From an uncultured bacterium (GTDB taxonomy: Bacteria > Myxococcota_A > Bradymonadia > UBA7976 > VGTA01), in NCBI GenBank assembly GCA_943788935.1, contig CALSSE010000017.1, positions 544,001-608,000 on the forward strand: a stretch of DNA of 64,000 bases, given 5' to 3'. The position numbers and the translations under genes were made by a program. Below are positions 1 to 64,000 of this stretch, piece by piece (the first letter of the stretch is position 1; each line of letters starts with the position of its first letter). The notes beneath the pieces were generated by a model. That model searched no databases and was not told the DNA's origin. It was given only the letters and a program-made list of their open reading frames with translations.

Positions 1-43
1 GACTTACTTTTACCAACATTTATTTCAATCCTCTACAAATATC

Positions 44-70
44 AGAGATCATGAGCATTAGCTGATCTCT
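44..70. repeat. Inverted repeat upstream of the first gene
   Basis: Arms AGAGATCA (44-51) and TGATCTCT (63-70) are perfect complements around an 11-base loop. No T-run follows on the plus strand, so an operator or mRNA hairpin is as likely as a terminator. It lies 26 bases before the start codon at 97, which is preceded by the ribosome site AAAGGGG. Confidence 0.35.
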
Positions 71-96
71 CGTTCATTAGTGAAAGGGGATACACC

Positions 97-1629
97 ATGA
101 GGAGATTCATCGCCTTGAGCACATCGACGCCTCGGACCATATCCATCATGATTTTAACCTTGATAGTACAGGCTATCTTAGGTTTGACTACTTGGAACCA
201 ATCGGTAGCAGCGCCAAAAGTAGCGCCAAAAGTAGCGCCAAAAACAAACCCTAAGGAGGAGTCGGAGAGCGATACCACAATCCGTACAAAGCCTGCCTCC
301 TCTGATCCATGGTTAGAGAGTTTTTGGAAGGTCGCTAAACAAGTTAAGGATAAGCGAGCGCGAAGGGCAATTGAACAAGTTTTAGAGGATCCACAGAAGT
401 ATCGATTTCAACTCCTCATCACTGAATATGAGAAGCAAAAAGATGGCACCGAGGTGCTCACTCCTCATCGATTCAGAGTCGATGAAGAATACTTTTATCC
501 CGCCAGCACCATTAAAACTTATGGCTCTATCGCCGCTTTAAGGCATTTTACTCTCTTGCGGGAGAGGCACCCATGGTTGACCACCAATGATCCGATGTCC
601 CCTAACCGGCGGAGCTGTAAGAAGACTGATAAGAGCAATGAGGTGAGCGGTCTAGCGAGTTTGGAGCATGAGATCAAGAAGACTCAGCTCATCTCTAGTA
701 ATCGAGCCTTTAATACGGTCTTTGGAGTAACGGGCTTTCAAAGACTTCACCAATATATTCTCCCTGATTTCCCCTCGGTGAGAGTCTATCATCGGCTCAG
801 TTCTCGAGAGACGCATCAAGAGTCATTGCGCACCCCAGCTCTCCATCTCTGTAATTGGACAAAGAGTGGGATCAACACCAAGTCTTCTTATAAGCGACCT
901 CGTCAAGTCGTCAGTGGAGACTTGAAGGTAGTCATCTCAACGCTTGATCCTAAAGCACCTACTGGGTTTGGTGATCGACCTCAGACCCTCAAAGTAGGCA
1001 AGGCTTACAAGGATATGAAGACCAAGAAGCTCGTTAAGCGTCCCATGGACTTCACCTTTAAGAATCGCTCGAGCTTTATCGATTTTCAGCGACTCAATAT
1101 GGCGATGTATATGCCCAATCGAAAGACAGAGCTCGGCCCCGCTGTTGAGCTGTTGAGCGTTAACAGTTCACGCTCACCGGAGGTGACTCCGCTTATCCGT
1201 AAAGTATGGCTTAATGAGCTCAGACACTCGATGGCGATCTATCCTCGTGACTCTGAAAACCCTAAGTACTCAGGTCGCTCCCTCTCGGAGACTCGGTTTA
1301 AGCCGCTGATTCGTGGCGTTAGGTGGGCGAACAAGAAGAGGCTTAAAGATCAAGACCTCTATTACCTCAATAAAGCGGGCAAGGCGCTCGGTTTTCATAT
1401 GGATAACGCCTTTATCGCTTATGGACCTAAAGCGGGTGAGATTAAAGATTCAGGCTTCCCTGAGAAGTCGCCTAAGCGAGGTGTATTTGTTACTGTTGGG
1501 CTCTATGTAAACGCTGATCAGGTACTCAATGATGACAAGTATGAGTATAAGAAGATCAGCGTCCCTGTGCTCAACGCGGTGGGCTACGCTGTCGGTCGAT
1601 ATCTTATTAAGGATTGGCCGAGCCAATAA
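97..1629 (+). CDS. Secreted serine hydrolase of the beta-lactamase/PBP fold
   Basis: The 510-residue protein has an N-terminal hydrophobic signal or anchor (about 15-35), a short APKV repeat (39-49) and then a catalytic domain. The motif YPASTIK gives a class A-like SxxK (S137-K140), SSN at 200-202 fits the SxN loop, and KAG at 426-428 sits where KTG is expected. Proteins with this set act on penicillin-like or peptidoglycan substrates in the periplasm, but the family is broad and the substrate cannot be told. The KAG in place of KTG and the large middle section are atypical for a true beta-lactamase, so I call it a serine hydrolase rather than a resistance gene. The start has a good ribosome site, AAAGGGG. 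Confidence 0.7.
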   Translation: MRRFIALSTSTPRTISIMILTLIVQAILGLTTWNQSVAAPKVAPKVAPKTNPKEESESDTTIRTKPASSDPWLESFWKVAKQVKDKRARRAIEQVLEDPQKYRFQLLITEYEKQKDGTEVLTPHRFRVDEEYFYPASTIKTYGSIAALRHFTLLRERHPWLTTNDPMSPNRRSCKKTDKSNEVSGLASLEHEIKKTQLISSNRAFNTVFGVTGFQRLHQYILPDFPSVRVYHRLSSRETHQESLRTPALHLCNWTKSGINTKSSYKRPRQVVSGDLKVVISTLDPKAPTGFGDRPQTLKVGKAYKDMKTKKLVKRPMDFTFKNRSSFIDFQRLNMAMYMPNRKTELGPAVELLSVNSSRSPEVTPLIRKVWLNELRHSMAIYPRDSENPKYSGRSLSETRFKPLIRGVRWANKKRLKDQDLYYLNKAGKALGFHMDNAFIAYGPKAGEIKDSGFPEKSPKRGVFVTVGLYVNADQVLNDDKYEYKKISVPVLNAVGYAVGRYLIKDWPSQ

Positions 1630-1694
1630 GCGGATTTTTACATTGAGTTCACCCTAGAGATATGCTCGATATACTCGGTGAAGAAGAGGGAGAG

Positions 1695-2288
1695 ATGAAG
1701 CGAAAAACTCCTTATTGGCCTTCACTCCATGGCCCCAAAGTCGGTCAACTTGACCAAGAGCTGAGCGCTGAGTTACCTACCGCTGAGAACTGCTTGAGAT
1801 ATATCTCGGCCTATCCTGAAAACCTTCGAGAGCGGATTCGGGGGATGATCCGAGATGAGCGTCTTGGAGCGTATCTCCTCGAACGCTACCCCGTACCCCA
1901 TGAGCATAATTCCAATAAGCTCCTCCGCGCTTACACCAACCAGATCAAGACGAGCTACTTAAAGTCTAGTGAGCGCCTCAGCAAGGTGTGTTTCGATGAC
2001 AAACTTCATCTCGTTCACCACGCCTTGGGTACTCAGACTTTTGTTTCACTCGCTCATGGTGGTCGACTGAAGGCGAGAAGAGAGCTGAGGGTATCGAGCC
2101 TCTTTAAGCGATGCCCTGAACCCCTCTTGAGGATGATCGTCGTCCATGAGCTCGCGCACCTTAAGGAGAAGGAGCATAATCAGGCTTTTTACCGATTATG
2201 CATTCATATGGAGGAGCGCTATCATCAACTTGAGTTTGAGGCGCGACTCTATCTCATCTATTGCGAACTCTATGGGTCGCTCTATTAA
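1695..2288 (+). CDS. YgjP-like (DUF45) zinc metallohydrolase
   Basis: The C-terminal part carries VVHELAHLKEKEHNQAF, the HExxH plus downstream His pattern of the YgjP/WLM DUF45 family, which is related to zincin peptidases. The start at 1695 is preferred over an in-frame ATG at 1662 because GAGGGAGAG lies directly before it, giving a 197-residue protein. There is no signal peptide, so a cytosolic protein is expected. It lies 65 bases after the serine hydrolase and may be cotranscribed. The substrate is unknown for most of the family. Its end overlaps by 4 bases the end of the convergent lipoprotein gene. Confidence 0.75.
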   Translation: MKRKTPYWPSLHGPKVGQLDQELSAELPTAENCLRYISAYPENLRERIRGMIRDERLGAYLLERYPVPHEHNSNKLLRAYTNQIKTSYLKSSERLSKVCFDDKLHLVHHALGTQTFVSLAHGGRLKARRELRVSSLFKRCPEPLLRMIVVHELAHLKEKEHNQAFYRLCIHMEERYHQLEFEARLYLIYCELYGSLY

Positions 2289-3124
2289 GGGTCGCGCTCC
2301 TCTTGATGGCATTGCATTGTACAGCGCTGGACCTCCTCCGGGTCACTCACTAATAAACAGCGCTCGGAGCAGACCGCGCATCGCGACCTACACCCTGCAG
2401 GATCATTTCCCTCTGAAGTACAACGACGTTCACACTCAAGTAACTCTCCCATCGGCGGTGAGGGGTGCATGGAGCTCATCGACATCATCCCCTCGGTAGA
2501 GTCCTCACATAAAACCCTACAGCGTTGCGGATCTCCACCGGCTTCAATACATTCTCGTTCATCATTACAGCCTCGGCTTTCTCCACGTCTAGGTCTCTTA
2601 CAGCGCCCTTCATGGCAGAGTAGATGATCTGGACATTCGTCATTGGATTGGCAAGCGAGGAGGCAGATCGAAGCGTGAGGTCGAGTATAGTCCTCACCAC
2701 AGGAGCTGACCTCAGAGACAGGCTCTGCATCAGCGCACTCTATCGATTCAGGTGCTGGGTAACCCATTGTGGTCATACATCTCGGTCCTTCACTCCCTTC
2801 GGGCGCGCAAGGGATCACGCAGCTACCACAGGCGCATTGTTCACCCTCATCACAATCACTATCCGCTGAACAGGAGAGGAGCCAGTTGGTGTTACTGTCG
2901 ATCAGCGGAGTGATGGCGCTCCCTCCGTTTTCATCGGGATCGAGAGCGCTCGTTGTGGAGTCAGTACTCGCCTCTTCACATCCAGAGAAGAGCCCCCCCA
3001 GTAACAGGCAACTAGCGATGAGTGAGAAGGCTTGGAGTCTGATGTTCCATGCTATTCTCGGCAGGGGATGAAGTGGGATCTCGGTAACTCTCTCGGTAAC
3101 TCTCTCGGTAACTCTCTGACTCAT
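2285..3124 (-). CDS. Cysteine-rich lipoprotein
   Basis: A 279-residue protein with a hydrophobic stretch ending in a lipobox, LFSGC, followed by an acidic linker and then many Cys in short spaced pairs (for example CDEGEQCACGSC). This is typical of the extracellular Cys-rich lipoproteins abundant in Myxococcota; disulfide-rich modules are expected outside the cytoplasm. The N-terminus holds a 12-bp repeat coding ERVT three times, so the true start may be inside or just after it. It begins 9 bases after the end of the regulator gene on the same strand, so the two are probably one operon. No specific function is recognised. Confidence 0.7.
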   Translation of the reverse strand: MSQRVTERVTERVTEIPLHPLPRIAWNIRLQAFSLIASCLLLGGLFSGCEEASTDSTTSALDPDENGGSAITPLIDSNTNWLLSCSADSDCDEGEQCACGSCVIPCAPEGSEGPRCMTTMGYPAPESIECADAEPVSEVSSCGEDYTRPHASICLLACQSNDECPDHLLCHEGRCKRPRRGESRGCNDERECIEAGGDPQRCRVLCEDSTEGMMSMSSMHPSPPMGELLECERRCTSEGNDPAGCRSRCAVCSERCLLVSDPEEVQRCTMQCHQEERDP

Positions 3125-3133
3125 GACTCTCTC

Positions 3134-4147
3134 TCAATCTACATCTTCTATATTTTGGCCAAGATAAAAGGTGACCTTAAAAATATTATCGTGAGGTTCG
3201 CCTGCGTCGCGAGCGCTCTGATTCGTCTCCACGACTCTCGCCCAGAGGATGTTGAGCTCATCTCGATAGCGCTTGAGTAAAGCGCGCACTTCAGCCTCCT
3301 GAGGGTGGCCAGGATACAGATCAAAAGACATCGTGGTGCCTCCGATCTCATCGCTCAATGCGGATTGAGCGCCGTAGCGATTTAACTTGTTGGAGATTGC
3401 CTTCGCCATCGCTTGGAAGTGATCATAGACTGAGGCCGCCCACCCTATTGGCTCGCCGACGGGTAGATAGCAGCTGTTAGCACGATAAAGCGAGGGTGCT
3501 GCCTCGTCATCCTCCGCGCTCTCTTCCTTATATTGCTCTAGGCGTCCCTCGCTTATGAGCTTAGTGATCGCGGTCTTTACCGCGTCAGGTTCAGCGCGAA
3601 GTTGTTGGGCAATAATATCTGCTTCTAGCCCTGGGTGACGATAGATGTGTACCCACACAATCGAAGAGAGCGAATCACTTTTAGCGCGGGAGGCGAGACG
3701 CTGGAGATCGCTCTCGGGGGTCAGGCGATAGAGGGTGAGTCCTGCTTGTTTAAGGCTGTAGATTAGGCCGGAATTAATCAGGTCATGGAGGACCGCTTTG
3801 ATGGCGCTCATGTCATCCCATCGGAAGCGGTGGAGAACCTCTTCTCGACTTCTCCCTTCTTCGGTATCAATATAATCAAGCACCGCTTCCCAAAGGGTCC
3901 TATCACGATCAGAGAGGCTCTCGCTGATGGCTTGTACTCGGCGTTGATAGGTGCGGAGCGCCATTCCGAACATATCGGCAGCGACTTTACGGCTGACCCC
4001 CTGTTTCTCGATGGAATCGGAGAGATGCAGAAATACCTCATCAGCGATATGAGCGAGTGGTGCTCTGATCCCAGCGGCGGTGCTCAACTGAGCGATGAGC
4101 ACTGTCGTCTGGAGCATAATCTGATCTATTAATAATCTAGAGTCCAT
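3134..4147 (-). CDS. Winged-helix/HTH regulator-like protein
   Basis: The 337-residue protein has no signal peptide. Residues about 50-75 (SRKVAADMFGMALRTYQRRVQ) look like a helix-turn-helix, and two further stretches in the middle (SREEVLHRFRWDDMSAIKAVLHD and EADIIAQQLRAEPDAVKTAI) resemble winged-helix segments. The C-terminal ~100 residues are mixed alpha/beta without a motif I recognise. A ribosome site GAGGTGAT precedes the ATG. It is the first gene of a probable two-gene operon with the Cys-rich lipoprotein. DNA binding is inferred from the HTH-like segments only. Confidence 0.6.
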   Translation of the reverse strand: MDSRLLIDQIMLQTTVLIAQLSTAAGIRAPLAHIADEVFLHLSDSIEKQGVSRKVAADMFGMALRTYQRRVQAISESLSDRDRTLWEAVLDYIDTEEGRSREEVLHRFRWDDMSAIKAVLHDLINSGLIYSLKQAGLTLYRLTPESDLQRLASRAKSDSLSSIVWVHIYRHPGLEADIIAQQLRAEPDAVKTAITKLISEGRLEQYKEESAEDDEAAPSLYRANSCYLPVGEPIGWAASVYDHFQAMAKAISNKLNRYGAQSALSDEIGGTTMSFDLYPGHPQEAEVRALLKRYRDELNILWARVVETNQSARDAGEPHDNIFKVTFYLGQNIEDVD

Positions 4148-4316
4148 ATCGTGATCACCTCTACTTCCCGGTCAGAGTGACTCACTATAACCAAAAATAA
4201 TATTCGAGACGACTCTAATCCTACTCTTTGTAAAAGAACTAGAGAGAGTAGAAGAGATCTTATTCTCTTTGAGCAAATGGGCAAAATCGATCTTGGTTTT
4301 GATCTTAGAGTTAAGT

Positions 4317-5244
4317 TTAGCGTCTAGGGTGATGTCGTGGTCGCTCTCCTTGACGAATACGCTCTCGTGTCTCTTCGGCATGGGTATCTCTCATGGCAGT
4401 GATCTCCTCTTCAGAGAGTTCACCATCACCATCGAGGTCAAAAGATTCCAATCTCTCAGCTTCTCTTTGTACTTGATGAAACTCTCGAGCAGCTTCTCGT
4501 TCAGCCTCGCTGAGTTCACCATCGCCATCGAGGTCAAAAGACTCGAGTCTCTCAACTCTGCGGAGCTCACGCCTCGCCATACGCTCAGCGTCTATTGACT
4601 CTTGGGCGAGGGCGCGCTCCTCTTCACTTAAGAGACCATCATCATCGGCGTCAAAAGCCTCGATGATCCTCTCTCGGTGTGCCTCACATCCGATGACTAG
4701 GTCATTGGCCAACATTGATTGTTCTTGGTCATTAAGAGATCCATCTCTGTCTAGGTCATAGGCGTTGAGGACTCTCTGATGTCGACGCTCGGGTCGTTCA
4801 CCCTCGCTCGGGTCGTTCACCTCGCTCGGGTCGTTCACCTCGCTCGGGTCGTTCACCTCGCTCGGGTCGTTCACCTCGCTCGGGTCGTTCACCTCGCTCG
4901 GGTCGTTCACCTCGCTCGGGTCGTTCACCTCGCTCGGGTCGTCTTCTGCTTTGTGCTGTCTCTCGTCCTCGTCGAGTGAGGTTTTCGATTGTACAAAAGC
5001 CTCCTCTTGTCTCTGCCTCATCGCCCTCAATAAGATTGAGCTCAGAGAGCTCATCGCTACCGATCTCCAAGCCGCTAGCTTCGAGTAAAGCCACTTCAGT
5101 GGTGACGGGCTCAGCGCCTTCATTACAGGCGATCAATGTTGACATGGCAGCTGCGCACACAGTGATTCGACATAAGCGCCTGAGCGATTCGTCATTGATC
5201 GTGGAGGTCTTTGGGGTTGGTCGTGGTGAAAGTAGGGACATCAT
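4317..5244 (-). pseudogene. EF-hand lipoprotein split by a frameshift in an 18-bp repeat
   Basis: Two overlapping frames make one gene. The upstream frame (5244-4798) starts after AGGAG and has a lipoprotein signal ending LIAC, then an ERPERG repeat. The downstream frame (to 4317) encodes four EF-hand calcium loops: DLDRDGSLNDQE, DADDDGLLSEEE, DLDGDGELSEAE and DLDGDGELSEEE. The 18-bp unit is present about eight times from about 4,793 to 4,940. One copy, at about 4,800, has an extra G (minus strand CGAGGG for CGAGG), which creates a TGA in the lipoprotein frame. Without that base the reading would pass from ERPERG straight into ERPERRHQ and the EF-hands. The product would be a surface calcium-binding lipoprotein. 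It may be a switchable gene, a broken one, or a sequencing error. Confidence 0.75.
4793..4940. repeat. 18-bp coding minisatellite, about eight copies
   Basis: The unit, on the plus strand CCTCGCTCGGGTCGTTCA, is repeated head to tail with very little divergence apart from the one-base insertion near 4,800. It codes ERPERG in one frame and NDPSEV in the other. Confidence 0.9.
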
Positions 5245-5432
5245 GTCTCATCTCCTTTGGTGAATGGGTTGATGAATACACGATACGGTGATCAGCTAAA
5301 GAAGACGAGATGTCCAAACTGTCACCCCTCCCCCATGTCATCTCTGTCCTGACCTCTATTGAGACTCTCTGTCCTGACCTCTCTGAGATGAAGAGTGTAC
5401 GTAGGAGAGATGACCAGAGCCTTAAATCAAAA

Positions 5433-5458
5433 AAGCCTGACGTAAATAGCCAGGCTTT
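5433..5458 (-). terminator. Rho-independent terminator of the small ORF
   Basis: On the minus strand the stem AAAGCCTG / CAGGCTTT with an 11-base loop runs into a run of T (plus-strand A-run 429-434). A second hairpin, CCTCA / TGAGG at 5463-5480, lies between it and the stop codon of the small ORF. Confidence 0.75.
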
Positions 5459-5506
5459 ATATCCTCAACTCGTGCTGAGGTGAGTTAAAAACTATCTATG
5501 TTACGC

Positions 5507-5584
5507 TTAGGTGCGAACACCTTTACTAGCGACATAGACGTAAGGGAAAACGAAGAGGGCGAGAACTGAGATTGTGGTAATCAT
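5507..5584 (-). CDS. 25-residue hydrophobic membrane peptide
   Basis: The frame starts MITTISVLALFVFPY and ends with a basic tail (K21, R24). It is essentially one membrane span with a charged C-terminus. An AAAAGGA ribosome site lies 9 bases upstream, a sigma70-type promoter at 5624-5652 and a terminator at 5433-5458, so it looks like a complete single-gene transcription unit in an otherwise gene-free gap. Such peptides include small subunits of membrane complexes and type I toxin peptides; nothing in the sequence decides between them. No homologue is recognised. Confidence 0.55.
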   Translation of the reverse strand: MITTISVLALFVFPYVYVASKGVRT

Positions 5585-5623
5585 ATCTAAAATCCTTTTA
5601 AGATGTGAATGTGTATGGCGGGG

Positions 5624-5652
5624 CATATAGTTACCTAAATAAGACCTGTCAA
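5624..5652 (-). promoter_or_regulatory. Sigma70-like promoter for the small membrane peptide
   Basis: On the minus strand TTGACA (5652-5647) is followed after exactly 17 bases by TATATG (5629-5624). This gives a start site about 30 bases before the ribosome site of the 25-codon ORF. The flanking 5,585-5,827 is AT-rich and has no other gene that I can support. Confidence 0.6.
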
Positions 5653-5827
5653 CTTTATTTTAGGAAATTGTTTTTTTATTTATACGGATTCTGATTTAGC
5701 TCTTACCGTCCGTAGTGAGAATGTTGTATATTGGCCAAACAGATGATCTCGTTTGGGTGTAAGATTCAATATATGCTGAATTATTATCTATCGAGCGATT
5801 AACGCTCCACCTTCTGATGGAGATTAC

Positions 5828-6358
5828 TTGAATAACCGACCTTATCCTCGCTGCCCTCATCTCTTTATTTACTCTGTCGATAGGGTCGCCAAGAGTCTCT
5901 TTGGACTTATTGTGGGACTCGGTCTCCATGTCGCCTATCTTAATCAAGCAATGGGTCATGGTGAGGCGGTACTTTGTGATAACAGAGAGTCACTGATAGA
6001 TCAGTGCGGAGGGGCTCATGAGTGTGTGACGGATGAGAGTATTGACTCTTTCATTGGTTATTGTCGCGCCGAAGCGGAAGAGATCTCATTTCAGCTCTGT
6101 GATCGAAGCAGCGACGAGATTGTGTGCATGATCGGGGAGATATGTAAAATAGGCACTATTGATCCTCAGATTGGAGTGTGTATGTCTCTCTCTCTACCTC
6201 CGATCGGAGAAGAGGCATTGATTATGGAGTCAGAGGATATGGAGTCAGAGGGGTGCCAAATGACCTCTTCAGACAGATCTCTCTCAGAGATCATCGCTCT
6301 CTTCAGTCTCCTCAGCTTTGGCTTGTTACTCAGGGTTGATGACCGAGAGAGATCATAA
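5828..6358 (+). CDS. Secreted Cys-rich protein with MYXO-CTERM-like tail
   Basis: A 176-residue protein with an N-terminal hydrophobic segment (about 24-42), a Cys-rich middle and, after a last Cys (about 144), a hydrophobic stretch IIALFSLLSFGLLL ending in basic residues. A lone Cys, a membrane helix and an Arg-rich end is the layout of the MYXO-CTERM sorting signal, in which the protein is trimmed and anchored at the surface. The start codon is TTG. Its TAA overlaps the ATG of the next gene (TAATG), so the two are translationally coupled. Confidence 0.6.
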   Translation: MNNRPYPRCPHLFIYSVDRVAKSLFGLIVGLGLHVAYLNQAMGHGEAVLCDNRESLIDQCGGAHECVTDESIDSFIGYCRAEAEEISFQLCDRSSDEIVCMIGEICKIGTIDPQIGVCMSLSLPPIGEEALIMESEDMESEGCQMTSSDRSLSEIIALFSLLSFGLLLRVDDRERS

Positions 6359-7452
6359 TGAGAAAATATCATTGGTCAGAGAGGCTCACTTTGCCTATCG
6401 GCGCTCATCATCTTCTCTCTGCGGGGACTCTCTATATGGCTCTCATCATGACTCTCCTCATGACTCTGCTGTTCACCGCCTGCGAGGAGAGAGCAACTCA
6501 GCAGACTTCGACAGAGATCGACTTTGTAGGGCGCTCTTGTGAGTCACTCTCTGAGGAGGCGATTTTTGAGCGCAGGGTGGTCCCCTTGACTCTCGAGGGA
6601 GAGACGCCAAGCTGCGCTCGTTGTCACCTCCCTGGGGTAGATCTTAGACCTTTCATCAAAGAGAATGAATGTCAGAGTCTCGCTTGTTTGAAAGAGGAGA
6701 GCTTAGTCGATTTGGAGTCGCCTGAGCAGAGTGTACTACTCTCCTGGATCACTCGAGGTCATGAAGAGCTCGGACTATCTATTGATCAAGACCCACTCGC
6801 GCAGGCTGAATATGATGCCTTTATGTCTTGGATTACCTATCAAGTGAAATGTCATGAACAGCTCTGCCTAGCGGAGATGGAGAATCCATGTGAGAAGCGC
6901 TTACCTCCACCAAACACTGATCTTGAAGTTATCGTCGATCTCTCCCAGAGCGAGGATGCTTTCGTCCCTCCTTCAGATATGTTGCTTGACGGAGGTGTTG
7001 ATGGGCTCGACCAGGGTCTCCTTGATCAAGAGCTCTTAGACGCTGATCCTCCAGAGCCAGATATGGAGATCCCTCCACCTCCTCCCGAAGATCTCTGTTC
7101 AGCAGAGGGAGTCCAGTACCGTTTTCGTTGGGAGGTGTGGCCATTGCATGGACGATGCTACTATTGCCATGCAGACCATTACAGCGCGAATTCTACCCGT
7201 GACCAGCCACCAGCGGGATGGATGAGTGATGACCGAGAGACGATCGGTGCTCAAGTGACCGCGCAACGCCTTCTCGATAGTGAGTATTTAGACTTGGTTA
7301 CGCCCAGTGAGAGCCTCATACTGCTTAAGCCTCTCTCTGAAGACTTTGGGGGGCTCCCTCATGGGGGAGGGACCAAGATGCGCGACTTAGATGATGTTCT
7401 CTATGTTCCCCTCTTAGCGTGGATTGAGCATGTCGCGTCTTGTCGACCATGA
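6358..7452 (+). CDS. Lipoprotein with two c-type heme motifs
   Basis: The 364-residue protein has a lipobox ending in C42 (LLFTAC). Two CxxCH motifs follow, CARCH at 86-90 and CYYCH at 267-271, the covalent heme c attachment signature. The region between them (about 190-245) is acidic and proline-rich, probably a linker between two small domains. This suggests an outer-membrane or periplasmic electron carrier or a haem-dependent sensor; planctomycete-type cytochrome c domains have similar surroundings. Because it is coupled to the Cys-rich surface protein, both may sit in one surface complex. No cytochrome maturation genes are in this window. Confidence 0.6.
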   Translation: MRKYHWSERLTLPIGAHHLLSAGTLYMALIMTLLMTLLFTACEERATQQTSTEIDFVGRSCESLSEEAIFERRVVPLTLEGETPSCARCHLPGVDLRPFIKENECQSLACLKEESLVDLESPEQSVLLSWITRGHEELGLSIDQDPLAQAEYDAFMSWITYQVKCHEQLCLAEMENPCEKRLPPPNTDLEVIVDLSQSEDAFVPPSDMLLDGGVDGLDQGLLDQELLDADPPEPDMEIPPPPPEDLCSAEGVQYRFRWEVWPLHGRCYYCHADHYSANSTRDQPPAGWMSDDRETIGAQVTAQRLLDSEYLDLVTPSESLILLKPLSEDFGGLPHGGGTKMRDLDDVLYVPLLAWIEHVASCRP

Positions 7453-7463
7453 ATATCGATCAT

Positions 7464-8624
7464 CTAGCGTGAGCTTTTTATGGAGCGGAGGATCACAAAC
7501 TTTTTATCGCTCGCCTCTACAGAGCAGTGACCGAAAAGTCTCTTTAAGTGGATGTGATATCCTAGATGTCGGTTAGCGACGATCCACAGCTCTCCTCCTA
7601 GTTTAAGTGACCGATAGGCATCTTGAAACATTGAGTGGGCGAGGTCAGCACTTATGGTGTGCTGTTGGTGAAACGGAGGATTGCAGATCACTAGATCAAG
7701 AGAGCCTTCTTCGACCTGCTTTAGACCATCATCAGCATAAATAGAGGACTTCGCATTAGGTATATTCTTCTCTTGATTAATCCGCGTTGACATCACGGCT
7801 TGAAATGACTCATCACAGAAGATGAGGTGCGCTTGAGGATGAGATCTGAGATAGGCTAAGCCGAGTACTCCATAGCCACAGGCGAGATCAGCGACCTTGT
7901 CACTCATTGGTAAGCGATCAAAGTGGTGAAGGAAGAACCGACTCCCGATGTCTAGACTCTCTCGACTAAATACGTTAGGCAGAGCGGTCATCGTTAAATC
8001 ATACTCAGGGATGGTGATCTCGAGATGTGAAGTGAGGCTCTGATTCACCCTTAAGTTAGGGTCACATCTCGCCTGCCACACTCTCGCTTTCCTAACTCCC
8101 GGTAGATATTTTGAGGGGCCGAAATACCTCTCGAGAAGCTGATATTGTCCTCGACTTAAGTGCTTGTCCATTCCTGCCAACATGAGCAGAGTATTTGGCT
8201 CCAACCAGTGATTGAGGCACTTGAGGAGATATTCTAACTGACTCGATGACTTAGGGATACGACCGATGACACAATTCGGAGGAGGGTGACGAGTGGTCAA
8301 CGTTGCTAAACTCTCCTCAAATTTTATATTGAACGGCATATTGTTAACTTGAGAGTTGAGCTCTAGCGCTCGACGAGACATCCAAGAGTCTCCATAGCAG
8401 AGCGGATTTAGCTCAGCTAGAGGCAAGGTCAACGCGCCAAAATTATCGTTGAGTATACAGATGGTTTCTATTGTCGGTAATAAAGGAGAGAGCGTGTTTA
8501 GGAGGTATAGGTCAGCGGTGTCCCAGGCTCTGAGCTCCCGACGATGTTTCTGAGGATATCGTGCCAGGGTATATCGCTTTTCAAAGACAACGAAGGTCTC
8601 AGCTTGAGTTTGTGTTTCGCTCAT
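7464..8624 (-). CDS. rlmG: 23S rRNA (guanine-N2) methyltransferase RlmG
   Basis: The 386-residue protein has the two-domain layout of RsmC/RlmG: a degenerate N-terminal methyltransferase domain and a catalytic C-terminal one. The SAM-binding loop ADLACGYGVLGL is followed by VICNPPFHQQH, and the segment ELWIVANRHLGYH continuing into KKFVILRS is very close to RlmG (YgjO), which methylates G1835 of 23S rRNA. RsmC is the alternative, but the NPPFHQQH and ANRHL pairing favours RlmG. It stands alone, convergent with the heme lipoprotein gene. Confidence 0.85.
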   Translation of the reverse strand: MSETQTQAETFVVFEKRYTLARYPQKHRRELRAWDTADLYLLNTLSPLLPTIETICILNDNFGALTLPLAELNPLCYGDSWMSRRALELNSQVNNMPFNIKFEESLATLTTRHPPPNCVIGRIPKSSSQLEYLLKCLNHWLEPNTLLMLAGMDKHLSRGQYQLLERYFGPSKYLPGVRKARVWQARCDPNLRVNQSLTSHLEITIPEYDLTMTALPNVFSRESLDIGSRFFLHHFDRLPMSDKVADLACGYGVLGLAYLRSHPQAHLIFCDESFQAVMSTRINQEKNIPNAKSSIYADDGLKQVEEGSLDLVICNPPFHQQHTISADLAHSMFQDAYRSLKLGGELWIVANRHLGYHIHLKRLFGHCSVEASDKKFVILRSIKSSR

Positions 8625-8913
8625 AGTTCCTGTCTCATTAATGCTAAACAGCGCTCAAGTATGGTGTACATTATAAAGGAGTTGAGCAGTAATAAAAGTG
8701 GAGCAAGAAGAGAAGAGTCGCCTAAAGCGAGCTCTCGTTGATGTGATCATTGGTTAACGGGTCTAGTGTATTAAATATCAAAGATTTTTACTCAAAAGTG
8801 AGTTGATCAATGAGTCCTCTGAAGGCATGATGTGCTCTCACAAATTATGCCCCGATCAAAAGGGGTAAGCGCTACTGATAGAGTACATGAGCGTGTCTTG
8901 TTGAGAGGTGTTT

Positions 8914-11736
8914 ATGAGTAAAATGAAGCATTGGTGTTGGCCTTTGGTGTTTGGCTTAATCGGCTGTCAAGGTGAAGAAGTTGACTTTGAACGACTCTTC
9001 ACTCAGGTCACGAGTCGGGTGAGTACTCCGATGACTGAGACCCCTCGGCTAGACCGTGAGACCCCCCAGGTACATCAGACCCCCTATTTGGTAGACTCAC
9101 TCGGGCGTTATGTGCACATCCGAGGAGTGAACGTGAGCGGCTCTCACAAGGCGCCACCGACCGAGGTACACTTAGCGATCAATAACGCTGATACAGGAGC
9201 GCCAAGTGGTGAGCGGGTCCGTCCTTCACGATACCCTCTCGTGGATACCGGACGAGAGGAGTGCTTAACCGACTTCCCCATCCCTGAAGATTGCATCCAA
9301 CCCGGGCCTGATGGTCGGCCTTGTACGGAGAGCGATACCTGTGAAATCGATTATATCGGTAGCCCTTTCCCCCTCGAAGAGGCGGAGCAGTGGTTTGGTC
9401 AGATGGCGAGCTTAGGATTTAATTCTGTACGTCTCATCACCAATTGGGAGTCTATCCAGCCTTATCGTCCGGGCTCTGATCTCTGTAAGGAGAGCGAGCG
9501 ATACACTGATGAGTGCTATGATCTTGAATATCTTGAATATTATGACCAAGTGATCACCGAGGCAGAGAAGTTTGGGATCTATGTTCTAGTAGATATGCAT
9601 CAAGATATCTTCTCTCGTCATATTATGACCTATTACAATGAGAGCCCAAGCTATGAGCTCAGCGGTGAGACCATAGAGACTGACCCGGGTACGGTTGAGC
9701 GCCTCATTCTCTCTCTCTTTCCACCCTATACCGATTGGGTGAGAGGTCATGGCGCTCCTCGTTGGGTGGTGCAGACCGCTCTCCCGGAGAAGAAGATGGA
9801 CTCAGAGTATTGGGGAATGTTCCGTGGGCTCGGTCGGCTCACCACCGAAAATGGGGGGGTGAACCTCACCTTGCTCACCAATATTCAGAGCTTGCTAGAG
9901 AGGATTAACCCTGATGGTGGAATCCCCGATTGGCTTAATACTCTCTTAACATCTCGCCCGGCGAGGCGTTTTGCAGTGAATGAGACCAGCGATATCTTAC
10001 CTCTGACTCCGTGGATTGTCCCCGGCGTTCTCTCTCTTGATGTCGACCGCTCTTTCGCGGCTCTCTTTGCAGGTGATAAGGCCTTCCCTGGTCTTGTCGT
10101 CGATGCTGACGGCCTAACCAAGAGAGAGGAAGAAGCGAGTGACTCCGATGCCCCTGATCTGAAGACCTATCTTCAAGGTCACTATGTCGGCGCTTATCTT
10201 GAGCTAGCAAAACGCGCTAAGACTCATGAGAATGTCATTGGCTATGACATCATCAATGAGCCGGTAGGTGCTTTTCTGATGATGGCTCTCGGTGGACTGT
10301 TTAGACAGTTAGTCCCCCCTCCACCGAGCTGTGAAGAGGTGCTCGACTGTGTCCTCCCCATAGACTGTCGGGAAGGGCTCGCTGATTGGCCTGCCTGTGT
10401 TCCTACCGAAGGAGGGGAGACTCCAGAAGAGGCGATCGATCGACTAGAGAGAGCAGCGGGTAGCCAATTTAGTTGCGTTGATGAGCGAGGCCGAGATGCC
10501 TCAACATCCCCTGAGGATGAGCTTCGATGGTGCTTTAACCTCAATGATGAGCTCCCTAATCATGAGCTTGTCGAAGAGGGAGGAGAGTTTGAGGCGATGG
10601 TAGAAGAGATGCTCGGTCAAGAGCTGGGCAATCAAGTCTATGGTGTGATTCGCGGTTTACAGCTTTTGCCGAGCGATGCCCACCCTTATACGCTGTATCA
10701 ATGGGGGCTCTCCGATATTGACACCGGTACTGCGATTTCAATGACATTGCAGTTTGAAGGTCAATATTTACAGGCATTTTATGAGACGGTTGGTCAGGCC
10801 GTTCAAGAAGAAGACCCCAACGCGATTATTTGGTTTGAGCCTGCGACTAGTCTACGGATGCTCACTGGTGCGATGCGATTTTGGGACCAACCGCTTACTC
10901 GTCCACAAGGGATCAAACAGCTGGTTTTCGCTCCGCATTGGTATCCGGATATTTACCCCTATTTAGGGATCAATTCCGATCCTCGAGACTTTAATCTTGA
11001 TGAATGGCTCTATCGGGATTTTGTAGAGCCTCTGCATGAGATCTTGCATGAAGGACCAACGTGGCTGGGTAATATTCCTGTCGTCTTTGGAGAGTTTGGG
11101 ACCTATTTTAACTTGCAAGCGTCCAATGAGGATCGTGACCCAGCGCTGAGCGAGGATCTCGGCGCGCACCTGCTTAACAGTTATTATGAGGCCTTTGAAG
11201 AGCTCAGTGTAGGAAATATGGTGTGGTGTTTCTCTAAGAGCAACAGCGCCGAGTATGGGGAAGACTGGAATCATGAAGATTTCTCTATTATCGGACCTGA
11301 TGGAGAGCCACGAGGCTGGCCTGCTTATGTGCGGACTTATGCTCGTGCCACTAGTGGTAAACTTATCTATCAACGCTTTGTCTCACAATACGAATATTGG
11401 AAACCGCTCGCTGGTGAGCCCCGACCGACAGGGCACTATGACCTCCATATGGAGCGTCGTGAATCAGATCATCCGACCGAAGTTTTTGTCCCACTTAAAC
11501 AATACCCTCAAGGATTCTATGTGACGATCACTGATGGCCACGCGGTTTATGATGCTAAGCGACAGCTGCTCTATTGGTATCCCACCGATGATGGTCCTGG
11601 GTTGACTCATGCCCTGCATATAGAGCCTTGGCTCGATGATCGAGAAGCGCCGATTTGGAGCTACTTCTTCAAAGATGGTGAGGTGCTCATCGGACGACCT
11701 GACCCTCAGTTAGAGAGAGTAGGAGAGCGAAGATGA
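8914..11736 (+). CDS. GH5 glycoside hydrolase lipoprotein, endoglycoceramidase-like
   Basis: A 940-residue lipoprotein (lipobox LIGC about 20 residues in) with a TIM-barrel glycosidase. The start DSLGRYVHIRGVN, the FNSVRLITNW strand, VLVDMHQD, the acid/base Glu in DIINEP and the nucleophile Glu in VVFGEFGTY match family GH5, most closely endoglycoceramidases that release oligosaccharide from glycolipids. Cys-rich insertions between the barrel strands (about residues 475-570) make it much longer than usual. ATG 8914 is preferred to GTG 8908 because GAGAGG lies at good distance. It overlaps the barrel gene (ATGA) and heads a galactose-use cluster, which suggests the sugar released feeds the Leloir pathway. 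Confidence 0.75.
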   Translation: MSKMKHWCWPLVFGLIGCQGEEVDFERLFTQVTSRVSTPMTETPRLDRETPQVHQTPYLVDSLGRYVHIRGVNVSGSHKAPPTEVHLAINNADTGAPSGERVRPSRYPLVDTGREECLTDFPIPEDCIQPGPDGRPCTESDTCEIDYIGSPFPLEEAEQWFGQMASLGFNSVRLITNWESIQPYRPGSDLCKESERYTDECYDLEYLEYYDQVITEAEKFGIYVLVDMHQDIFSRHIMTYYNESPSYELSGETIETDPGTVERLILSLFPPYTDWVRGHGAPRWVVQTALPEKKMDSEYWGMFRGLGRLTTENGGVNLTLLTNIQSLLERINPDGGIPDWLNTLLTSRPARRFAVNETSDILPLTPWIVPGVLSLDVDRSFAALFAGDKAFPGLVVDADGLTKREEEASDSDAPDLKTYLQGHYVGAYLELAKRAKTHENVIGYDIINEPVGAFLMMALGGLFRQLVPPPPSCEEVLDCVLPIDCREGLADWPACVPTEGGETPEEAIDRLERAAGSQFSCVDERGRDASTSPEDELRWCFNLNDELPNHELVEEGGEFEAMVEEMLGQELGNQVYGVIRGLQLLPSDAHPYTLYQWGLSDIDTGTAISMTLQFEGQYLQAFYETVGQAVQEEDPNAIIWFEPATSLRMLTGAMRFWDQPLTRPQGIKQLVFAPHWYPDIYPYLGINSDPRDFNLDEWLYRDFVEPLHEILHEGPTWLGNIPVVFGEFGTYFNLQASNEDRDPALSEDLGAHLLNSYYEAFEELSVGNMVWCFSKSNSAEYGEDWNHEDFSIIGPDGEPRGWPAYVRTYARATSGKLIYQRFVSQYEYWKPLAGEPRPTGHYDLHMERRESDHPTEVFVPLKQYPQGFYVTITDGHAVYDAKRQLLYWYPTDDGPGLTHALHIEPWLDDREAPIWSYFFKDGEVLIGRPDPQLERVGERR

Positions 11737-13217
11737 GAGTTCTATATCGAGCGATATATATTGATAAAGCCCCTCTCAGCACCCCCTATGGTCGGCAGTT
11801 AATGTTGATGTCTGGGCTGATGTCTGGGCTGATAGCGAGCCTGTTGATGGTGGGTCTATCGATAGCTAATGCTCAAACGAGGTCAGAGTCGGCCTCAGAG
11901 CCACGAGCCGAGAGCCTTGAATCTCCCAAAAAGACTCAAAAGACCTCCTCTATTCGGTCGATAGAGCTCACTGGTGAGCTCTCTACGACGCTCTACTTAC
12001 GTAATGACACTGACTTCGATCCTAGCCCTCGCTTTGATGACCTAGACGGTCAGAGCGACTCTCAATTCGCGACCTTCTTTAATCCTACTCTCACCGTCAA
12101 TACCGGGCGGGGGGTGAAGGTCAAATACCAGCTTGAGCTGGGGTGGAATGCGTGGGGGCTCAATAATCCGAGTCAACCTAATCAGTTTATGGCGATGCCG
12201 GGTCAGCCGCTCCAAGGTCGGCATCGACTCATTTGGGGCCAATGGCGAGGAGAAAACACCTCTGTTCGCTTTGGCTTCCAAGAGTTTAGAGACCCTAGCG
12301 GGCTCTTCTTGAATCATACAGTAGGTGGGCTCAAGGTGCGTCTAAAACGCGGGTCTCATCGATTGGAGGTCATCTTTGCGCAGCTCCCCGATACAACCTA
12401 TGAGGGGATCGGGTTTAACCGTGACTATATCACTGATGATAACCTTACCACTGACCGCTTTATTATGGGTAGCGATTACCGTTGGACTCAGAGGAGTCTT
12501 AAGCTCAATGTTGGCCTCTATGGACTCAATGATGAGAGCCTGTTTCATCGAGCGTTGAGACTTGGGACCGCGGTCTTATCTCTCTCACATAAGGCTAAGG
12601 GACGTAGAGTATGGGTGCATCTTCTTGGACAAGGTGGATGGCAGGATCGAGCGAGCGCCCTCAATCAACGGGTGGATCATCAAGCCTTCGCTTATCAAGT
12701 AGGGGCTCGCTTTCGCGCGGGGAAGTTGACTTGGAGTATACGGAGCTTTGGTGTCTCTGGAGATGATGACTATGACGGTAACCAGCGTCAAGGAGCCTTC
12801 TTCGGTTCCGCGAAGAACTTGAGTAAGACGCGTCTACTCACCGAGGATGAGTCTCGTGATCGTTACGATAATCTTGATGAGCGCATGGGTAGCTATCTCG
12901 GCGTTCTTGCCTTTAACCCTGCGGGGCTCATGGTGAATGACCTCTCACTGTCTTATCAACTTAAAGAGTGGTACCAGCTTGAGGCGGTCGCTGGTCTCGG
13001 ATCAACAATGAACCCTACGAGGGCAATGGGAGCACGTTGGATGGGCTTAGAGCTCACGCTCACCCAACGCTGGAAGCTCAGCGAGGCTGCTCAAGTGTTC
13101 CTCACCGGCTTAGCGCTCTTGCCGGGAGAAGCGGCGGCGGTCTTGATCAATGACCAAGATCGACGAGCGACCGAGACCCTCTATGGACTCACTATGGGGA
13201 TCAGCGCCCGCTTCTGA
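11733..13217 (+). CDS. Outer-membrane beta-barrel protein
   Basis: A 494-residue protein with a signal peptide (to about residue 49; a duplicated LMSG in the hydrophobic part comes from a 15-bp repeat). The mature part is made of alternating amphipathic strands rich in Tyr, Trp and Gly and ends in Phe (ISARF), the usual signal for outer-membrane insertion. It overlaps the GH5 gene by 4 bases, so it is probably the porin that admits the released sugars. No specific porin family is recognised. Confidence 0.65.
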   Translation: MRVLYRAIYIDKAPLSTPYGRQLMLMSGLMSGLIASLLMVGLSIANAQTRSESASEPRAESLESPKKTQKTSSIRSIELTGELSTTLYLRNDTDFDPSPRFDDLDGQSDSQFATFFNPTLTVNTGRGVKVKYQLELGWNAWGLNNPSQPNQFMAMPGQPLQGRHRLIWGQWRGENTSVRFGFQEFRDPSGLFLNHTVGGLKVRLKRGSHRLEVIFAQLPDTTYEGIGFNRDYITDDNLTTDRFIMGSDYRWTQRSLKLNVGLYGLNDESLFHRALRLGTAVLSLSHKAKGRRVWVHLLGQGGWQDRASALNQRVDHQAFAYQVGARFRAGKLTWSIRSFGVSGDDDYDGNQRQGAFFGSAKNLSKTRLLTEDESRDRYDNLDERMGSYLGVLAFNPAGLMVNDLSLSYQLKEWYQLEAVAGLGSTMNPTRAMGARWMGLELTLTQRWKLSEAAQVFLTGLALLPGEAAAVLINDQDRRATETLYGLTMGISARF

Positions 13218-13226
13218 GGAGGTGTT

Positions 13227-13280
13227 ATGATAAGAGATCAACTTATATACTCAATCATTAATGGGAGAGAGGCTCAATGA
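13227..13280 (+). CDS. 17-residue leader ORF coupled to galE
   Basis: A GAGGAGGT ribosome site overlaps the stop codon of the barrel gene and lies 3 bases before the ATG at 13227. The frame codes [17 protein letters not shown] and its TGA overlaps the ATG of galE (ATGA). The strong ribosome site and exact overlap suggest a translated leader that couples galE to the upstream gene. The peptide itself may have no function. Confidence 0.45.
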
Positions 13281-14290
13281 AACTCCTCATCACTGGAGGG
13301 GCGGGTTATATCGGTAGTCATACATGTGTGGAGCTACTCGAGGCAGGATATGAGCTCGTCGTCATCGATAACTTAAGCAACAGTAAGCGAGCGTCACTCG
13401 ACAGAGTGATGGAGATCACCGGTCAGCGCTTGACCTTCGTCGAGGGTGATATACGTGACACTTCATCGATGACCTCACTCCTCAAGGCACATTCTTTTGA
13501 GGCGGTGATTCACTTCGCTGGGTTAAAAGCGGTCGGGGAGTCTAGCCGTCTCCCGGTAAACTATTATGATCACAACGTGGGCGGTACGATCTCCTTACTC
13601 AAGGCCATGCAGGCCGCTGAGGTCTATACTCTCATCTTTAGTAGCTCGGCAACGGTTTATGGAGACCCTGAAACCGTCCCCATCACTGAGTCTGCTCCGC
13701 TGAGCGCTACCAATCCTTATGGATGGTCCAAGCTGATGGTAGAACAAGTCCTCAGCGATCTCCAAGCCTCCGATGATCGATGGAGTGTCACTCTCCTCCG
13801 CTATTTCAATCCTGTGGGTGCTCATCAGAGCGGGTTAATTGGGGAAGACCCCAATGGGATCCCTAATAATCTTCTCCCTTATATCTCTCAAGTAGCGATC
13901 GGTAAACTGAGCCATCTACGAGTTTTTGGTGATGACTACCCTACGCTTGATGGAACAGGGGTCCGGGATTACATACATGTCGTTGATCTCGCTTTAGGTC
14001 ATCTCGCCGCGCTTAAACGAAACGTTCATCGACCGGGTCGGCATGTGTATAATTTAGGCACAGGGAAAGGATACAGCGTCCTCGAGATGCGGGCTGCTTT
14101 TGAGCAGGCAGCTGAGCGCCCGATCCCCTATGAAGTCGTCGCCCGACGCCCCGGTGATATCGCTGCCTGTTGGGCTGATCCAAGCCTCGCCATGCAGGAG
14201 CTCTCATGGAGCGCTGTTCGGGGACTTGAAGACATGACTATAGATGGATGGAGATGGCAGTCTCGCTCCCCTAATGGCTACGAAGACTAA
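13277..14290 (+). CDS. galE: UDP-glucose 4-epimerase
   Basis: A 337-residue short-chain dehydrogenase family protein. [10 protein letters not shown] at the N-terminus binds NAD. The catalytic Ser lies in FSSSATVYG and the YxxxK pair in [22 protein letters not shown] is a GalE signature. It interconverts UDP-galactose and UDP-glucose in the Leloir pathway. GAGAGAGG provides the ribosome site, which also lies within the 17-codon leader ORF. galT follows after 20 bases. Confidence 0.95.
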
Positions 14291-14310
14291 TCACAGAGGT
14301 CACTGCAGAG

Positions 14311-15381
14311 ATGAATATCCCATCAACAATAGACGGTAGAGAGTCATTTGATCCAAGCGAGCATCCACATCGCCGCTATAACCCATTGGTGGGTGAGTGG
14401 GTCTTAGTCTCACCACACCGGGCTAAGCGACCCTGGCAAGGCGCTCAAGAGCGACCTCAGCGAGAGAGCAGACCTCGACATGATCCCCAATGTTATCTCT
14501 GTGCAGGCAATACTCGGGTGGGTGGAGCTCAGAACCCTGAGTATCAGAGCACTTATGTCTTTGAAAATGACTTCCGAGCGCTCCTCGATCCCACTCCACC
14601 AGTGAGTGAGGCTCATCCACTCTTCCAAGCAGCTCAGGTACAGGGGACTTGTCGAGTAGTATGTTTTTCCCCTGACCATAGCAAGACCATCGCCGAGCTC
14701 ACACCACCAGAGATCGTCGAGGTGATTAATACATGGGCTTTAGAGGTTGAGTCACTGAGCGATCGATATCAATGGGTACAGGTATTTGAGAATAAAGGGG
14801 CGGCGATGGGCTGCTCAAACCCTCACCCTCATGGCCAAATCTGGGCGATGGACGCTCTCCCTAATGAAGCGATGAAAGAGGACGAGAGGCAAGCTCAGTA
14901 TCTAGATCAGCAGGGGAGTGTTTTACTTCTCGACTATGCTAAAGAAGAGCTCCAGCGCCGAGAGCGTATCGTAGTAGAGGAAGAACATTGGTTGGCGGTG
15001 GTCCCTTATTGGGCGGTGTGGCCCTTTGAGACCCTCGTTCTCCCCAAGGCGAGACAGGTCAGTCACCTCAACGCGCTGAGTATCGCTGAGCGAGAGAGTT
15101 TAGCTTTGCTACTCAAACGACTCACGACTCGTTATGATAACCTCTTTGAGACGAGCTTCCCCTACTCTATGGGGTGGCATGGGGCGCCTAGCGCTAGACC
15201 TTCTGCTCATTGGCAACTTCACGCTCATTTTTATCCGCCGCTTCTCCGCTCAGCGACGGTGAAGAAGTTTATGGTCGGCTTTGAGATGCTCGGAGAGAGT
15301 CAGCGTGATTTGACCGCCGAGCAGGCTGCGGAGAGACTACGGGCTCTCCCTGAACGTCATTACCGAGAGGAGGGACCTTGA
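14311..15381 (+). CDS. galT: Galactose-1-phosphate uridylyltransferase
   Basis: The 356-residue protein starts its domain with [18 protein letters not shown] and carries the active-site [10 protein letters not shown], in which the second His of HPH is uridylylated. CYLCAGNTR near residue 60 is the zinc site of GalT. It transfers UMP from UDP-glucose to galactose-1-phosphate. The galK start codon overlaps its stop codon. Confidence 0.95.
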
Positions 15382-16604
15382 ATCAGTCAACGGTGAGTTG
15401 TCAGGCTGCGGTAATTGAGGCCTATCGAGAGAGATATGGTGAGTCTCCGATGTATGTCATCATCGCTCCCGGTAGAGTAAACTTAATTGGTGAGCACACC
15501 GACTATAATGAGGGTTTTGTTCTACCGTGCGCCATCGGTTTCGCGACTTACGTCGCGATCGGTAGACCGACTACGTTATCAAAAGAAGAGGGAGACACAC
15601 GGGTAGAGGCTGTCGCCCTCGACTATGAAGGAGAGAGCTCAACGATTTCTCTGAATGAACCGATCAATCTCCCTCGGCGTCTAGAGGTGAGCGATGATTC
15701 TCCTTCAAAGACCAGATGGTCTGATTATGTTCGAGGAGTCATCGAGGTGCTCCGTGATCAGGGTCACGCTCTCCAGTCAGCGGCGATGGTCATCTCCGGT
15801 GATGTGCCACAAGGGGCAGGTTTGAGCAGCTCTGCCTCTCTGCAGGTCGCTGTCGGATTCGCTCTCAGCTCTTTATTTGATTGGGGGCTGACTCCCACCG
15901 ATCTCGCTCTCATCGCTCAGCGCGCTGAAAATGAGTATGTAGGCTGTCAATGTGGTATCATGGACCAGTTAGCCTCTGCTCATGGCGCAGAGCAACGAGC
16001 TACATTGATCGACTGTCGAGATCTCCGCTTAGATCTGATTCCGCTTCCTTCCGAGGTGGCGATCATCATCATTCACTCTGGGGTCAAGCGGGGGCTGGTC
16101 GACAGCGAATATAACACTCGGCGGATGGAGTGTGAGGAGGCGGCTCGAACCTTGGGAGTCACCTCACTTAGGGAGGTGAGTGAATCGTCTCTTATCGCTC
16201 ATCAGCAGACTCTCTCCGAGAAGGTTTATCGCCGCGCGCGCCACGTCATCACTGAGAACCAACGTACGCTGGCGGCGGCCGAGGCGCTCGCTCAAGGAGA
16301 CTTGAAACGCCTTGGGGAACTTATGTATGCCTCTCACGCCTCTTTGGCTAATGATTATGAGGTGACTGTCCCTCCTCTTGATCTTATCGTAGAGCTCATT
16401 CAGAGTGTGATCGGTGAAGAGGGAGGCGCGAGGATGACTGGTGGAGGATTTGGTGGTTGTGTCGTCGCCCTCACTCCACACGCTAATGTACCAGCGATTA
16501 AAGCCATCATCGAGTCACAATATACATTACGAACCGACCTTGAGGCGCGGCTCTTTGTTTGTAAAGCGAGCGGAGGGGCGAGAGCTTTGACGGTCTCTCA
16601 ATGA
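15378..16604 (+). CDS. galK: Galactokinase
   Basis: A GHMP kinase of 408 residues. [20 protein letters not shown] is the galactokinase signature, [14 protein letters not shown] the ATP-binding loop, CGIMDQ the segment with the catalytic Asp, and [12 protein letters not shown]-like sequence ([13 protein letters not shown]) the third GHMP motif. It phosphorylates galactose at C1. The TTG start overlaps the galT stop (TTGA), so galE, galT and galK are tightly coupled. Confidence 0.95.
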
Positions 16605-16657
16605 GGGCATAGAGCTCTCTTTTATCACGTCTTCCCCTCATTGAAGAGAGCGATAAG

Positions 16658-18499
16658 ATGTTTGCGATCACTCTGATCACGTTTATTGGTGTAACCCTCT
16701 CGGTCCCTATCTTTACTTCGGTCATCGCGAGGGATATCGATCGCTCTGTGAGTCCCATTGAAGAGTACTTTCTTGGAGGCAGAGCCCTCACATGGCCGCT
16801 GATCGCTGGCTCACTCTTATTGACGGATCTCTCGATAGAGCAGCTCATAGGTCTCAACGGGGCAGCCTTTAGAGAGAGAAACTTGATTGGGGTCGCTTGG
16901 GAAGCGTCCGCGGCTTTGGCTCTCATCATGACCGCCCTCTTCTTCTTACCTCGATACTTAGAGAGCGGTGTCAAGACGACACCTGCTTCTTTAGAGCGAC
17001 GCTTTGATCCAATGACGCGTCAGCTCGTCTCTGGGATCTTTCTTCTAGCCCATATCACTGTTTTACTCCCGGTCATTCTCTATACGGGAGCGTCTGTTCT
17101 ACAAGGGGTATTTGAACTCCAATACCCCCTTTGGTGGATCATTGTTAGCTTAGGTTTGTTGGGTAGTTGGTATGCGGTATTTGGCGGACTTAAGTCGGTG
17201 GTGGTGAGTGATACTCTCTATGCAATAGGCCTCTTCGCTGTTGGACTCTCCATTCCTCTACTCGCCTTATCTACGCTCGGTGAGGGATCGATCAGAGTAG
17301 GTCTCTCGACATTGATCTTTGAGAGCGCTACCCCACTTACTGTTTTACCCCCGAACCCACTTACTGTTTTACCCCCGGACTCACTTACTGTTTTATCCTC
17401 GGACCTGCTGAGCCCTTTAGCTAGAGTAAACAGCGGTGGGGGAGTGAGCGCTGTCCCTTGGGACATGTTGTTGACGGGGGTGATCTTCGTTCAGATCTTT
17501 TACTGGTCGACGAACCAAGTGATCGTACAACGAGCTCTCGGCGCGAGAAGCCTCGCCGAGGGACAAAAGGGAGTACTCTTCGCCTCACTGATGAAATTAA
17601 TCGGTCCCGTGATGTTCTGTTTACCTGGGGTGATCGCTCTGCGAATGCTTGGGGAGTTATCAGTTCTTCTCGATCCCCAAGCCTTGAGTGAAGCGCTTAT
17701 CGCTCACGAGGGAAGCTCAGCCCCACTGGTGAGAGAGGCGATACTATTAGGTCAAAACATTCTAGATAGCGGCGCCTCTCGGCTCTCTCTCGAGACCGCT
17801 CTTCAGCTGAGACCTCTTGACCTCTCTTACCATGAACAGGTCTACTCAGCGGTGGTTAGGCGGGTCCTTCCTGAGTGGTCCCAGGGGCTATTTGCCGCTG
17901 TCCTCGTGGGCGCTATTGTTAGCTCATTCAATTCAGCATTGAACAGCGCCTCCACTCTCTTCTGTCTTGACTTCTACAAAGAGCACCTTTGGCGGCGAGG
18001 TTCAATGTCAGCTGACGCTCAGGAGAGACAACTCGTCACCGCCGGGAGGATCTTCGGAGCGTTGCTGGCTTGTATCGCCATGACTTTAGCTCCTTCTCTA
18101 GCGCAGATGGAGTCGGCTTTGACTTACTTACAGACAATGGCTGGACTCTACAGCGCCCCGATCGTCTCTGTATTTGTTATAGGTATGCTTAATCATCGAG
18201 CACCAGCCGGTGCCGCTAAGTTGGCGTTGCTCATCGGCTCATTATCATACAGTGCTCTCATGCTCACTCCTATTGATAACGTCCATTGGTTGCATGTGTA
18301 TATGATATGTGTGGTGATCACTGGGGGTGTCTTACTTCTTGGTGCTCGACTTTATCCTAAAAGCGATGATGAGATCGAGCTCAGCTCAGCGCGACCAATC
18401 CCAACGATAGACCTCACTCCCTGGCCACATGCCAGGACCGCCTCGATGTCGATTTGTTTCGTCATTATTATGTTATACATAGGCTTAGAGGTTCTTTAG
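16658..18499 (+). CDS. Sodium/solute symporter (SSS family), probably for galactose or glucose
   Basis: A 613-residue polytopic membrane protein of the SSS/SGLT family: EEYFLGGRALTWPLIAGSLLLTDLS at the N-terminus, a FYWSTNQVIVQRALGARS helix and GAIVSSFNSALNSASTLF are typical of sugar members. A hydrophilic loop at about 225-250 is expanded by a 27-bp repeat coding LTVLPP(N/D). It follows galK by 53 bases on the same strand, so sugar uptake is the likely role; substrate is inferred from context. Confidence 0.85.
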   Translation: MFAITLITFIGVTLSVPIFTSVIARDIDRSVSPIEEYFLGGRALTWPLIAGSLLLTDLSIEQLIGLNGAAFRERNLIGVAWEASAALALIMTALFFLPRYLESGVKTTPASLERRFDPMTRQLVSGIFLLAHITVLLPVILYTGASVLQGVFELQYPLWWIIVSLGLLGSWYAVFGGLKSVVVSDTLYAIGLFAVGLSIPLLALSTLGEGSIRVGLSTLIFESATPLTVLPPNPLTVLPPDSLTVLSSDLLSPLARVNSGGGVSAVPWDMLLTGVIFVQIFYWSTNQVIVQRALGARSLAEGQKGVLFASLMKLIGPVMFCLPGVIALRMLGELSVLLDPQALSEALIAHEGSSAPLVREAILLGQNILDSGASRLSLETALQLRPLDLSYHEQVYSAVVRRVLPEWSQGLFAAVLVGAIVSSFNSALNSASTLFCLDFYKEHLWRRGSMSADAQERQLVTAGRIFGALLACIAMTLAPSLAQMESALTYLQTMAGLYSAPIVSVFVIGMLNHRAPAGAAKLALLIGSLSYSALMLTPIDNVHWLHVYMICVVITGGVLLLGARLYPKSDDEIELSSARPIPTIDLTPWPHARTASMSICFVIIMLYIGLEVL

Positions 18500-18521
18500 G
18501 ATCACTCAATATCGGTGATCC
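18499..18521. repeat. Inverted repeat after the symporter gene
   Basis: GGATCAC (499-505) and GTGATCC (515-521) form a perfect 7-bp stem around nine bases. There is no T-run after it. It begins at the stop codon of the symporter and precedes the permease gene by about 50 bases, so it may be a weak terminator or an operator for the permease. Confidence 0.4.
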
Positions 18522-18573
18522 ATGAACATCGATCGACTTCACTTAAATATGGTTCATATAGGGAGGAAGAGAG

Positions 18574-19899
18574 ATGAGCGCTGAACGAGAGGGTGAGCTA
18601 GAGAAGAGCCTCGGGCCGTTGATGATTTGGGGCTTAGGGGTGGGGTATGTGATCTCCGGTGAGTATTTTGGATGGAATTTAGGGCTCGCTGAGGGTGGGC
18701 CTTATGGCATGTTAGTGGCGACTCTCATCGTCACCTTGATGTATCTCTGCTTCACTCTCTCTTATGCCGAGCTAGCGTGTGCCCTCCCTGGTGCGGGAGG
18801 GGCTCATGTCTATGGCAAAGCAGCTTATGGAGAGCGGTTTGGGCTCACTGTGGGATTGGCGCAACTCATTGAGTTTGTTTTCGCCCCACCCGCCATTGCC
18901 TTCGCGATCGGAGGCTATCTCCAGTCCTACCTACCGGGGGTTCCTGCTCTCTATTTAGCGATGATCGCTTATATTATCTTTACTGGACTGAATGCTTGGG
19001 GTGTTAAGCTCTCGGCGATGTTTGAGCTAGTGATGACCCTCTTCGCGGTCACTGAGTTATTGATTTTTTGTGGGGTCGCTCTTCCCGAGTTTGAGTGGTC
19101 TCATTTTAGTCATAACCCCCTCCCTAATGGATGGTGGGGCGTATTACCTTCTCTCCCCTTCGCGATTTGGTTTTATTTGGCACTCGAGGGCATTGCTAAC
19201 GTTGCAGAGGAGGCACGAGATCCTCAACGTGACATCTCTCGGGGGTTCATTTATGCACTCGCCACCTTGGTCACCCTCGCCATCTTAGTATTTTTCTCCG
19301 CTGTGGGCGTCGCCGGTTGGGAGGCGATTGTATATACTGATGCGACTCAGAGCGTCACTTCAGATAGCCCTCTTCCTTTGGCGATCGCCCGAGTCGTGGG
19401 AGAGGGTCATCTGCTCTATCACCTCTTGGTCACTGTCGGACTCTTTGGGCTTGTAGCGAGTTTTCATGGGATCATTTTAGTAGCGGGCCGAGCGACTATG
19501 GACTTTGGTCGCCAAGGGTATTTACCGAGTGCGCTCAGTCGAGTACATGTAGAGCGACGCACACCGATCAACGCTCTCTTGATTAATATGCTTGTGGGTT
19601 TTGGCGCGCTGCTCACGGGTAAAACAGGAGAGATCATCACCCTCGCCTGCTTCGGAGCGCTCACTTTATACGCTTTATCGATGCTCAGCTTAATGAAGTT
19701 ACGACGTGAGCAACCGGAGCTACCACGGCCTTATGAAGCCCCCCTATATCCTTTATTTCCGGCGATCGCTTTTATCCTCGCTACACTCTGCCTCGGCGCT
19801 GTGAGTTATTATAATCAAGGGGTCGCTCTCGTTTATTTAGCGTTAATGAGTAGCGGTTATCTACTCGCCTCAGCCCTTCATTTACGACATCGTCGCTAG
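18574..19899 (+). CDS. eat: APC-family permease, ethanolamine permease-like
   Basis: A 441-residue protein with about twelve hydrophobic segments. The opening GLGVGYVISGEYFGWNLG, then YAELACALPGAGGAHVY and AEEARDPQRDISRGF, fit the amino acid-polyamine-organocation family and most closely the ethanolamine permease branch. It imports an amine or amino acid across the inner membrane. AGGGAGGAAGAG gives an excellent ribosome site. No ethanolamine ammonia-lyase genes are next to it, so the substrate stays open. Confidence 0.75.
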   Translation: MSAEREGELEKSLGPLMIWGLGVGYVISGEYFGWNLGLAEGGPYGMLVATLIVTLMYLCFTLSYAELACALPGAGGAHVYGKAAYGERFGLTVGLAQLIEFVFAPPAIAFAIGGYLQSYLPGVPALYLAMIAYIIFTGLNAWGVKLSAMFELVMTLFAVTELLIFCGVALPEFEWSHFSHNPLPNGWWGVLPSLPFAIWFYLALEGIANVAEEARDPQRDISRGFIYALATLVTLAILVFFSAVGVAGWEAIVYTDATQSVTSDSPLPLAIARVVGEGHLLYHLLVTVGLFGLVASFHGIILVAGRATMDFGRQGYLPSALSRVHVERRTPINALLINMLVGFGALLTGKTGEIITLACFGALTLYALSMLSLMKLRREQPELPRPYEAPLYPLFPAIAFILATLCLGAVSYYNQGVALVYLALMSSGYLLASALHLRHRR

Positions 19900-20053
19900 C
19901 AGCGCGTCGAGCCTTTTGCCTGAAGAGTGGAAGTAGAACACCCTACGAGCTCATTCAGCTTATACAGGAGCAATCGTTTCCTCTCTTTCCATTTTATACA
20001 GAGTGGGTAATATGGGATTTTGTCACACCTTATACCCAAGATGATGAATCACC

Positions 20054-22450
20054 ATGTATAACGCTCCTCTTCATGAGCTTAATCGATCTCCAGCTGCTCA
20101 AGTCGTCACTAAGCTCGCTGCAAGCTCTGGCTTGTTTTTGACTCATTTTGAGCATAGACATCATCTCACGATACCGGCGATGTGGCTCCCTGAAGACCGA
20201 CCTGACCTCGATGGAGAGGTAAGGTGGAAAGCGGGTACGCTCAAGGAGCATAAGTATCTTCATTTTAGATATGACCAACCTTTAGGCAGCTTTCATCCAG
20301 GGCATAGAGCAAAATGGACGACTCATGAGCTTTGTCATGGCTTAGTGGGGTTTACTTGGCGCCCCGATATGACTCCCCTCTCTCACAGCCTCGCTGCGAG
20401 GCTCTCTGAGCTTCTTCCGGTCGCTTTATGGTACTTCTTTGATGAGTCTCAGTTACGACGCTGTCCCCTGCATTATCTCCAAGGAGCTCTCTTTCAAGAT
20501 CACTGCGTCTACTGTGATCAGCTCGCCGCTCAAGGGCCTCGGCTCCCTGAGCTAGAAGATGAGGAGATGATCAAAGCGGGGATACGTTTTGTGAAAGATG
20601 AGTTGGCAATGATCGCTAAGAGTAAGCGATTTGGACGTCCTCTGCCTAACCGCTATGCCACGCTCGATCTTAATAGCGACTCTATGGCTTATGTCGCCCA
20701 AAATCTTAAGCGAATGGAAGATCCTGTTTTTCGTATGTTTATCGAGCTATTTCATGGCCACCATACTGGAATGTGGGCGGATCTAGATGAGCTAGAGGGT
20801 AGAGTGTGGGGGTTGACAGAGGCTCTCAGCGGAGGCCTCCCCGCTAACCCGCTCTCTGCGGGGCAAGATCATTGGATCGCTCAAGACCTAGGTTGGCGAT
20901 TATTGTCAGTCTCCGCCCAATGTGAAGATCAAGAGGCGATCGATCGACTTGAAGAGCTCGCAGTGGGACTCTCGAAGAGGCCTCAAGATCTACAACCCGT
21001 TTTTCGCGGTTATCAAGAGCTCTTTGACTCCTTCTTCCTACCTGAACCGGAGGCGATGTTTGGTGTAGGTTATCCACTTATTGAGAAGGAGAGCGGTAGC
21101 GTATGGGGGTCGGACCTCACCCAACTCTATCGTGGCGTAGATAGCGCTTGTCCTTCTATCAGTAAGGCCCTCGGGCCCGAGAACTTCAGCGAGCAGATCT
21201 CCGCTTTCGCTGTATGGGACTTAGAGCGCCCTCAGCGCTCAGGAGTAGGTAAGCGCTTCGCCTCTTTCTTAGCAGAGACCGCCCGTGGGCCACTCTCTGA
21301 TCTCGCTACCTATGAGGCAGCGATTCAATACCCCGATCCCCCTGACCCTTGGTCCGCTTCACTAGGATGGCATTCGGCAGAAGGAAAACTTGTCCGTCGG
21401 GCTCAAGGTGTTGATGTTCTCAAGTTAAGCGTAGAAGTTGACGCGCTTATCGAGGCGATCGATCGTGAAGATGAAGAGGTGGATGTACCTGAGCGTGAAC
21501 ATTGGATTCTTATCACCCATCAAGCGGGTGGAGTGAGGCGCATCACTGAGGTCAGCGCTCAAGCGGCGAGCGTACTTGAGCTTTTAGCTGACGGTCCAGT
21601 AGAGCGTCAGCTGCTCGATCTCACCGAAGATGATTGGGAAACTCTCATTGATAGTGGATCGATCACTCCCTGTAACTGGCACATCTATGCCCCTGAAGAG
21701 CTACCGAAGATGACGTCTACGAATGAGGGCTTACTCCCCGATGCCTTCTCACTCACCTCCTCGAGAGGTATGTGGAGTCAGGCTCGTCTAAGACGTACAT
21801 CGGGTGACGAGCTGAGCGAAGATGCGGGCTTTGAACCAGCGCCGCTTTATGAAGTAGAGAGTGAGAGAGCCTACAGTGGGGCGCCTCAGCCAGTGGACTC
21901 AGAGGCGCTCTCTGAATCTGATCATCAAGCAGCGGAGGCGCTCCGCTCTTTAGATGAGCTGAGCGCGGTTATCAAAGAGGTGAGGGGAGGGGCGATGACC
22001 TCTAAGTCATCTCTGGGTCGTCAGTATTCCAGTCAATCAGGGTCATCGAGAGCCGCTCGATCTTGGGGAGAGTCCTCTTTCAAGTCTGCTCCTCAGATCT
22101 CCTCTGTTGAGGCGCTTCGTGAGATGGGCTACAGTGAGGATCGTCCACCAGAGAATCCCTTTGAGACGAAATTACGCCAAGCGCTCGCTGCGCAAACCCA
22201 ACAAGATGAATCACCGTTGCCCGCGAGTTCAAACCTAACAGAGGACTATGATGACCTCTTTACTTTTGACCTCGAAGACTCTATCGATGAGCTTACTGAG
22301 ACAGAGCTTGATCAGCAATTAAAGAGTATATTGAGCGAAGAGGTGAGCGCGGTTAACTCTAAAGGCCATGAAGAGAGCGCTACCGATGAAGAGAGCGGAG
22401 AGGCAGTAGGGTTTGGAGAGCGGTGGGGTGATTGGGATAAAGAGCGGTGA
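20054..22450 (+). CDS. Large uncharacterised protein with an HELCH motif
   Basis: A 798-residue protein without signal peptide or membrane span. Near residue 96 WTTHELCHGLVGF contains HExxH, and Cys/His pairs follow (CPLHYLQGALFQDHCVYCDQ at about 140-160), so a zinc-bound N-terminal domain is plausible. The last ~200 residues are acidic, low in hydrophobics and probably disordered. The gene overlaps the TolC gene by 4 bases and so heads an operon with an export system. I recognise no family and assign no function; a metallopeptidase-like N-terminus is a guess from the motif. Confidence 0.6.
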   Translation: MYNAPLHELNRSPAAQVVTKLAASSGLFLTHFEHRHHLTIPAMWLPEDRPDLDGEVRWKAGTLKEHKYLHFRYDQPLGSFHPGHRAKWTTHELCHGLVGFTWRPDMTPLSHSLAARLSELLPVALWYFFDESQLRRCPLHYLQGALFQDHCVYCDQLAAQGPRLPELEDEEMIKAGIRFVKDELAMIAKSKRFGRPLPNRYATLDLNSDSMAYVAQNLKRMEDPVFRMFIELFHGHHTGMWADLDELEGRVWGLTEALSGGLPANPLSAGQDHWIAQDLGWRLLSVSAQCEDQEAIDRLEELAVGLSKRPQDLQPVFRGYQELFDSFFLPEPEAMFGVGYPLIEKESGSVWGSDLTQLYRGVDSACPSISKALGPENFSEQISAFAVWDLERPQRSGVGKRFASFLAETARGPLSDLATYEAAIQYPDPPDPWSASLGWHSAEGKLVRRAQGVDVLKLSVEVDALIEAIDREDEEVDVPEREHWILITHQAGGVRRITEVSAQAASVLELLADGPVERQLLDLTEDDWETLIDSGSITPCNWHIYAPEELPKMTSTNEGLLPDAFSLTSSRGMWSQARLRRTSGDELSEDAGFEPAPLYEVESERAYSGAPQPVDSEALSESDHQAAEALRSLDELSAVIKEVRGGAMTSKSSLGRQYSSQSGSSRAARSWGESSFKSAPQISSVEALREMGYSEDRPPENPFETKLRQALAAQTQQDESPLPASSNLTEDYDDLFTFDLEDSIDELTETELDQQLKSILSEEVSAVNSKGHEESATDEESGEAVGFGERWGDWDKER

Positions 22451-24123
22451 GTCCTGTCTTTAGAGGAGGTGTGAGCGCTCAATCAAGAGGCCTTCAGGGA
22501 TCATTCAAGAGATTATCTAAGCAAAGTCGATTCCTTCTGAGAGTCTGCGCGATCTGTTGTTGGGTGCACCTCTCCTTAGGCGGTGTTGGGCAGAGACCTG
22601 GAGGAAGTGAAGTAAATGGGGTTTATACAGAGGGCCTCGCTTATGCGCAGAATATCGTTCATACAGAGAGCGTCGTTCATACAGAGAGCGTTGTTCATAC
22701 AGAGAGCGATACGCTCTCTCAATCGCTCTCTCAAGTGGTTCAATCGACTCTAGCTCTCCACCCCGCTGCTCGCGCTCGACGTTTTGATATTCAATCTGCC
22801 CAGAGAGGTTTAGACGCGGCAAGGGGGTTGTTTGATATGCAATTGAGCGGAGACCTCGACCTCTCTGATGATTTAGTGACGATTCCTAACCCTTTGGAGA
22901 TGGGTGCCCGAACCCCGATCGAGACTCAGAGATATAGCGCTGAGTTGAGGCTGACTCAGCCCCTTCGTTGGGGGACTCAGCTCAGCTTTGGTTTACGTCA
23001 GAGTCAGGTAGAGACTACGAACCCTTTCCGTAATTGTGTCCCGGGGATCATCAGTGATCGATGCTATGAGTCCACCTTGACGCTCTCTCTCAATCAGCCT
23101 CTTTTGAGGGGGGGGTCTGCTTCGGCGAACACAGCTGAAGAGCGGAGCGCAAGATATGGGGTCGAAGGAGCTCGAGAGCAGCTACGAGTGGAGCTCAATC
23201 AACGAGCGCAGAGTGTGGGGAGCACGTACTTGCAGCTCTCACTCGCTCAAGCTCAGCTGAGGCTAGAGCGTGATCTTTTAGCGCTCACTGAGCGTCGACT
23301 TTTTGAGGCTCAAGAGCGAGTAAAAGTAGGAATCATCGCTGCGAGTGACCTCTATCCCCTACAGGCAGCGATCGCTCAAAGGGCGCAGAGCGTGATGAGC
23401 AGTGAAGGGCGAGTCACCGACGCTCGATCGAGGCTGAGGACTTTGAGTCAGTTCAACATCGATATCGCTACCTTCCCTCGTAGATGGCTTGAGCCTCAGC
23501 CTTTAGAGCGGTCACTTCGCTCACTCTCTTCACCAAACCTCAAAAACTCACCACAGGTGAGAGCATTACTCGCTGCAATGCAACAATTAGAGGCTCGTCG
23601 AGAGCCTCTGCGTGACGCTCAACGACCACAGCTTAATATGGGATTAATATGGAGTCAGAGTGGATTAGGAGAGGCCCTCGGAGATGCGCTAGGAGCACTC
23701 CCCGATAATGAGAGTCGCTTCTATGGGGTGACGGTGAGTTACGCACAGGCTCTATCTCGGCGCGCAGACAACTTGAGCGCTCAATTAGAGTCTCAGTTAA
23801 GAGCTCAAGAGGCGGAACGAGAGTCTTTACGACAGGAGTTAGAGCTGTCTTGGCGGTTAAGCCTAGATCAGGTTCAGCGTAGTCGAGAGTTGTTGACATT
23901 AGCTCGTATCGCTCGACAAGCGACAGAGAAGAGCGCTGCGGTTGCGAGCGCTAAGTTGTCTGAAGGACGAGGGACCTTGTTCGAGGTCCTTGAACTACAG
24001 AATCAAGCGCTCTCAAGTCACACACAGGAGATCACTATCGAGCATGATATAGCCCAAGGTCTCCTCGATTTATGGGGGCTGAATGATGAGCTTCTCGATC
24101 GATTTGGAGTCGATGTGAGATGA
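22447..24123 (+). CDS. TolC-type outer-membrane efflux protein
   Basis: A 558-residue protein with an N-terminal hydrophobic segment (about 28-45), a VVHTES repeat from an 18-bp minisatellite (about 70-90), and the long alpha-helical and beta segments of the OEP family (for example SLNQPLLRGG, and RLFEAQERVKVGIIAASDLYPLQAAIAQ with the usual LxxAxxxL heptads). It forms the outer-membrane channel of a tripartite pump. It overlaps both neighbours by 4 bases. The start at 22447 is GTG or close to it; the signal may begin about 25 residues later. Confidence 0.8.
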   Translation: MSPVFRGGVSAQSRGLQGSFKRLSKQSRFLLRVCAICCWVHLSLGGVGQRPGGSEVNGVYTEGLAYAQNIVHTESVVHTESVVHTESDTLSQSLSQVVQSTLALHPAARARRFDIQSAQRGLDAARGLFDMQLSGDLDLSDDLVTIPNPLEMGARTPIETQRYSAELRLTQPLRWGTQLSFGLRQSQVETTNPFRNCVPGIISDRCYESTLTLSLNQPLLRGGSASANTAEERSARYGVEGAREQLRVELNQRAQSVGSTYLQLSLAQAQLRLERDLLALTERRLFEAQERVKVGIIAASDLYPLQAAIAQRAQSVMSSEGRVTDARSRLRTLSQFNIDIATFPRRWLEPQPLERSLRSLSSPNLKNSPQVRALLAAMQQLEARREPLRDAQRPQLNMGLIWSQSGLGEALGDALGALPDNESRFYGVTVSYAQALSRRADNLSAQLESQLRAQEAERESLRQELELSWRLSLDQVQRSRELLTLARIARQATEKSAAVASAKLSEGRGTLFEVLELQNQALSSHTQEITIEHDIAQGLLDLWGLNDELLDRFGVDVR

Positions 24124-27100
24124 GCGTTTCAAGCGTTGAGGCCCAACGTCAGTCTCGTCTCTTATCACACCTCCTCCGCCGACCGATCGGAGTAATGATG
24201 AGTCTCACCTTGGTGGTCCTCGTCGGTCTTATCGCTTATGCACGTATGCCACTCCAGCTACTGCCTGAAGGCTTTAGCCCTCCATTTATGTGGGTCGCGG
24301 TCCCCACTCTCGCCGCCAGTCCAGAAGAGAATGAGCTCCTCGTCGCTAAACCTTTAGAGGACGCGCTCTCCACGCTTGGGGAGATCGATCGTTTACGTAC
24401 TTTTATCCGCACCAATAACGTCGGGTTTGCGATTAACTTACATGCCAAAAGCGATCCTGATCTCAGCTATTTGAGGATCAGGTCTCGTCTTCGTAGACAC
24501 CTCCCATCGCTCCCCGAAGGCTCTCAATTCGCTAGGATATGGCGACACGACCCCAATGATGACCCACTGTATATCCTCTCAGTGACTTTCCCGCCGACAC
24601 ATCAGAGGCCCGCTCAGGTCATTAAAGATCATATCGTTCAAGAGTTGGAGAGGATCTCGGGGGTGAGTAGAGTAGAACTTCGAGGGGTTGAAGAGCTTGC
24701 TGTTCGTATTAAGCTAAATCCACACGCTCTGAGGGAGGCTCGTATTGATGCTCAACAGCTCATCGATCAGCTCGCTCAAGATCACTTCACGCTCACTGCA
24801 GGTCGGATCATAGAGGGAGACCGGCAGGTCTGGATCAACGCCTCTTCTCGATTTGAGAGCATAGAGGCGGTGAGAGCGAGACCGATCACTCGCCACCTCA
24901 CCCTCGGCGAGGTGGCTGAAGTCTCTCTCGCCCCGAGTGGGACGCCTGAGATCCAACGAGTCAATGGTCAAGATGCTGCTCAGCTGATCATCTATAAGGT
25001 CTCCACAGAGAATACGATCGAGGTCTCTGATCAAATCAAAGCGACTTTGGCACGCTTGTTCACGCAGAAGAGTCAGCTGAGGGGCTTTGAGCGCATTGAA
25101 TTCTTCAGTCAGGGTGAGTTTATTAAGACTTCTCTTGATCAAATAAAGAACTCAGCGCTCTTTGGTGGGATCATTGCTCTGTTGTGCCTATGGTTATTCT
25201 TGAGGTCGATCAGGGTGACTCTGATGATCACCGCAGCGATCCCTTTGTGTCTCTTAATGACGATCGCGCTTCTCTATTTAAATGGTCAGAGTCTCAATGT
25301 GCTCTCGATGATGGGGATTATCCTCTCGGTAGGTATGGTGATCGATAACGCGATCGTTGTTTTAGAGCAGGTCGCTCGACTGAGACGACGAGGAGACACT
25401 CCTTATCAGGCAGCATTAGAGGGGACTAGCGCTGTGGGGATGGCGATTACTTTAGCGACTGCCACCACTTTGGTGGTGTTTTTACCAATCATGATGCTCT
25501 CTGATCAACCGCTTGTCGGCTTCTTTATTACGAGCATTGGAGAGCCGGTCTGTTATGCTCTCAGCGCTTCTCTCCTCGTCGCTTTGGTACACTTACCGAC
25601 GGCGAGTTTATGGTTCTCCGGATCTCTCTCTTCTCCTAGACAAGAGCATAAAGAGGAGGTTGTCGAAGGGGTCGCAGGGAGTAATGACGCCGAAGAGGCA
25701 CTGGAGAAGTCAAGCTATTACAGGGTTTTGTCGTGGGTCTTGGAGCATAGGTTAGCGGTGAGTCTCTTCACGTTATTATTCTTTATGAGCGTCGGTTGGC
25801 CAGCAAATCAGCTCAAGCGAGTCGATAAGGGAGGTGGAGCGTTCAAGACCTTAACCGTCCATTTGATTGGTCCGCTTAATGGGTCGCAGCGTCGGCTAGA
25901 TGAGCTCGCTCGTCGAGTTGAACGTCAACTCCTAGGGTCAAAGAGTGAACTAGACATTAAGACGATCGTAACTAGTCGGGGGTGGTCCCCTGAGCATTTA
26001 AAGGTAGAGCTTCATCTGACCTCGACTGATCTCCGTCAACTCACCAAGAATGTTCGTGAAGAGCGGATCTTGGCTCTCCTCCCACAGAGGCCGGGATATA
26101 AGTTGAGGTTACGCAGAGGGATGGGGGCTCAGAACGACGGCGTGCAGATCTCTGTCTATGGTCCTTATCTACACACTACCCAACCAATCGCTGAAGATCT
26201 GATGAGGCGGCTTAAACGAGCACCGGAAATTAAAGAAGTCGAGCTCGACCTCCCCGAGGGAGGCCTTGAGCTCTTGCTCAATGTGAACCCGATCTTCGCC
26301 GCCACTCAGCAGCTCTCTCCTCGATGGATTTCAGGCTCGGTGAACGCTGAGCTACAGGAGAGACCGATCGGAGAATTATTGACCGCGAGTGGTGATGTAG
26401 AGCTCTTAATCTCGCCTGAGAGTGAGTCTTTGACCGTAGATACAGTCGCTCGTACAGTCCCTAGATCACCGCTCGCTCAAGGCAACACATCTACGGACAC
26501 AACAGGTCTTGGAGATCAGACGATAGACAGCGTGGTGCGCCGGTCATTGAAGCTAGGCTCTGGTAAAATTCGTCGGAAGAGAAGACGAGTAGAGGTGAAT
26601 CTATCGGTGATCGGTGAGGATGGAGAAGTTATGGCGGCTTTGGAGAGAGAGTTACCTCGTTTTCAGACCCCTGTAGGCTATGGGATAGATTACGGTGAAC
26701 GGTTCAAAGAGAGAACTTCAAATGAACGCGGTGGCCTATTGGCCATTCTCGCAGGAGTCGCGTTGGTCTTCTGCCTTATGGGTCTCCTCTTCGAGAGCCT
26801 TCTTACTCCACTCGCGATCTTAGGAACGATCCCTTTAGCCTTTGTAGGGGCGATTTGGATGCTCTGGCTCTGTGGGACCTCTTTTGAGGTGATGGCGATG
26901 ATTGGTGGAGTGATCTTAGTGGGGGTTGTCGTCAATAATGGAATCGTTTTGATCGATCAGGTACAAACTTTGAGACGGCTCGGGCGTACGCGTAATAAGG
27001 CGGTCCTTGTGGCATCTTCGACTCGTTTAAGACCGATCCTTATGACCGCGCTCACTACCATAGGTGGCCTTATCCCTATGGCTTTTGGTGGAGGAGAGAG

Positions 27101-27287
27101 CGTAGGTGTTGATTATCGTCCTCTAGGACAGGTAGTTATTGGAGGGCTTTTAACGAGCACCCTGCTTACTTTGGTAGTAATTCCATTGCTTTATACCCTC
27201 ATTGACGATGTCAGCTATGCTCCTCGAGAAGCCAGGGCTTGGATAAAGTATCTCTCCTCTCGCCTACGCTCTCTCATTCCAAAGTGA
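24120..27287 (+). CDS. RND-family efflux transporter
   Basis: A 1055-residue protein with the duplicated RND layout: a helix near residue 25-45, large periplasmic part, then helix clusters (MMGIILSVGMVIDNAIVVLEQ in the first half, MAMIGGVILVGVVVNNGIVLIDQ in the second). Asp in VGMVIDN is the proton-relay position. It is AcrB/MexB-like in length, and lies directly behind a TolC gene, but there is no membrane-fusion (adaptor) gene in the operon. The substrate cannot be read from sequence. Confidence 0.85.
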   Translation: MSVSSVEAQRQSRLLSHLLRRPIGVMMSLTLVVLVGLIAYARMPLQLLPEGFSPPFMWVAVPTLAASPEENELLVAKPLEDALSTLGEIDRLRTFIRTNNVGFAINLHAKSDPDLSYLRIRSRLRRHLPSLPEGSQFARIWRHDPNDDPLYILSVTFPPTHQRPAQVIKDHIVQELERISGVSRVELRGVEELAVRIKLNPHALREARIDAQQLIDQLAQDHFTLTAGRIIEGDRQVWINASSRFESIEAVRARPITRHLTLGEVAEVSLAPSGTPEIQRVNGQDAAQLIIYKVSTENTIEVSDQIKATLARLFTQKSQLRGFERIEFFSQGEFIKTSLDQIKNSALFGGIIALLCLWLFLRSIRVTLMITAAIPLCLLMTIALLYLNGQSLNVLSMMGIILSVGMVIDNAIVVLEQVARLRRRGDTPYQAALEGTSAVGMAITLATATTLVVFLPIMMLSDQPLVGFFITSIGEPVCYALSASLLVALVHLPTASLWFSGSLSSPRQEHKEEVVEGVAGSNDAEEALEKSSYYRVLSWVLEHRLAVSLFTLLFFMSVGWPANQLKRVDKGGGAFKTLTVHLIGPLNGSQRRLDELARRVERQLLGSKSELDIKTIVTSRGWSPEHLKVELHLTSTDLRQLTKNVREERILALLPQRPGYKLRLRRGMGAQNDGVQISVYGPYLHTTQPIAEDLMRRLKRAPEIKEVELDLPEGGLELLLNVNPIFAATQQLSPRWISGSVNAELQERPIGELLTASGDVELLISPESESLTVDTVARTVPRSPLAQGNTSTDTTGLGDQTIDSVVRRSLKLGSGKIRRKRRRVEVNLSVIGEDGEVMAALERELPRFQTPVGYGIDYGERFKERTSNERGGLLAILAGVALVFCLMGLLFESLLTPLAILGTIPLAFVGAIWMLWLCGTSFEVMAMIGGVILVGVVVNNGIVLIDQVQTLRRLGRTRNKAVLVASSTRLRPILMTALTTIGGLIPMAFGGGESVGVDYRPLGQVVIGGLLTSTLLTLVVIPLLYTLIDDVSYAPREARAWIKYLSSRLRSLIPK

Positions 27288-27421
27288 GAGATTACTCTTT
27301 TAAAATATTGAACTATCCTCAGCTAAGACTTGCACCTTATCGAAGCTCAGTTAAAGTGAGAGGTGTTCACTGACGATATAACTAGCTATTATCGATATTA
27401 ACTCTCATCTCCACTTGGGAA

Positions 27422-28933
27422 ATGATCACCTTGGAAGTCAAAAAAACCCCTCCTCCACTTAAAGTCTGTCCTCGTTGTTTCGAAGAGCAAAGAGGTGTGC
27501 GTTGTGTCCACGACCAAAGTTATTTGATCACTAAAGAAGCTCAACTCAGCGCCAAAGGAGATGCTCTACTCGGACATGAAATCGGAGGTAGATATGGGGT
27601 GATCGAGCGTCTAGGTATGGGAGGAATGGGCGCTGTTTACAAAGCGACAGACCCTCAGCGTAATTTGATTGTAGCCATTAAGGTGCTCCGTGAGGCATAT
27701 GCTCAACACCCTGCGATCCGTGAACGCTTCATTAGGGAAGCAGAAGCGGGAGCGTCGCTCAGTCATCCTAACGTTGTACCTCTCATTGATTTCGGTATCG
27801 AGGATAGCGGTCGGTTATGGTTAGCAATGGAGTTCGCTGAGGGGTGGACTCTCAGAGATGAGATAAATCATAACGGCGCCTTCACGGTGAAGGAGGCGAT
27901 AGAGCTTATACGTCAAGTTCTTAAGGGATTGGCGGTCGCTCATGATGCCGGTCTTATCCATAGAGATCTTAAGCATGACAACATCATGTACCATGGGAGA
28001 CGTGAGAAGTTTATCGCTAAAATCGTTGATTTTGGGGTGGTTAAGAGCGAGGCAGCTGACCTTGGTCGCAGTACAGGTGCGAGTGGTTGGAAGCCCCCTA
28101 ATAAGCTCTCAACTTCACAGCGGAACGCTCAAGGAGCTTTTGACTTAAGCGAAGCACTTAAAGAGGCCGAGAGAGAGCAAGAGTCAGGTAAAGAGTCAGG
28201 TAAAGAGTCAGGTAAAGAGTCAGGTAAAGTTGAATCTACGGCAGACGATAGCTTGAAAGATAAGGCGCTAACCGCGGTGGGGATGATGGTCGGCTCTCCG
28301 AGCTATATGGCACCTGAGCAAATCAGAGGCCTTAAAGTTGGCCCTCCCGCTGACCTCTATGCCTTGGCGGTCGTCGCTTATGAGATATTAGCGGCTCGTC
28401 GTCTCTTTACAGTGAATGACTATGAGACCTTATTAAAAGACGGCGCAAAGCGAGACGCTCCGCGGTTAGTGTTTAGCGCTCGTGGAGAAGTGATCCCAGA
28501 GCCCCTTGCTGACATTATTCATAACGCTTTAGCTCATGACCCCACAGATCGATATCCTGACGCTCATACCATGCTACTCGCTTTAGATCAGATGAATTTT
28601 AGGACAGCGGATATCCCTCTCGATTTATTCTGTGAGCTTCCGAACTTCCTCGAGAGTGAAGATCTCACCAAGCGAGGAAAATCCTCCTCTAAAATAGGAA
28701 AAGATCAAGCGTCGGATCAAGCGTCGGATCAAGCGTCGGATCAAGCGTCGGATCAAGCGTCGGATCAAGCGTCGGATCAAGCGTTTGTGACAGAGGCGCA
28801 GTCTTCGTCAGTAGAGCTGCATGAGGGAGGGTTAACGAATGAAGGGCGGCCAACGGTGTGGAACGCTCAACTGCTTGTTCCTCCATTCGTAGTTATGATT
28901 ATGGCATGGGTCTTCGCTAAACTGTTGGAATAG
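27422..28933 (+). CDS. Membrane-anchored Ser/Thr protein kinase
   Basis: A 503-residue Hanks-type kinase. A short N-terminal Cys cluster (CPRCFEEQRGVRC) resembles a zinc ribbon. The kinase domain shows GMGGMGAVYKA, the Lys in VAIKVL, HRDLKHDN, VDFG and YMAPEQ, so it should be active. Two low-complexity inserts come from 12-bp repeats: ESGK four times within the activation-loop region, and SDQA seven times near the C-terminus. A single C-terminal helix (VVMIMAWVFAKLL) would anchor it. The gene is monocistronic. Confidence 0.85.
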   Translation: MITLEVKKTPPPLKVCPRCFEEQRGVRCVHDQSYLITKEAQLSAKGDALLGHEIGGRYGVIERLGMGGMGAVYKATDPQRNLIVAIKVLREAYAQHPAIRERFIREAEAGASLSHPNVVPLIDFGIEDSGRLWLAMEFAEGWTLRDEINHNGAFTVKEAIELIRQVLKGLAVAHDAGLIHRDLKHDNIMYHGRREKFIAKIVDFGVVKSEAADLGRSTGASGWKPPNKLSTSQRNAQGAFDLSEALKEAEREQESGKESGKESGKESGKVESTADDSLKDKALTAVGMMVGSPSYMAPEQIRGLKVGPPADLYALAVVAYEILAARRLFTVNDYETLLKDGAKRDAPRLVFSARGEVIPEPLADIIHNALAHDPTDRYPDAHTMLLALDQMNFRTADIPLDLFCELPNFLESEDLTKRGKSSSKIGKDQASDQASDQASDQASDQASDQASDQAFVTEAQSSSVELHEGGLTNEGRPTVWNAQLLVPPFVVMIMAWVFAKLLE

Positions 28934-29062
28934 TCGACTATCTCGAGGCCTAAACTTAGCATTGTCCTTTCATATCATGTCAAGTTACCGTAAAAGTGAG
29001 TGTAAAAGAGTCATTACATACTCTAACTCAAAGAACTACATCCATCTCACAGGGAGAATCAG

Positions 29063-29824
29063 ATGAGAGAGAATCGTCAATTTGACCGAGCGACCGCCGT
29101 TATTAAGGTAAACTATAGCGATCATGGCGCTCTGAAGATGGACTATGCCCAAAATATCTCTCGAGGTGGATTATTCCTCGCCACCGACAGTGAGTTCGAG
29201 CTTGGTCAAGACATTGAACTACACCTCAATACTCATGGGCTTGATAAGGCGATCGCTGTCCCTGGTGTGGTCCGCTGGATTGGTGAACGTGGCGCGCCTC
29301 CAGTGCGAGGAATCGGCGTTCAGTTTAAGTTAGATAACCCCGAGATTCGATCTCGAATCGATCGTATGGTCGATGCTGTCGGTGAGCCTGTGAGGTCTTA
29401 TCTCGCAGAGACTATGGAAGCGGTAAGTATTCAGATCTTCATCCTCGACCCCAATGATTTCGCTGCGCAGATGTATGCCGATGGCATTTATAAAATGGCG
29501 AGACGAGGAGAAGGTGATCTCACGGGCCCCGTTGAGGTCAGCCGCTTTACCTCTCCAGGTGACCTGCGTAAAACACTAGAAGAGCGTCAATGTAGCGCGC
29601 TTATTATTGAGTTGAAGTCGAGTGACTTTGATGGAGTAGAGGTGATTAGAACTCTCCGCTCGGAGTATGGAGAGACACTTCCCATATTCGCTATCGCTCG
29701 TCCTTTCCCTAGAGATCGTTATGCCGCTCTAGAGGCAGGAGCCACCGCGTTTTTGAACAAACCTTTACAGATGAGAACTCTATACAACACTCTGTTGATC
29801 TGTCTACAAGAAGGCGAAGGGTGA
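29063..29824 (+). CDS. PilZ domain fused to a pseudo-receiver domain
   Basis: Residues 1-105 form a PilZ domain of the type common in Myxococcota (RENRQFDRATAVIKVNY and ISRGGLFLATDSEFELGQDIELHL), which usually binds cyclic di-GMP through an RxxxR and an [D/N]xSxxG motif; NISRGG supplies the second. Residues about 125-250 look like a response-regulator receiver. The usual phospho-acceptor Asp is Glu (LIIELKSSDFDG) while the later Lys is kept (LNKPL), so the domain is probably locked or not phosphorylated. The adjacent lipoprotein gene may be cotranscribed. Confidence 0.75.
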   Translation: MRENRQFDRATAVIKVNYSDHGALKMDYAQNISRGGLFLATDSEFELGQDIELHLNTHGLDKAIAVPGVVRWIGERGAPPVRGIGVQFKLDNPEIRSRIDRMVDAVGEPVRSYLAETMEAVSIQIFILDPNDFAAQMYADGIYKMARRGEGDLTGPVEVSRFTSPGDLRKTLEERQCSALIIELKSSDFDGVEVIRTLRSEYGETLPIFAIARPFPRDRYAALEAGATAFLNKPLQMRTLYNTLLICLQEGEG

Positions 29825-29831
29825 GGAAGAG

Positions 29832-30344
29832 ATGATGAGAAAGGCTTGGATTCGAATGCTGAGACGAGGCCCTTGGTCTCTCTTTATCGTCTGCTCACTG
29901 ATCATGTTGGGCTCTTTAGGGTGTAATCGTACTCAATACAATTTGATCGGTGAGTGGAGTGTAGATCAGGTGGCGCTCGCTAAAGACACAGACGTCCTCA
30001 AAATAGCTCCTCCTGCAGGTTTGATCGTTCAAGAGTGGAAGAAAAATATGACCAGTGATTGGTCATTCCGTTTTCATTCCGATCAAAGTTTAGAGATGAT
30101 CATGCATGGCTCTCACTATGAGGGTCGCTATCAAGTGATGAAAGAAGTGGGAAATACGCTCTATATTCGCTCGGAAGTGAGGACTCTTCCGATCAATGGT
30201 CTCGATGCGCTCTTAGGCATTACCCAAGAAGTATCAAAGGTGGAGGTGAAACGCTTTTCAATCCGAATCTCGGGTAGAGAAGGAACGCTTAAAATAGATA
30301 ACTTCGCTCCCCTAAAGCTGCTTCGCCAGCCTAAAAACTCTTAA
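29832..30344 (+). CDS. Small lipoprotein, function unknown
   Basis: A 170-residue protein with a lipobox ending LGSLGC and a lipocalin-like or beta-rich mature part (IGEWSVDQV, SFRFHSDQSLEMIMHG, EGRYQV). The gene starts 7 bases after the PilZ gene stop and ends 8 bases before the aminopeptidase start, so it belongs to the same operon. I recognise no family. Confidence 0.6.
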   Translation: MMRKAWIRMLRRGPWSLFIVCSLIMLGSLGCNRTQYNLIGEWSVDQVALAKDTDVLKIAPPAGLIVQEWKKNMTSDWSFRFHSDQSLEMIMHGSHYEGRYQVMKEVGNTLYIRSEVRTLPINGLDALLGITQEVSKVEVKRFSIRISGREGTLKIDNFAPLKLLRQPKNS

Positions 30345-30352
30345 GGATAACT

Positions 30353-31714
30353 ATGATTCGGCTGAGTCCACCACCTCTTTGTCCAGTAGATCAAGCAGCG
30401 CTTCGTTATGCGAGGGATATGATCAACTTCATCGACCGCTCCCCGAGTCCTTTTCATGCCGTTAATAGCGCCCAAGAGATGCTCTCAGAGGCAGGTTTTA
30501 GTGAGCTTAGTGAGCGAGACTCTTGGCGAGGCAAGCTCACCGCGGGGTCTCGTCACTTTGTCGTCAGAGGAGGAGGCTCTCTTATCGCTTTTCGTGTAGG
30601 AATGACAGCCGCTCCGGAGTCTGGGACGCGGATTATTGGTGCTCATACCGACTCGCCGAATATTCGCTTAAAACCGCGGCTCGCTAAAGGGGCTCATGGT
30701 CATCTGCTCTTCGATGTAGAGCCCTATGGAGGTCTGCTCATCGCGACTTGGACTGATCGAGACTTGGCGCTCGCGGGGAGAGTCTTTGTCACCGATGACC
30801 AAGCTCCGGAGGGTCGGCGAGCAGTGCTCATCGACTCGGAGAACGCGATCTGTCGGATCGCTAACTTGGCGATTCACCTCAACCGTACCGCCAATAAAGA
30901 AGGGTTGAAACTTAATGAGCACAGCCATCTCAGCCCTATTGTCGGTCAACTTGAGACTTTAGTTAAGGAGGGTGAGACCCCTGCAGAGGTAGTCTTGGAG
31001 TGGATCGCTTCTCTCGCGGGTTGTGACCCAAAGCACATCGAAGGCCATGATTTATGTCTCTATGATGTACAGCGGGGCTCGATTATCGGTTTAGATCAAG
31101 CTTATCTTCAAATCGGTCGTCTCGATAATCTCGCTAGCTGCTATCATGGCCTCACTGCTCTCCTTGAGCAGAGCGCCCAAGACACGCCTGCCTTCACCCA
31201 AGTTCTCGGTCTCTTCGATCATGAAGAAGTAGGTAGTCAGAGCGCTCGTGGCGCCAAGAGCACTTTCCTGGGCGATGTGCTCGCCCGTCTCTGTGATGGG
31301 GCAGGAGAGCCGCTAAGTCGATGTGTACAGCAGAGTTACCAAGTGAGCGCTGATATGGCTCACGCGGTTCATCCCAATTATGCTGATAAGCATGATGGTT
31401 CGCACCAACCTCTCATGAACCATGGGCCGGTGATCAAAAACAATGTCAACACTAAGTATGCTACCGATGGCGACACCTCAGCGGTGTTTAGGAGAGCGTG
31501 TCAAGCGGCTGGTATTCTCCCTCAGGAATTTGTCAATCGTCCTGATCTCGCTTGTGGGAGCACCATCGGATCACTCACCTCAGCCCTGCTCGGACTTCGT
31601 ACAGTTGACGTAGGTAACCCTATGTGGTCTATGCACTCGGCTCGTGAGATGACAGGGGTCGCTGACCAAGTGTTGATGCATAGAGCGCTCTCCGCTTTCT
31701 ATGCTGGCGCTTAA
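30353..31714 (+). CDS. M18 family aminopeptidase
   Basis: A 453-residue cytosolic peptidase. IIGAHTDSPNIRLKPR holds the first zinc-binding His and Asp, DHEEVGSQSARGA the catalytic Glu pair, and MAHAVHPNYADKHD with NHGPVIKNNVNTKYATD completes the M18 (aspartyl aminopeptidase-like) metal site. It removes N-terminal, often acidic, residues from peptides. It overlaps the next lipoprotein gene by 14 bases. Confidence 0.9.
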   Translation: MIRLSPPPLCPVDQAALRYARDMINFIDRSPSPFHAVNSAQEMLSEAGFSELSERDSWRGKLTAGSRHFVVRGGGSLIAFRVGMTAAPESGTRIIGAHTDSPNIRLKPRLAKGAHGHLLFDVEPYGGLLIATWTDRDLALAGRVFVTDDQAPEGRRAVLIDSENAICRIANLAIHLNRTANKEGLKLNEHSHLSPIVGQLETLVKEGETPAEVVLEWIASLAGCDPKHIEGHDLCLYDVQRGSIIGLDQAYLQIGRLDNLASCYHGLTALLEQSAQDTPAFTQVLGLFDHEEVGSQSARGAKSTFLGDVLARLCDGAGEPLSRCVQQSYQVSADMAHAVHPNYADKHDGSHQPLMNHGPVIKNNVNTKYATDGDTSAVFRRACQAAGILPQEFVNRPDLACGSTIGSLTSALLGLRTVDVGNPMWSMHSAREMTGVADQVLMHRALSAFYAGA

Positions 31715-32688
31715 TCAACTACTTATCGCTCTCTGCCAGCTCCTGATAGGGGGCGTTGTGCTCGTGGCGTGTGAAGTTGAGGCTCCTCCCTTAGCCACTC
31801 AGTCACTCGACTATGGACTCCCTATCTTGGCAGGGGACAGCATAGGAGCAGGAGAGAGGGGCGCGGGTGAGCGTATGAGTGGAGAAGGCGGGAGCGGAGA
31901 GGGGCGGGAGTGGAGACGACGGAGGGGAAGAAGCGATAGGAGGAGATGAGGTGGGGGAGGAGTGGCCCGATATGAGGGGGAATTGGAGAATAGAGCACTT
32001 TACGACCCTCCGCTCTGAGCTCCCAGTCCTCCTCGAAGAGATCGAGACTCAAGTGCAAGCGACGATCCTCGCTGAGGTGACCCAAGAGGGGGCTGAGCTG
32101 TGGCTACATCATCAGATCTGCGATGTCACTATGACCAATACACCGGGTTACAATCAGACAATCCTCCCTGATCTTTTTATTTCCTCTTTACCTCTTAAAA
32201 CTCGACGCGCTCGGTTGATTAAGGAGCGAATAGACTCCGGAGACCGCTATGAGCTACTCGCTCCATTATGGTATGATTTAAGGTCGGTGGAGTTAGATGA
32301 CCCGAGTGTTGACCCCTTGCCATCGGTGTCTAGCGACCCACGAGTCTTTGACCAAGACCGTGATGGTTTAGCGGGGCTCTCGGCCAAGTTAGTTGGCTTT
32401 CCCGATGGCGAGGTCGGCTTGATCCAGAAGAGCTGGGATGAATGGAGGGGATCGATCGAGCTCGATCCTGAACGAGAGAGCGCTCTCTATGCTCAATCGG
32501 TAGGAGGCGCGGTCTCATGGGGACAGGAACAGCAGATCATAGAGACTACCAATGAGGTGCTCCTCATCGATGTACGCCGTTGGATTCCAGAAGAGACCAG
32601 TCCTCCCACTCTTCATTACTTCGAAATGGAGCGCATTGAGACGCTTTCTTGCCCGCCTCGTCGTCCCGCTCCGAGACCAAGTCAATAG
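31701..32688 (+). pseudogene. Lipoprotein split by a frameshift in a Gly/Glu-rich tract
   Basis: The first frame (31701-31949) has a lipoprotein signal ending VLVAC, then a linker of GAGER and SGEG units that shifts into an Arg-rich reading and stops. The second frame (open from 31879 to 32688) continues with acidic low complexity and then a folded-looking domain (GNWRIEHFTTLRSELPVLLEE onward), which needs the signal of the first. The two overlap in the purine-rich stretch 31,879-31,949, where a one-base indel would join them into a lipoprotein of about 330 residues. Function unknown. Confidence 0.65.
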
Positions 32689-32753
32689 CTCGCTCATCTA
32701 TCAGTCTTTACCCGATCAATAGAGTCATCTGAGACGTCACATCGACAGGGGGA

Positions 32754-34040
32754 ATGATGAGCAGAGTTCAAAACACTAGTAAGAGTCAAAGAGTGGTTAA
32801 GGATGAAGATAAGCAAGGTCGCCATTGTCGTTTAGCCTCGGACTCAAACTCGGATTCAGTCTTAGGGTCGTCTTCGACGATCACGACTCGGGTCGTTCAT
32901 GAACTTAAAGAGATCGCATCTATAGATTGGGATCGCTGTCTCGGGGAGAGCGGGAGCCCTTTTCTACGCTATCACTTTCTCGAAGGGTTGGAGCGTTGTG
33001 GTTGCGTTGGCCCGGATACGGGGTGGACCCCTCGATACGTTATCGCCGAGCGTGAGGGTCAGGTCGTTGGAGTCACTCCGGCGTATATCAAGACCCACAG
33101 CCAAGGAGAGTTTATCTTTGATTGGTCATGGGCTGATGCTGCTCATCGCGCAGGGATGCCTTACTACCCCAAGTTAGTCGTCACCTCTCCATTCTCGCCG
33201 GTGGGCAGCGAGAAGTTGTTAGTTAGCGACTCATTTAGCGGAGGGGATCGAACCGCAGTGAAGAGCGCATTGATCGCTCAATTGAGGACTGTGACCCAAG
33301 AAGAACATCTCACCGGTCTTCACTTGTTATTTGTCTCCTGTACCGAGGCAGATATACTAGAAAGCCAGAGTTTACTTCGTCGTCACACACTTCAATTCCA
33401 GTGGAATAATGAAGGCTACTCAACCTTTGATGATTTCCTCTCTTACTTTCGCTCTAAGCGACGTAATCAGATCAAAAGAGAGCGTCGCCGCCTAAGAGAG
33501 TCCGGCGTAGAGGTGCGAGTTTATCAAGGTAATGAGGTCTGTGAAGAGCATATTCCCATGATCTACAAGTTTTATCGCGCCACAGTAGAGAAGTACTTCT
33601 ACGGTAACCTCTATCTTAATTACGCATTCTTTGAGTACTTATTTCAGACTCAAAGGGAAAATCTCTGCTTATTATTAGCTCATTACGGAGAGCGGGTGAT
33701 CGGAGGGTCTTTCAATCTCATCTCTAATGGGGTTCTCTATGGAAGATATTGGGGGGTAGAACCTGATCTAGAGGTTGATTATTTACACTTTGAGGTGTGT
33801 GCTTATAAGGGAATAGAGGTGTGTATCGAGCGTGGATGGTCTCGCTTTGAGGCGGGGTCGGGTGGGGGGGCTCATAAATACGGGCGAGGTTTCCTTCCTC
33901 AAGTGATCTATTCTGCTCACGAGGTCTATTTACCCGGTTTCAAACCAGCGCTTACCGAGCTGCTCACCGATGAGCGTCAGATGTTGGATCGTCAGCTCCT
34001 CGAGCTTGAGGGAGAGGTGCTTAAAGTAGATAAGCGATGA
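32754..34040 (+). CDS. FemAB/GNAT-like acyltransferase (COG3146 type)
   Basis: A 428-residue protein. GSPFLRYHFLEGLE, PRYVIAEREGQVVGVTPAYIK, the DWSWADAAHR segment and YYPKLVV are characteristic of the COG3146 (DUF482) family, double-GNAT proteins related to FemAB and of unsettled substrate. The catalytic pocket lies in the C-terminal half (YLNYAFFEYL and EAGSGGAHKYGRGF-like sequence). The first ~45 residues are low in structure, so the true start may be later. It lies 110 bases before ffh. Confidence 0.7.
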   Translation: MMSRVQNTSKSQRVVKDEDKQGRHCRLASDSNSDSVLGSSSTITTRVVHELKEIASIDWDRCLGESGSPFLRYHFLEGLERCGCVGPDTGWTPRYVIAEREGQVVGVTPAYIKTHSQGEFIFDWSWADAAHRAGMPYYPKLVVTSPFSPVGSEKLLVSDSFSGGDRTAVKSALIAQLRTVTQEEHLTGLHLLFVSCTEADILESQSLLRRHTLQFQWNNEGYSTFDDFLSYFRSKRRNQIKRERRRLRESGVEVRVYQGNEVCEEHIPMIYKFYRATVEKYFYGNLYLNYAFFEYLFQTQRENLCLLLAHYGERVIGGSFNLISNGVLYGRYWGVEPDLEVDYLHFEVCAYKGIEVCIERGWSRFEAGSGGGAHKYGRGFLPQVIYSAHEVYLPGFKPALTELLTDERQMLDRQLLELEGEVLKVDKR

Positions 34041-34084
34041 CGATAAGCATGGCTCACAGTAGATAAGCGATGACGATAAGCATG
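34025..34084. repeat. 27-bp direct repeat at the end of the acyltransferase gene
   Basis: AGTAGATAAGCGATGACGAT and the following seven bases occur at 34025-34051 and again at 34058-34084, separated by six bases. The first copy contains the gene's stop codon; the second is a non-coding duplicate. Confidence 0.85.
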
Positions 34085-34150
34085 ACTTACTTGATTTTTA
34101 GGGGTCATCGCACTAGATTAAACGCCCAAACTAGCTGACAGGGGTATACT

Positions 34151-35812
34151 ATGTTAGAGGCGCTTTCGTCCGGCTTTCGCGCAGTCAAAGAACGCATTCA
34201 AGGTAAACGTACACTCACCGAAGAGAATGTAGATGACGCCCTGCGTGATTTACGCATTTCGCTGTTAGAGGCTGACGTTAATATCAAGGTGGTGCGTGGC
34301 TTTATCAAGGCGGTGAAAGCCAAAGCTCTTGGTGAGGTAGTTCAGCTCACAGCGAAGGGTGAAGATGAAAAACTTAAGGTGACCCCAGGTGATCACTTTA
34401 TCCATATTTGTCAGCAAGAACTTGAAGCGCTCATGGGTCCTGCAGACTCTAGTCTAGTGCTTGATCAGCCTCTCTCTAAGATTATGATGATCGGTTTACA
34501 GGGGGCGGGAAAAACGACCACCACTGCTAAGCTCGCTAAGCGGCTCATTGAAGAGGGGAAAAGGCCGATCTTAGTCGCTGCTGATATCTATCGTCCGGCG
34601 GCGGTCGACCAGCTTAAGGTCTTGGGTCAGCGCCTCGATATTCCGGTATATCATGCACCCGATACAGCGCCTCCCGAGATTTGTCGTCAAGGGGTGGAAG
34701 TCGCTAAAGAGGAGGAGCGTGACGTCATCATCTTTGACACCGCAGGCCGTCTCGCTATCGATGAAGCGCTGATGACCGAGCTCAAGGATATACGCGACGC
34801 TACTCAGCCCGATAACATTTTACTCGTCGTAGACGCGATGATCGGTCAAGACGCTGTCGACACAGCTAAGACCTTTGATGAAGAAATCGGGATTAACGGC
34901 TTTATCATGACCAAGCTCGATGGTGACGCTCGTGGTGGAGCGGCGCTTTCGATTAAATCGGTGACCGGTAAACCGATTAAGTTCTTGGGTATGGGTGAAG
35001 ACCTCGACGCTCTAGAAGACTTCCGCCCCGAGGGACTCGCTAGCCGTATTATGGGCTTTGGCGACATCGTTGGTCTTATGCAAGACTTTGAGAAGGTTGT
35101 CGACGAAGAGGAAGCGGAGAAGAGCGCCAAGAAGATGCTCGCCGGCCAGTTTGATATGATGGACTTCGTAGAGCAGATCCGCACGATTCGCTCTATGGGT
35201 CCACTCACTGAGCTTCTCGAGAAAATGCCCTTCTTTGGCGGTGGGATGCCCGAGGGGATGAATATCGATGATAAGCAGCTGATCAGGGTAGAGTCGATCA
35301 TTAACTCTATGACCAAGAGCGAGCGCTCCAAACCAGAGCTGATCGAGAGAGAGAAGGGGCGGGCAGCGCGTATTGCCAAAGGCTGTGGGGGAGCGACTGA
35401 GAAAGAGGTCCTAGATCTGGTCGGTCGATTCAAGATGATGCGCAAATTCATGGGAGCGTTAGGGTCTCCTGGTGGTGGGAACCTCCTCTATAAACTGCCA
35501 GGTTTTAAGCAGTTCGCCCAGATGCAACAGCTGAAGGGGATGAATATGGAAGAGATGTTTGGAGAGATGGGTGGTATGGGTGGTATGGGTGGTATGGGTG
35601 GTATGGGTGGTATGGGCGGTATGCCCGGTATGGGTGGCATGCCCGGCATGGGTGGTATGCCAGGTCTCCCAAACTTGCCCCCTGGTTATCTTCCCCCCGG
35701 TACACCTCAAGCCGGTCCTAGCAAGTCTCCGGTGAGCACTGCCCAGCGAGCAAAGATGATAGCCAAGAAGAAGAAAGCTAAGGCGGCGAGAAAGAAACAG
35801 CGGAAGCGCTGA
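34151..35812 (+). CDS. ffh: Signal recognition particle protein Ffh
   Basis: A 553-residue SRP54 GTPase. GLQGAGKTTTTAKLAKRL is the P-loop, DTAGR the G3 motif and TKLDGDARGGAALS the closing G-domain motif; the Met-rich M domain that binds 4.5S RNA and signal peptides follows (about 320-450). It then carries a long tail of GGM/PGM repeats from a 9-bp minisatellite (35,569-35,660) and ends in a Lys/Arg-rich segment. Ffh is usually about 450 residues, so the tail is an extension. Confidence 0.95.
   Translation: MLEALSSGFRAVKERIQGKRTLTEENVDDALRDLRISLLEADVNIKVVRGFIKAVKAKALGEVVQLTAKGEDEKLKVTPGDHFIHICQQELEALMGPADSSLVLDQPLSKIMMIGLQGAGKTTTTAKLAKRLIEEGKRPILVAADIYRPAAVDQLKVLGQRLDIPVYHAPDTAPPEICRQGVEVAKEEERDVIIFDTAGRLAIDEALMTELKDIRDATQPDNILLVVDAMIGQDAVDTAKTFDEEIGINGFIMTKLDGDARGGAALSIKSVTGKPIKFLGMGEDLDALEDFRPEGLASRIMGFGDIVGLMQDFEKVVDEEEAEKSAKKMLAGQFDMMDFVEQIRTIRSMGPLTELLEKMPFFGGGMPEGMNIDDKQLIRVESIINSMTKSERSKPELIEREKGRAARIAKGCGGATEKEVLDLVGRFKMMRKFMGALGSPGGGNLLYKLPGFKQFAQMQQLKGMNMEEMFGEMGGMGGMGGMGGMGGMGGMPGMGGMPGMGGMPGLPNLPPGYLPPGTPQAGPSKSPVSTAQRAKMIAKKKKAKAARKKQRKR
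35569..35665 (+). repeat. 9-bp coding minisatellite (GGM repeats) in ffh
   Basis: GGTATGGGT-type units repeat about ten times, later alternating with GGTATGCCC, giving GGMGGM then GMPGMG. Confidence 0.85.
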
Positions 35813-35824
35813 GAGCTCTACTCT

Positions 35825-35877
35825 CTACTCACTCTCACTCTCACTCTCACCACTCTCACTCTCACTCTCACTCTACT
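35825..35877. repeat. CTCACT microsatellite between ffh and msrA
   Basis: The gap between the convergent genes consists of CTCACT/CTCTCA hexamers. It ends at the msrA stop codon region. No terminator hairpin is clear. Confidence 0.75.
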
Positions 35878-36746
35878 CCCCATGTCTCCTTAAGATAAGC
35901 GGCGCGTCCTGAACCATATTTATATCTCAGATAATGAGACTTATGGAGCTTGTAGTAGTCTTGGTGATAATCTTCAGCGGGCCAAAATGTTTCTGCAGGG
36001 TAGAGCTTGACCGCGATGGGATCTCTAAACTTCTTTGAGGTAGTGAGTGACTCTTTGGAGGCTCTCGCCGCTCCCTGTTGGGTTTTATCGACGGTGAAGA
36101 TCCCGGTTGTGTATTGGTGGCCTCGGTCAGCGAATTGACCATCTCTCTGAGTGGGGTTAATACTGCGCCAATATGTATGCAAAAGCTCATTATAGCTGAT
36201 CTCTTGAGGTCGGTAATAGACGATCACTGCTTCGATATGTTGTGTTTTATAAGATGAGACCTGAGAGTAAGATGGACGAGGTTCTTGCCCTCCTGTATAG
36301 CCAGAGTAGACAGCGGTCACTCCTTTGAGCTCTTCAAAGGGAGCTTCCATACACCAAAAACAGCCCCCTGCGAAGAGGGCAACTCCTCTATTCTCGTCGG
36401 GTCTATGTAATATATGAGGGTTAATCCCTTGATTAAAGGTTGCTTCTCCCCAAGCGGTCTCTGAGCTCGCCTCCTCTCGATGCTCATCTTTCGGAGAAGA
36501 AGGTGAGTCAGCCTCGTGTAGAGAGGGTTGGGACGTCGGATGCTGCTCATCTTCTGGGGGTGGCTCAGGTGCTCCATCTCTCTGCGCCTGTACCGATGGG
36601 GTACAAGCGAGTGTCATCGCGCCGATGAGGAAGAGGGCGCTGAGGCGTTTGTTTAAAGTACGATCTAGAGTAAATAGGGGGCCGGGAACGGTAAGTTTTT
36701 TATTATGATCGTAGTTTGACATTGACATCTCGCCCTCTAAAGTCAT
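35868..36746 (-). CDS. msrA: Peptide-methionine sulfoxide reductase MsrA, secreted form
   Basis: The 292-residue protein has an N-terminal hydrophobic segment ending MTLACTPSVQA (lipoprotein or signal peptide), a Pro/Glu-rich linker (about 55-100), then the MsrA domain with GGCFWCMEAPFEELKGV and GYTGG; GGCFWC holds the catalytic Cys. It reduces methionine-S-sulfoxide in proteins. Being exported, it likely repairs envelope proteins. A start near residue 8 (M9) would also give a working signal. Confidence 0.9.
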   Translation of the reverse strand: MTLEGEMSMSNYDHNKKLTVPGPLFTLDRTLNKRLSALFLIGAMTLACTPSVQAQRDGAPEPPPEDEQHPTSQPSLHEADSPSSPKDEHREEASSETAWGEATFNQGINPHILHRPDENRGVALFAGGCFWCMEAPFEELKGVTAVYSGYTGGQEPRPSYSQVSSYKTQHIEAVIVYYRPQEISYNELLHTYWRSINPTQRDGQFADRGHQYTTGIFTVDKTQQGAARASKESLTTSKKFRDPIAVKLYPAETFWPAEDYHQDYYKLHKSHYLRYKYGSGRAAYLKETWGVE

Positions 36747-36771
36747 CAGATGAGTATATTAATCTCGCAGA

Positions 36772-38586
36772 ATGTTATCGATAAGCGATACTGCAAAACA
36801 CACGTTGCATGATCGAGAGATCACCTCCACATTCTATCACTTAACCTCTCTTTTGATGCTACTCTATTCCCATATGATGCTTCTTTACAAAATAATCTCC
36901 CAGCGCTCTTTCCATGTAAACCTCCTCAGCTTGCGCTTGGGTGAGGGTCTGCGTATTATTTTGATGACGTTCTCATCGCTCATCCTTCTCTCCTTGGGAG
37001 CCTGCTCTGAATCGCCACAATGTGTGCCGGGGAGGACAGTAGCCTGTCCTTGTGTACCCGTAGGAGAAGGTATACAGCGTTGCGCGGAGGATGGGAGTCG
37101 TTATCTTGAGTGTGAGTGCGGGCACCTCCCTCCCCCGATTCAAAGTATGGAGCGGTCATCATCGAATCCTGTTTTGAAGGCGTCGAAGTCTGAATCAAGA
37201 GCCGTTGAGTCGATCACATCAAATAAACCATCTCGGGGGATACAGCTGCTCAACCGCGCAGTCCCCTCTTCATTCGCCTCTAATACCCCGGGGACGAAAG
37301 TTGTATCAGCTTCATCGACAGCAGATCAGTTTGTAAACTCTAGGAAAGCGAGAGCTAAATCCTCTAAAAAAAGGAGCGTGAAGGTCGTACCACTAGAGGC
37401 AGAGATCGCTGATGCGAGTGATCATCGGTATTCTACCAAAGAGAAACTTAGCGCTACTAAAATGTTTAAATTGAACCTCAGGAATCAACAAAAGAGGTGG
37501 TGGTTTTACTCGGAGACTTTGGAGCGTTGTGTTCTCGCAGAAGACGTAAATGGCATTGACTATGCACCTCTTAAACTTCTCTCCGAGGGCTGTTATCGCC
37601 TCGGTGATCAAGCTGAGATGACGATCCGTTGTGATGATCCACCGTTGGGACCTCATACATATCGTTTCTCTGATCGGGAGAGCCAGTGTATCTCTAACCG
37701 CAGCGATGAGTTGACAAGAGCGCGTCAAAAAAAGAATATTGAGATCAAGATCGATACTGATAAAAGACCCGTAAAAATTGCGGTCCTTGATCCAGTTATA
37801 GAGGCGGAAAGTCGTCGTGATCGACAGCCTCGTAATCGTGCGAGATCAGTATCAGCGAGCGATCAAACGCCTAGCGGAGATCGAGAGTGGCACTGCATGT
37901 GTTATGAGGAGGTCGTCAAAGGAGACCCCAAGCTCTCTACTGCTTGTCGCCCATCTAGGGAGATGTGTGTGGACCTCTCTAAGAAGGTAAAAGAGGGAAG
38001 CAAGGTACTCATAAAAGGCTCACAATTGGCTTCTTGCCAAACCCGTCGTGGCAGCTCTCCTTGGCGTCTATTTCAAGGAAAGGGGTCTCGACGTTATTTT
38101 TGGCAGCCGTCATCCCATCCAGGAGCTTGGTGGAGCGCTGAAGGGTGCTTCTTGCCTGTGTCCAAGAGGAAGCGCGCTGCCTATAGAGCTAAGAGGAACA
38201 AGCGAGGCACTTCAAAGCCATCTCAGAGCTCAATAGCCGCTAAAGTGAAGAGTACCTCAGCAGTTAAAGCACCTTCAGAGCTTTATCGATCAATCGGTAC
38301 TCGGCGCTCATTGATCCGTTTTGGAGAGAAGGGAAGCGCGCCTAAGACTGAACGTTGTCGCGAGGCCTGTCGAGCGAATCTAATATCAGCGAGTGAGCGC
38401 CGAGTTAATTATGGCGTTTCCAATGTCCCCTCTTTGTTGAGGTGGGGTAAATCTTTCGCTGATCGTGTGAAACTGGTGAAGACGATCTGCATGAGTAACC
38501 AAGGTAAGGCGAAGCGAGGTCGTGAGCGATGTCTCAATAAGGTGATCAATAAGTGTTCAATCTATTGTGAGCGCGCTTCAGACTAG
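36772..38586 (+). CDS. Large Cys-containing lipoprotein, function unknown
   Basis: The frame is open for 604 codons, but the recognisable lipoprotein signal (ILMTFSSLILLSLGAC) lies at residues 62-78, so the true start is probably a TTG near 36,931 or ATG 36,964. After it comes CVPGRTVACPC...GIQRCAEDGSRYLECEC-type sequence, a small Cys-rich module seen in many myxobacterial lipoproteins. A basic low-complexity region follows, then two Cys-pair regions (around residues 380-410 and 530-600). No catalytic motif is recognised. Confidence 0.6.
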   Translation: MLSISDTAKHTLHDREITSTFYHLTSLLMLLYSHMMLLYKIISQRSFHVNLLSLRLGEGLRIILMTFSSLILLSLGACSESPQCVPGRTVACPCVPVGEGIQRCAEDGSRYLECECGHLPPPIQSMERSSSNPVLKASKSESRAVESITSNKPSRGIQLLNRAVPSSFASNTPGTKVVSASSTADQFVNSRKARAKSSKKRSVKVVPLEAEIADASDHRYSTKEKLSATKMFKLNLRNQQKRWWFYSETLERCVLAEDVNGIDYAPLKLLSEGCYRLGDQAEMTIRCDDPPLGPHTYRFSDRESQCISNRSDELTRARQKKNIEIKIDTDKRPVKIAVLDPVIEAESRRDRQPRNRARSVSASDQTPSGDREWHCMCYEEVVKGDPKLSTACRPSREMCVDLSKKVKEGSKVLIKGSQLASCQTRRGSSPWRLFQGKGSRRYFWQPSSHPGAWWSAEGCFLPVSKRKRAAYRAKRNKRGTSKPSQSSIAAKVKSTSAVKAPSELYRSIGTRRSLIRFGEKGSAPKTERCREACRANLISASERRVNYGVSNVPSLLRWGKSFADRVKLVKTICMSNQGKAKRGRERCLNKVINKCSIYCERASD

Positions 38587-38641
38587 CAGAGCCTCGCGGA
38601 GCACATCATTCTTAAGACTTATAGCGGTTCATGAGCGATTT

Positions 38642-39793
38642 ATGAACGATTCAAGTACAGAGCCCTGTCGATTGAGATTGATCTTAGCGAGCGTTCTCCT
38701 CTTGAGTTTTGTATATGGTGAGGCTTACCCCCAAGAATTGACCATTGGGTCATCTACGACGAGCTCTATAAAGGCTCAAAGGATGACTCAAAGGATCAAG
38801 AGTGTAGCGTTAAGTTTACACTTTGAGCTCCCTGAGTTAGGACTCACCTATCGACGCTGTTTGGAATATGCCAAACAGCTAGGGGCCTCTCACGTCGCGA
38901 TCGTTGTTCAAGCTCAAATGACTGAGACGACCTCATCTACTCTCAGCACTCAAGGGGGTGAGAGCACAAGTATGACTGAATTAAAACGAGTCATAGGGCT
39001 TGCAGAAGAGCTCAGCCTCAAGGTGATCCTCTTCCCTATTATTTGGTTAGATCAGCGGGGAGAAGGTGAGTGGAGAGGGACCTTGGCACCCCGTGACCTC
39101 AATCGTTGGTGGATCTCATATGAAGAGTGGATCACTACATTGGCGGTGTTAGCAGAGAAGCATAAGGTGTCTATGCTCTCAATTGGGAGTGAGCTGTCCT
39201 CTCTAGAGTCCGATGAGGGGAGATGGAGAGCGATGATTCGGCGTTTGAGGTCAAGTTATAGTGGCCTAATGACCTATTCAGCGAATTGGGATCATTTTGA
39301 TCAAGTGGGGTTTTGGGACCAACTAGATATGATTGGTTTGACTGCTTATTATCCACTAGCAACGCCTCAATCAATACTGCGTAAAAGAGAGCGCAGCTCC
39401 TCACATTCTAAACCTCGTCTCCGCGTCAACTCTATGCGTTCACGTTGGAGCTTAGTTCGTTTAGGGTTGATAGAGTGGTTAGAGAAGCATCATCCTCAGC
39501 GCTCTATTTTTTTCACTGAGCTAGGTTATCCAAGTCAAGTCGGTGGTGCAGAGAAGCCTTGGCATTATTTGCAGAGCGCTGAAGTCGATTTAGATATTCA
39601 ACGAGATGCCTTTATCGCTTTTCGTGAAACTTGGCGAGAAGACAAGCGTCTACGAGGGGTGAATATTTGGAACATTTGGGGTCTAGGAGGTCCACATGAT
39701 GCGTGGTATACCATACGAGGTAAACCGGCGAGTAAAGAAGTCGCTCGTCTCTTTGAGGTATTAAGTGATATACCACTCCCATACTCTCCATAG
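38642..39793 (+). CDS. Secreted TIM-barrel glycosidase, GH113-like
   Basis: The ATG at 38642 gives a signal peptide (RLRLILASVLLLSFVYGEA) directly before the mature part, so it is preferred over the GTG at 38567, which overlaps the previous gene. The domain has GASHVAIVVQAQ, the SIGSELSSLE strand with a Glu at the acid/base position and FFTELGYPS with a second Glu, as in GH113 beta-mannanase-like enzymes. About 383 residues fits a single-domain enzyme. The substrate is not certain. Confidence 0.65.
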   Translation: MNDSSTEPCRLRLILASVLLLSFVYGEAYPQELTIGSSTTSSIKAQRMTQRIKSVALSLHFELPELGLTYRRCLEYAKQLGASHVAIVVQAQMTETTSSTLSTQGGESTSMTELKRVIGLAEELSLKVILFPIIWLDQRGEGEWRGTLAPRDLNRWWISYEEWITTLAVLAEKHKVSMLSIGSELSSLESDEGRWRAMIRRLRSSYSGLMTYSANWDHFDQVGFWDQLDMIGLTAYYPLATPQSILRKRERSSSHSKPRLRVNSMRSRWSLVRLGLIEWLEKHHPQRSIFFTELGYPSQVGGAEKPWHYLQSAEVDLDIQRDAFIAFRETWREDKRLRGVNIWNIWGLGGPHDAWYTIRGKPASKEVARLFEVLSDIPLPYSP

Positions 39794-39836
39794 AGTCTGT
39801 CTTTTCCTATTATTTGAGTCGTGAGGTCAACTAGAG

Positions 39837-40792
39837 ATGAGCGATGATTGGCTCCCCCCTGAGGTACCGAAGAAGCCGGCTTTTTTGAACCGCTTATGGT
39901 GGATTGGCGGCAGCGTTTTTGTTTTGAGTTTAACGCTCGGTTTAAGTTTAAGGAGTATCACTGATAGCGAAGTTCCTCCTCGCCGAAGAGCGCTCGGTGA
40001 AGTGAGCTTCCTGTTTGGGTCTAGCCCTATGCTCGCTCCTTCTCAGCAACGTCTCGCCGTTCATCTGACCGAGGAAGGAAAACAAGACAGAGAGAGGCAG
40101 GTCGCTAACGTCTCTCCCGTTGTCTCTGATCGCTCATTATCGCTCACATCGAGGACGGGTCTTTGGAAGGCTAACTCAGAGAGTGCTCCATCACCGGTGG
40201 AAGTAGCGACAGCGCCTCGTTCACGAGTCCTTACCCCTTCTTTATCATCAGTGCCGAAGCCTGCGCCGAAGCCTGTGCTTGAGCTAGCGCCGAAGCCTGC
40301 GCCGAAGCCTGCGCCGAAGCCTGTGCCGAAGCCTGCGCGAAGCCTGCGCCGAAGCCTGCGCCGAAGCCTGCGCCGAAGCCTGCGCCGAAGCCTGCGCCGA
40401 AGCCTGCGCCGAAGCCTTCGCCGAAGCCTGCGCCGAAGCCTGCGCCGAAGCCTGCGCCGAAGTTAGCGCCGAAGTTAGCGCCGAAGCCTGCGCTGAAGCC
40501 TGCACCAAGTGAAGTTCATCACCAGTCGACGACCACATGGGATCAAGCCTCTTATTCACTTCAAGTGAAGGCGTTTAGATCAGAGCGAGAAGCCTCAGCT
40601 TTTCTTGATACACTGGATCAACTTTGGCCAAATCTCCCCACACGGATCCTCACAGGATCAAGTAGAAATCGACCAATATACAGAGTTTTGCTTGGAGCTT
40701 TTGAGAAGCGAGCGGAGGCTCAGAGTGTACGTCGAGAGTTTATGAAGCAATTTGGCTCTAAGGATAAGCCCTTCATCAAAACGATTAAGTGA
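39837..40792 (+). pseudogene. SPOR-domain membrane protein split by a frameshift in a 12-bp repeat
   Basis: The first frame has a membrane helix (about 24-42), then a long linker and a PKPA repeat. A missing C in GCCTGCGCGAAGCC (near 40,338; the other copies read GCGCCGAAG) turns PKPA into RSLR, and the frame stops at 40,466. The PKPA frame resumes downstream and continues to 40,792 with a SPOR domain (SLQVKAFRSEREASAFL, then RPIYRVLLGAFEKRAEA), which binds denuded septal peptidoglycan. A helix, proline-rich linker and SPOR is the FtsN/DedD layout. The indel may be real, switchable or an error. Confidence 0.8.
40255..40500 (+). repeat. 12-bp coding minisatellite (PKPA repeats)
   Basis: GCGCCGAAGCCT-type units repeat about eighteen times, with rare variants (GTGCCGAAG, TTCGCCGAAG, TTAGCGCCGAAG) and one copy missing a base near 40,338. 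Confidence 0.9.
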
Positions 40793-41555
40793 TGGAGCAC
40801 TCTAGGTGTTGCATGCTCTGAGTGCCCTGAGCTATCAACCCAAGGTAAGCGGTCTCAAGAGACCACTTCGTTTTGTGTTGACTGAGCCATTCCTGATGGC
40901 CTATGGAGTGCAGTAAGGCTCCTTGATGAAGTACCCAATAATGATCAGCGATCTGCTCAGCGGCCGCTAATCGATGAGTGCTCATCACTAACAAGCAGGT
41001 GCGCGACAGCTGCTTGAGGACCGCATTGATCTCTCTTGTTTGCAGTGGGTCTAGTCCTGAATGAACTTCGTCGAGAACTAGCATTGTAGGTCGATGAACT
41101 ATGGCGGTCGCCAGACCTACTCGTTGTCGTTGACCTCTAGAGAGAGTATCGCAGCGTCTTCCGCTCAGCTCATGAAGATTACATTCATGTATGACCCTCT
41201 CGATCGCTCCTGCTCTTTGCTTGCGAGGTACTTTATGGAGGATCGCTGAGCCTTTTAGAACCTCATATATAGAGAGAGCCGGAGGGAGAGGTGTCTGCTC
41301 TGAGAGATAACCGACCTCAGCGCGAGCTTCACTCTCAGGATAGAGCGCTCGCTGATTGAGAGTGATCACTCCTGCAGAGAGGCGTTGAGCGCCGACTAGT
41401 CCTCGTAATAAAGTAGACTTACCCGCTCCATTGGCTCCAATCAAAGCGACGCAGCCAGGACCACGCTGATATAGGGTAATAGAGTCAAGAGCTCTGACTC
41501 CCTGATAGGCATGGGAGAGACCTGCGCAAGTGAGTTCAATCGTTGTCATGTTCAT
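40785..41555 (-). CDS. ABC transporter ATP-binding protein
   Basis: The 256-residue ATPase has Walker A GANGAGKSTL, the signature LSRGQRQR, and a Walker B / D-loop VLDEVHSGLDP in which the common DEPTSGLD reads DEVHSGLD; catalytic Glu is kept. It is of the three-domain-less CcmA/NatA-like type. No permease gene is adjacent in this window, so its membrane partner must be encoded elsewhere. Confidence 0.8.
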   Translation of the reverse strand: MNMTTIELTCAGLSHAYQGVRALDSITLYQRGPGCVALIGANGAGKSTLLRGLVGAQRLSAGVITLNQRALYPESEARAEVGYLSEQTPLPPALSIYEVLKGSAILHKVPRKQRAGAIERVIHECNLHELSGRRCDTLSRGQRQRVGLATAIVHRPTMLVLDEVHSGLDPLQTREINAVLKQLSRTCLLVMSTHRLAAAEQIADHYWVLHQGALLHSIGHQEWLSQHKTKWSLETAYLGLIAQGTQSMQHLECSIT

Positions 41556-41707
41556 ACCTAGAAGAGCATTTCGTGTTTAAGTATATGATTTATAGTGCAT
41601 TTTGTTGAATAGAAATGAGTATTTAAAGCAGGTTGACGCTTTACAGTTCTCATGATAGGTTCTCCCCCATTCAACCCCCCCTTTCTATGTATTTCAAGAG
41701 AGAACGC

Positions 41708-42739
41708 ATGAACGCTCCCGTCAACGAACTCTTATATGCAGGCGCAGTCCGCATTGATATGGACTCCACGTCTCTCATAGTCTTGGCGTTGTTCACCCTC
41801 TTATTTTTCACTCTTCGTAAGCTCGTCTTTCATCCCTTCTTAGAAGATGTTGATCGTCGAGAAAGCAAGACCGTGAAGATGAGAGAGACCGCTGAAGAAC
41901 TAGAAGCGCGCGCTGAAGCGCTGCGTGAGAAGCATCAAGCAGCTGTTGAGGCGGCCACTCAAGAAGCTCAAGAGGCTCGTCGCGCGCTCCGCGTAGAGGG
42001 TCTTCATGACAAAGAGGGTCGTATCAGCGAAGCGCAAGCAGAGGCGCAGGCAAAATATGAGGCGCAATCAGAGATACTCAACGCTCAGTTTGATTCAGCT
42101 CGAACGAGCGCACTCTCCCAAGCAGATGACTTGGCAAAGAGCATCGCCTCTAAAGTACTCGGTCGAGCTGTCGCATGGATGCTCATCATGGGGAGCAGTA
42201 CTTACTGCCTCGCCGGTGAAGCATTCGCCGGTGGTGATGCTCATGGGGCAGACACTTATCTGTTCGATCTAGCAAACCAAGCGGCCTCGCTCCTCGTTCT
42301 TGTGGGTCTGATCGTCTTCTTCGCTGGTTCTAAGGTTAAAGCGAGTCTCCAAGTACGCGCTGAGGCGCTCGCTTCAGAGATCGCTGCAGCACAGTCCGCT
42401 CACGATGAAGCGCAAAATCTTCTCAATAAGTATGAGAGTATGATCAGCGAGCTCGAGAGTGAGCGTGAGACGCTCCTTGAGACTTATCGTAAACAAGGTG
42501 AAAATGAGAAAGCGAAGCTGATCGAAGAAGGTAAATCTGAGGCAGAGAGAGCAGCGAGAGATGCCGAGCGCATCGCTGAGAATGAGCTGGCCTCTATGCA
42601 GAGCAAAATCGAGCGTGAGCTCGTAGATGTCTCGCTCGCTCGAGCAGAAGAGCTGATTGTCAAAAAACTTAATATCACTGACCACACTCGATTGAATCAG
42701 AGCTATCTCTCAGAGCTCGATAAACTCGCTCGTGGCTAA
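41708..42739 (+). CDS. atpF: ATP synthase b' and b subunits fused in one frame
   Basis: Starting from ATG 41708 (ribosome site AAGAGAG), residues 1-157 form a complete b'-type subunit: a membrane helix, then a long charged coiled coil ending ASKVLGRAVA. Residue W157 is followed by M158, where a second subunit starts with a signal-like hydrophobic segment (MLIMGSSTYCLAG), another membrane helix (ASLLVLVGLIVFFAG) and a second coiled coil. The two halves have the usual lengths of separate b' and b genes. Around 42,175-42,181 the DNA reads GCATGGATG; with one G less it would be GCATGATG, a classic overlapping stop/start. So the fusion rests on one base. The two halves make the peripheral stalk. 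Confidence 0.8.
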   Translation: MNAPVNELLYAGAVRIDMDSTSLIVLALFTLLFFTLRKLVFHPFLEDVDRRESKTVKMRETAEELEARAEALREKHQAAVEAATQEAQEARRALRVEGLHDKEGRISEAQAEAQAKYEAQSEILNAQFDSARTSALSQADDLAKSIASKVLGRAVAWMLIMGSSTYCLAGEAFAGGDAHGADTYLFDLANQAASLLVLVGLIVFFAGSKVKASLQVRAEALASEIAAAQSAHDEAQNLLNKYESMISELESERETLLETYRKQGENEKAKLIEEGKSEAERAARDAERIAENELASMQSKIERELVDVSLARAEELIVKKLNITDHTRLNQSYLSELDKLARG

Positions 42740-42764
42740 TCATTAGCCTCACAGGAGAATACTT

Positions 42765-43310
42765 ATGCGTGAAGATACAGTCGCAGAGCGCTATGCGCGA
42801 GCCCTCCTCGAGATCGGCGTAGAGCGTGGCACTTTAGAGAGTCTCGGCGATGAGCTAGGTCGCGTCAGCGCCCTGTTCGCTCAGTCAGAAGAGCTTCGCA
42901 TCTTGATGAAGCACCCTAGCTTCACTACCGAGGCCCGAAAGGGAGTACTCGGAGAGCTGATGGAGAGAGTTATCGTCAGCCCTACTTGCCGAAACTTTAT
43001 GCTCTTACTCGTCGACCGGGGCCGCATTAGCCTCGTTGAGAACATAGAGAGAGTCTTCGGTGATCTCGTCGATCGACACTTAGGTCGTGTGAGAGCCACT
43101 GTAACCTCTGCTCAACCGCTCAGCGAGCCTGATCGTAAGCGACTTGAGCGCGCGCTGAGCAGCGCTACCAAGAAGCAGGTCATCTTAAACACTCAAATCG
43201 ATACTTCTGTGATCGCTGGTATGGTCACCGAGGTTGATGGGCGAGTCTTTGATGGCAGCGTTCGCACTAGTCTAAGTAAGATAGGCGCTCGTCTTCGGAC
43301 AGGCGTCTAA
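42765..43310 (+). CDS. atpH: ATP synthase delta subunit
   Basis: A 181-residue protein. VAERYARALLEIGVERG is the N-terminal OSCP/delta motif, and the C-terminal RVRATVTSAQPLSEPDRKRLERAL with GRVFDGSVRTSL closes the family. It links the stalk to the F1 head. It follows the b'/b gene by 25 bases with ribosome site AGGAGA. Confidence 0.9.
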   Translation: MREDTVAERYARALLEIGVERGTLESLGDELGRVSALFAQSEELRILMKHPSFTTEARKGVLGELMERVIVSPTCRNFMLLLVDRGRISLVENIERVFGDLVDRHLGRVRATVTSAQPLSEPDRKRLERALSSATKKQVILNTQIDTSVIAGMVTEVDGRVFDGSVRTSLSKIGARLRTGV

Positions 43311-43449
43311 GGCACTTCGTCGTCACTTAAGTCACTTAGCCATTTAGGCACTTAGTCACTACTAAACATTCATCTAAACTTTACTTAAACTCAGATCCTG
43401 TACACCGCAGATCCTGTTTGACGCGCCGAAAGCGCACGAGGAGTACCCC

Positions 43450-44958
43450 ATGGAGATCAAGGTCGAAGAGATCAGCCGGATCATCCGCAAGCAGATTGAA
43501 GACTATGACAAGCACGTTGAAGAGAGTGAGACGGGCACCGTCCTCTCTGCTGGCGATGGTATCGCTCGCGTTCACGGGCTTTCACAAGCGATGGCGGGCG
43601 AGCTGCTCGACTTCCCTAACGACGTCAAGGGCATGGTCCTCAACCTAGAGGAAGACAACGTAGGTGTGGCGCTCCTTGGTGAAGCTCACCTCATCAAAGA
43701 GGGCGACGAAGTCAAGCGTACCGGCACGATCGTAGAGGTTCCTGTAGGTGAGGCGCTTCTTGGTCGTGTAGTCAATGCGCTCGGCCAACCTATCGACGGT
43801 AAAGGTGACATCGATACCCCTCACTCACGTCGTATAGAGATCAAAGCGCCTGGTATCATGCCTCGCAAGAGTGTCCATGAACCACTCCAGACGGGTCTCA
43901 AGGCGATTGACTCAATGGTTCCGATCGGCCGTGGTCAGCGTGAGCTAATCATCGGTGACCGACAGACTGGAAAGACTGCGGTCGCGATAGATACCATCAT
44001 CAATCAGAAGAACACTGACGTCTACTGCATTTACGTCGCTATCGGCCAAAAGCAGAGCACTGTTGCGCAGGTCGTGAACAAGCTAGAGCGTTTTGGTGCT
44101 ATGGAGTATACCACTGTGGTCAGCGCGGGTGCTTCTGACTTAGCGCCCCTACAGTTCCTCTCTCCCTTCACTGGTTGTACCATGGGTGAGTACTTCCGCG
44201 ATAATGGTCAGCATGCGCTCATCATCTATGATGATCTCACCAAGCAAGCGACCGCTTATCGTCAGATGTCACTCCTCCTCCGCCGTCCTCCAGGACGTGA
44301 GGCTTACCCTGGTGACGTCTTTTATCTCCACAGTCGCCTCCTAGAGCGCGCTGCTAAGATGAATGACAACAATGGTGGTGGTAGCCTCACTGCGCTCCCT
44401 ATCATTGAGACACAAGCGGGAGACGTCTCCGCGTACATCCCCACTAACGTGATCTCTATCACTGATGGTCAGATCTACCTTGAGAGTGATCTCTTTTACT
44501 CAGGTGTTCGCCCAGCGATCAACGTCGGACTCTCCGTCTCTCGTGTTGGTGGCTCAGCGCAGACCAAAGCGATGAAGAAGGTCGCGGGTACTCTTCGTCT
44601 TGACCTCGCCGCTTACCGTGAGATGCAAGCCTTCGCTCAGTTCGCGAGTGATCTCGACGCCTCTACTCAGAAGCAGCTCGCTCGTGGTGAGCGCCTCGTA
44701 GAGCTTCTCAAGCAGGGTCAATATACACCGATGCCTTTCGAGCAGCAGGTACTCGTTATCTATGCAGCGACCAAGGGCTTCACCGATGACGTCCCTGTGG
44801 CTAAGATCGCTGATTACGAGAAGGGCTTAATCGACTTCTTTGAATCAGAGAAGAAGGACGTTATGGAAGAGCTCCGCAGCGCGGGTAAGCTCGATGATGG
44901 CGTTGTCTCTGGCTTTGAGTCAGGAATCAAGACTTTCAATGATCGCTTCGGCGCTTAA
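43450..44958 (+). CDS. atpA: ATP synthase alpha subunit
   Basis: A 502-residue protein of normal length. [15 protein letters not shown] is the P-loop, [26 protein letters not shown] and the [17 protein letters not shown] signature are diagnostic. The ribosome site is GAGGAG. The 139-base gap before it holds imperfect CACTTAG repeats but no gene. Confidence 0.97.
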
Positions 44959-45012
44959 GTTGACCTCGAGTCTCCCCCTTCACCACAGCGACATCCTCAG
45001 AGGAGCCTGTAA

Positions 45013-45876
45013 ATGCCTAGCTTAAAAGATATCCGTAAGCGTATCAGCTCGGTGAAGAACACCCAAAAGATCACCCGCGCGCTAAAGCTTGTTTCAGCTG
45101 CGAAGCTGAACCGCTCTCAGCGCGAAATGTCACGCCTCAAGCCTTATGCTGAGAAGCAAGAGGGCTTGATCCGTGACCTGGTCGCCGAAGTCGGCGGAGA
45201 GGGATCGCCCCTCTTTGAGAGCCGCTCTGAAGTGAAGGAGATCGCAGTCCTCCTCATCTGCAGTGACCGCGGTATGTGTGGTGGTTTTAATAGTAATGCG
45301 CTCAAGCACTTCCGCGCCTTTGTCGCCGAGAAGAAGTCTTCGGGCGCGAATGTGAGCGCGTGGACGATTGGTAAGCGTGCCTCACAGTTTATCACTAAGC
45401 AAGATTATACTCTCGGTAAAGACCTCGGTGAAGCGCTTCGCGCTGATCTGATGAATGATGTCCCCGATATGGCTGAAGACTTCACCCGTCACTTCCTCGA
45501 TGGGAGCTACGATGAGGTCTATATCGTCTCTAATCGGTTCGTCAACGCCATCACTCAGGTGCCGACGACTCATGACTTGCTCCCTATTACTCCGCCTCAA
45601 GATGTTGAGGTGAGCGGTGTAGAGCGCATCTATGAGCCTGATCAGCAGACTCTGTTGAATTTTATTCTCCCCCGCGCGATTGAGACTCAGATTCGCCAAG
45701 CGATCCTTGAGTCAATCACTGGTGAGCATGCTGCGCGCATGAACGCCATGAACAGCGCAACCGATAACGCGAACGATATGATCAACACTTTGACCCTCGA
45801 TCTCAACCGAGCACGTCAGGCAGCGATCACGGCCGAGCTGATGGAGATCATCAGCGGCGCCGAGGCGCTTAAGTAA
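45013..45876 (+). CDS. atpG: ATP synthase gamma subunit
   Basis: A 287-residue protein of normal length. The N-terminal helix LKDIRKRISSVKNTQKITRA and the C-terminal ESITGEHAARMNAMNSATDNAN are the conserved ends of the central rotor shaft. GAGGAG is the ribosome site. Confidence 0.95.
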   Translation: MPSLKDIRKRISSVKNTQKITRALKLVSAAKLNRSQREMSRLKPYAEKQEGLIRDLVAEVGGEGSPLFESRSEVKEIAVLLICSDRGMCGGFNSNALKHFRAFVAEKKSSGANVSAWTIGKRASQFITKQDYTLGKDLGEALRADLMNDVPDMAEDFTRHFLDGSYDEVYIVSNRFVNAITQVPTTHDLLPITPPQDVEVSGVERIYEPDQQTLLNFILPRAIETQIRQAILESITGEHAARMNAMNSATDNANDMINTLTLDLNRARQAAITAELMEIISGAEALK

Positions 45877-45903
45877 TCACTCACCTACTCTCTACAGTTT
45901 TAA

Positions 45904-47342
<1,439 letters not shown>

Positions 47343-47343
<1 letters not shown>

Positions 47344-47753
47344 TGTTGCAGCTAGAAGTCATCACGCCCAACGGTAGCGTGCTAAACGCCGAAGTCGAGC
47401 AGGTGACCGCGCCTGGTGTGGAGGGAGAATTCCAAGTTCTCCCCGCTCACCTCCCTGCGCTCGTCATCCTCGGTGGCGGTGTGCTCGGTTACAGCGTCAA
47501 GGGTGAGCAAAAGGCCCTCTACCTTCGCGGTGGAGTCGTCGAGGTGAGCCAAAACGCTGAGAACATTGGTGAAGGTCGAGTGTTGATCCTCGCTGAAGAG
47601 ACTCAGACCCCCGAGAAGCTCGACAAAGAGCGAGCTCAGACCCTGAAAGACAGCGCTGAGAAGTCTTTACAGAGCGCTGATTACGTGACCGACGCCAAGC
47701 TCGCTCGCATCCGCCAAGACATCGATTTCGCCGAGGCGGTGCTCGGCGCCTAA
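47343..47753 (+). CDS. atpC: ATP synthase epsilon subunit
   Basis: A 136-residue protein of normal length; LQLEVITPNGSVLNAEVEQV and the GEFQVLPAHLPALVIL beta-barrel segment are typical. It is the last gene of the F1 operon. Subunits a, c and AtpI are not here, so the Fo genes lie elsewhere, as in several related bacteria. Confidence 0.95.
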
Positions 47754-47783
47754 TCGCGTCCCGAGCAACCGCTAAGCGAGTTT

Positions 47784-48569
47784 ATGCAATACACTCCTCC
47801 ATTGATTGAGGTGAGGCTACTGAGGCGCTACAAGCGCTTCTTAGCCGATGTATATTCAGCGATCCCTCTCGAGGGAGCGACTGAGATCACCCATGAGCTT
47901 ACGCCTAAAGGTCATATCGCCTTTACCGCTCATTGCGCTAACCCAGGTGGGATGCATGGCCTAGTGACTCCTCATCATCGCGCCTGGGTCTTTGACTCTC
48001 AAAACCCCAAGCGCAAGCTCCGTTATTCACTTGAGCTTGTAGAGACCGCTGAGGGGTCGGTCGTCTGTGTGAATACAGCGCGTGCGAACACTCTGGTCGG
48101 CGAAGCTCTCGCCGAGGGGTTCTTCGCCGAACTCGCTGATCTTCATTACAAGCCTGAGGTCCGCTGGGGTGAAGGCGAACATCGCTCCCGTTTCGATTTT
48201 GCGTTTTGGGGCTCAAGAGAAGACGAGTCCATGCAACCCCTAGGCTATCTTGAGGTAAAGAGCGTCACCTACGCTCTAGACCCCTTAAATGAGCCAGGCT
48301 TAGTCGCTTTCCCTGATGCGGTGACCGCGAGAGGCCTTAAACACCTCGAAGCACTCATCGAGGTGGTCCGCGGTGGTCAACGCGCGATCCTCTGTTTCTG
48401 TGTCAACCGCAGCGACGCTGAGCGTGTCACGGTCGCCGAGCACATCGATCCTGCCTACGCCGAGGCTCTAAAACGAGCAGTCGACGCGGGGGTTGAGGTG
48501 ATGGCGGTCAAGGCGAGCGTGAGTCCAACGGCGCATCGCATCTGCGACATACTCCCTCTAGATCTCTGA
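47784..48569 (+). CDS. sfsA: Sugar fermentation stimulation protein SfsA (nuclease-like)
   Basis: A 261-residue protein beginning LIEVRLLRRYKRFLADV, with AHCANPGGMHGL, VNTARANTLVGEAL and LEVKSVTY, all SfsA signatures. LEVKSVTY fits the ExK half of a PD-(D/E)XK site, and the family binds or cuts nucleic acid. It follows atpC by 30 bases. Confidence 0.92.
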   Translation: MQYTPPLIEVRLLRRYKRFLADVYSAIPLEGATEITHELTPKGHIAFTAHCANPGGMHGLVTPHHRAWVFDSQNPKRKLRYSLELVETAEGSVVCVNTARANTLVGEALAEGFFAELADLHYKPEVRWGEGEHRSRFDFAFWGSREDESMQPLGYLEVKSVTYALDPLNEPGLVAFPDAVTARGLKHLEALIEVVRGGQRAILCFCVNRSDAERVTVAEHIDPAYAEALKRAVDAGVEVMAVKASVSPTAHRICDILPLDL

Positions 48570-48749
48570 GTGATCCCAAGCGGTTTAATCGCCTTGGCCA
48601 TATTGATGGCTTGGGTATATTGATGTTGTGACGGGCTTAGAAGAGAAGCTCCCCTCTTGTGAAGCGTCACATTTACTCTTGGTGCAGGGTTATCTAAATG
48701 ACCCTCTCAGCTTATAAGAGGAGCGACCTGTGATCCCCTCGGAGGGCTT

Positions 48750-50294
48750 GTGACAACGCATCCTACCCCTCATCCACTCCCGACGGCTTACAAGCGTCGG
48801 CAACCTGAGCGCAGCACCCTTCATCAAGCGATCACTCAGCATCTCCCACACCTTCATTCACGACTCGATCATGAGGGGAGAGCGCTCCCACCCTTTGTAG
48901 AGCTCACCTTTGAGCGTTATCTCAGCTGTGGTCAACTCCAAGGTGGTTTTGTTCGTTTATATTGCTCAGAGTGTAAACATAATCGACTCATCGCTTTTTC
49001 ATGTAAGCGTCGAGGACTCTGCCCGAGCTGTGCGGGTCGAGTGATGACCCAACGGGCGATGCGTCAACGAGAGGCGGTGATCCCCGCAGTGCGCAATCGT
49101 CAATGGGTCTTAACCTTCCCAAGACCTCTTCACACCTATCTCGCCTATTTTCCTCATGCGCTCACTGATGCGCTTGATCTGTTTATCGAGACATTGCGTT
49201 ATCATTACCAGCGTCGCTGCTTACCCGCAGCCCCCTCTCCACCAGAGTCCTTTGATGTCGATTACATAAACGCTTATTATCGCCCTCGATACCCTCACGA
49301 TATAGGAGCGCTCACTAGCGTTCAGCGTCACACAGATGCGCTCAGCCTTTATCCGCACTTTCATACTCTCACCACAGATGGCCTCTTCGTCGCCCGCTCC
49401 TCTCCTCAAGCCGCTCAGTCGACTCTGCGACCGAGAGCGCCTGTAGATGACGCTGTATTTATCACTGCGGAGCCTCTCTCTTCTGAAGATCTTCAAGAGA
49501 TCCTAGTGCTCTACCAGCGCCGCCTCACGCGTCGATTCATCCGCCGAGGCTATCTACGTCCAAACGTCGATGGTCTACCCGCAGCCGAGCAGACCTTTAG
49601 CCTCTTTTGGGGCGCTGAGCCTCCCTCTGAAGAGGAGCAACAGCTCCTAAAGTGCTACGCGGCGAGCGCTCAGCTACGTCATGCTTTTGGCCCACGCGCA
49701 GGCCACCCCCTCGAGCTAGACCTCGCCGATGAGACGAGTGATCGCCCAAGTTCACATGAGCTCTGCGTCAGCTATGCAGGTTTTAATGTACACGCCAACA
49801 CAGTCATCGAGGCTGAGGACCGCGATCGACTTGAGCAAATGTGTCGATATATCCAACGACCTGTGATCGCCAAAGATCGATTAAAGAAACTCGAAGACGG
49901 CAGATTTTACTATGCGTTCAAGCGGCAGTGGAAGAGCGGCGCTAGAGGCATATTTTTTGAAGGCCCAGACCTCCTAGAGCGCTTAGCGGCCCTCATCCCT
50001 CCTCCCCGTAAACACCAAACAAGATACCACGGCGTCTATGCTCCACACTCTCGATTTCAGAGGGCGATCAAACACATGACGACTCGCTTCGAACAAGCAT
50101 TAAGCCATCAAGCCCGTCAACGTCGCCATGTGTACTGGGTTCTCTGGGCAGAGCTCTTAAAGCGCACCTTCAGAGAAGACGTTGAGCGCTGTCCCCACTG
50201 CACCTCAACTCTCCAACGCATCTCACTCATCACTACGCCCGAGGCGATCATCGCGCTCATCGCATACGATGAATCAGCGCGTGGTCCCCCCTAA
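48750..50294 (+). mobile_element. IS91-family transposase (Y2/HUH type)
   Basis: The 514-residue protein has an N-terminal zinc-binding domain (CSECKHNRLIAFSCKRRGLCPSC) and then the catalytic HUH region YPHFHTLTTDGLF, followed by a C-terminal cluster CPHC. This fits IS91/IS801-type rolling-circle transposases. The start is GTG at 48,750. The ends of the element could not be fixed from sequence; such elements have no inverted repeats and can mobilise neighbouring DNA, so the nuclease and CRISPR region to the right may have arrived with it. Confidence 0.85.
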
Positions 50295-50415
50295 CTAGTC
50301 AGAGGAGATGAGGCTGATTTAGGTGTGCCGAACGAAGTGTCCGTTACTGGTCAAGTGGGGGAAAGGGGGCGCTGTATCTTGCGCTTATAGAGAGCTTCGA
50401 CGAGTTAGCAGAGTT

Positions 50416-50441
50416 GTCTAGTATTTGAACACTTACTAGAC
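50416..50441. repeat. Perfect inverted repeat before the nuclease gene
   Basis: GTCTAGTA (416-423) and TACTAGAC (434-441) pair fully around a 10-base loop, three bases before the TTG start of the nuclease. It could be an operator, an mRNA hairpin that hides the start, or the terminus of the IS91-type element. Confidence 0.6.
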
Positions 50442-50444
50442 TCG

Positions 50445-52766
50445 TTGAGGGAAAAGTGTTTAATTTTTCAACTCGGTTATTTTACCTATCCCTACCGACT
50501 AGATTTCGTTGGGGTCGCACCGCTAAAAGAACATGATGAGCCCTTCTTTGTGCCCAAGTCGGATGAGCCTGTCACTCACACCTTTCATCTACCCCTTGGT
50601 TTTGATGGCTTCGGTGTACGTGAAGATGACAGTCTAGATTATGGGGCTGTGAAAGGGCTCTTCTTTTCATTGTATCGTGGATTCAATCGCTTTGTGAAAG
50701 ATCAACCAAAGCGCGCTGCAGCCCGATCAAAGTCACAACAAGATTTTGAAGATCAGAGGCGCCAAGAGGGTGGACTTGGCTCATCCGTGACTTCAGCTGA
50801 CAGCGCTGCTAGGTATAGCGGGTTGACAGAGATTACTGAGGTCTTACTCGCCCTTCCCGAGCTTAATATTACGCGATTAGAGCGTCCCCAAGCCCCTGTT
50901 GACCAAGTCGATTACGGTCAGATTCACAAATACCTCGATCAGTGCATCTACATGGAGGACCACAGCGCTTACATCGACTGGATGAACCTCCCACGACGCG
51001 AGCTGCGATCAGGTTACTCTGACTTGCTTGGGATGTACTGTTTTATCCTCGATTCCATCTTGGTTGAACTGAATGATGATGTCACCTTGCCAGGCCCAGA
51101 GAGTGCACTCCTTGAATCATTGGTGATCGCCCGAAGGCCTGAGATCGCGAGGGTCGCAGATCAGTTTCGTGAACGTCACCTCTCGGCCGCGAGTGATCTC
51201 TTCAGTGAAGAGGGCAGCGAACACGTCACTCTCATCCTCGAAGAGCTCCTCGCTGAGATCGATCAAGTGACCGCTTTTAGAGACCGCGACTTTCATACCC
51301 TCTTCGAGGCGTGTGAGCGCTTCCTCTATGGCGCACTCGATTCAAATGTCGAAGGGAGCTCTTGGGGACTCGATAAATTCTCTCTCTTCTGGGAAGACCT
51401 CTGTCACACGTGGTTCTTCTCTCAGCCTAACACAGAGGTATTGTATGCCGACTGTGACCTCCCAAAGGCACCTCATTTGATCAGCGCCCTCTCGGGAGGA
51501 GAGGCGATTCGTGAGCGAATAGGGAATCTCCGACTAGGCAAATCGGATCATCCCGACAAGAGCGGATGGGTCTATGTGGGAGATAAAAGATATGACTCTC
51601 ATCATTTAAGTAGAGAGGGTCATTACAGAGACAGCTTGAAGTGGAATACAAATCACTCACAAGCAAAAGTGAAGAGCACTCCATTGAGTCACGACATACA
51701 GGAGCTCCTCTGCGTGAGCTACCGAAGTCAAAGTGGTTATTTTGTCGATAAAGGGCTCATCAGTAAGTGCAATGGAGAAAACACTCATCGCTCACTGATC
51801 AAACGACTACTGAGGCCTGATTTAATCAACGTATATGATGATCAAACGATTATATGGGATTATAAATATGCCGACCTCTCTTTCTTTAACCGTCCAAGCG
51901 ATAAGCTCAAAAAAGATATTTCAAAGAGCTTAGCTTATGAGGCATCACTTGGCGGTTGGGAAGACCTAAAACTTGGTCAGAACCGCTTCTTGATCCCCTG
52001 TTCAAATGGATCTTCAAAGACCGTCAAGATAGATAGATGGGCTCATCTGAGTCATGGCATCTCAGTATGGACCCTAGACCTATGTGAGGCGATTAACAGG
52101 TACGTGAATCATGAGGTTCATGAATGCGATCGAGCATCCTTTCTCACTGAGAGGCTCAAAGCGATGAAGCCCGAGAGCAGTCATCGATTCAGCTTGAGGA
52201 CAATAGATGACTTAGTTCACTTGGAAGGTCGAGAGCTTCCTTCAACGATTGTCAACCATCAACCGATGTTGACCGTAAAGGGCCTTGAAGAGCTCAATCG
52301 AGTACACAGACCGATTCAAGAATATCTTGGGGAGCTTCTTCAAGAGACAAATGTAGATCCTGCACGATATATTGCCTATCACCGTGGTGTAGACCTACAA
52401 CTTGACCTTAAAGCGATGTCTTTTCATGGTGGGCAAGAGGAGCTGAGAGATTGGCTCGAGCTTGAGGTGTTTTCAGCTTTGGGCGCGAGAGATAAGGATG
52501 GTAAACTAGACATCAAACCCGCCCTCATGGTTACTCTTGATGACGATTGTGCGCTATTAAACTGCCAAATACCTCTAAAACATCAATTCGGTGGACGGAT
52601 ACACCGTGTGGACGCCCTTATGTACGGACCGTCCCAGCTAGCTTCACGCATGGCGAGCTTTATTGTGAGAGTTCACCCTTTCTGGATTTTCGACTGTATT
52701 AAGGATAGAGCTAAAACCAATCGCCCCAATGTTAGTCAGCAGAGAGTAGACCCCAAAAAAAGATAG
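50445..52766 (+). CDS. PD-(D/E)XK nuclease family protein next to the CRISPR array
   Basis: The 773-residue frame starts at TTG 50445 with no clear ribosome site. Residues 457-459 RPD and 471-475 WDYKY, with Asp472-x-Lys474, give the PD...DxK pair of restriction-type nucleases; FWEDLC at 315-320 supplies an upstream Trp-Glu typical of the LlaJI / DUF2357 restriction group, and after DxK comes DISKSLAYEASL, the usual Q/S-x3-Y helix. The N-terminal ~300 and C-terminal ~200 residues match nothing I recognise. The homology is inferred from motifs. An McrB-type GTPase partner is absent here. The stop is followed by 30-bp repeats and then by the array, so a shared defence role is possible. Confidence 0.6.
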   Translation: MREKCLIFQLGYFTYPYRLDFVGVAPLKEHDEPFFVPKSDEPVTHTFHLPLGFDGFGVREDDSLDYGAVKGLFFSLYRGFNRFVKDQPKRAAARSKSQQDFEDQRRQEGGLGSSVTSADSAARYSGLTEITEVLLALPELNITRLERPQAPVDQVDYGQIHKYLDQCIYMEDHSAYIDWMNLPRRELRSGYSDLLGMYCFILDSILVELNDDVTLPGPESALLESLVIARRPEIARVADQFRERHLSAASDLFSEEGSEHVTLILEELLAEIDQVTAFRDRDFHTLFEACERFLYGALDSNVEGSSWGLDKFSLFWEDLCHTWFFSQPNTEVLYADCDLPKAPHLISALSGGEAIRERIGNLRLGKSDHPDKSGWVYVGDKRYDSHHLSREGHYRDSLKWNTNHSQAKVKSTPLSHDIQELLCVSYRSQSGYFVDKGLISKCNGENTHRSLIKRLLRPDLINVYDDQTIIWDYKYADLSFFNRPSDKLKKDISKSLAYEASLGGWEDLKLGQNRFLIPCSNGSSKTVKIDRWAHLSHGISVWTLDLCEAINRYVNHEVHECDRASFLTERLKAMKPESSHRFSLRTIDDLVHLEGRELPSTIVNHQPMLTVKGLEELNRVHRPIQEYLGELLQETNVDPARYIAYHRGVDLQLDLKAMSFHGGQEELRDWLELEVFSALGARDKDGKLDIKPALMVTLDDDCALLNCQIPLKHQFGGRIHRVDALMYGPSQLASRMASFIVRVHPFWIFDCIKDRAKTNRPNVSQQRVDPKKR

Positions 52767-52797
52767 GTTGAGATCAACAAGCGACGATCTCGTGGAA

Positions 52798-52905
52798 CCT
52801 CTTGAGAATTCCTCTGAGACCTTTTGATTTTGAGCCTAATGAGAATTCCTCTGAGACCTTTTGAGAGAGAGAATTCCTCTTGAGAATTCCTCTGAGACCT
52901 TTTGA
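52798..52905. repeat. Three 30-bp repeats on the left of the CRISPR array
   Basis: CCTCTTGAGAATTCCTCTGA plus ten bases occurs identically at 52798-52827 and 52876-52905, with a variant at 52835-52864. All contain the 16-mer CTCTGAGACCTTTTGA. The same 16-mer occurs in tandem at 54622-54653 on the other side of the array. Confidence 0.85.
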
Positions 52906-52917
52906 AGTGTCCGATTA

Positions 52918-54228
52918 GTCGCAATAGCCTAAGAGCGGCTAACCCTCGCGAGAAGCAAGTTCTCTGCTATAAGTGGGTCGACATGGGGTCGCAATAGCCT
53001 AAGAGCGGCTAACCCTCGCGAGCTTGTCCTATTGCGTGTAATGGAAGAAAGCACGTCATATCGTCGCAATAGCCTAAGAGCGGCTAACCCTCGCGAGGTA
53101 AAAGCACCGCCAAGACATTAATTATACTTCAGTGTCGCAATAGCCTAAGAGCGGCTAACCCTCGCGAGCATCAACTTTATGGCCGCGCTCGCTAAGCAGC
53201 AGATGGGTCGCAATAGCCTAAGAGCGGCTAACCCTCGCGAGCAGCCCGTGAGTACGGATCTATTCCACCCGTCACCCAAGAGTCGCAATAGCCTAAGAGC
53301 GGCTAACCCTCGCGAGTGAAATTGATACGGAAGACGTGGTGTGAGAGTCGCAATAGCCTAAGAGCGGCTAACCCTCGCGAGAAAGTTCATGAAAAAGCAA
53401 TTCGAACACTTAAAGAAGTCGCAATAGCCTAAGAGCGGCTAACCCTCGCGAGGAGGACTTAATCCAGCTCAATGAGCGTTTGAATGGTCGCAATAGCCTA
53501 AGAGCGGCTAACCCTCGCGAGCGTGTCTCGGAAAAGGCTCCAAGTACGGAGCCTGATAAAGTCGCAATAGCCTAAGAGCGGCTAACCCTCGCGAGATCTT
53601 GGTCTCGATGATCCGAAAGGATTTCTCGAAGGTCGCAATAGCCTAAGAGCGGCTAACCCTCGCGAGATGAGCTTAAGCAGATCGTGGACGGTATGCCCCA
53701 AGCGTCGCAATAGCCTAAGAGCGGCTAACCCTCGCGAGACAACGAGCGCCTGGAGAACTTTTTAGTTCGCCAAAAAAGTCGCAATAGCCTAAGAGCGGCT
53801 AACCCTCGCGAGCCAATAAACTGGACTACGTAGGCCTAGGCCGTCGGGTCGCAATAGCCTAAGAGCGGCTAACCCTCGCGAGTATGGATTTAAATAATTT
53901 ATTTGATTTGACAAGTCGCAATAGCCTAAGAGCGGCTAACCCTCGCGAGGGGCACTGGCGAGTCGAGGGTCCAACACCGCAAGTCGCAATAGCCTAAGAG
54001 CGGCTAACCCTCGCGAGTGGTACCAGCCATAAAAGCCAGTACCTCATCTCGTCGCAATAGCCTAAGAGCGGCTAACCCTCGCGAGAATTCGCCAAAACTA
54101 TGGCGCTTTTGTTGGGTTTGGGGCGTCGCAATAGCCTAAGAGCGGCTAACCCTCGCGAGACGTCGGAGAGGTAGAGGGTCCCCTCTTCCCAGGGTCGCAA
54201 TAGCCTAAGAGCGGCTAACCCTCGCGAG
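52918..54228 (-). CRISPR. CRISPR array, 19 identical 35-nt repeats
   Basis: On the plus strand each repeat begins GTCGCAATAGCC and ends CCCTCGCGAG. Starts are 52918, 52988, 53063, 53134, 53207, 53282, 53347, 53418, 53487, 53561, 53632, 53704, 53778, 53848, 53915, 53983, 54051, 54125 and 54194. No repeat shows a mismatch. Spacers range from 30 to 40 nt. The minus orientation is favoured: it gives a stem TAGCC-GCTCTTA-GGCTA near the 3' end and an 8-nt tag ATTGCGAC, as expected for Cas6-processed type I or III repeats, and puts an AT-rich leader-like stretch (54,229-54,560) at the upstream end. The wide range of spacer lengths favours type III. No cas genes are visible. Confidence 0.97.
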
Positions 54229-54593
54229 AGCACCCCTTTTAACTATCTGAAGTCTTTGAGAAATTCAAGGGTTATTTCGCACACACAAAAAATTAGTCGA
54301 TAGCAGTGTACATAAATGAACCATATCAGTAGCATATATTAAAATTATAAACATGTAAAACTAGACATTTAGCTACTTTTCGCACAGGAAGACTTAATTT
54401 TTTGCTTAAATATTGGATAGATCAAACATATAATCATACACTTATATCATTTGTTGCCTAAATGTATGATAAATATGTGTGCGAATGTTCGTTTCAATTT
54501 TTTGGATGCTCCACTATAAATTACCTAGTAAGCTGAGTCCATGAAAACTACAGCCCTTTAATCTGCCCTCTAATGTAAGAGAGGAGTCAGCCT
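54229..54593 (-). promoter_or_regulatory. AT-rich leader-like stretch next to the array
   Basis: This stretch is markedly AT-rich and has no supported ORF. It directly adjoins the last repeat and lies upstream of the array if that is read on the minus strand. A very short ATG frame (54,541-54,561) has no support. The promoter itself is not resolved. Confidence 0.5.
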
Positions 54594-54653
54594 ATGTCAC
54601 GCGCAGCCAAGCTGAGACTTCCTCTGAGACCTTTTGACTCTGAGACCTTTTGA
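54594..54653 (+). CDS. Possible 19-residue ORF overlapping the flanking repeats
   Basis: AGAGGAG lies 8 bases before the ATG at 54594. The frame codes MSRAAKLRLPLRPFDSETF. The left flank of the array can be read LLRIPLRPFD and SETF in the same frame relation to its repeats, so the two flanks may descend from one short coding unit. Expression is unproven. Confidence 0.3.
   Translation: MSRAAKLRLPLRPFDSETF
54622..54653. repeat. Tandem pair of the 16-mer that also flanks the array on the left
   Basis: CTCTGAGACCTTTTGA occurs at 54622-54637 and 54638-54653, head to tail. It also occurs at 52812, 52849 and 52890 on the left of the array. Confidence 0.9.
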
Positions 54654-54753
54654 AGATGTCCCTCAATACTTCAGTCATTATAGTGTAGGACTTCGCTTAA
54701 GTTATGAGATAAATATCGAACTACATGCTGCATAGCGAGAGGGCTAAAAAATA

Positions 54754-54972
54754 ATGTCGACACTCACTACCCGCGCCGTCTTTATGACATCAGTTGGCAT
54801 CGCTAAATATCATAAGACGACATACAGCGCGCTGAACCAAGATGAGCCCACATTAAGTGGTGAATTTTTCCCTCTCATCAGGCTTGAACAGCTTAAGTCG
54901 AGTGGGGTTAAGATTGATAAGGTGCTCTTATTGTTAACACCTGAAGCTCCCTCCTGCTCAAAACTTGGATGA
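54754..54972 (+). pseudogene. N-terminal fragment of a TM1812/Csx2-like CARF protein
   Basis: The opening VFMTSVGIAKYHKTTY, then SGEFFPLIRLEQL and KIDKVLLLLTPEA, follow the first strand, loop and second strand of the CRISPR-associated TM1812/Csx2 (TIGR02221-type) family, whose N-terminal CARF domain senses cyclic oligoadenylate made by type III effectors. After Glu64-Ala65 (about 54,946) the similarity stops; PSCSKLG and the stop codon come from the foreign sequence that begins there. Full members run to several hundred residues, so effector and most of the sensor are lost. The fragment is plus-strand and divergent from the array. It is the only cas-type gene trace in the window. The match is by pattern, not by search. 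Confidence 0.6.
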
Positions 54973-56531
54973 AGTTGCATGTTTGCTGTTACCATTGATA
55001 CCCAGCTATTTACTTCGGACTTTGCTATATCTAAAGACTCCATCGCAGACTCTAGGTTTTTAACACTTAACTCATTTCTAGGATTAAGGCTATTAAACTT
55101 GGCTAAACGTTTTTGAACCTTTGCTATCTCTTGTTCTAGACGTAACTCTTTTGGAGATTTACGTATTATATTTGGGTCCATTAGCTTTTGAGAGTCTTTT
55201 ATAATATCATCAATTATAATCTTACATCTTCCACAAACACGACCAGCTTGAGAATAGTCTGCAAGTTCTTTAAATGAAGCAATTCCAGTTTTCGTTACTA
55301 TATCTACTAAGTCTTGATGATATATATGCTCACAGCTACAGATGAGCCTACCTTTTTGGCCAATTAATCTATTCTCATAGAGATAGTTGATATCTACTTT
55401 CATCTCTTTTTTTATAAGTGTTTCTATATAGCTGACATCTACATTTGAATTTAGCCCTATAAATCTTGTAAGTTGTTCACCATCTACAAAATACTCATCA
55501 ATTCTATTGTCTTTTTTTGAGCTAATAATAATCTTTTCGTATTTATCTGTAAATTTTGGGGAGCTCACTTCTGTGAGTTCAAATTCACCAACTTTTAGCA
55601 TATCTATACTAACTTCTAAGTCGAACTTTTTAACTCTTTTTTGTAATATATGGGAGATTGCAGCATCAGCTTGTGTAGTACATTCTCGTACATGACCAGC
55701 CATATATCCAAAAGCTTCAACTTCTGCACACTCACCAACAGCATAGATATTTTCATCTTCACTTTGCATATAAAGATTTGTTAAAATTCCTTTGTTCGAC
55801 TTTAGTGTTTCTCTAAAGTATTCGATATTTGGTTTTATCCCAACTCCAAAAATCAGAAAAGGATTTTCTATCTTTAATTTTTTAGTCTCAAGAAGTGTAA
55901 TTTCATTATTTTCAATTTGTTTATCCACTATCTCATCTTCGTAGGATATTCTAATCTTGCTAGCACTTGTGTAACACTTTTCTATAATCTTTATAGACTC
56001 TATCCCTAGATGCCTGTTATAAAGTTGTTTACTTCTTACTAAAAGAGTGATGTTTTTAACATCTGGCATCTCATTGAGAGTTTCAAGAATCTCAAGAGAG
56101 ATTGGTCCACTTCCAACAACAACAACTTCTCGATTTTCAATCCCTTTTTTAATAATTTCACAATCATCTGCTGAACGAAATACAGAAGCATTTGAGATAT
56201 CATCAATGTCAAAAAGAGAAATGGGGATGGAACCAGTAGCTATAATGAGCTTGTCATAAGAAAACATGTCCATATCAGAATAGACGCGTTGGTGCACTCT
56301 ATCTATTGTTTTTATTTTTTGATTGAGTGAGAGTTGTACAGTAGGATCAAGTACTAAAGAAATTTTTCCAGTATCCTCAAAATCATCAAGTAAACGGCAA
56401 AGATGGATTCTATCATAAGGAATGTGTGACTCATCACTTAAGACTATTACATCAAGTGATGCATCTTGCTTTTTAAGATTGTTTGCTAAATATACAGCAG
56501 CTATTCCGCCACCAATAATTACGACTCTCAT
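54945..56531 (-). CDS. NirB-like FAD/NAD(P)H oxidoreductase, C-terminally truncated
   Basis: The N-terminus VVIIGGGIAAVYLANNL binds FAD, VVVVGSGPISLEILE binds NAD(P)H, and CSCEHIYHQDLVD with GRVCGRCK is a BFD-like [2Fe-2S] domain as in assimilatory nitrite reductase large subunits (NirB/NasB). The codons are AT-rich, unlike the left part of the window. Similarity to a natural protein is plausible to about MQLHPSFE, after which the frame runs into the reversed CARF gene and ends at 54,810; that last stretch is chimeric. It lies 67 bases after the RND gene. An enzyme fed by NAD(P)H may sit with metal efflux by chance or as a detoxification partner. Confidence 0.7.
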
Positions 56532-56597
56532 AAGGAACCTTTTATAACATACATATTTGTATATTATAAAAGTATTTACATTAAAAGCATATTTAAA

Positions 56598-59500
56598 TTA
56601 TTTTACTTTATGATGTTTGTCATAAAAAAGTAGATATGTTGATGGTAGAATCAGTAAGGTTAATAAGGTTGAGCTAATAATTCCACCTGTAATTACGACT
56701 GATAAAGGATACTGTATCTCACTTCCAACACCCGATGCATAAAGCAGGGGAAGAATTCCAAAAAGTGTTGTAAATGCTGTCATGAGTACAGGACGAAGTC
56801 TTAGCAAGGCTGCGTCTTTTAGTAAAGTATTTAGTTTTACATGTGGAAACTTTTCTCTGAGTTCTTCTATAAAACTAACGAGTACAATCCCGTTTAAAAT
56901 CGAAATCGCAAATATTGCTAAGAAACCTATAATCGCAGATACTGAAAGATAGATGCCACTAAAAACTAAAGCAATAATTCCACCAATAAGACCAAAAGGA
57001 ACATTAAGTAAGATAAGTAGAGCCTTGCTTATAGAATTAAAAGCAGTATATAAAAGTAAGACTATAAAAAAGATAGTTATTGGGATAATTATCATTAGTT
57101 TCTGAGTAGCTTCTTTCATGTTTTTAAAGTCACCTGCCCAACCGATGTAATATCCATCAGGAATTTTTACTTCTGCTTCTATAATTGCATTGGCTTCTTC
57201 AACAAATGATGCAACATCCCGACCATCAACATCCATAGATAAAACCATATAGCGACTAAGATTTTCTCTTTTTATAAATGATGGACCTTGCACTACTTGA
57301 ATGTCACAGATTTGCTCCAAAGTAACAAGAGCACCATTTTGTGCACGCATCGTTACTGCTTTAACCGTTTCTATATCTTCTTTTGCATCTTTTATTTTTG
57401 CAACGATTCCAAACCTTCTGATGCCTTCTATCTTTTCGCTTACAGCTTCTTCACCAAGACCATTACGAATCACATCCATAACTTCTTCTACGCTGATGCC
57501 GAAACGTGCGAGTGAGAGATAGTTTGGCTCTATCTTGATTTGTGCCTGACCGAGTTGTGTTTCAACTTCCATCTCATGAAGTCCATCGATATCTTTTAAA
57601 ACCGCTTGGATATCTTTAGAGATTGCATCAAGTGTTTTTTGATCATCTCCATAAATCTTAACGGCGAGTTCAGCTTTAACACCTTCGAGTAACTCTTCGA
57701 TTCTCATAGCAATTGGCTGTGTTGGTACAAAGTTTATAAACTCAAAATGCTTCTTTAAATCTTGATTCATTTTTTCTGTGAGTTTTGGTAAGTCTTCTAT
57801 CCCTGGTTTAAGTGTGAGTAAAACTTCCATATAGTTAGCCTGCGCTGTTTCACCATTTTCACTTCTACCAATCATAGACAAGACGGATGCAACTTCTTTA
57901 GGATAGTTTTTGAGTATATACTTTTCAATCTCTCCAGCAGTTTGTGTTGAGTGTTCTAATCCTGTTCCGGGAATTGCAACAACTCTGTACATGATTGACT
58001 CTTCATTTAACTCCGGCATAAATTCTCGCCCTTGAAGACTTAAAATATACGCTAAAACTATAAAGACAAGAGTCACAGATGCTAAGACTAACTTTGCATG
58101 ATGCAGTGCAAAAACTAAGAAAGGTGTATAGAGTTTTTTAATCCCTTTCATCACAATGTTTTCTTTTGATTTAGATGGTTTTAAAAGTAAAAAAGTAAGT
58201 ACGGGTACTAAAACTAAAGCTACTAAAAGTGAACCAAGCATCACAAAGACGATATTTAATGCCATAGGTGAATAAAGCTTACCAGCTAATCCATCAAGTG
58301 AAAGTAAGGGGATAAATACAGCTGCTATAATTAAAACAGCAAAGGTTACAGGAGTAGCCACTTCTTTAGCAGCTTGGGATACCACTTGAAGTTTTGGAGC
58401 ATCTGGCATGTCATGGAGTTTTCTAAAGGAGTTTTCCACTATAACAATAGTTCCATCGACTATCATCCCAACTGCGATGGCTAAACCACTTAAACTCATA
58501 AGGTTTACACTTACAGCATAATAATCCATCAATAAAAAAGCCACTAAAAGTGATAATGGAAGAGAGATAATTACAATAAATGCTGAGCGTAATTCAAAAA
58601 GAAATAAAAATAGTACTATTGCAACTAAGATTACTCCTGAGATTAAAGCAGTAGTCATTGTGCTTACCGCTTTATGTGTAATCTCTGTTCTATCATAAAT
58701 AGTACGGATTACTACACCCTCAGGAAGTGCTGATGCAACAGTTTTAAGTTTCTCTTTGAGTCTCTCAACAACCTTCGCTGCATTTGTAGCACTACGTTGT
58801 AAAACCATACCCATAACAGCTTCACTACCATCTATACTAATGGAGCCAAACCTAGGAGCTGAACCAGTCTCTACAGTAGCTACATCGCCAATAGTTACAG
58901 AATGTCCATCAAGAGATTTTACAACAGTATTTCGGATATCATCAAGTGACTTATATAAGCCCGCTCCACGAATCAAATACTGTTCACGATTAAACTCTAA
59001 ATACTGTCCACCTGCGGCTTGATTACTTTTTTGTAATGCATCAACTATATCGCTATAGGTTACATCAATATTTTGTAGTTTTTTTGTGTCTATAAGAACG
59101 TTGTATTGTTTTTCATAACCACCCCAACCTACTACTTCTTCAACACCACTTACACTTTTAAATAGTGGTGTAACAACATAATCTTGCATCTCACGAATCT
59201 CACGTAATGAGTACGAAGAAGTAGTATCTTTAATCTCATACCAAAAAACTTGTCCTAAACCCGTTGTATTTGGCCCAAGCATAGGTTTACCCCACCCACT
59301 TGGAATATCTACAGAACTTAATCTTTCAGATACTAGTTGGCGCAGAAAATATATGTCCATATTGTCTTCAAAGAATATAGAAACATACGAAAGTCCAAAA
59401 AATGAGTTTGACATTATGAGTTTAACCCCAGCCATTCCCGAGAGTGCTGATTCGATTGGATAAGTCAAAAGCTTTTCAATATCTTCTGCTGAATTACCTG

Positions 59501-59660
59501 GAGATTCTGTATATATCACGACCTGTTTTGGTGTGATATCTGGAAATGCATCAACAGGAATCTCTTTGTAAGCCTTAAAGCCAAAGGCAGAAATAACTAC
59601 AAATAATGTGAGAACTAAGAACTTGTATTTTAATGCTGTATCTATTATAAAATTTAGCAT
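56598..59660 (-). CDS. Heavy-metal RND efflux transporter (CusA/CzcA type)
   Basis: A 1020-residue RND pump. SVNLMSLSGLAIAVGMIVDGTIVIVENSFRKL holds the HME-RND relay residues in helix 4, and the usual second cluster follows (IIGFLAIFAISILNGIVLVSF). Periplasmic segments EVVGWGGYEKQYNV and GGQYLEFNREQYLIRG are CusA/CzcA-like. It drives export of monovalent or divalent metal ions by proton antiport. It follows the adaptor by one base in a TolC-adaptor-pump operon; codon use is AT-rich, as in Campylobacterota. Confidence 0.9.
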   Translation of the reverse strand: MLNFIIDTALKYKFLVLTLFVVISAFGFKAYKEIPVDAFPDITPKQVVIYTESPGNSAEDIEKLLTYPIESALSGMAGVKLIMSNSFFGLSYVSIFFEDNMDIYFLRQLVSERLSSVDIPSGWGKPMLGPNTTGLGQVFWYEIKDTTSSYSLREIREMQDYVVTPLFKSVSGVEEVVGWGGYEKQYNVLIDTKKLQNIDVTYSDIVDALQKSNQAAGGQYLEFNREQYLIRGAGLYKSLDDIRNTVVKSLDGHSVTIGDVATVETGSAPRFGSISIDGSEAVMGMVLQRSATNAAKVVERLKEKLKTVASALPEGVVIRTIYDRTEITHKAVSTMTTALISGVILVAIVLFLFLFELRSAFIVIISLPLSLLVAFLLMDYYAVSVNLMSLSGLAIAVGMIVDGTIVIVENSFRKLHDMPDAPKLQVVSQAAKEVATPVTFAVLIIAAVFIPLLSLDGLAGKLYSPMALNIVFVMLGSLLVALVLVPVLTFLLLKPSKSKENIVMKGIKKLYTPFLVFALHHAKLVLASVTLVFIVLAYILSLQGREFMPELNEESIMYRVVAIPGTGLEHSTQTAGEIEKYILKNYPKEVASVLSMIGRSENGETAQANYMEVLLTLKPGIEDLPKLTEKMNQDLKKHFEFINFVPTQPIAMRIEELLEGVKAELAVKIYGDDQKTLDAISKDIQAVLKDIDGLHEMEVETQLGQAQIKIEPNYLSLARFGISVEEVMDVIRNGLGEEAVSEKIEGIRRFGIVAKIKDAKEDIETVKAVTMRAQNGALVTLEQICDIQVVQGPSFIKRENLSRYMVLSMDVDGRDVASFVEEANAIIEAEVKIPDGYYIGWAGDFKNMKEATQKLMIIIPITIFFIVLLLYTAFNSISKALLILLNVPFGLIGGIIALVFSGIYLSVSAIIGFLAIFAISILNGIVLVSFIEELREKFPHVKLNTLLKDAALLRLRPVLMTAFTTLFGILPLLYASGVGSEIQYPLSVVITGGIISSTLLTLLILPSTYLLFYDKHHKVK

Positions 59661-59661
59661 C

Positions 59662-60885
59662 TTAGTGTCCGTGTCCGCCGAGTGCAGATTTGAAAAGCAT
59701 AGATTTTACATAGTAACTTTTCCCACTTATATACTCTTCACCTTCATGGATACCTTCAACTCCAACATACTCATCATCTTCTGTTATGATATTTACTACA
59801 CGAACCTCGTAAGCTGCTTCTTCTTCCTCTTCATCATGTCCAGTGTGATCGTCATCTGCATCAGCACCCAACTCTTTATGTTCATCATGAGCATCTTCTT
59901 CATGGCCGTGACCTTCATGTTCGTCACGAACAGGTTCTTCATCATGCCCATGCCCTTCATGTTCATCTGCTTCTTCATGTTTTTCTTCTTCATGTTTTTC
60001 TTCTTTATGCAAGAAAACAACCCACTCGTTGTTAAAAAATGAAAGTGCTGATTTTTTAATCGCTACATACTTTTTCGTATCGCTAAAGTAAAGCTTAGAT
60101 GCAATATAAGAGTTGATATAAAGGTTTTCTGTCTCTTCATCAATACTTGAGAGTAAAACTATTCTTTGTGTTTTTTCATCAACTTGAGGAAGGATTTGAG
60201 TTACATGAGAAACAATTGTTTTTCCATTGAGATTAATAGTAGTTTTTTGACCAATTTTTGCCTTTGAAGCATACTTTAGCGGTAAAAATGACTTAAGATA
60301 AAATGCCTGCTCTTTAACTAAAGATATGATTGGAGTATCCTCTTGAACACTTGAATGTTCTGCTTGTAATATCTTAGATACTACTCCATCACTATGAGCA
60401 TAAAGTACAAAGTGAGAACTTGCTTCTTTTAGCTTATTTGTATTTATCCCTAAAGTATTAAGCTGAGATTTGAGTGCTGTCAAAGTTGAGAGAAGCTCAT
60501 TCTTTTGAATACTTTGCTGATTTACTTCTTGAAGTGATATCATTCCTTTATCATAAAGGTTTTGCAATGCTTTAGAGTTCTTTTCCAATGCTAAAAGTTG
60601 TTCTTTTTGAGCTATATAATTTGCTGTCATTTGTGATATTAGCATCGACTTAATAAGGACAATTTTTTGACCTTCTTTAATCTTTTGTCCAACTTTTACA
60701 TAGTACTTCTCAATATGTCCACTTACTAAAGACATGACAGACTGTGAAGAGTTTGATAACTGAATTATTTGAGAATTGAGCTCAACTGATGCACCAAACT
60801 CTTTTAGTATAGCTTTATCTTCTGGTATATCTAAGGCCATAAGCGATGTGTAGAACAATACTCCTACGAGAAAAAAGATTTTCAT
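59662..60885 (-). CDS. Heavy-metal RND adaptor (CusB/CzcB type) with His-rich insert
   Basis: A 407-residue periplasmic adaptor with a signal peptide, lipoyl-like (VSGHIEKYYVKVGQKIKEGQ) and helical hairpin segments. Near residues 290-365 a His/Asp/Glu-rich insert (runs like HEGHGHDEE) is likely to bind metal ions before transfer to the pump. The gene overlaps or abuts both neighbours. Confidence 0.85.
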   Translation of the reverse strand: MKIFFLVGVLFYTSLMALDIPEDKAILKEFGASVELNSQIIQLSNSSQSVMSLVSGHIEKYYVKVGQKIKEGQKIVLIKSMLISQMTANYIAQKEQLLALEKNSKALQNLYDKGMISLQEVNQQSIQKNELLSTLTALKSQLNTLGINTNKLKEASSHFVLYAHSDGVVSKILQAEHSSVQEDTPIISLVKEQAFYLKSFLPLKYASKAKIGQKTTINLNGKTIVSHVTQILPQVDEKTQRIVLLSSIDEETENLYINSYIASKLYFSDTKKYVAIKKSALSFFNNEWVVFLHKEEKHEEEKHEEADEHEGHGHDEEPVRDEHEGHGHEEDAHDEHKELGADADDDHTGHDEEEEEAAYEVRVVNIITEDDEYVGVEGIHEGEEYISGKSYYVKSMLFKSALGGHGH

Positions 60886-62042
60886 TATAAACTCCCTGCT
60901 AAATAATTAGACATGATAATATTTTGATTTAATTTTGTTTGTATAGAGATGAGAGCAGATTTTGTTTTAATAAGCTTTGATTTTATATCTTGAAGTTCAA
61001 GTAAATTAACCTTTGCTATTTTATAACTCTCCTCAAACATCCCTAATACTTCTTCTAGTTTTGTTATATGGTTTTGACTTCTTGATTTAAGACTTTGTAG
61101 TAAAACTCTTTGTTTGTCTAACTTTAATTTCTCTAAAGTGATTTTTGAGTTTTCTTTCTCGATTAAAAGGTTCATCTTATCTGCTTCTAATCTTGCTATT
61201 GTTCTCTCTTGAGACTTTGTGTTGAAGATAGCCAGAGGAATATTGAGACCAAGACTTATAACATCTTCTGTAGGTTCATTATCATATGCAGCATAAAGTT
61301 CAAGAGATTCTATGGCATGAGATTCTACATCTGCTGATGCAAGTGCTTTAGCTTTTTGTGTTTGTATAAAATGAATATGTGCATTTGTATTTTTATCTGC
61401 ATCGAGAGCAAAGTCATGTTTAAGAGATATCTCTATCTCACTACTTTTTCCAGCTAGTTCTAAAAGTGTAAAATAACTCTCTAGTGTTTCATACTTTAGA
61501 GCTTCTTTAGCAATCTCTAAGCTCTCCAAATCAAGTCCTGCTTCATACAATAGACCGCGAGAAATCATTCCATCGTCGTATTTTTGTTGTGAGATATCGT
61601 AGATAACTTTTGCAAGTACTATCTCTTCCTCACTCAAAGCTTCAAGAAGTTTTTTCTCTACATAGTTTGTATACGCTAAAGAGATCTCTTTTATCAATTC
61701 TGCCTTTGTAAGTGAGTATGCAGCCTTGGCTTGTGTACTTAGAGAACTAGAGAGTTTTTCTTTATCACTGCCAACACCTGGTAGTCTTAAGGCTTGGGTA
61801 TATTCTAATGCATAGCCATTTGAACTCGCTGTATCTTCTGGTTTAAACCTTGAATATCTAAGACCCAAAGTCGGATTATCGTATAAAAGGAGTGCATCTC
61901 CTTCTTCTTTTGCTTGATTTATACCTAAGTGCGTTGACTTTAAGTATGGACTATTTTTTAGTGCATCGTTTAAAAAATCATTAAAATTCTGTGCAAATAA
62001 TGATGATGTTATTAAAACAATGACTGATAATATTTTTATCAT
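60885..62042 (-). CDS. TolC/CusC-type outer-membrane efflux protein
   Basis: A 385-residue OEP-family protein with a signal peptide (KILSVIVLITSSLFAQ), then ALKNSPYLKSTHLGINQAKEE and long coiled-coil helices. It is the first gene of the operon on the minus strand and overlaps the adaptor by one base. It is the exit duct of the metal pump. Confidence 0.85.
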   Translation of the reverse strand: MIKILSVIVLITSSLFAQNFNDFLNDALKNSPYLKSTHLGINQAKEEGDALLLYDNPTLGLRYSRFKPEDTASSNGYALEYTQALRLPGVGSDKEKLSSSLSTQAKAAYSLTKAELIKEISLAYTNYVEKKLLEALSEEEIVLAKVIYDISQQKYDDGMISRGLLYEAGLDLESLEIAKEALKYETLESYFTLLELAGKSSEIEISLKHDFALDADKNTNAHIHFIQTQKAKALASADVESHAIESLELYAAYDNEPTEDVISLGLNIPLAIFNTKSQERTIARLEADKMNLLIEKENSKITLEKLKLDKQRVLLQSLKSRSQNHITKLEEVLGMFEESYKIAKVNLLELQDIKSKLIKTKSALISIQTKLNQNIIMSNYLAGSL

Positions 62043-62096
62043 TATTGTTCCTATAAATTATATGTTAAAGTTTATTTTTGTATTAGAGGTAAGGGT

Positions 62097-62252
62097 TTAT
62101 GCGATGGGAGGTTTAAAAAGTTCTAACTGTGTTTTGAAACTATATATTTCCTTATGAATGTTTTGTAATAACTTATAGTCTTGTAGACCTTGAAGGTTTG
62201 TGTTACTTGCAAGTAAGAAAGATTCATGATACTCAAAGTGTATATCACAGAT
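62097..62252 (-). pseudogene. C-terminal remnant of an AT-rich gene cut by the IS
   Basis: A frame open from the IS edge at 62252 to TAA 62097-62099 codes 51 residues, for example HFEYHESFLLASN and ending ELFKPPIA. It has no start codon and stops being open at the element boundary, so the N-terminal part is missing. It lies 54 bases before the TolC gene on the same strand and is probably the former first gene of the metal operon. No family is recognised. Confidence 0.6.
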
Positions 62253-63153
62253 GAACCTATCTCAAAACTCAACCTACAACCTTCTCTAGCCAAATATAGA
62301 GAAACGCTAGAGATAGGAAGGCTTCAAAGTAGTTTGGCTTTCGCTCCCAACGTACACTTAAACGTCTAAATTTACGCTGGTACCAAGCAAATGTACGCTC
62401 AACAACGAAGCGAGCGACTGATCGCTTGAGTTTACGACCACGCGTTTTACGACGGTTAGGCCAGACGCGATGAGGTATCTCGGGACGAACACCTCTCGAC
62501 CTGAGCTTCCGACGGAGCTGCTTACTGTCATATCCCTTGTCTGCTGCGAGTTGTTTTGGACGAGTCTTTGGACGTCCACGGCGACCTGTTTGGATCTCAA
62601 TACCATCCAACATCTTGATCGTTTGATCACGTTCGCTCTCATTGGCAGCCGTCACTGAGACCGCTAACGGCATACCCTGAGCATCTACAACTGAGTGGAT
62701 CGTAACTCCCTTGCCTTTGTACCCGTATTCAACGCCCTCTCCGCCGCCTTTACCGGGGGGAAAAGCTGCCATCTATGCTAGCAGCGCTCCAATCGATCAT
62801 CTGGTTAAGCTCTCCTATCGCGAGCATGCCGTTAATCGCTCGTTGCAACGTACCATTTTCACTCCAAACCCCAAGCCAACGATGCGCTGTAGCACGACTC
62901 GCCCATTGAGAACCTTGAGGTAAGTCACACCACCGAGAGCCGGTGATGAGTATGTAAAAAATCGAGTTGAGAACGAGCCGCTTCGATACTCTGGGACGAC
63001 CAAAGACTCGGCGATTATCTGCCAAGAGGGGTTCAAGAACCTTCCATTGTATGTCTGTTAAGCCTTCAAATCGACCTGCCATTGATCAATCCCCCTTGAA
63101 GTTACGATGTTGAGCATGTACGTTAACACACACCTGTCTTTTGAGATAAGTTC
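62253..63153 (-). mobile_element. IS5-family insertion sequence (IS427-like group), 901 bp
   Basis: The ends GAACCTATCTCAAAA (62253 on) and TTTTGAGATAAGTTC (to 63153) are inverted repeats with one mismatch. Flanking bases (AGAT on the left, TTAG on the right) are not a duplication, so one flank was probably changed after insertion. It contains a two-frame transposase. Confidence 0.85.
62269..63082 (-). CDS. IS5-family transposase, two overlapping frames
   Basis: The first frame (63082-62750) begins MAGRFEGLTDIQWKVLEPLL, a DUF4096-type N-terminus, and reaches SIDGSFSPR. The second (62772-62269) continues GKGGGEGVEYGYKGKG with the DDE core: ADKGYDS and VVERTFAWYQRKFRRL; the first catalytic Asp lies in the first frame (IDGSF). 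At the join the minus strand reads TTTTCCCCCC then GGTAAAG. To enter the second frame one base must be skipped (+1) or the polymerase must slip in the C-run. Together they give about 270 residues, normal for this group. Confidence 0.85.
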
Positions 63154-63200
63154 TTAGAATATGTCGCTGAATTAGAAGTTCCGTCAAATCATGGAGATAT

Positions 63201-63290
63201 GAACCTATCTCAAAACTCAACCTACAACCTTCTCTAGCCAAATATAGAGAAACGCTAGAGATAGGAAGGCTTCAAAGTAGTTTGGCTTTC
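63201..63290. repeat. 90-bp duplicate of the left end of the IS
   Basis: Bases 63201-63290 equal 62253-62342 without mismatch and in the same orientation. They hold the last codons of the transposase and its terminal repeat. Divergence begins exactly at 63291 and 62343. It is the remnant of a second copy whose remaining part is deleted. Confidence 0.9.
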
Positions 63291-63797
63291 TCCCTTAATA
63301 CATATGTCTGGATGGGGATTTCTGGTGGATTGGTATTGGGTGGTATATTATCGGTTTTGGCAGGTGAAAATAGTAAATTAAATGAATATACTAAAAAAGC
63401 TGTAGGGACTATAGGTATAGTTGCAACGTTAACAGGAATGGCGGGTCTCGCATATATGTCCTTAAGCCCTGACATCTTGAATCCAAAAGATTCCAAAGAA
63501 GCTGTAGAACTTAAGAAAGAAATTACACCTCTTCTTATTACTCTCTGTAGAGATGCAAGACAGTATAATAAAATAAATCGTAAGAACCAGAGGGTCTTTA
63601 TTTATAAATTCACACAAACTTGTTTCAATATTTCTGATTCACTATTAATTGAAATAAAACGATTTTGGGAGGCTAATAAGTGGGAAATCACTAAATACTC
63701 TAACATGGATGACGATGAAAGGAGACGTGGTATCGATAAGAAAAAAGCAAAAAGGCTTTTTAGAAAAATTGATCATTTAGTAAATATGATTAAATAA
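63282..63797 (+). CDS. AT-rich protein with one membrane helix, N-terminus uncertain
   Basis: The frame opens at a TTG that lies within the duplicated IS end, so its true start is in doubt; ATG 63312 (GISGGLVLGGILSVLAGEN) is the first ATG in frame. The first ~45 residues after that hold two hydrophobic stretches (LVLGGILSVLAG and VGTIGIVATLTGMAGLAYM); the rest is charged and helical (LKKEITPLLITLCRDARQYNKINRKN). No family is recognised. The gene may have been truncated by the IS. Confidence 0.5.
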   Translation: MAFSLNTYVWMGISGGLVLGGILSVLAGENSKLNEYTKKAVGTIGIVATLTGMAGLAYMSLSPDILNPKDSKEAVELKKEITPLLITLCRDARQYNKINRKNQRVFIYKFTQTCFNISDSLLIEIKRFWEANKWEITKYSNMDDDERRRGIDKKKAKRLFRKIDHLVNMIK

Positions 63798-63843
63798 CTC
63801 CCCAAGGGAAACATCAGGTTATTACAGGGAATAAGATCTACAC

Positions 63844-64000
63844 GGCTTTGTTGCATAAGTAAAAGTACATCTAATCAATGACTTAGACAACAGCGGTCTT
63901 TTGATTTTGTCTTCATGCAACCAACGTACTTTGAGGGCTACCTAACAATCTGAATTGATTAAGAATATTGCAAGCGATGACAGACTCTACCCTTCGTGAG
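63844..64000 (-). mobile_element. End of a second IS5-type element (IS903-like)
   Basis: GGCTTTGTTGCATAA at 63844 on closely resembles IS903-group terminal repeats. Minus-strand codons from the window edge to TGA at 63915-63913 read VESVIACNILNQFRLLGSP and then QSTLVA, the usual C-terminus of IS5/IS903-type transposases. The rest lies beyond the window. Confidence 0.65.

What the first reader, a model, noticed from the sequence alone, without database searches (positions are those of the whole stretch)
50445..52766. Uncharacterised 773-codon PD-(D/E)XK nuclease adjoining the array
RPD at 457-459 and DxK at 472-474 with an upstream Trp-Glu place it near LlaJI/DUF2357 restriction nucleases, but no McrB-like partner is present and most of the protein is unknown. 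It lies between an IS91-type transposase and the array. It may be a stand-alone defence nuclease or a CRISPR accessory; it is the best candidate here for an undescribed system.
Basis: partly seen in the sequence, partly recalled or inferred. Interest (0 to 1): 0.65.

Follow-up and report, generated by a model that had tools for sequence, protein, structure and literature searches.

The report
Truncated LlaJI-type restriction nuclease, partner missing
This gene is the surviving half of a three-part, McrBC/LlaJI-like DNA-cutting defence system whose motor gene is missing, with a jumping gene inserted into its start, so its place beside a CRISPR array is a neighbourhood accident; its intact relatives in cyanobacteria and Bacteroidota form a little-described variant of a known defence family.

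Summary
The 773-codon frame is real. The RPD (457-459) and DYK (472-474) motifs and an upstream W316-E317 are present; D472, K474, W316 and E317 are invariant across 16 aligned family members. It is a distant member of the LlaJI nuclease family (Pfam RE_LlaJI just above cut-off; profile comparison E=4e-9).

First, codons 1-17 are not native: they are the end of the neighbouring IS91-type element, whose same end recurs at seven other places in this genome. Homology to the family starts at that junction. Second, in all 20 relatives found (cyanobacteria, Bacteroidota, one Rickettsiales MAG) the nuclease lies directly downstream of a McrB-like GTPase gene and, wherever the contig continues (18 of 18), just upstream of or fused to a small third protein. 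The window protein carries that third protein as its C-terminal domain. Its GTPase partner is absent from the assembled genome.

So this is a decapitated, probably inactive remnant of a three-component GTP-dependent restriction system, not a stand-alone nuclease. The CRISPR array belongs to a type III/RT-Cas1 locus on another contig. What may be new is the subfamily: AAA-only GTPase, nuclease and conserved third protein, without a conserved methyltransferase.

The parts
48750..50294 (+). IS91/ISCR-type transposase, 514 aa
   Evidence: Pfam Y2_Tnp 2.8e-22 and Zn_Tnp_IS91 9.6e-17
50327..50493 (+). end of the IS91-type element; its last ~49 nt are read as codons 1-17 of the ORF
   Evidence: 93% identical over 168 bp to a copy on contig C9; the terminal ~34-75 nt recur at 6 further places in the genome, all diverging at the same point
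50494..52115 (+). nuclease moiety (aa ~18-557), LlaJI R2-like, lacking roughly its first 13-20 native codons
   Evidence: profile of the family matches from window 50490 (profile position 16) to 52112, E=9e-154 (the profile includes this sequence)
50505..50603 (+). N-terminal FVGV...LPLGF motif (aa 21-53), shared with R2.LlaJI (ERFVGIK...VVYFPVGY)
51390..51398 (+). W316-E317-D318 motif
   Evidence: W and E invariant in the 16-sequence alignment; aligned with the WE of R2.LlaJI by profile comparison
51813..51866 (+). PD-(D/E)XK catalytic motif: R457 P458 D459 ... D472 Y473 K474
51924..51941 (+). KSLAYE (aa 494-499), equivalent of the KQLxYE motif after the catalytic lysine
   Evidence: K494, L496, Y498 and E499 invariant
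52254..52565 (+). C-terminal domain homologous to the separate third gene of relatives (fusion)
   Evidence: HMM hit E=3.8e-5 at aa 604-707; hhalign probability 89%, E=2.3e-6; native fusions in L032 and L033
52918..54228 (-). 19-repeat CRISPR array (35-nt repeat), detached from its cas genes; not part of the nuclease system

Best explanation
The gene is a 5'-truncated, orphaned remnant of a three-component, GTP-dependent restriction system related to LlaJI/McrBC. In intact relatives an operon encodes (1) a McrB-type AAA+ GTPase with essentially no N-terminal DNA-binding domain, (2) this nuclease, with the LlaJI R2-type N-terminal region and a C-terminal PD-(D/E)XK domain, and (3) a small third protein, here fused to the nuclease's C-terminus. 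Inferred mechanism: the GTPase forms a ring that is stimulated by the nuclease subunit and moves along DNA, the nuclease subunit cuts invading DNA, and the third subunit or domain helps recognise the target. In this genome an IS91-type element ends inside the first codons of the nuclease and the GTPase gene is gone, so the protein is probably inactive in restriction. Shown here: the family relation, the operon in relatives, the fusion, the IS junction and the absence of the partner. Inferred: the biochemistry, the role of the third subunit, and loss of function.
For: Family: Pfam RE_LlaJI at aa 449-523; profile-profile E=4e-9, probability 96%, with R2.LlaJI-type nucleases including pNP40; shared FVGI, WE and DxK motifs. 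Operon: McrB-like GTPase immediately upstream in 20/20 relatives, third gene downstream or fused in 18/18 with enough contig. The GTPase carries GSPGTGKS and MNTSD (NxxD) and matches solved McrB structures at E=6e-26. Fusion. Truncation: the IS91 end recurs at 7 other places and diverges at the same point; the family profile starts at the junction. Partner absent: the only McrB-like gene found in the genome belongs to another, intact LlaJI pair. The locus follows atp-sfsA, where the same-genus genome carries unrelated genes. In LlaJI both subunits were absolutely required in vivo (PMC1459862).
Against: The remaining 756 codons are open without stop or frameshift, which could mean it is still expressed and selected. 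The window protein is a long branch (4.37 changes per site), so its details may differ from the relatives. AlphaFold models were weak (pLDDT 47 and 64) and Foldseek found nothing significant, so the fold itself is not confirmed. The assembly is a ~91% complete genome in 31 contigs, so a misjoin at the IS or an unassembled partner cannot be fully excluded.
Confidence: 0.8

Rival explanations
1. A functional stand-alone defence nuclease that has dispensed with a GTPase partner.
For: Long open frame with catalytic residues intact; no partner nearby; possible start at TTG 50445 inside the IS end or GTG 50550.
Against: All 20 relatives keep the GTPase next door; the orphan state coincides with an IS end inside the gene's first codons; R2.LlaJI needed R1.LlaJI for activity in vivo (PMC1459862).
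Confidence: 0.08
2. The orphan nuclease still works by borrowing the GTPase of the second, intact LlaJI-type pair in the same genome (C13:21249-22769).
For: That pair exists and its GTPase is the only McrB-like gene found.
Against: The C13 GTPase is only 27-41% identical to a cognate-family GTPase, in two stretches, and has its own, distantly related nuclease; cross-pairing between such diverged subunits is unproven.
Confidence: 0.07
3. A CRISPR accessory nuclease that belongs with the adjacent array.
For: It directly adjoins a 19-repeat array.
Against: The same repeat's main array and its cas10/RAMP and RT-Cas1 genes are on another contig without this gene; no CRISPR-like array in the fetched flanks of the 13 relatives examined; the leader-like flank shared by the two arrays is on the right, so the array is most likely read towards the nuclease on the opposite strand.
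Confidence: 0.02

Closest known systems
LlaJI restriction cassette (R1/R2.LlaJI, Lactococcus lactis pNP40)
   Same: McrB-like GTPase gene followed by a PD-(D/E)XK nuclease with FVGI, WE and DxK motifs; profile-level homology of the nucleases
   Different: LlaJI's GTPase is 585 aa with an N-terminal DNA-binding half, it has two m5C methyltransferases and no third restriction gene; here the GTPase is AAA-only in relatives and missing in the window, no methyltransferase is conserved, and a third protein is present
LlaI / BsuMI three-ORF restriction cassettes
   Same: Short McrB-like proteins (337 and 343 aa) in three-ORF cassettes (PMC1459862); the Lactococcus locus L074, probably LlaI (inferred from the 337-aa GTPase and plasmid context), has the same order: GTPase, nuclease, third gene
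   Different: The third gene of L074 shows no detectable homology to the third protein here and its nuclease only marginal similarity around the WE motif; LlaI and BsuMI are linked to methyltransferases
McrBC (type IV) and its CoCoNuT relatives
   Same: NxxD-type GTPase with solved McrB structures as best match; predicted GTPase plus PD-(D/E)XK nuclease logic
   Different: No Pfam match to the McrC DUF2357 domain; no N-terminal specificity domain on most of the GTPases; extra small third protein

Membership tests
LlaJI-type nuclease (RE_LlaJI, R2 subunit) | PD...D/ExK catalytic motif with the family's conserved flanks | tested here: met
   RE_LlaJI 24.2 bits over cut-off 23.6; motif and WE conserved; A6 vs A7 E=4e-9
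LlaJI-type restriction system | adjacent McrB-like GTPase (R1) | tested here: not met
   absent in the window and from the genome except in another pair; present in 20/20 relatives
LlaJI-type restriction system | N-terminal DNA-binding half on the GTPase | tested here: not met
   in most relatives the Walker A motif starts about 10-20 residues from the N-terminus; L026, L032 and L033 have a ~75-aa extension
LlaJI-type restriction system | linked m5C methyltransferases | tested here: not met
   none recognised next to the window gene; among 66 near neighbours of relatives only one D12 and one N6 methylase are listed
LlaI/BsuMI three-ORF cassette | AAA-only GTPase of ~340 aa in a three-gene cassette | tested here: inconclusive
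   met in relatives: GTPase 344-439 aa plus nuclease plus third gene; not met for the window itself, which has lost the GTPase
LlaI/BsuMI three-ORF cassette | homologous third gene | tested here: not met
   hhalign of A4 against the L074 third gene: probability 0.1%, E=0.7; BsuMI not compared
McrBC | McrC-type DUF2357 domain in the nuclease subunit | tested here: inconclusive
   no Pfam hit; the weak models gave no Foldseek match
McrBC | GTP-dependent cleavage of modified DNA | not testable with these tools
   needs biochemistry
CRISPR accessory nuclease | recurrent linkage to arrays, cas or CARF genes | tested here: not met
   no CRISPR-like array in the flanks of 13 relatives; cas operon on another contig

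The most novel reading that the evidence does not exclude
The intact relatives are an undescribed branch of GTP-dependent restriction systems without a methyltransferase, in which an AAA-only McrB-type motor and a LlaJI-type nuclease get their target recognition from a dedicated third subunit (free or fused to the nuclease, sometimes with an extra C-terminal domain), and the window holds a deep, fused, IS-decapitated member.
Probability: 0.4. Interest if true: 0.55.

Novelty: new variant of a known kind. Interest (0 to 1): 0.35.

Why it matters
It replaces a 'lone nuclease by a CRISPR array' reading with a concrete system: three genes conserved together across cyanobacteria and Bacteroidota, mostly lacking the specificity domain that defines target choice in McrB and R1.LlaJI. 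That makes the third protein a testable candidate for the specificity subunit. The window copy itself shows how an orphaned remnant with intact catalytic motifs can look like a new stand-alone system.

Tried and rejected
Stand-alone nuclease and CRISPR-accessory readings (see rivals). Structure route: AlphaFold of the window protein (pLDDT 47) and of the Anabaena relative (pLDDT 64), Foldseek on both against the PDB: no significant match, uninformative rather than negative. A profile of the nuclease against PDB sequences found only a spurious hit at E=0.17. Single-sequence scan of genome contigs, phages, and an alignment scan of viral contigs: none. No relative in 379 genomes sampled from the phylum, which suggests the gene was acquired from elsewhere. 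Homology of the third protein to the third gene of the LlaI-like cassette: none found. The RPD motif aligns only among the cyanobacterial-type members; in Bacteroidota members a PD motif lies ~100 residues before DxK, so whether it is the same catalytic Asp is unsettled.

Full report
Observation. ORF 50445-52766 exists as described, with RPD at 457-459, DYK at 472-474 and WED at 316-318. Pfam places aa 449-523 in RE_LlaJI at 24.2 bits, just above the curated cut-off of 23.6. No PADLOC or NCBIfam model matches.

The start is not native. The first ~49 nt of the ORF recur at seven other places in the same genome. On one contig the match runs back over 168 bp at 93% identity. In all eight places the sequence ends with nearly the same block (CAACT[CT]GGTTATTTTACCTA...) and then diverges. 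At least one other copy has an IS91-like transposase in the same orientation in front of it. This is the end of the IS91-type element whose transposase lies at 48750-50294. A profile of the family matches the genome from C17:594490, window 50490, at profile position 16, so homology starts at the IS junction. Relatives have more residues before the FVGI motif; the window has three native ones. I estimate that 13-20 codons are lost. The remaining frame is open.

The relatives. tblastn of plasmids found three relatives (Nostoc NIES-3756, Geminocystis NIES-3709, Hymenobacter canadensis). An alignment-based scan of 84,980 species genomes found 17 more: cyanobacteria, Bacteroidota and one small Rickettsiales MAG contig. 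HMMs of the three genes were run on all ORFs of these loci. In 20 of 20 the gene immediately upstream is one family of McrB-like proteins. In 18 of 18 where the contig extends far enough, a third small protein follows directly (155-372 aa) or is fused. L032 (720 aa) and L033 (731 aa) are native nuclease-third-protein fusions. The window protein has the same fused layout: HMM E=3.8e-5 at aa 604-707, profile comparison probability 89%, E=2.3e-6. L032 and L033 are close to each other and the window is a very long branch, so the window fusion may have arisen independently, but its placement is unsure.

The upstream partner. Its alignment shows Walker A (GxPGxGKS), Walker B (DEINRGN; DELNRGN in one) and MNTSD, the NxxD signature of McrB GTPases. 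Its best matches among solved structures are an archaeal McrB GTPase subunit (6ut3, E=6e-26) and E. coli McrB (6hz4, E=2e-14). Unlike McrB and R1.LlaJI, most members begin close to the Walker A motif and so have no N-terminal DNA-binding domain. In the window's own genome the only match is on C13:21552-22340, which belongs to an intact two-gene LlaJI pair at C13:19795-22769. The cognate partner is missing from the assembly.

Family relation of the nuclease. Profile against profile, the family aligns with R2.LlaJI of pNP40 and other LlaJI nucleases at probability 96%, E=4e-9, over the FVGI region and the WE motif. R2.LlaJI reads ERFVGIK...VVYFPVGY and FEYVWEK, with DAK as its DxK. Comparisons with single LlaJI sequences were marginal, as expected at this distance.

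Neighbourhood. Flanks of 13 relatives held no CRISPR-like array (one repeat set in L033 had irregular spacing) and mostly housekeeping genes. Some sit near other defence genes: a type I restriction enzyme beside the Calothrix operon, helicase and dpd-type genes on the Nostoc plasmid, DruA on the Hymenobacter plasmid. Methyltransferases are not conserved: one D12 and one N6 methylase are listed among 66 neighbours. In the same-genus genome G001 the atp operon and sfsA are syntenic and the order breaks right after sfsA, so the window's island is a variable, IS-rich insertion.

The array. The 35-nt repeat occurs 76 times: 19 in the window and 57 on C19. The C19 array is preceded by a cas10/RAMP operon and followed by a reverse-transcriptase-Cas1 fusion. 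The right-hand flanks of the two arrays share leader-like blocks, the left-hand ones less so, so the array is most likely read on the minus strand from a leader on its right, towards the nuclease. Nothing ties the nuclease to it.

Function. For LlaJI both subunits were absolutely required in vivo and R1 was the specificity subunit (PMC1459862). LlaI and BsuMI have short McrB-like proteins in three-ORF cassettes (same paper). McrC stimulates the McrB ring and carries the nuclease (PMC7680126; PMC11090510). By analogy the intact systems are GTP-driven nucleases, with the third protein as the candidate specificity or adaptor subunit; this is inference. The window copy lacks its motor and its first codons and is most likely inactive. 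My paper searches returned no description of this three-gene branch, but the library covers open-licence papers only, and I read only passages of the papers; the McrBC census of PMC11090510 used RE_LlaJI as a search alias, so these loci may lie unnamed in its data.

Noticed in passing
52918-54228 and G000 contig C19:33624-37413: One 35-nt CRISPR repeat in two arrays (19 and 57 copies); the C19 locus is type III-like with cas10, RAMP genes and an RT-Cas1 fusion, so the window array is a detached second array, possibly fed by RNA-derived spacer acquisition.
   Followed up: partly
52798-52905 and 54608-54653: The motif CTCTGAGACCTTTTGA occurs five times in the window, three copies just left of the array and two ~400 nt to its right (0.11 expected), and is otherwise nearly absent from the genome (two one-mismatch copies).
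   Followed up: partly
54810-62000: Low-G+C (about 31-37%) island with a NAD(P)H-dependent reductase and an RND-type efflux gene set in a ~51% G+C surrounding; absent at this place in the same-genus genome.
   Followed up: no
G000 contig C13:19795-22769: Intact two-gene LlaJI-type pair (506-aa McrB-like GTPase with N-terminal extension, 484-aa nuclease).
   Followed up: partly
L035 11548-12639, L039 7681-8799, L012 13599-14684, L038 12160-12597: In several Bacteroidota members the third protein is longer (about 345-370 aa); L012 carries a C-terminal domain with an LTWSTTDDLDLHVFTPSGEI motif that has no Pfam match, and in L038 a similar sequence appears as a separate frame.
   Followed up: no
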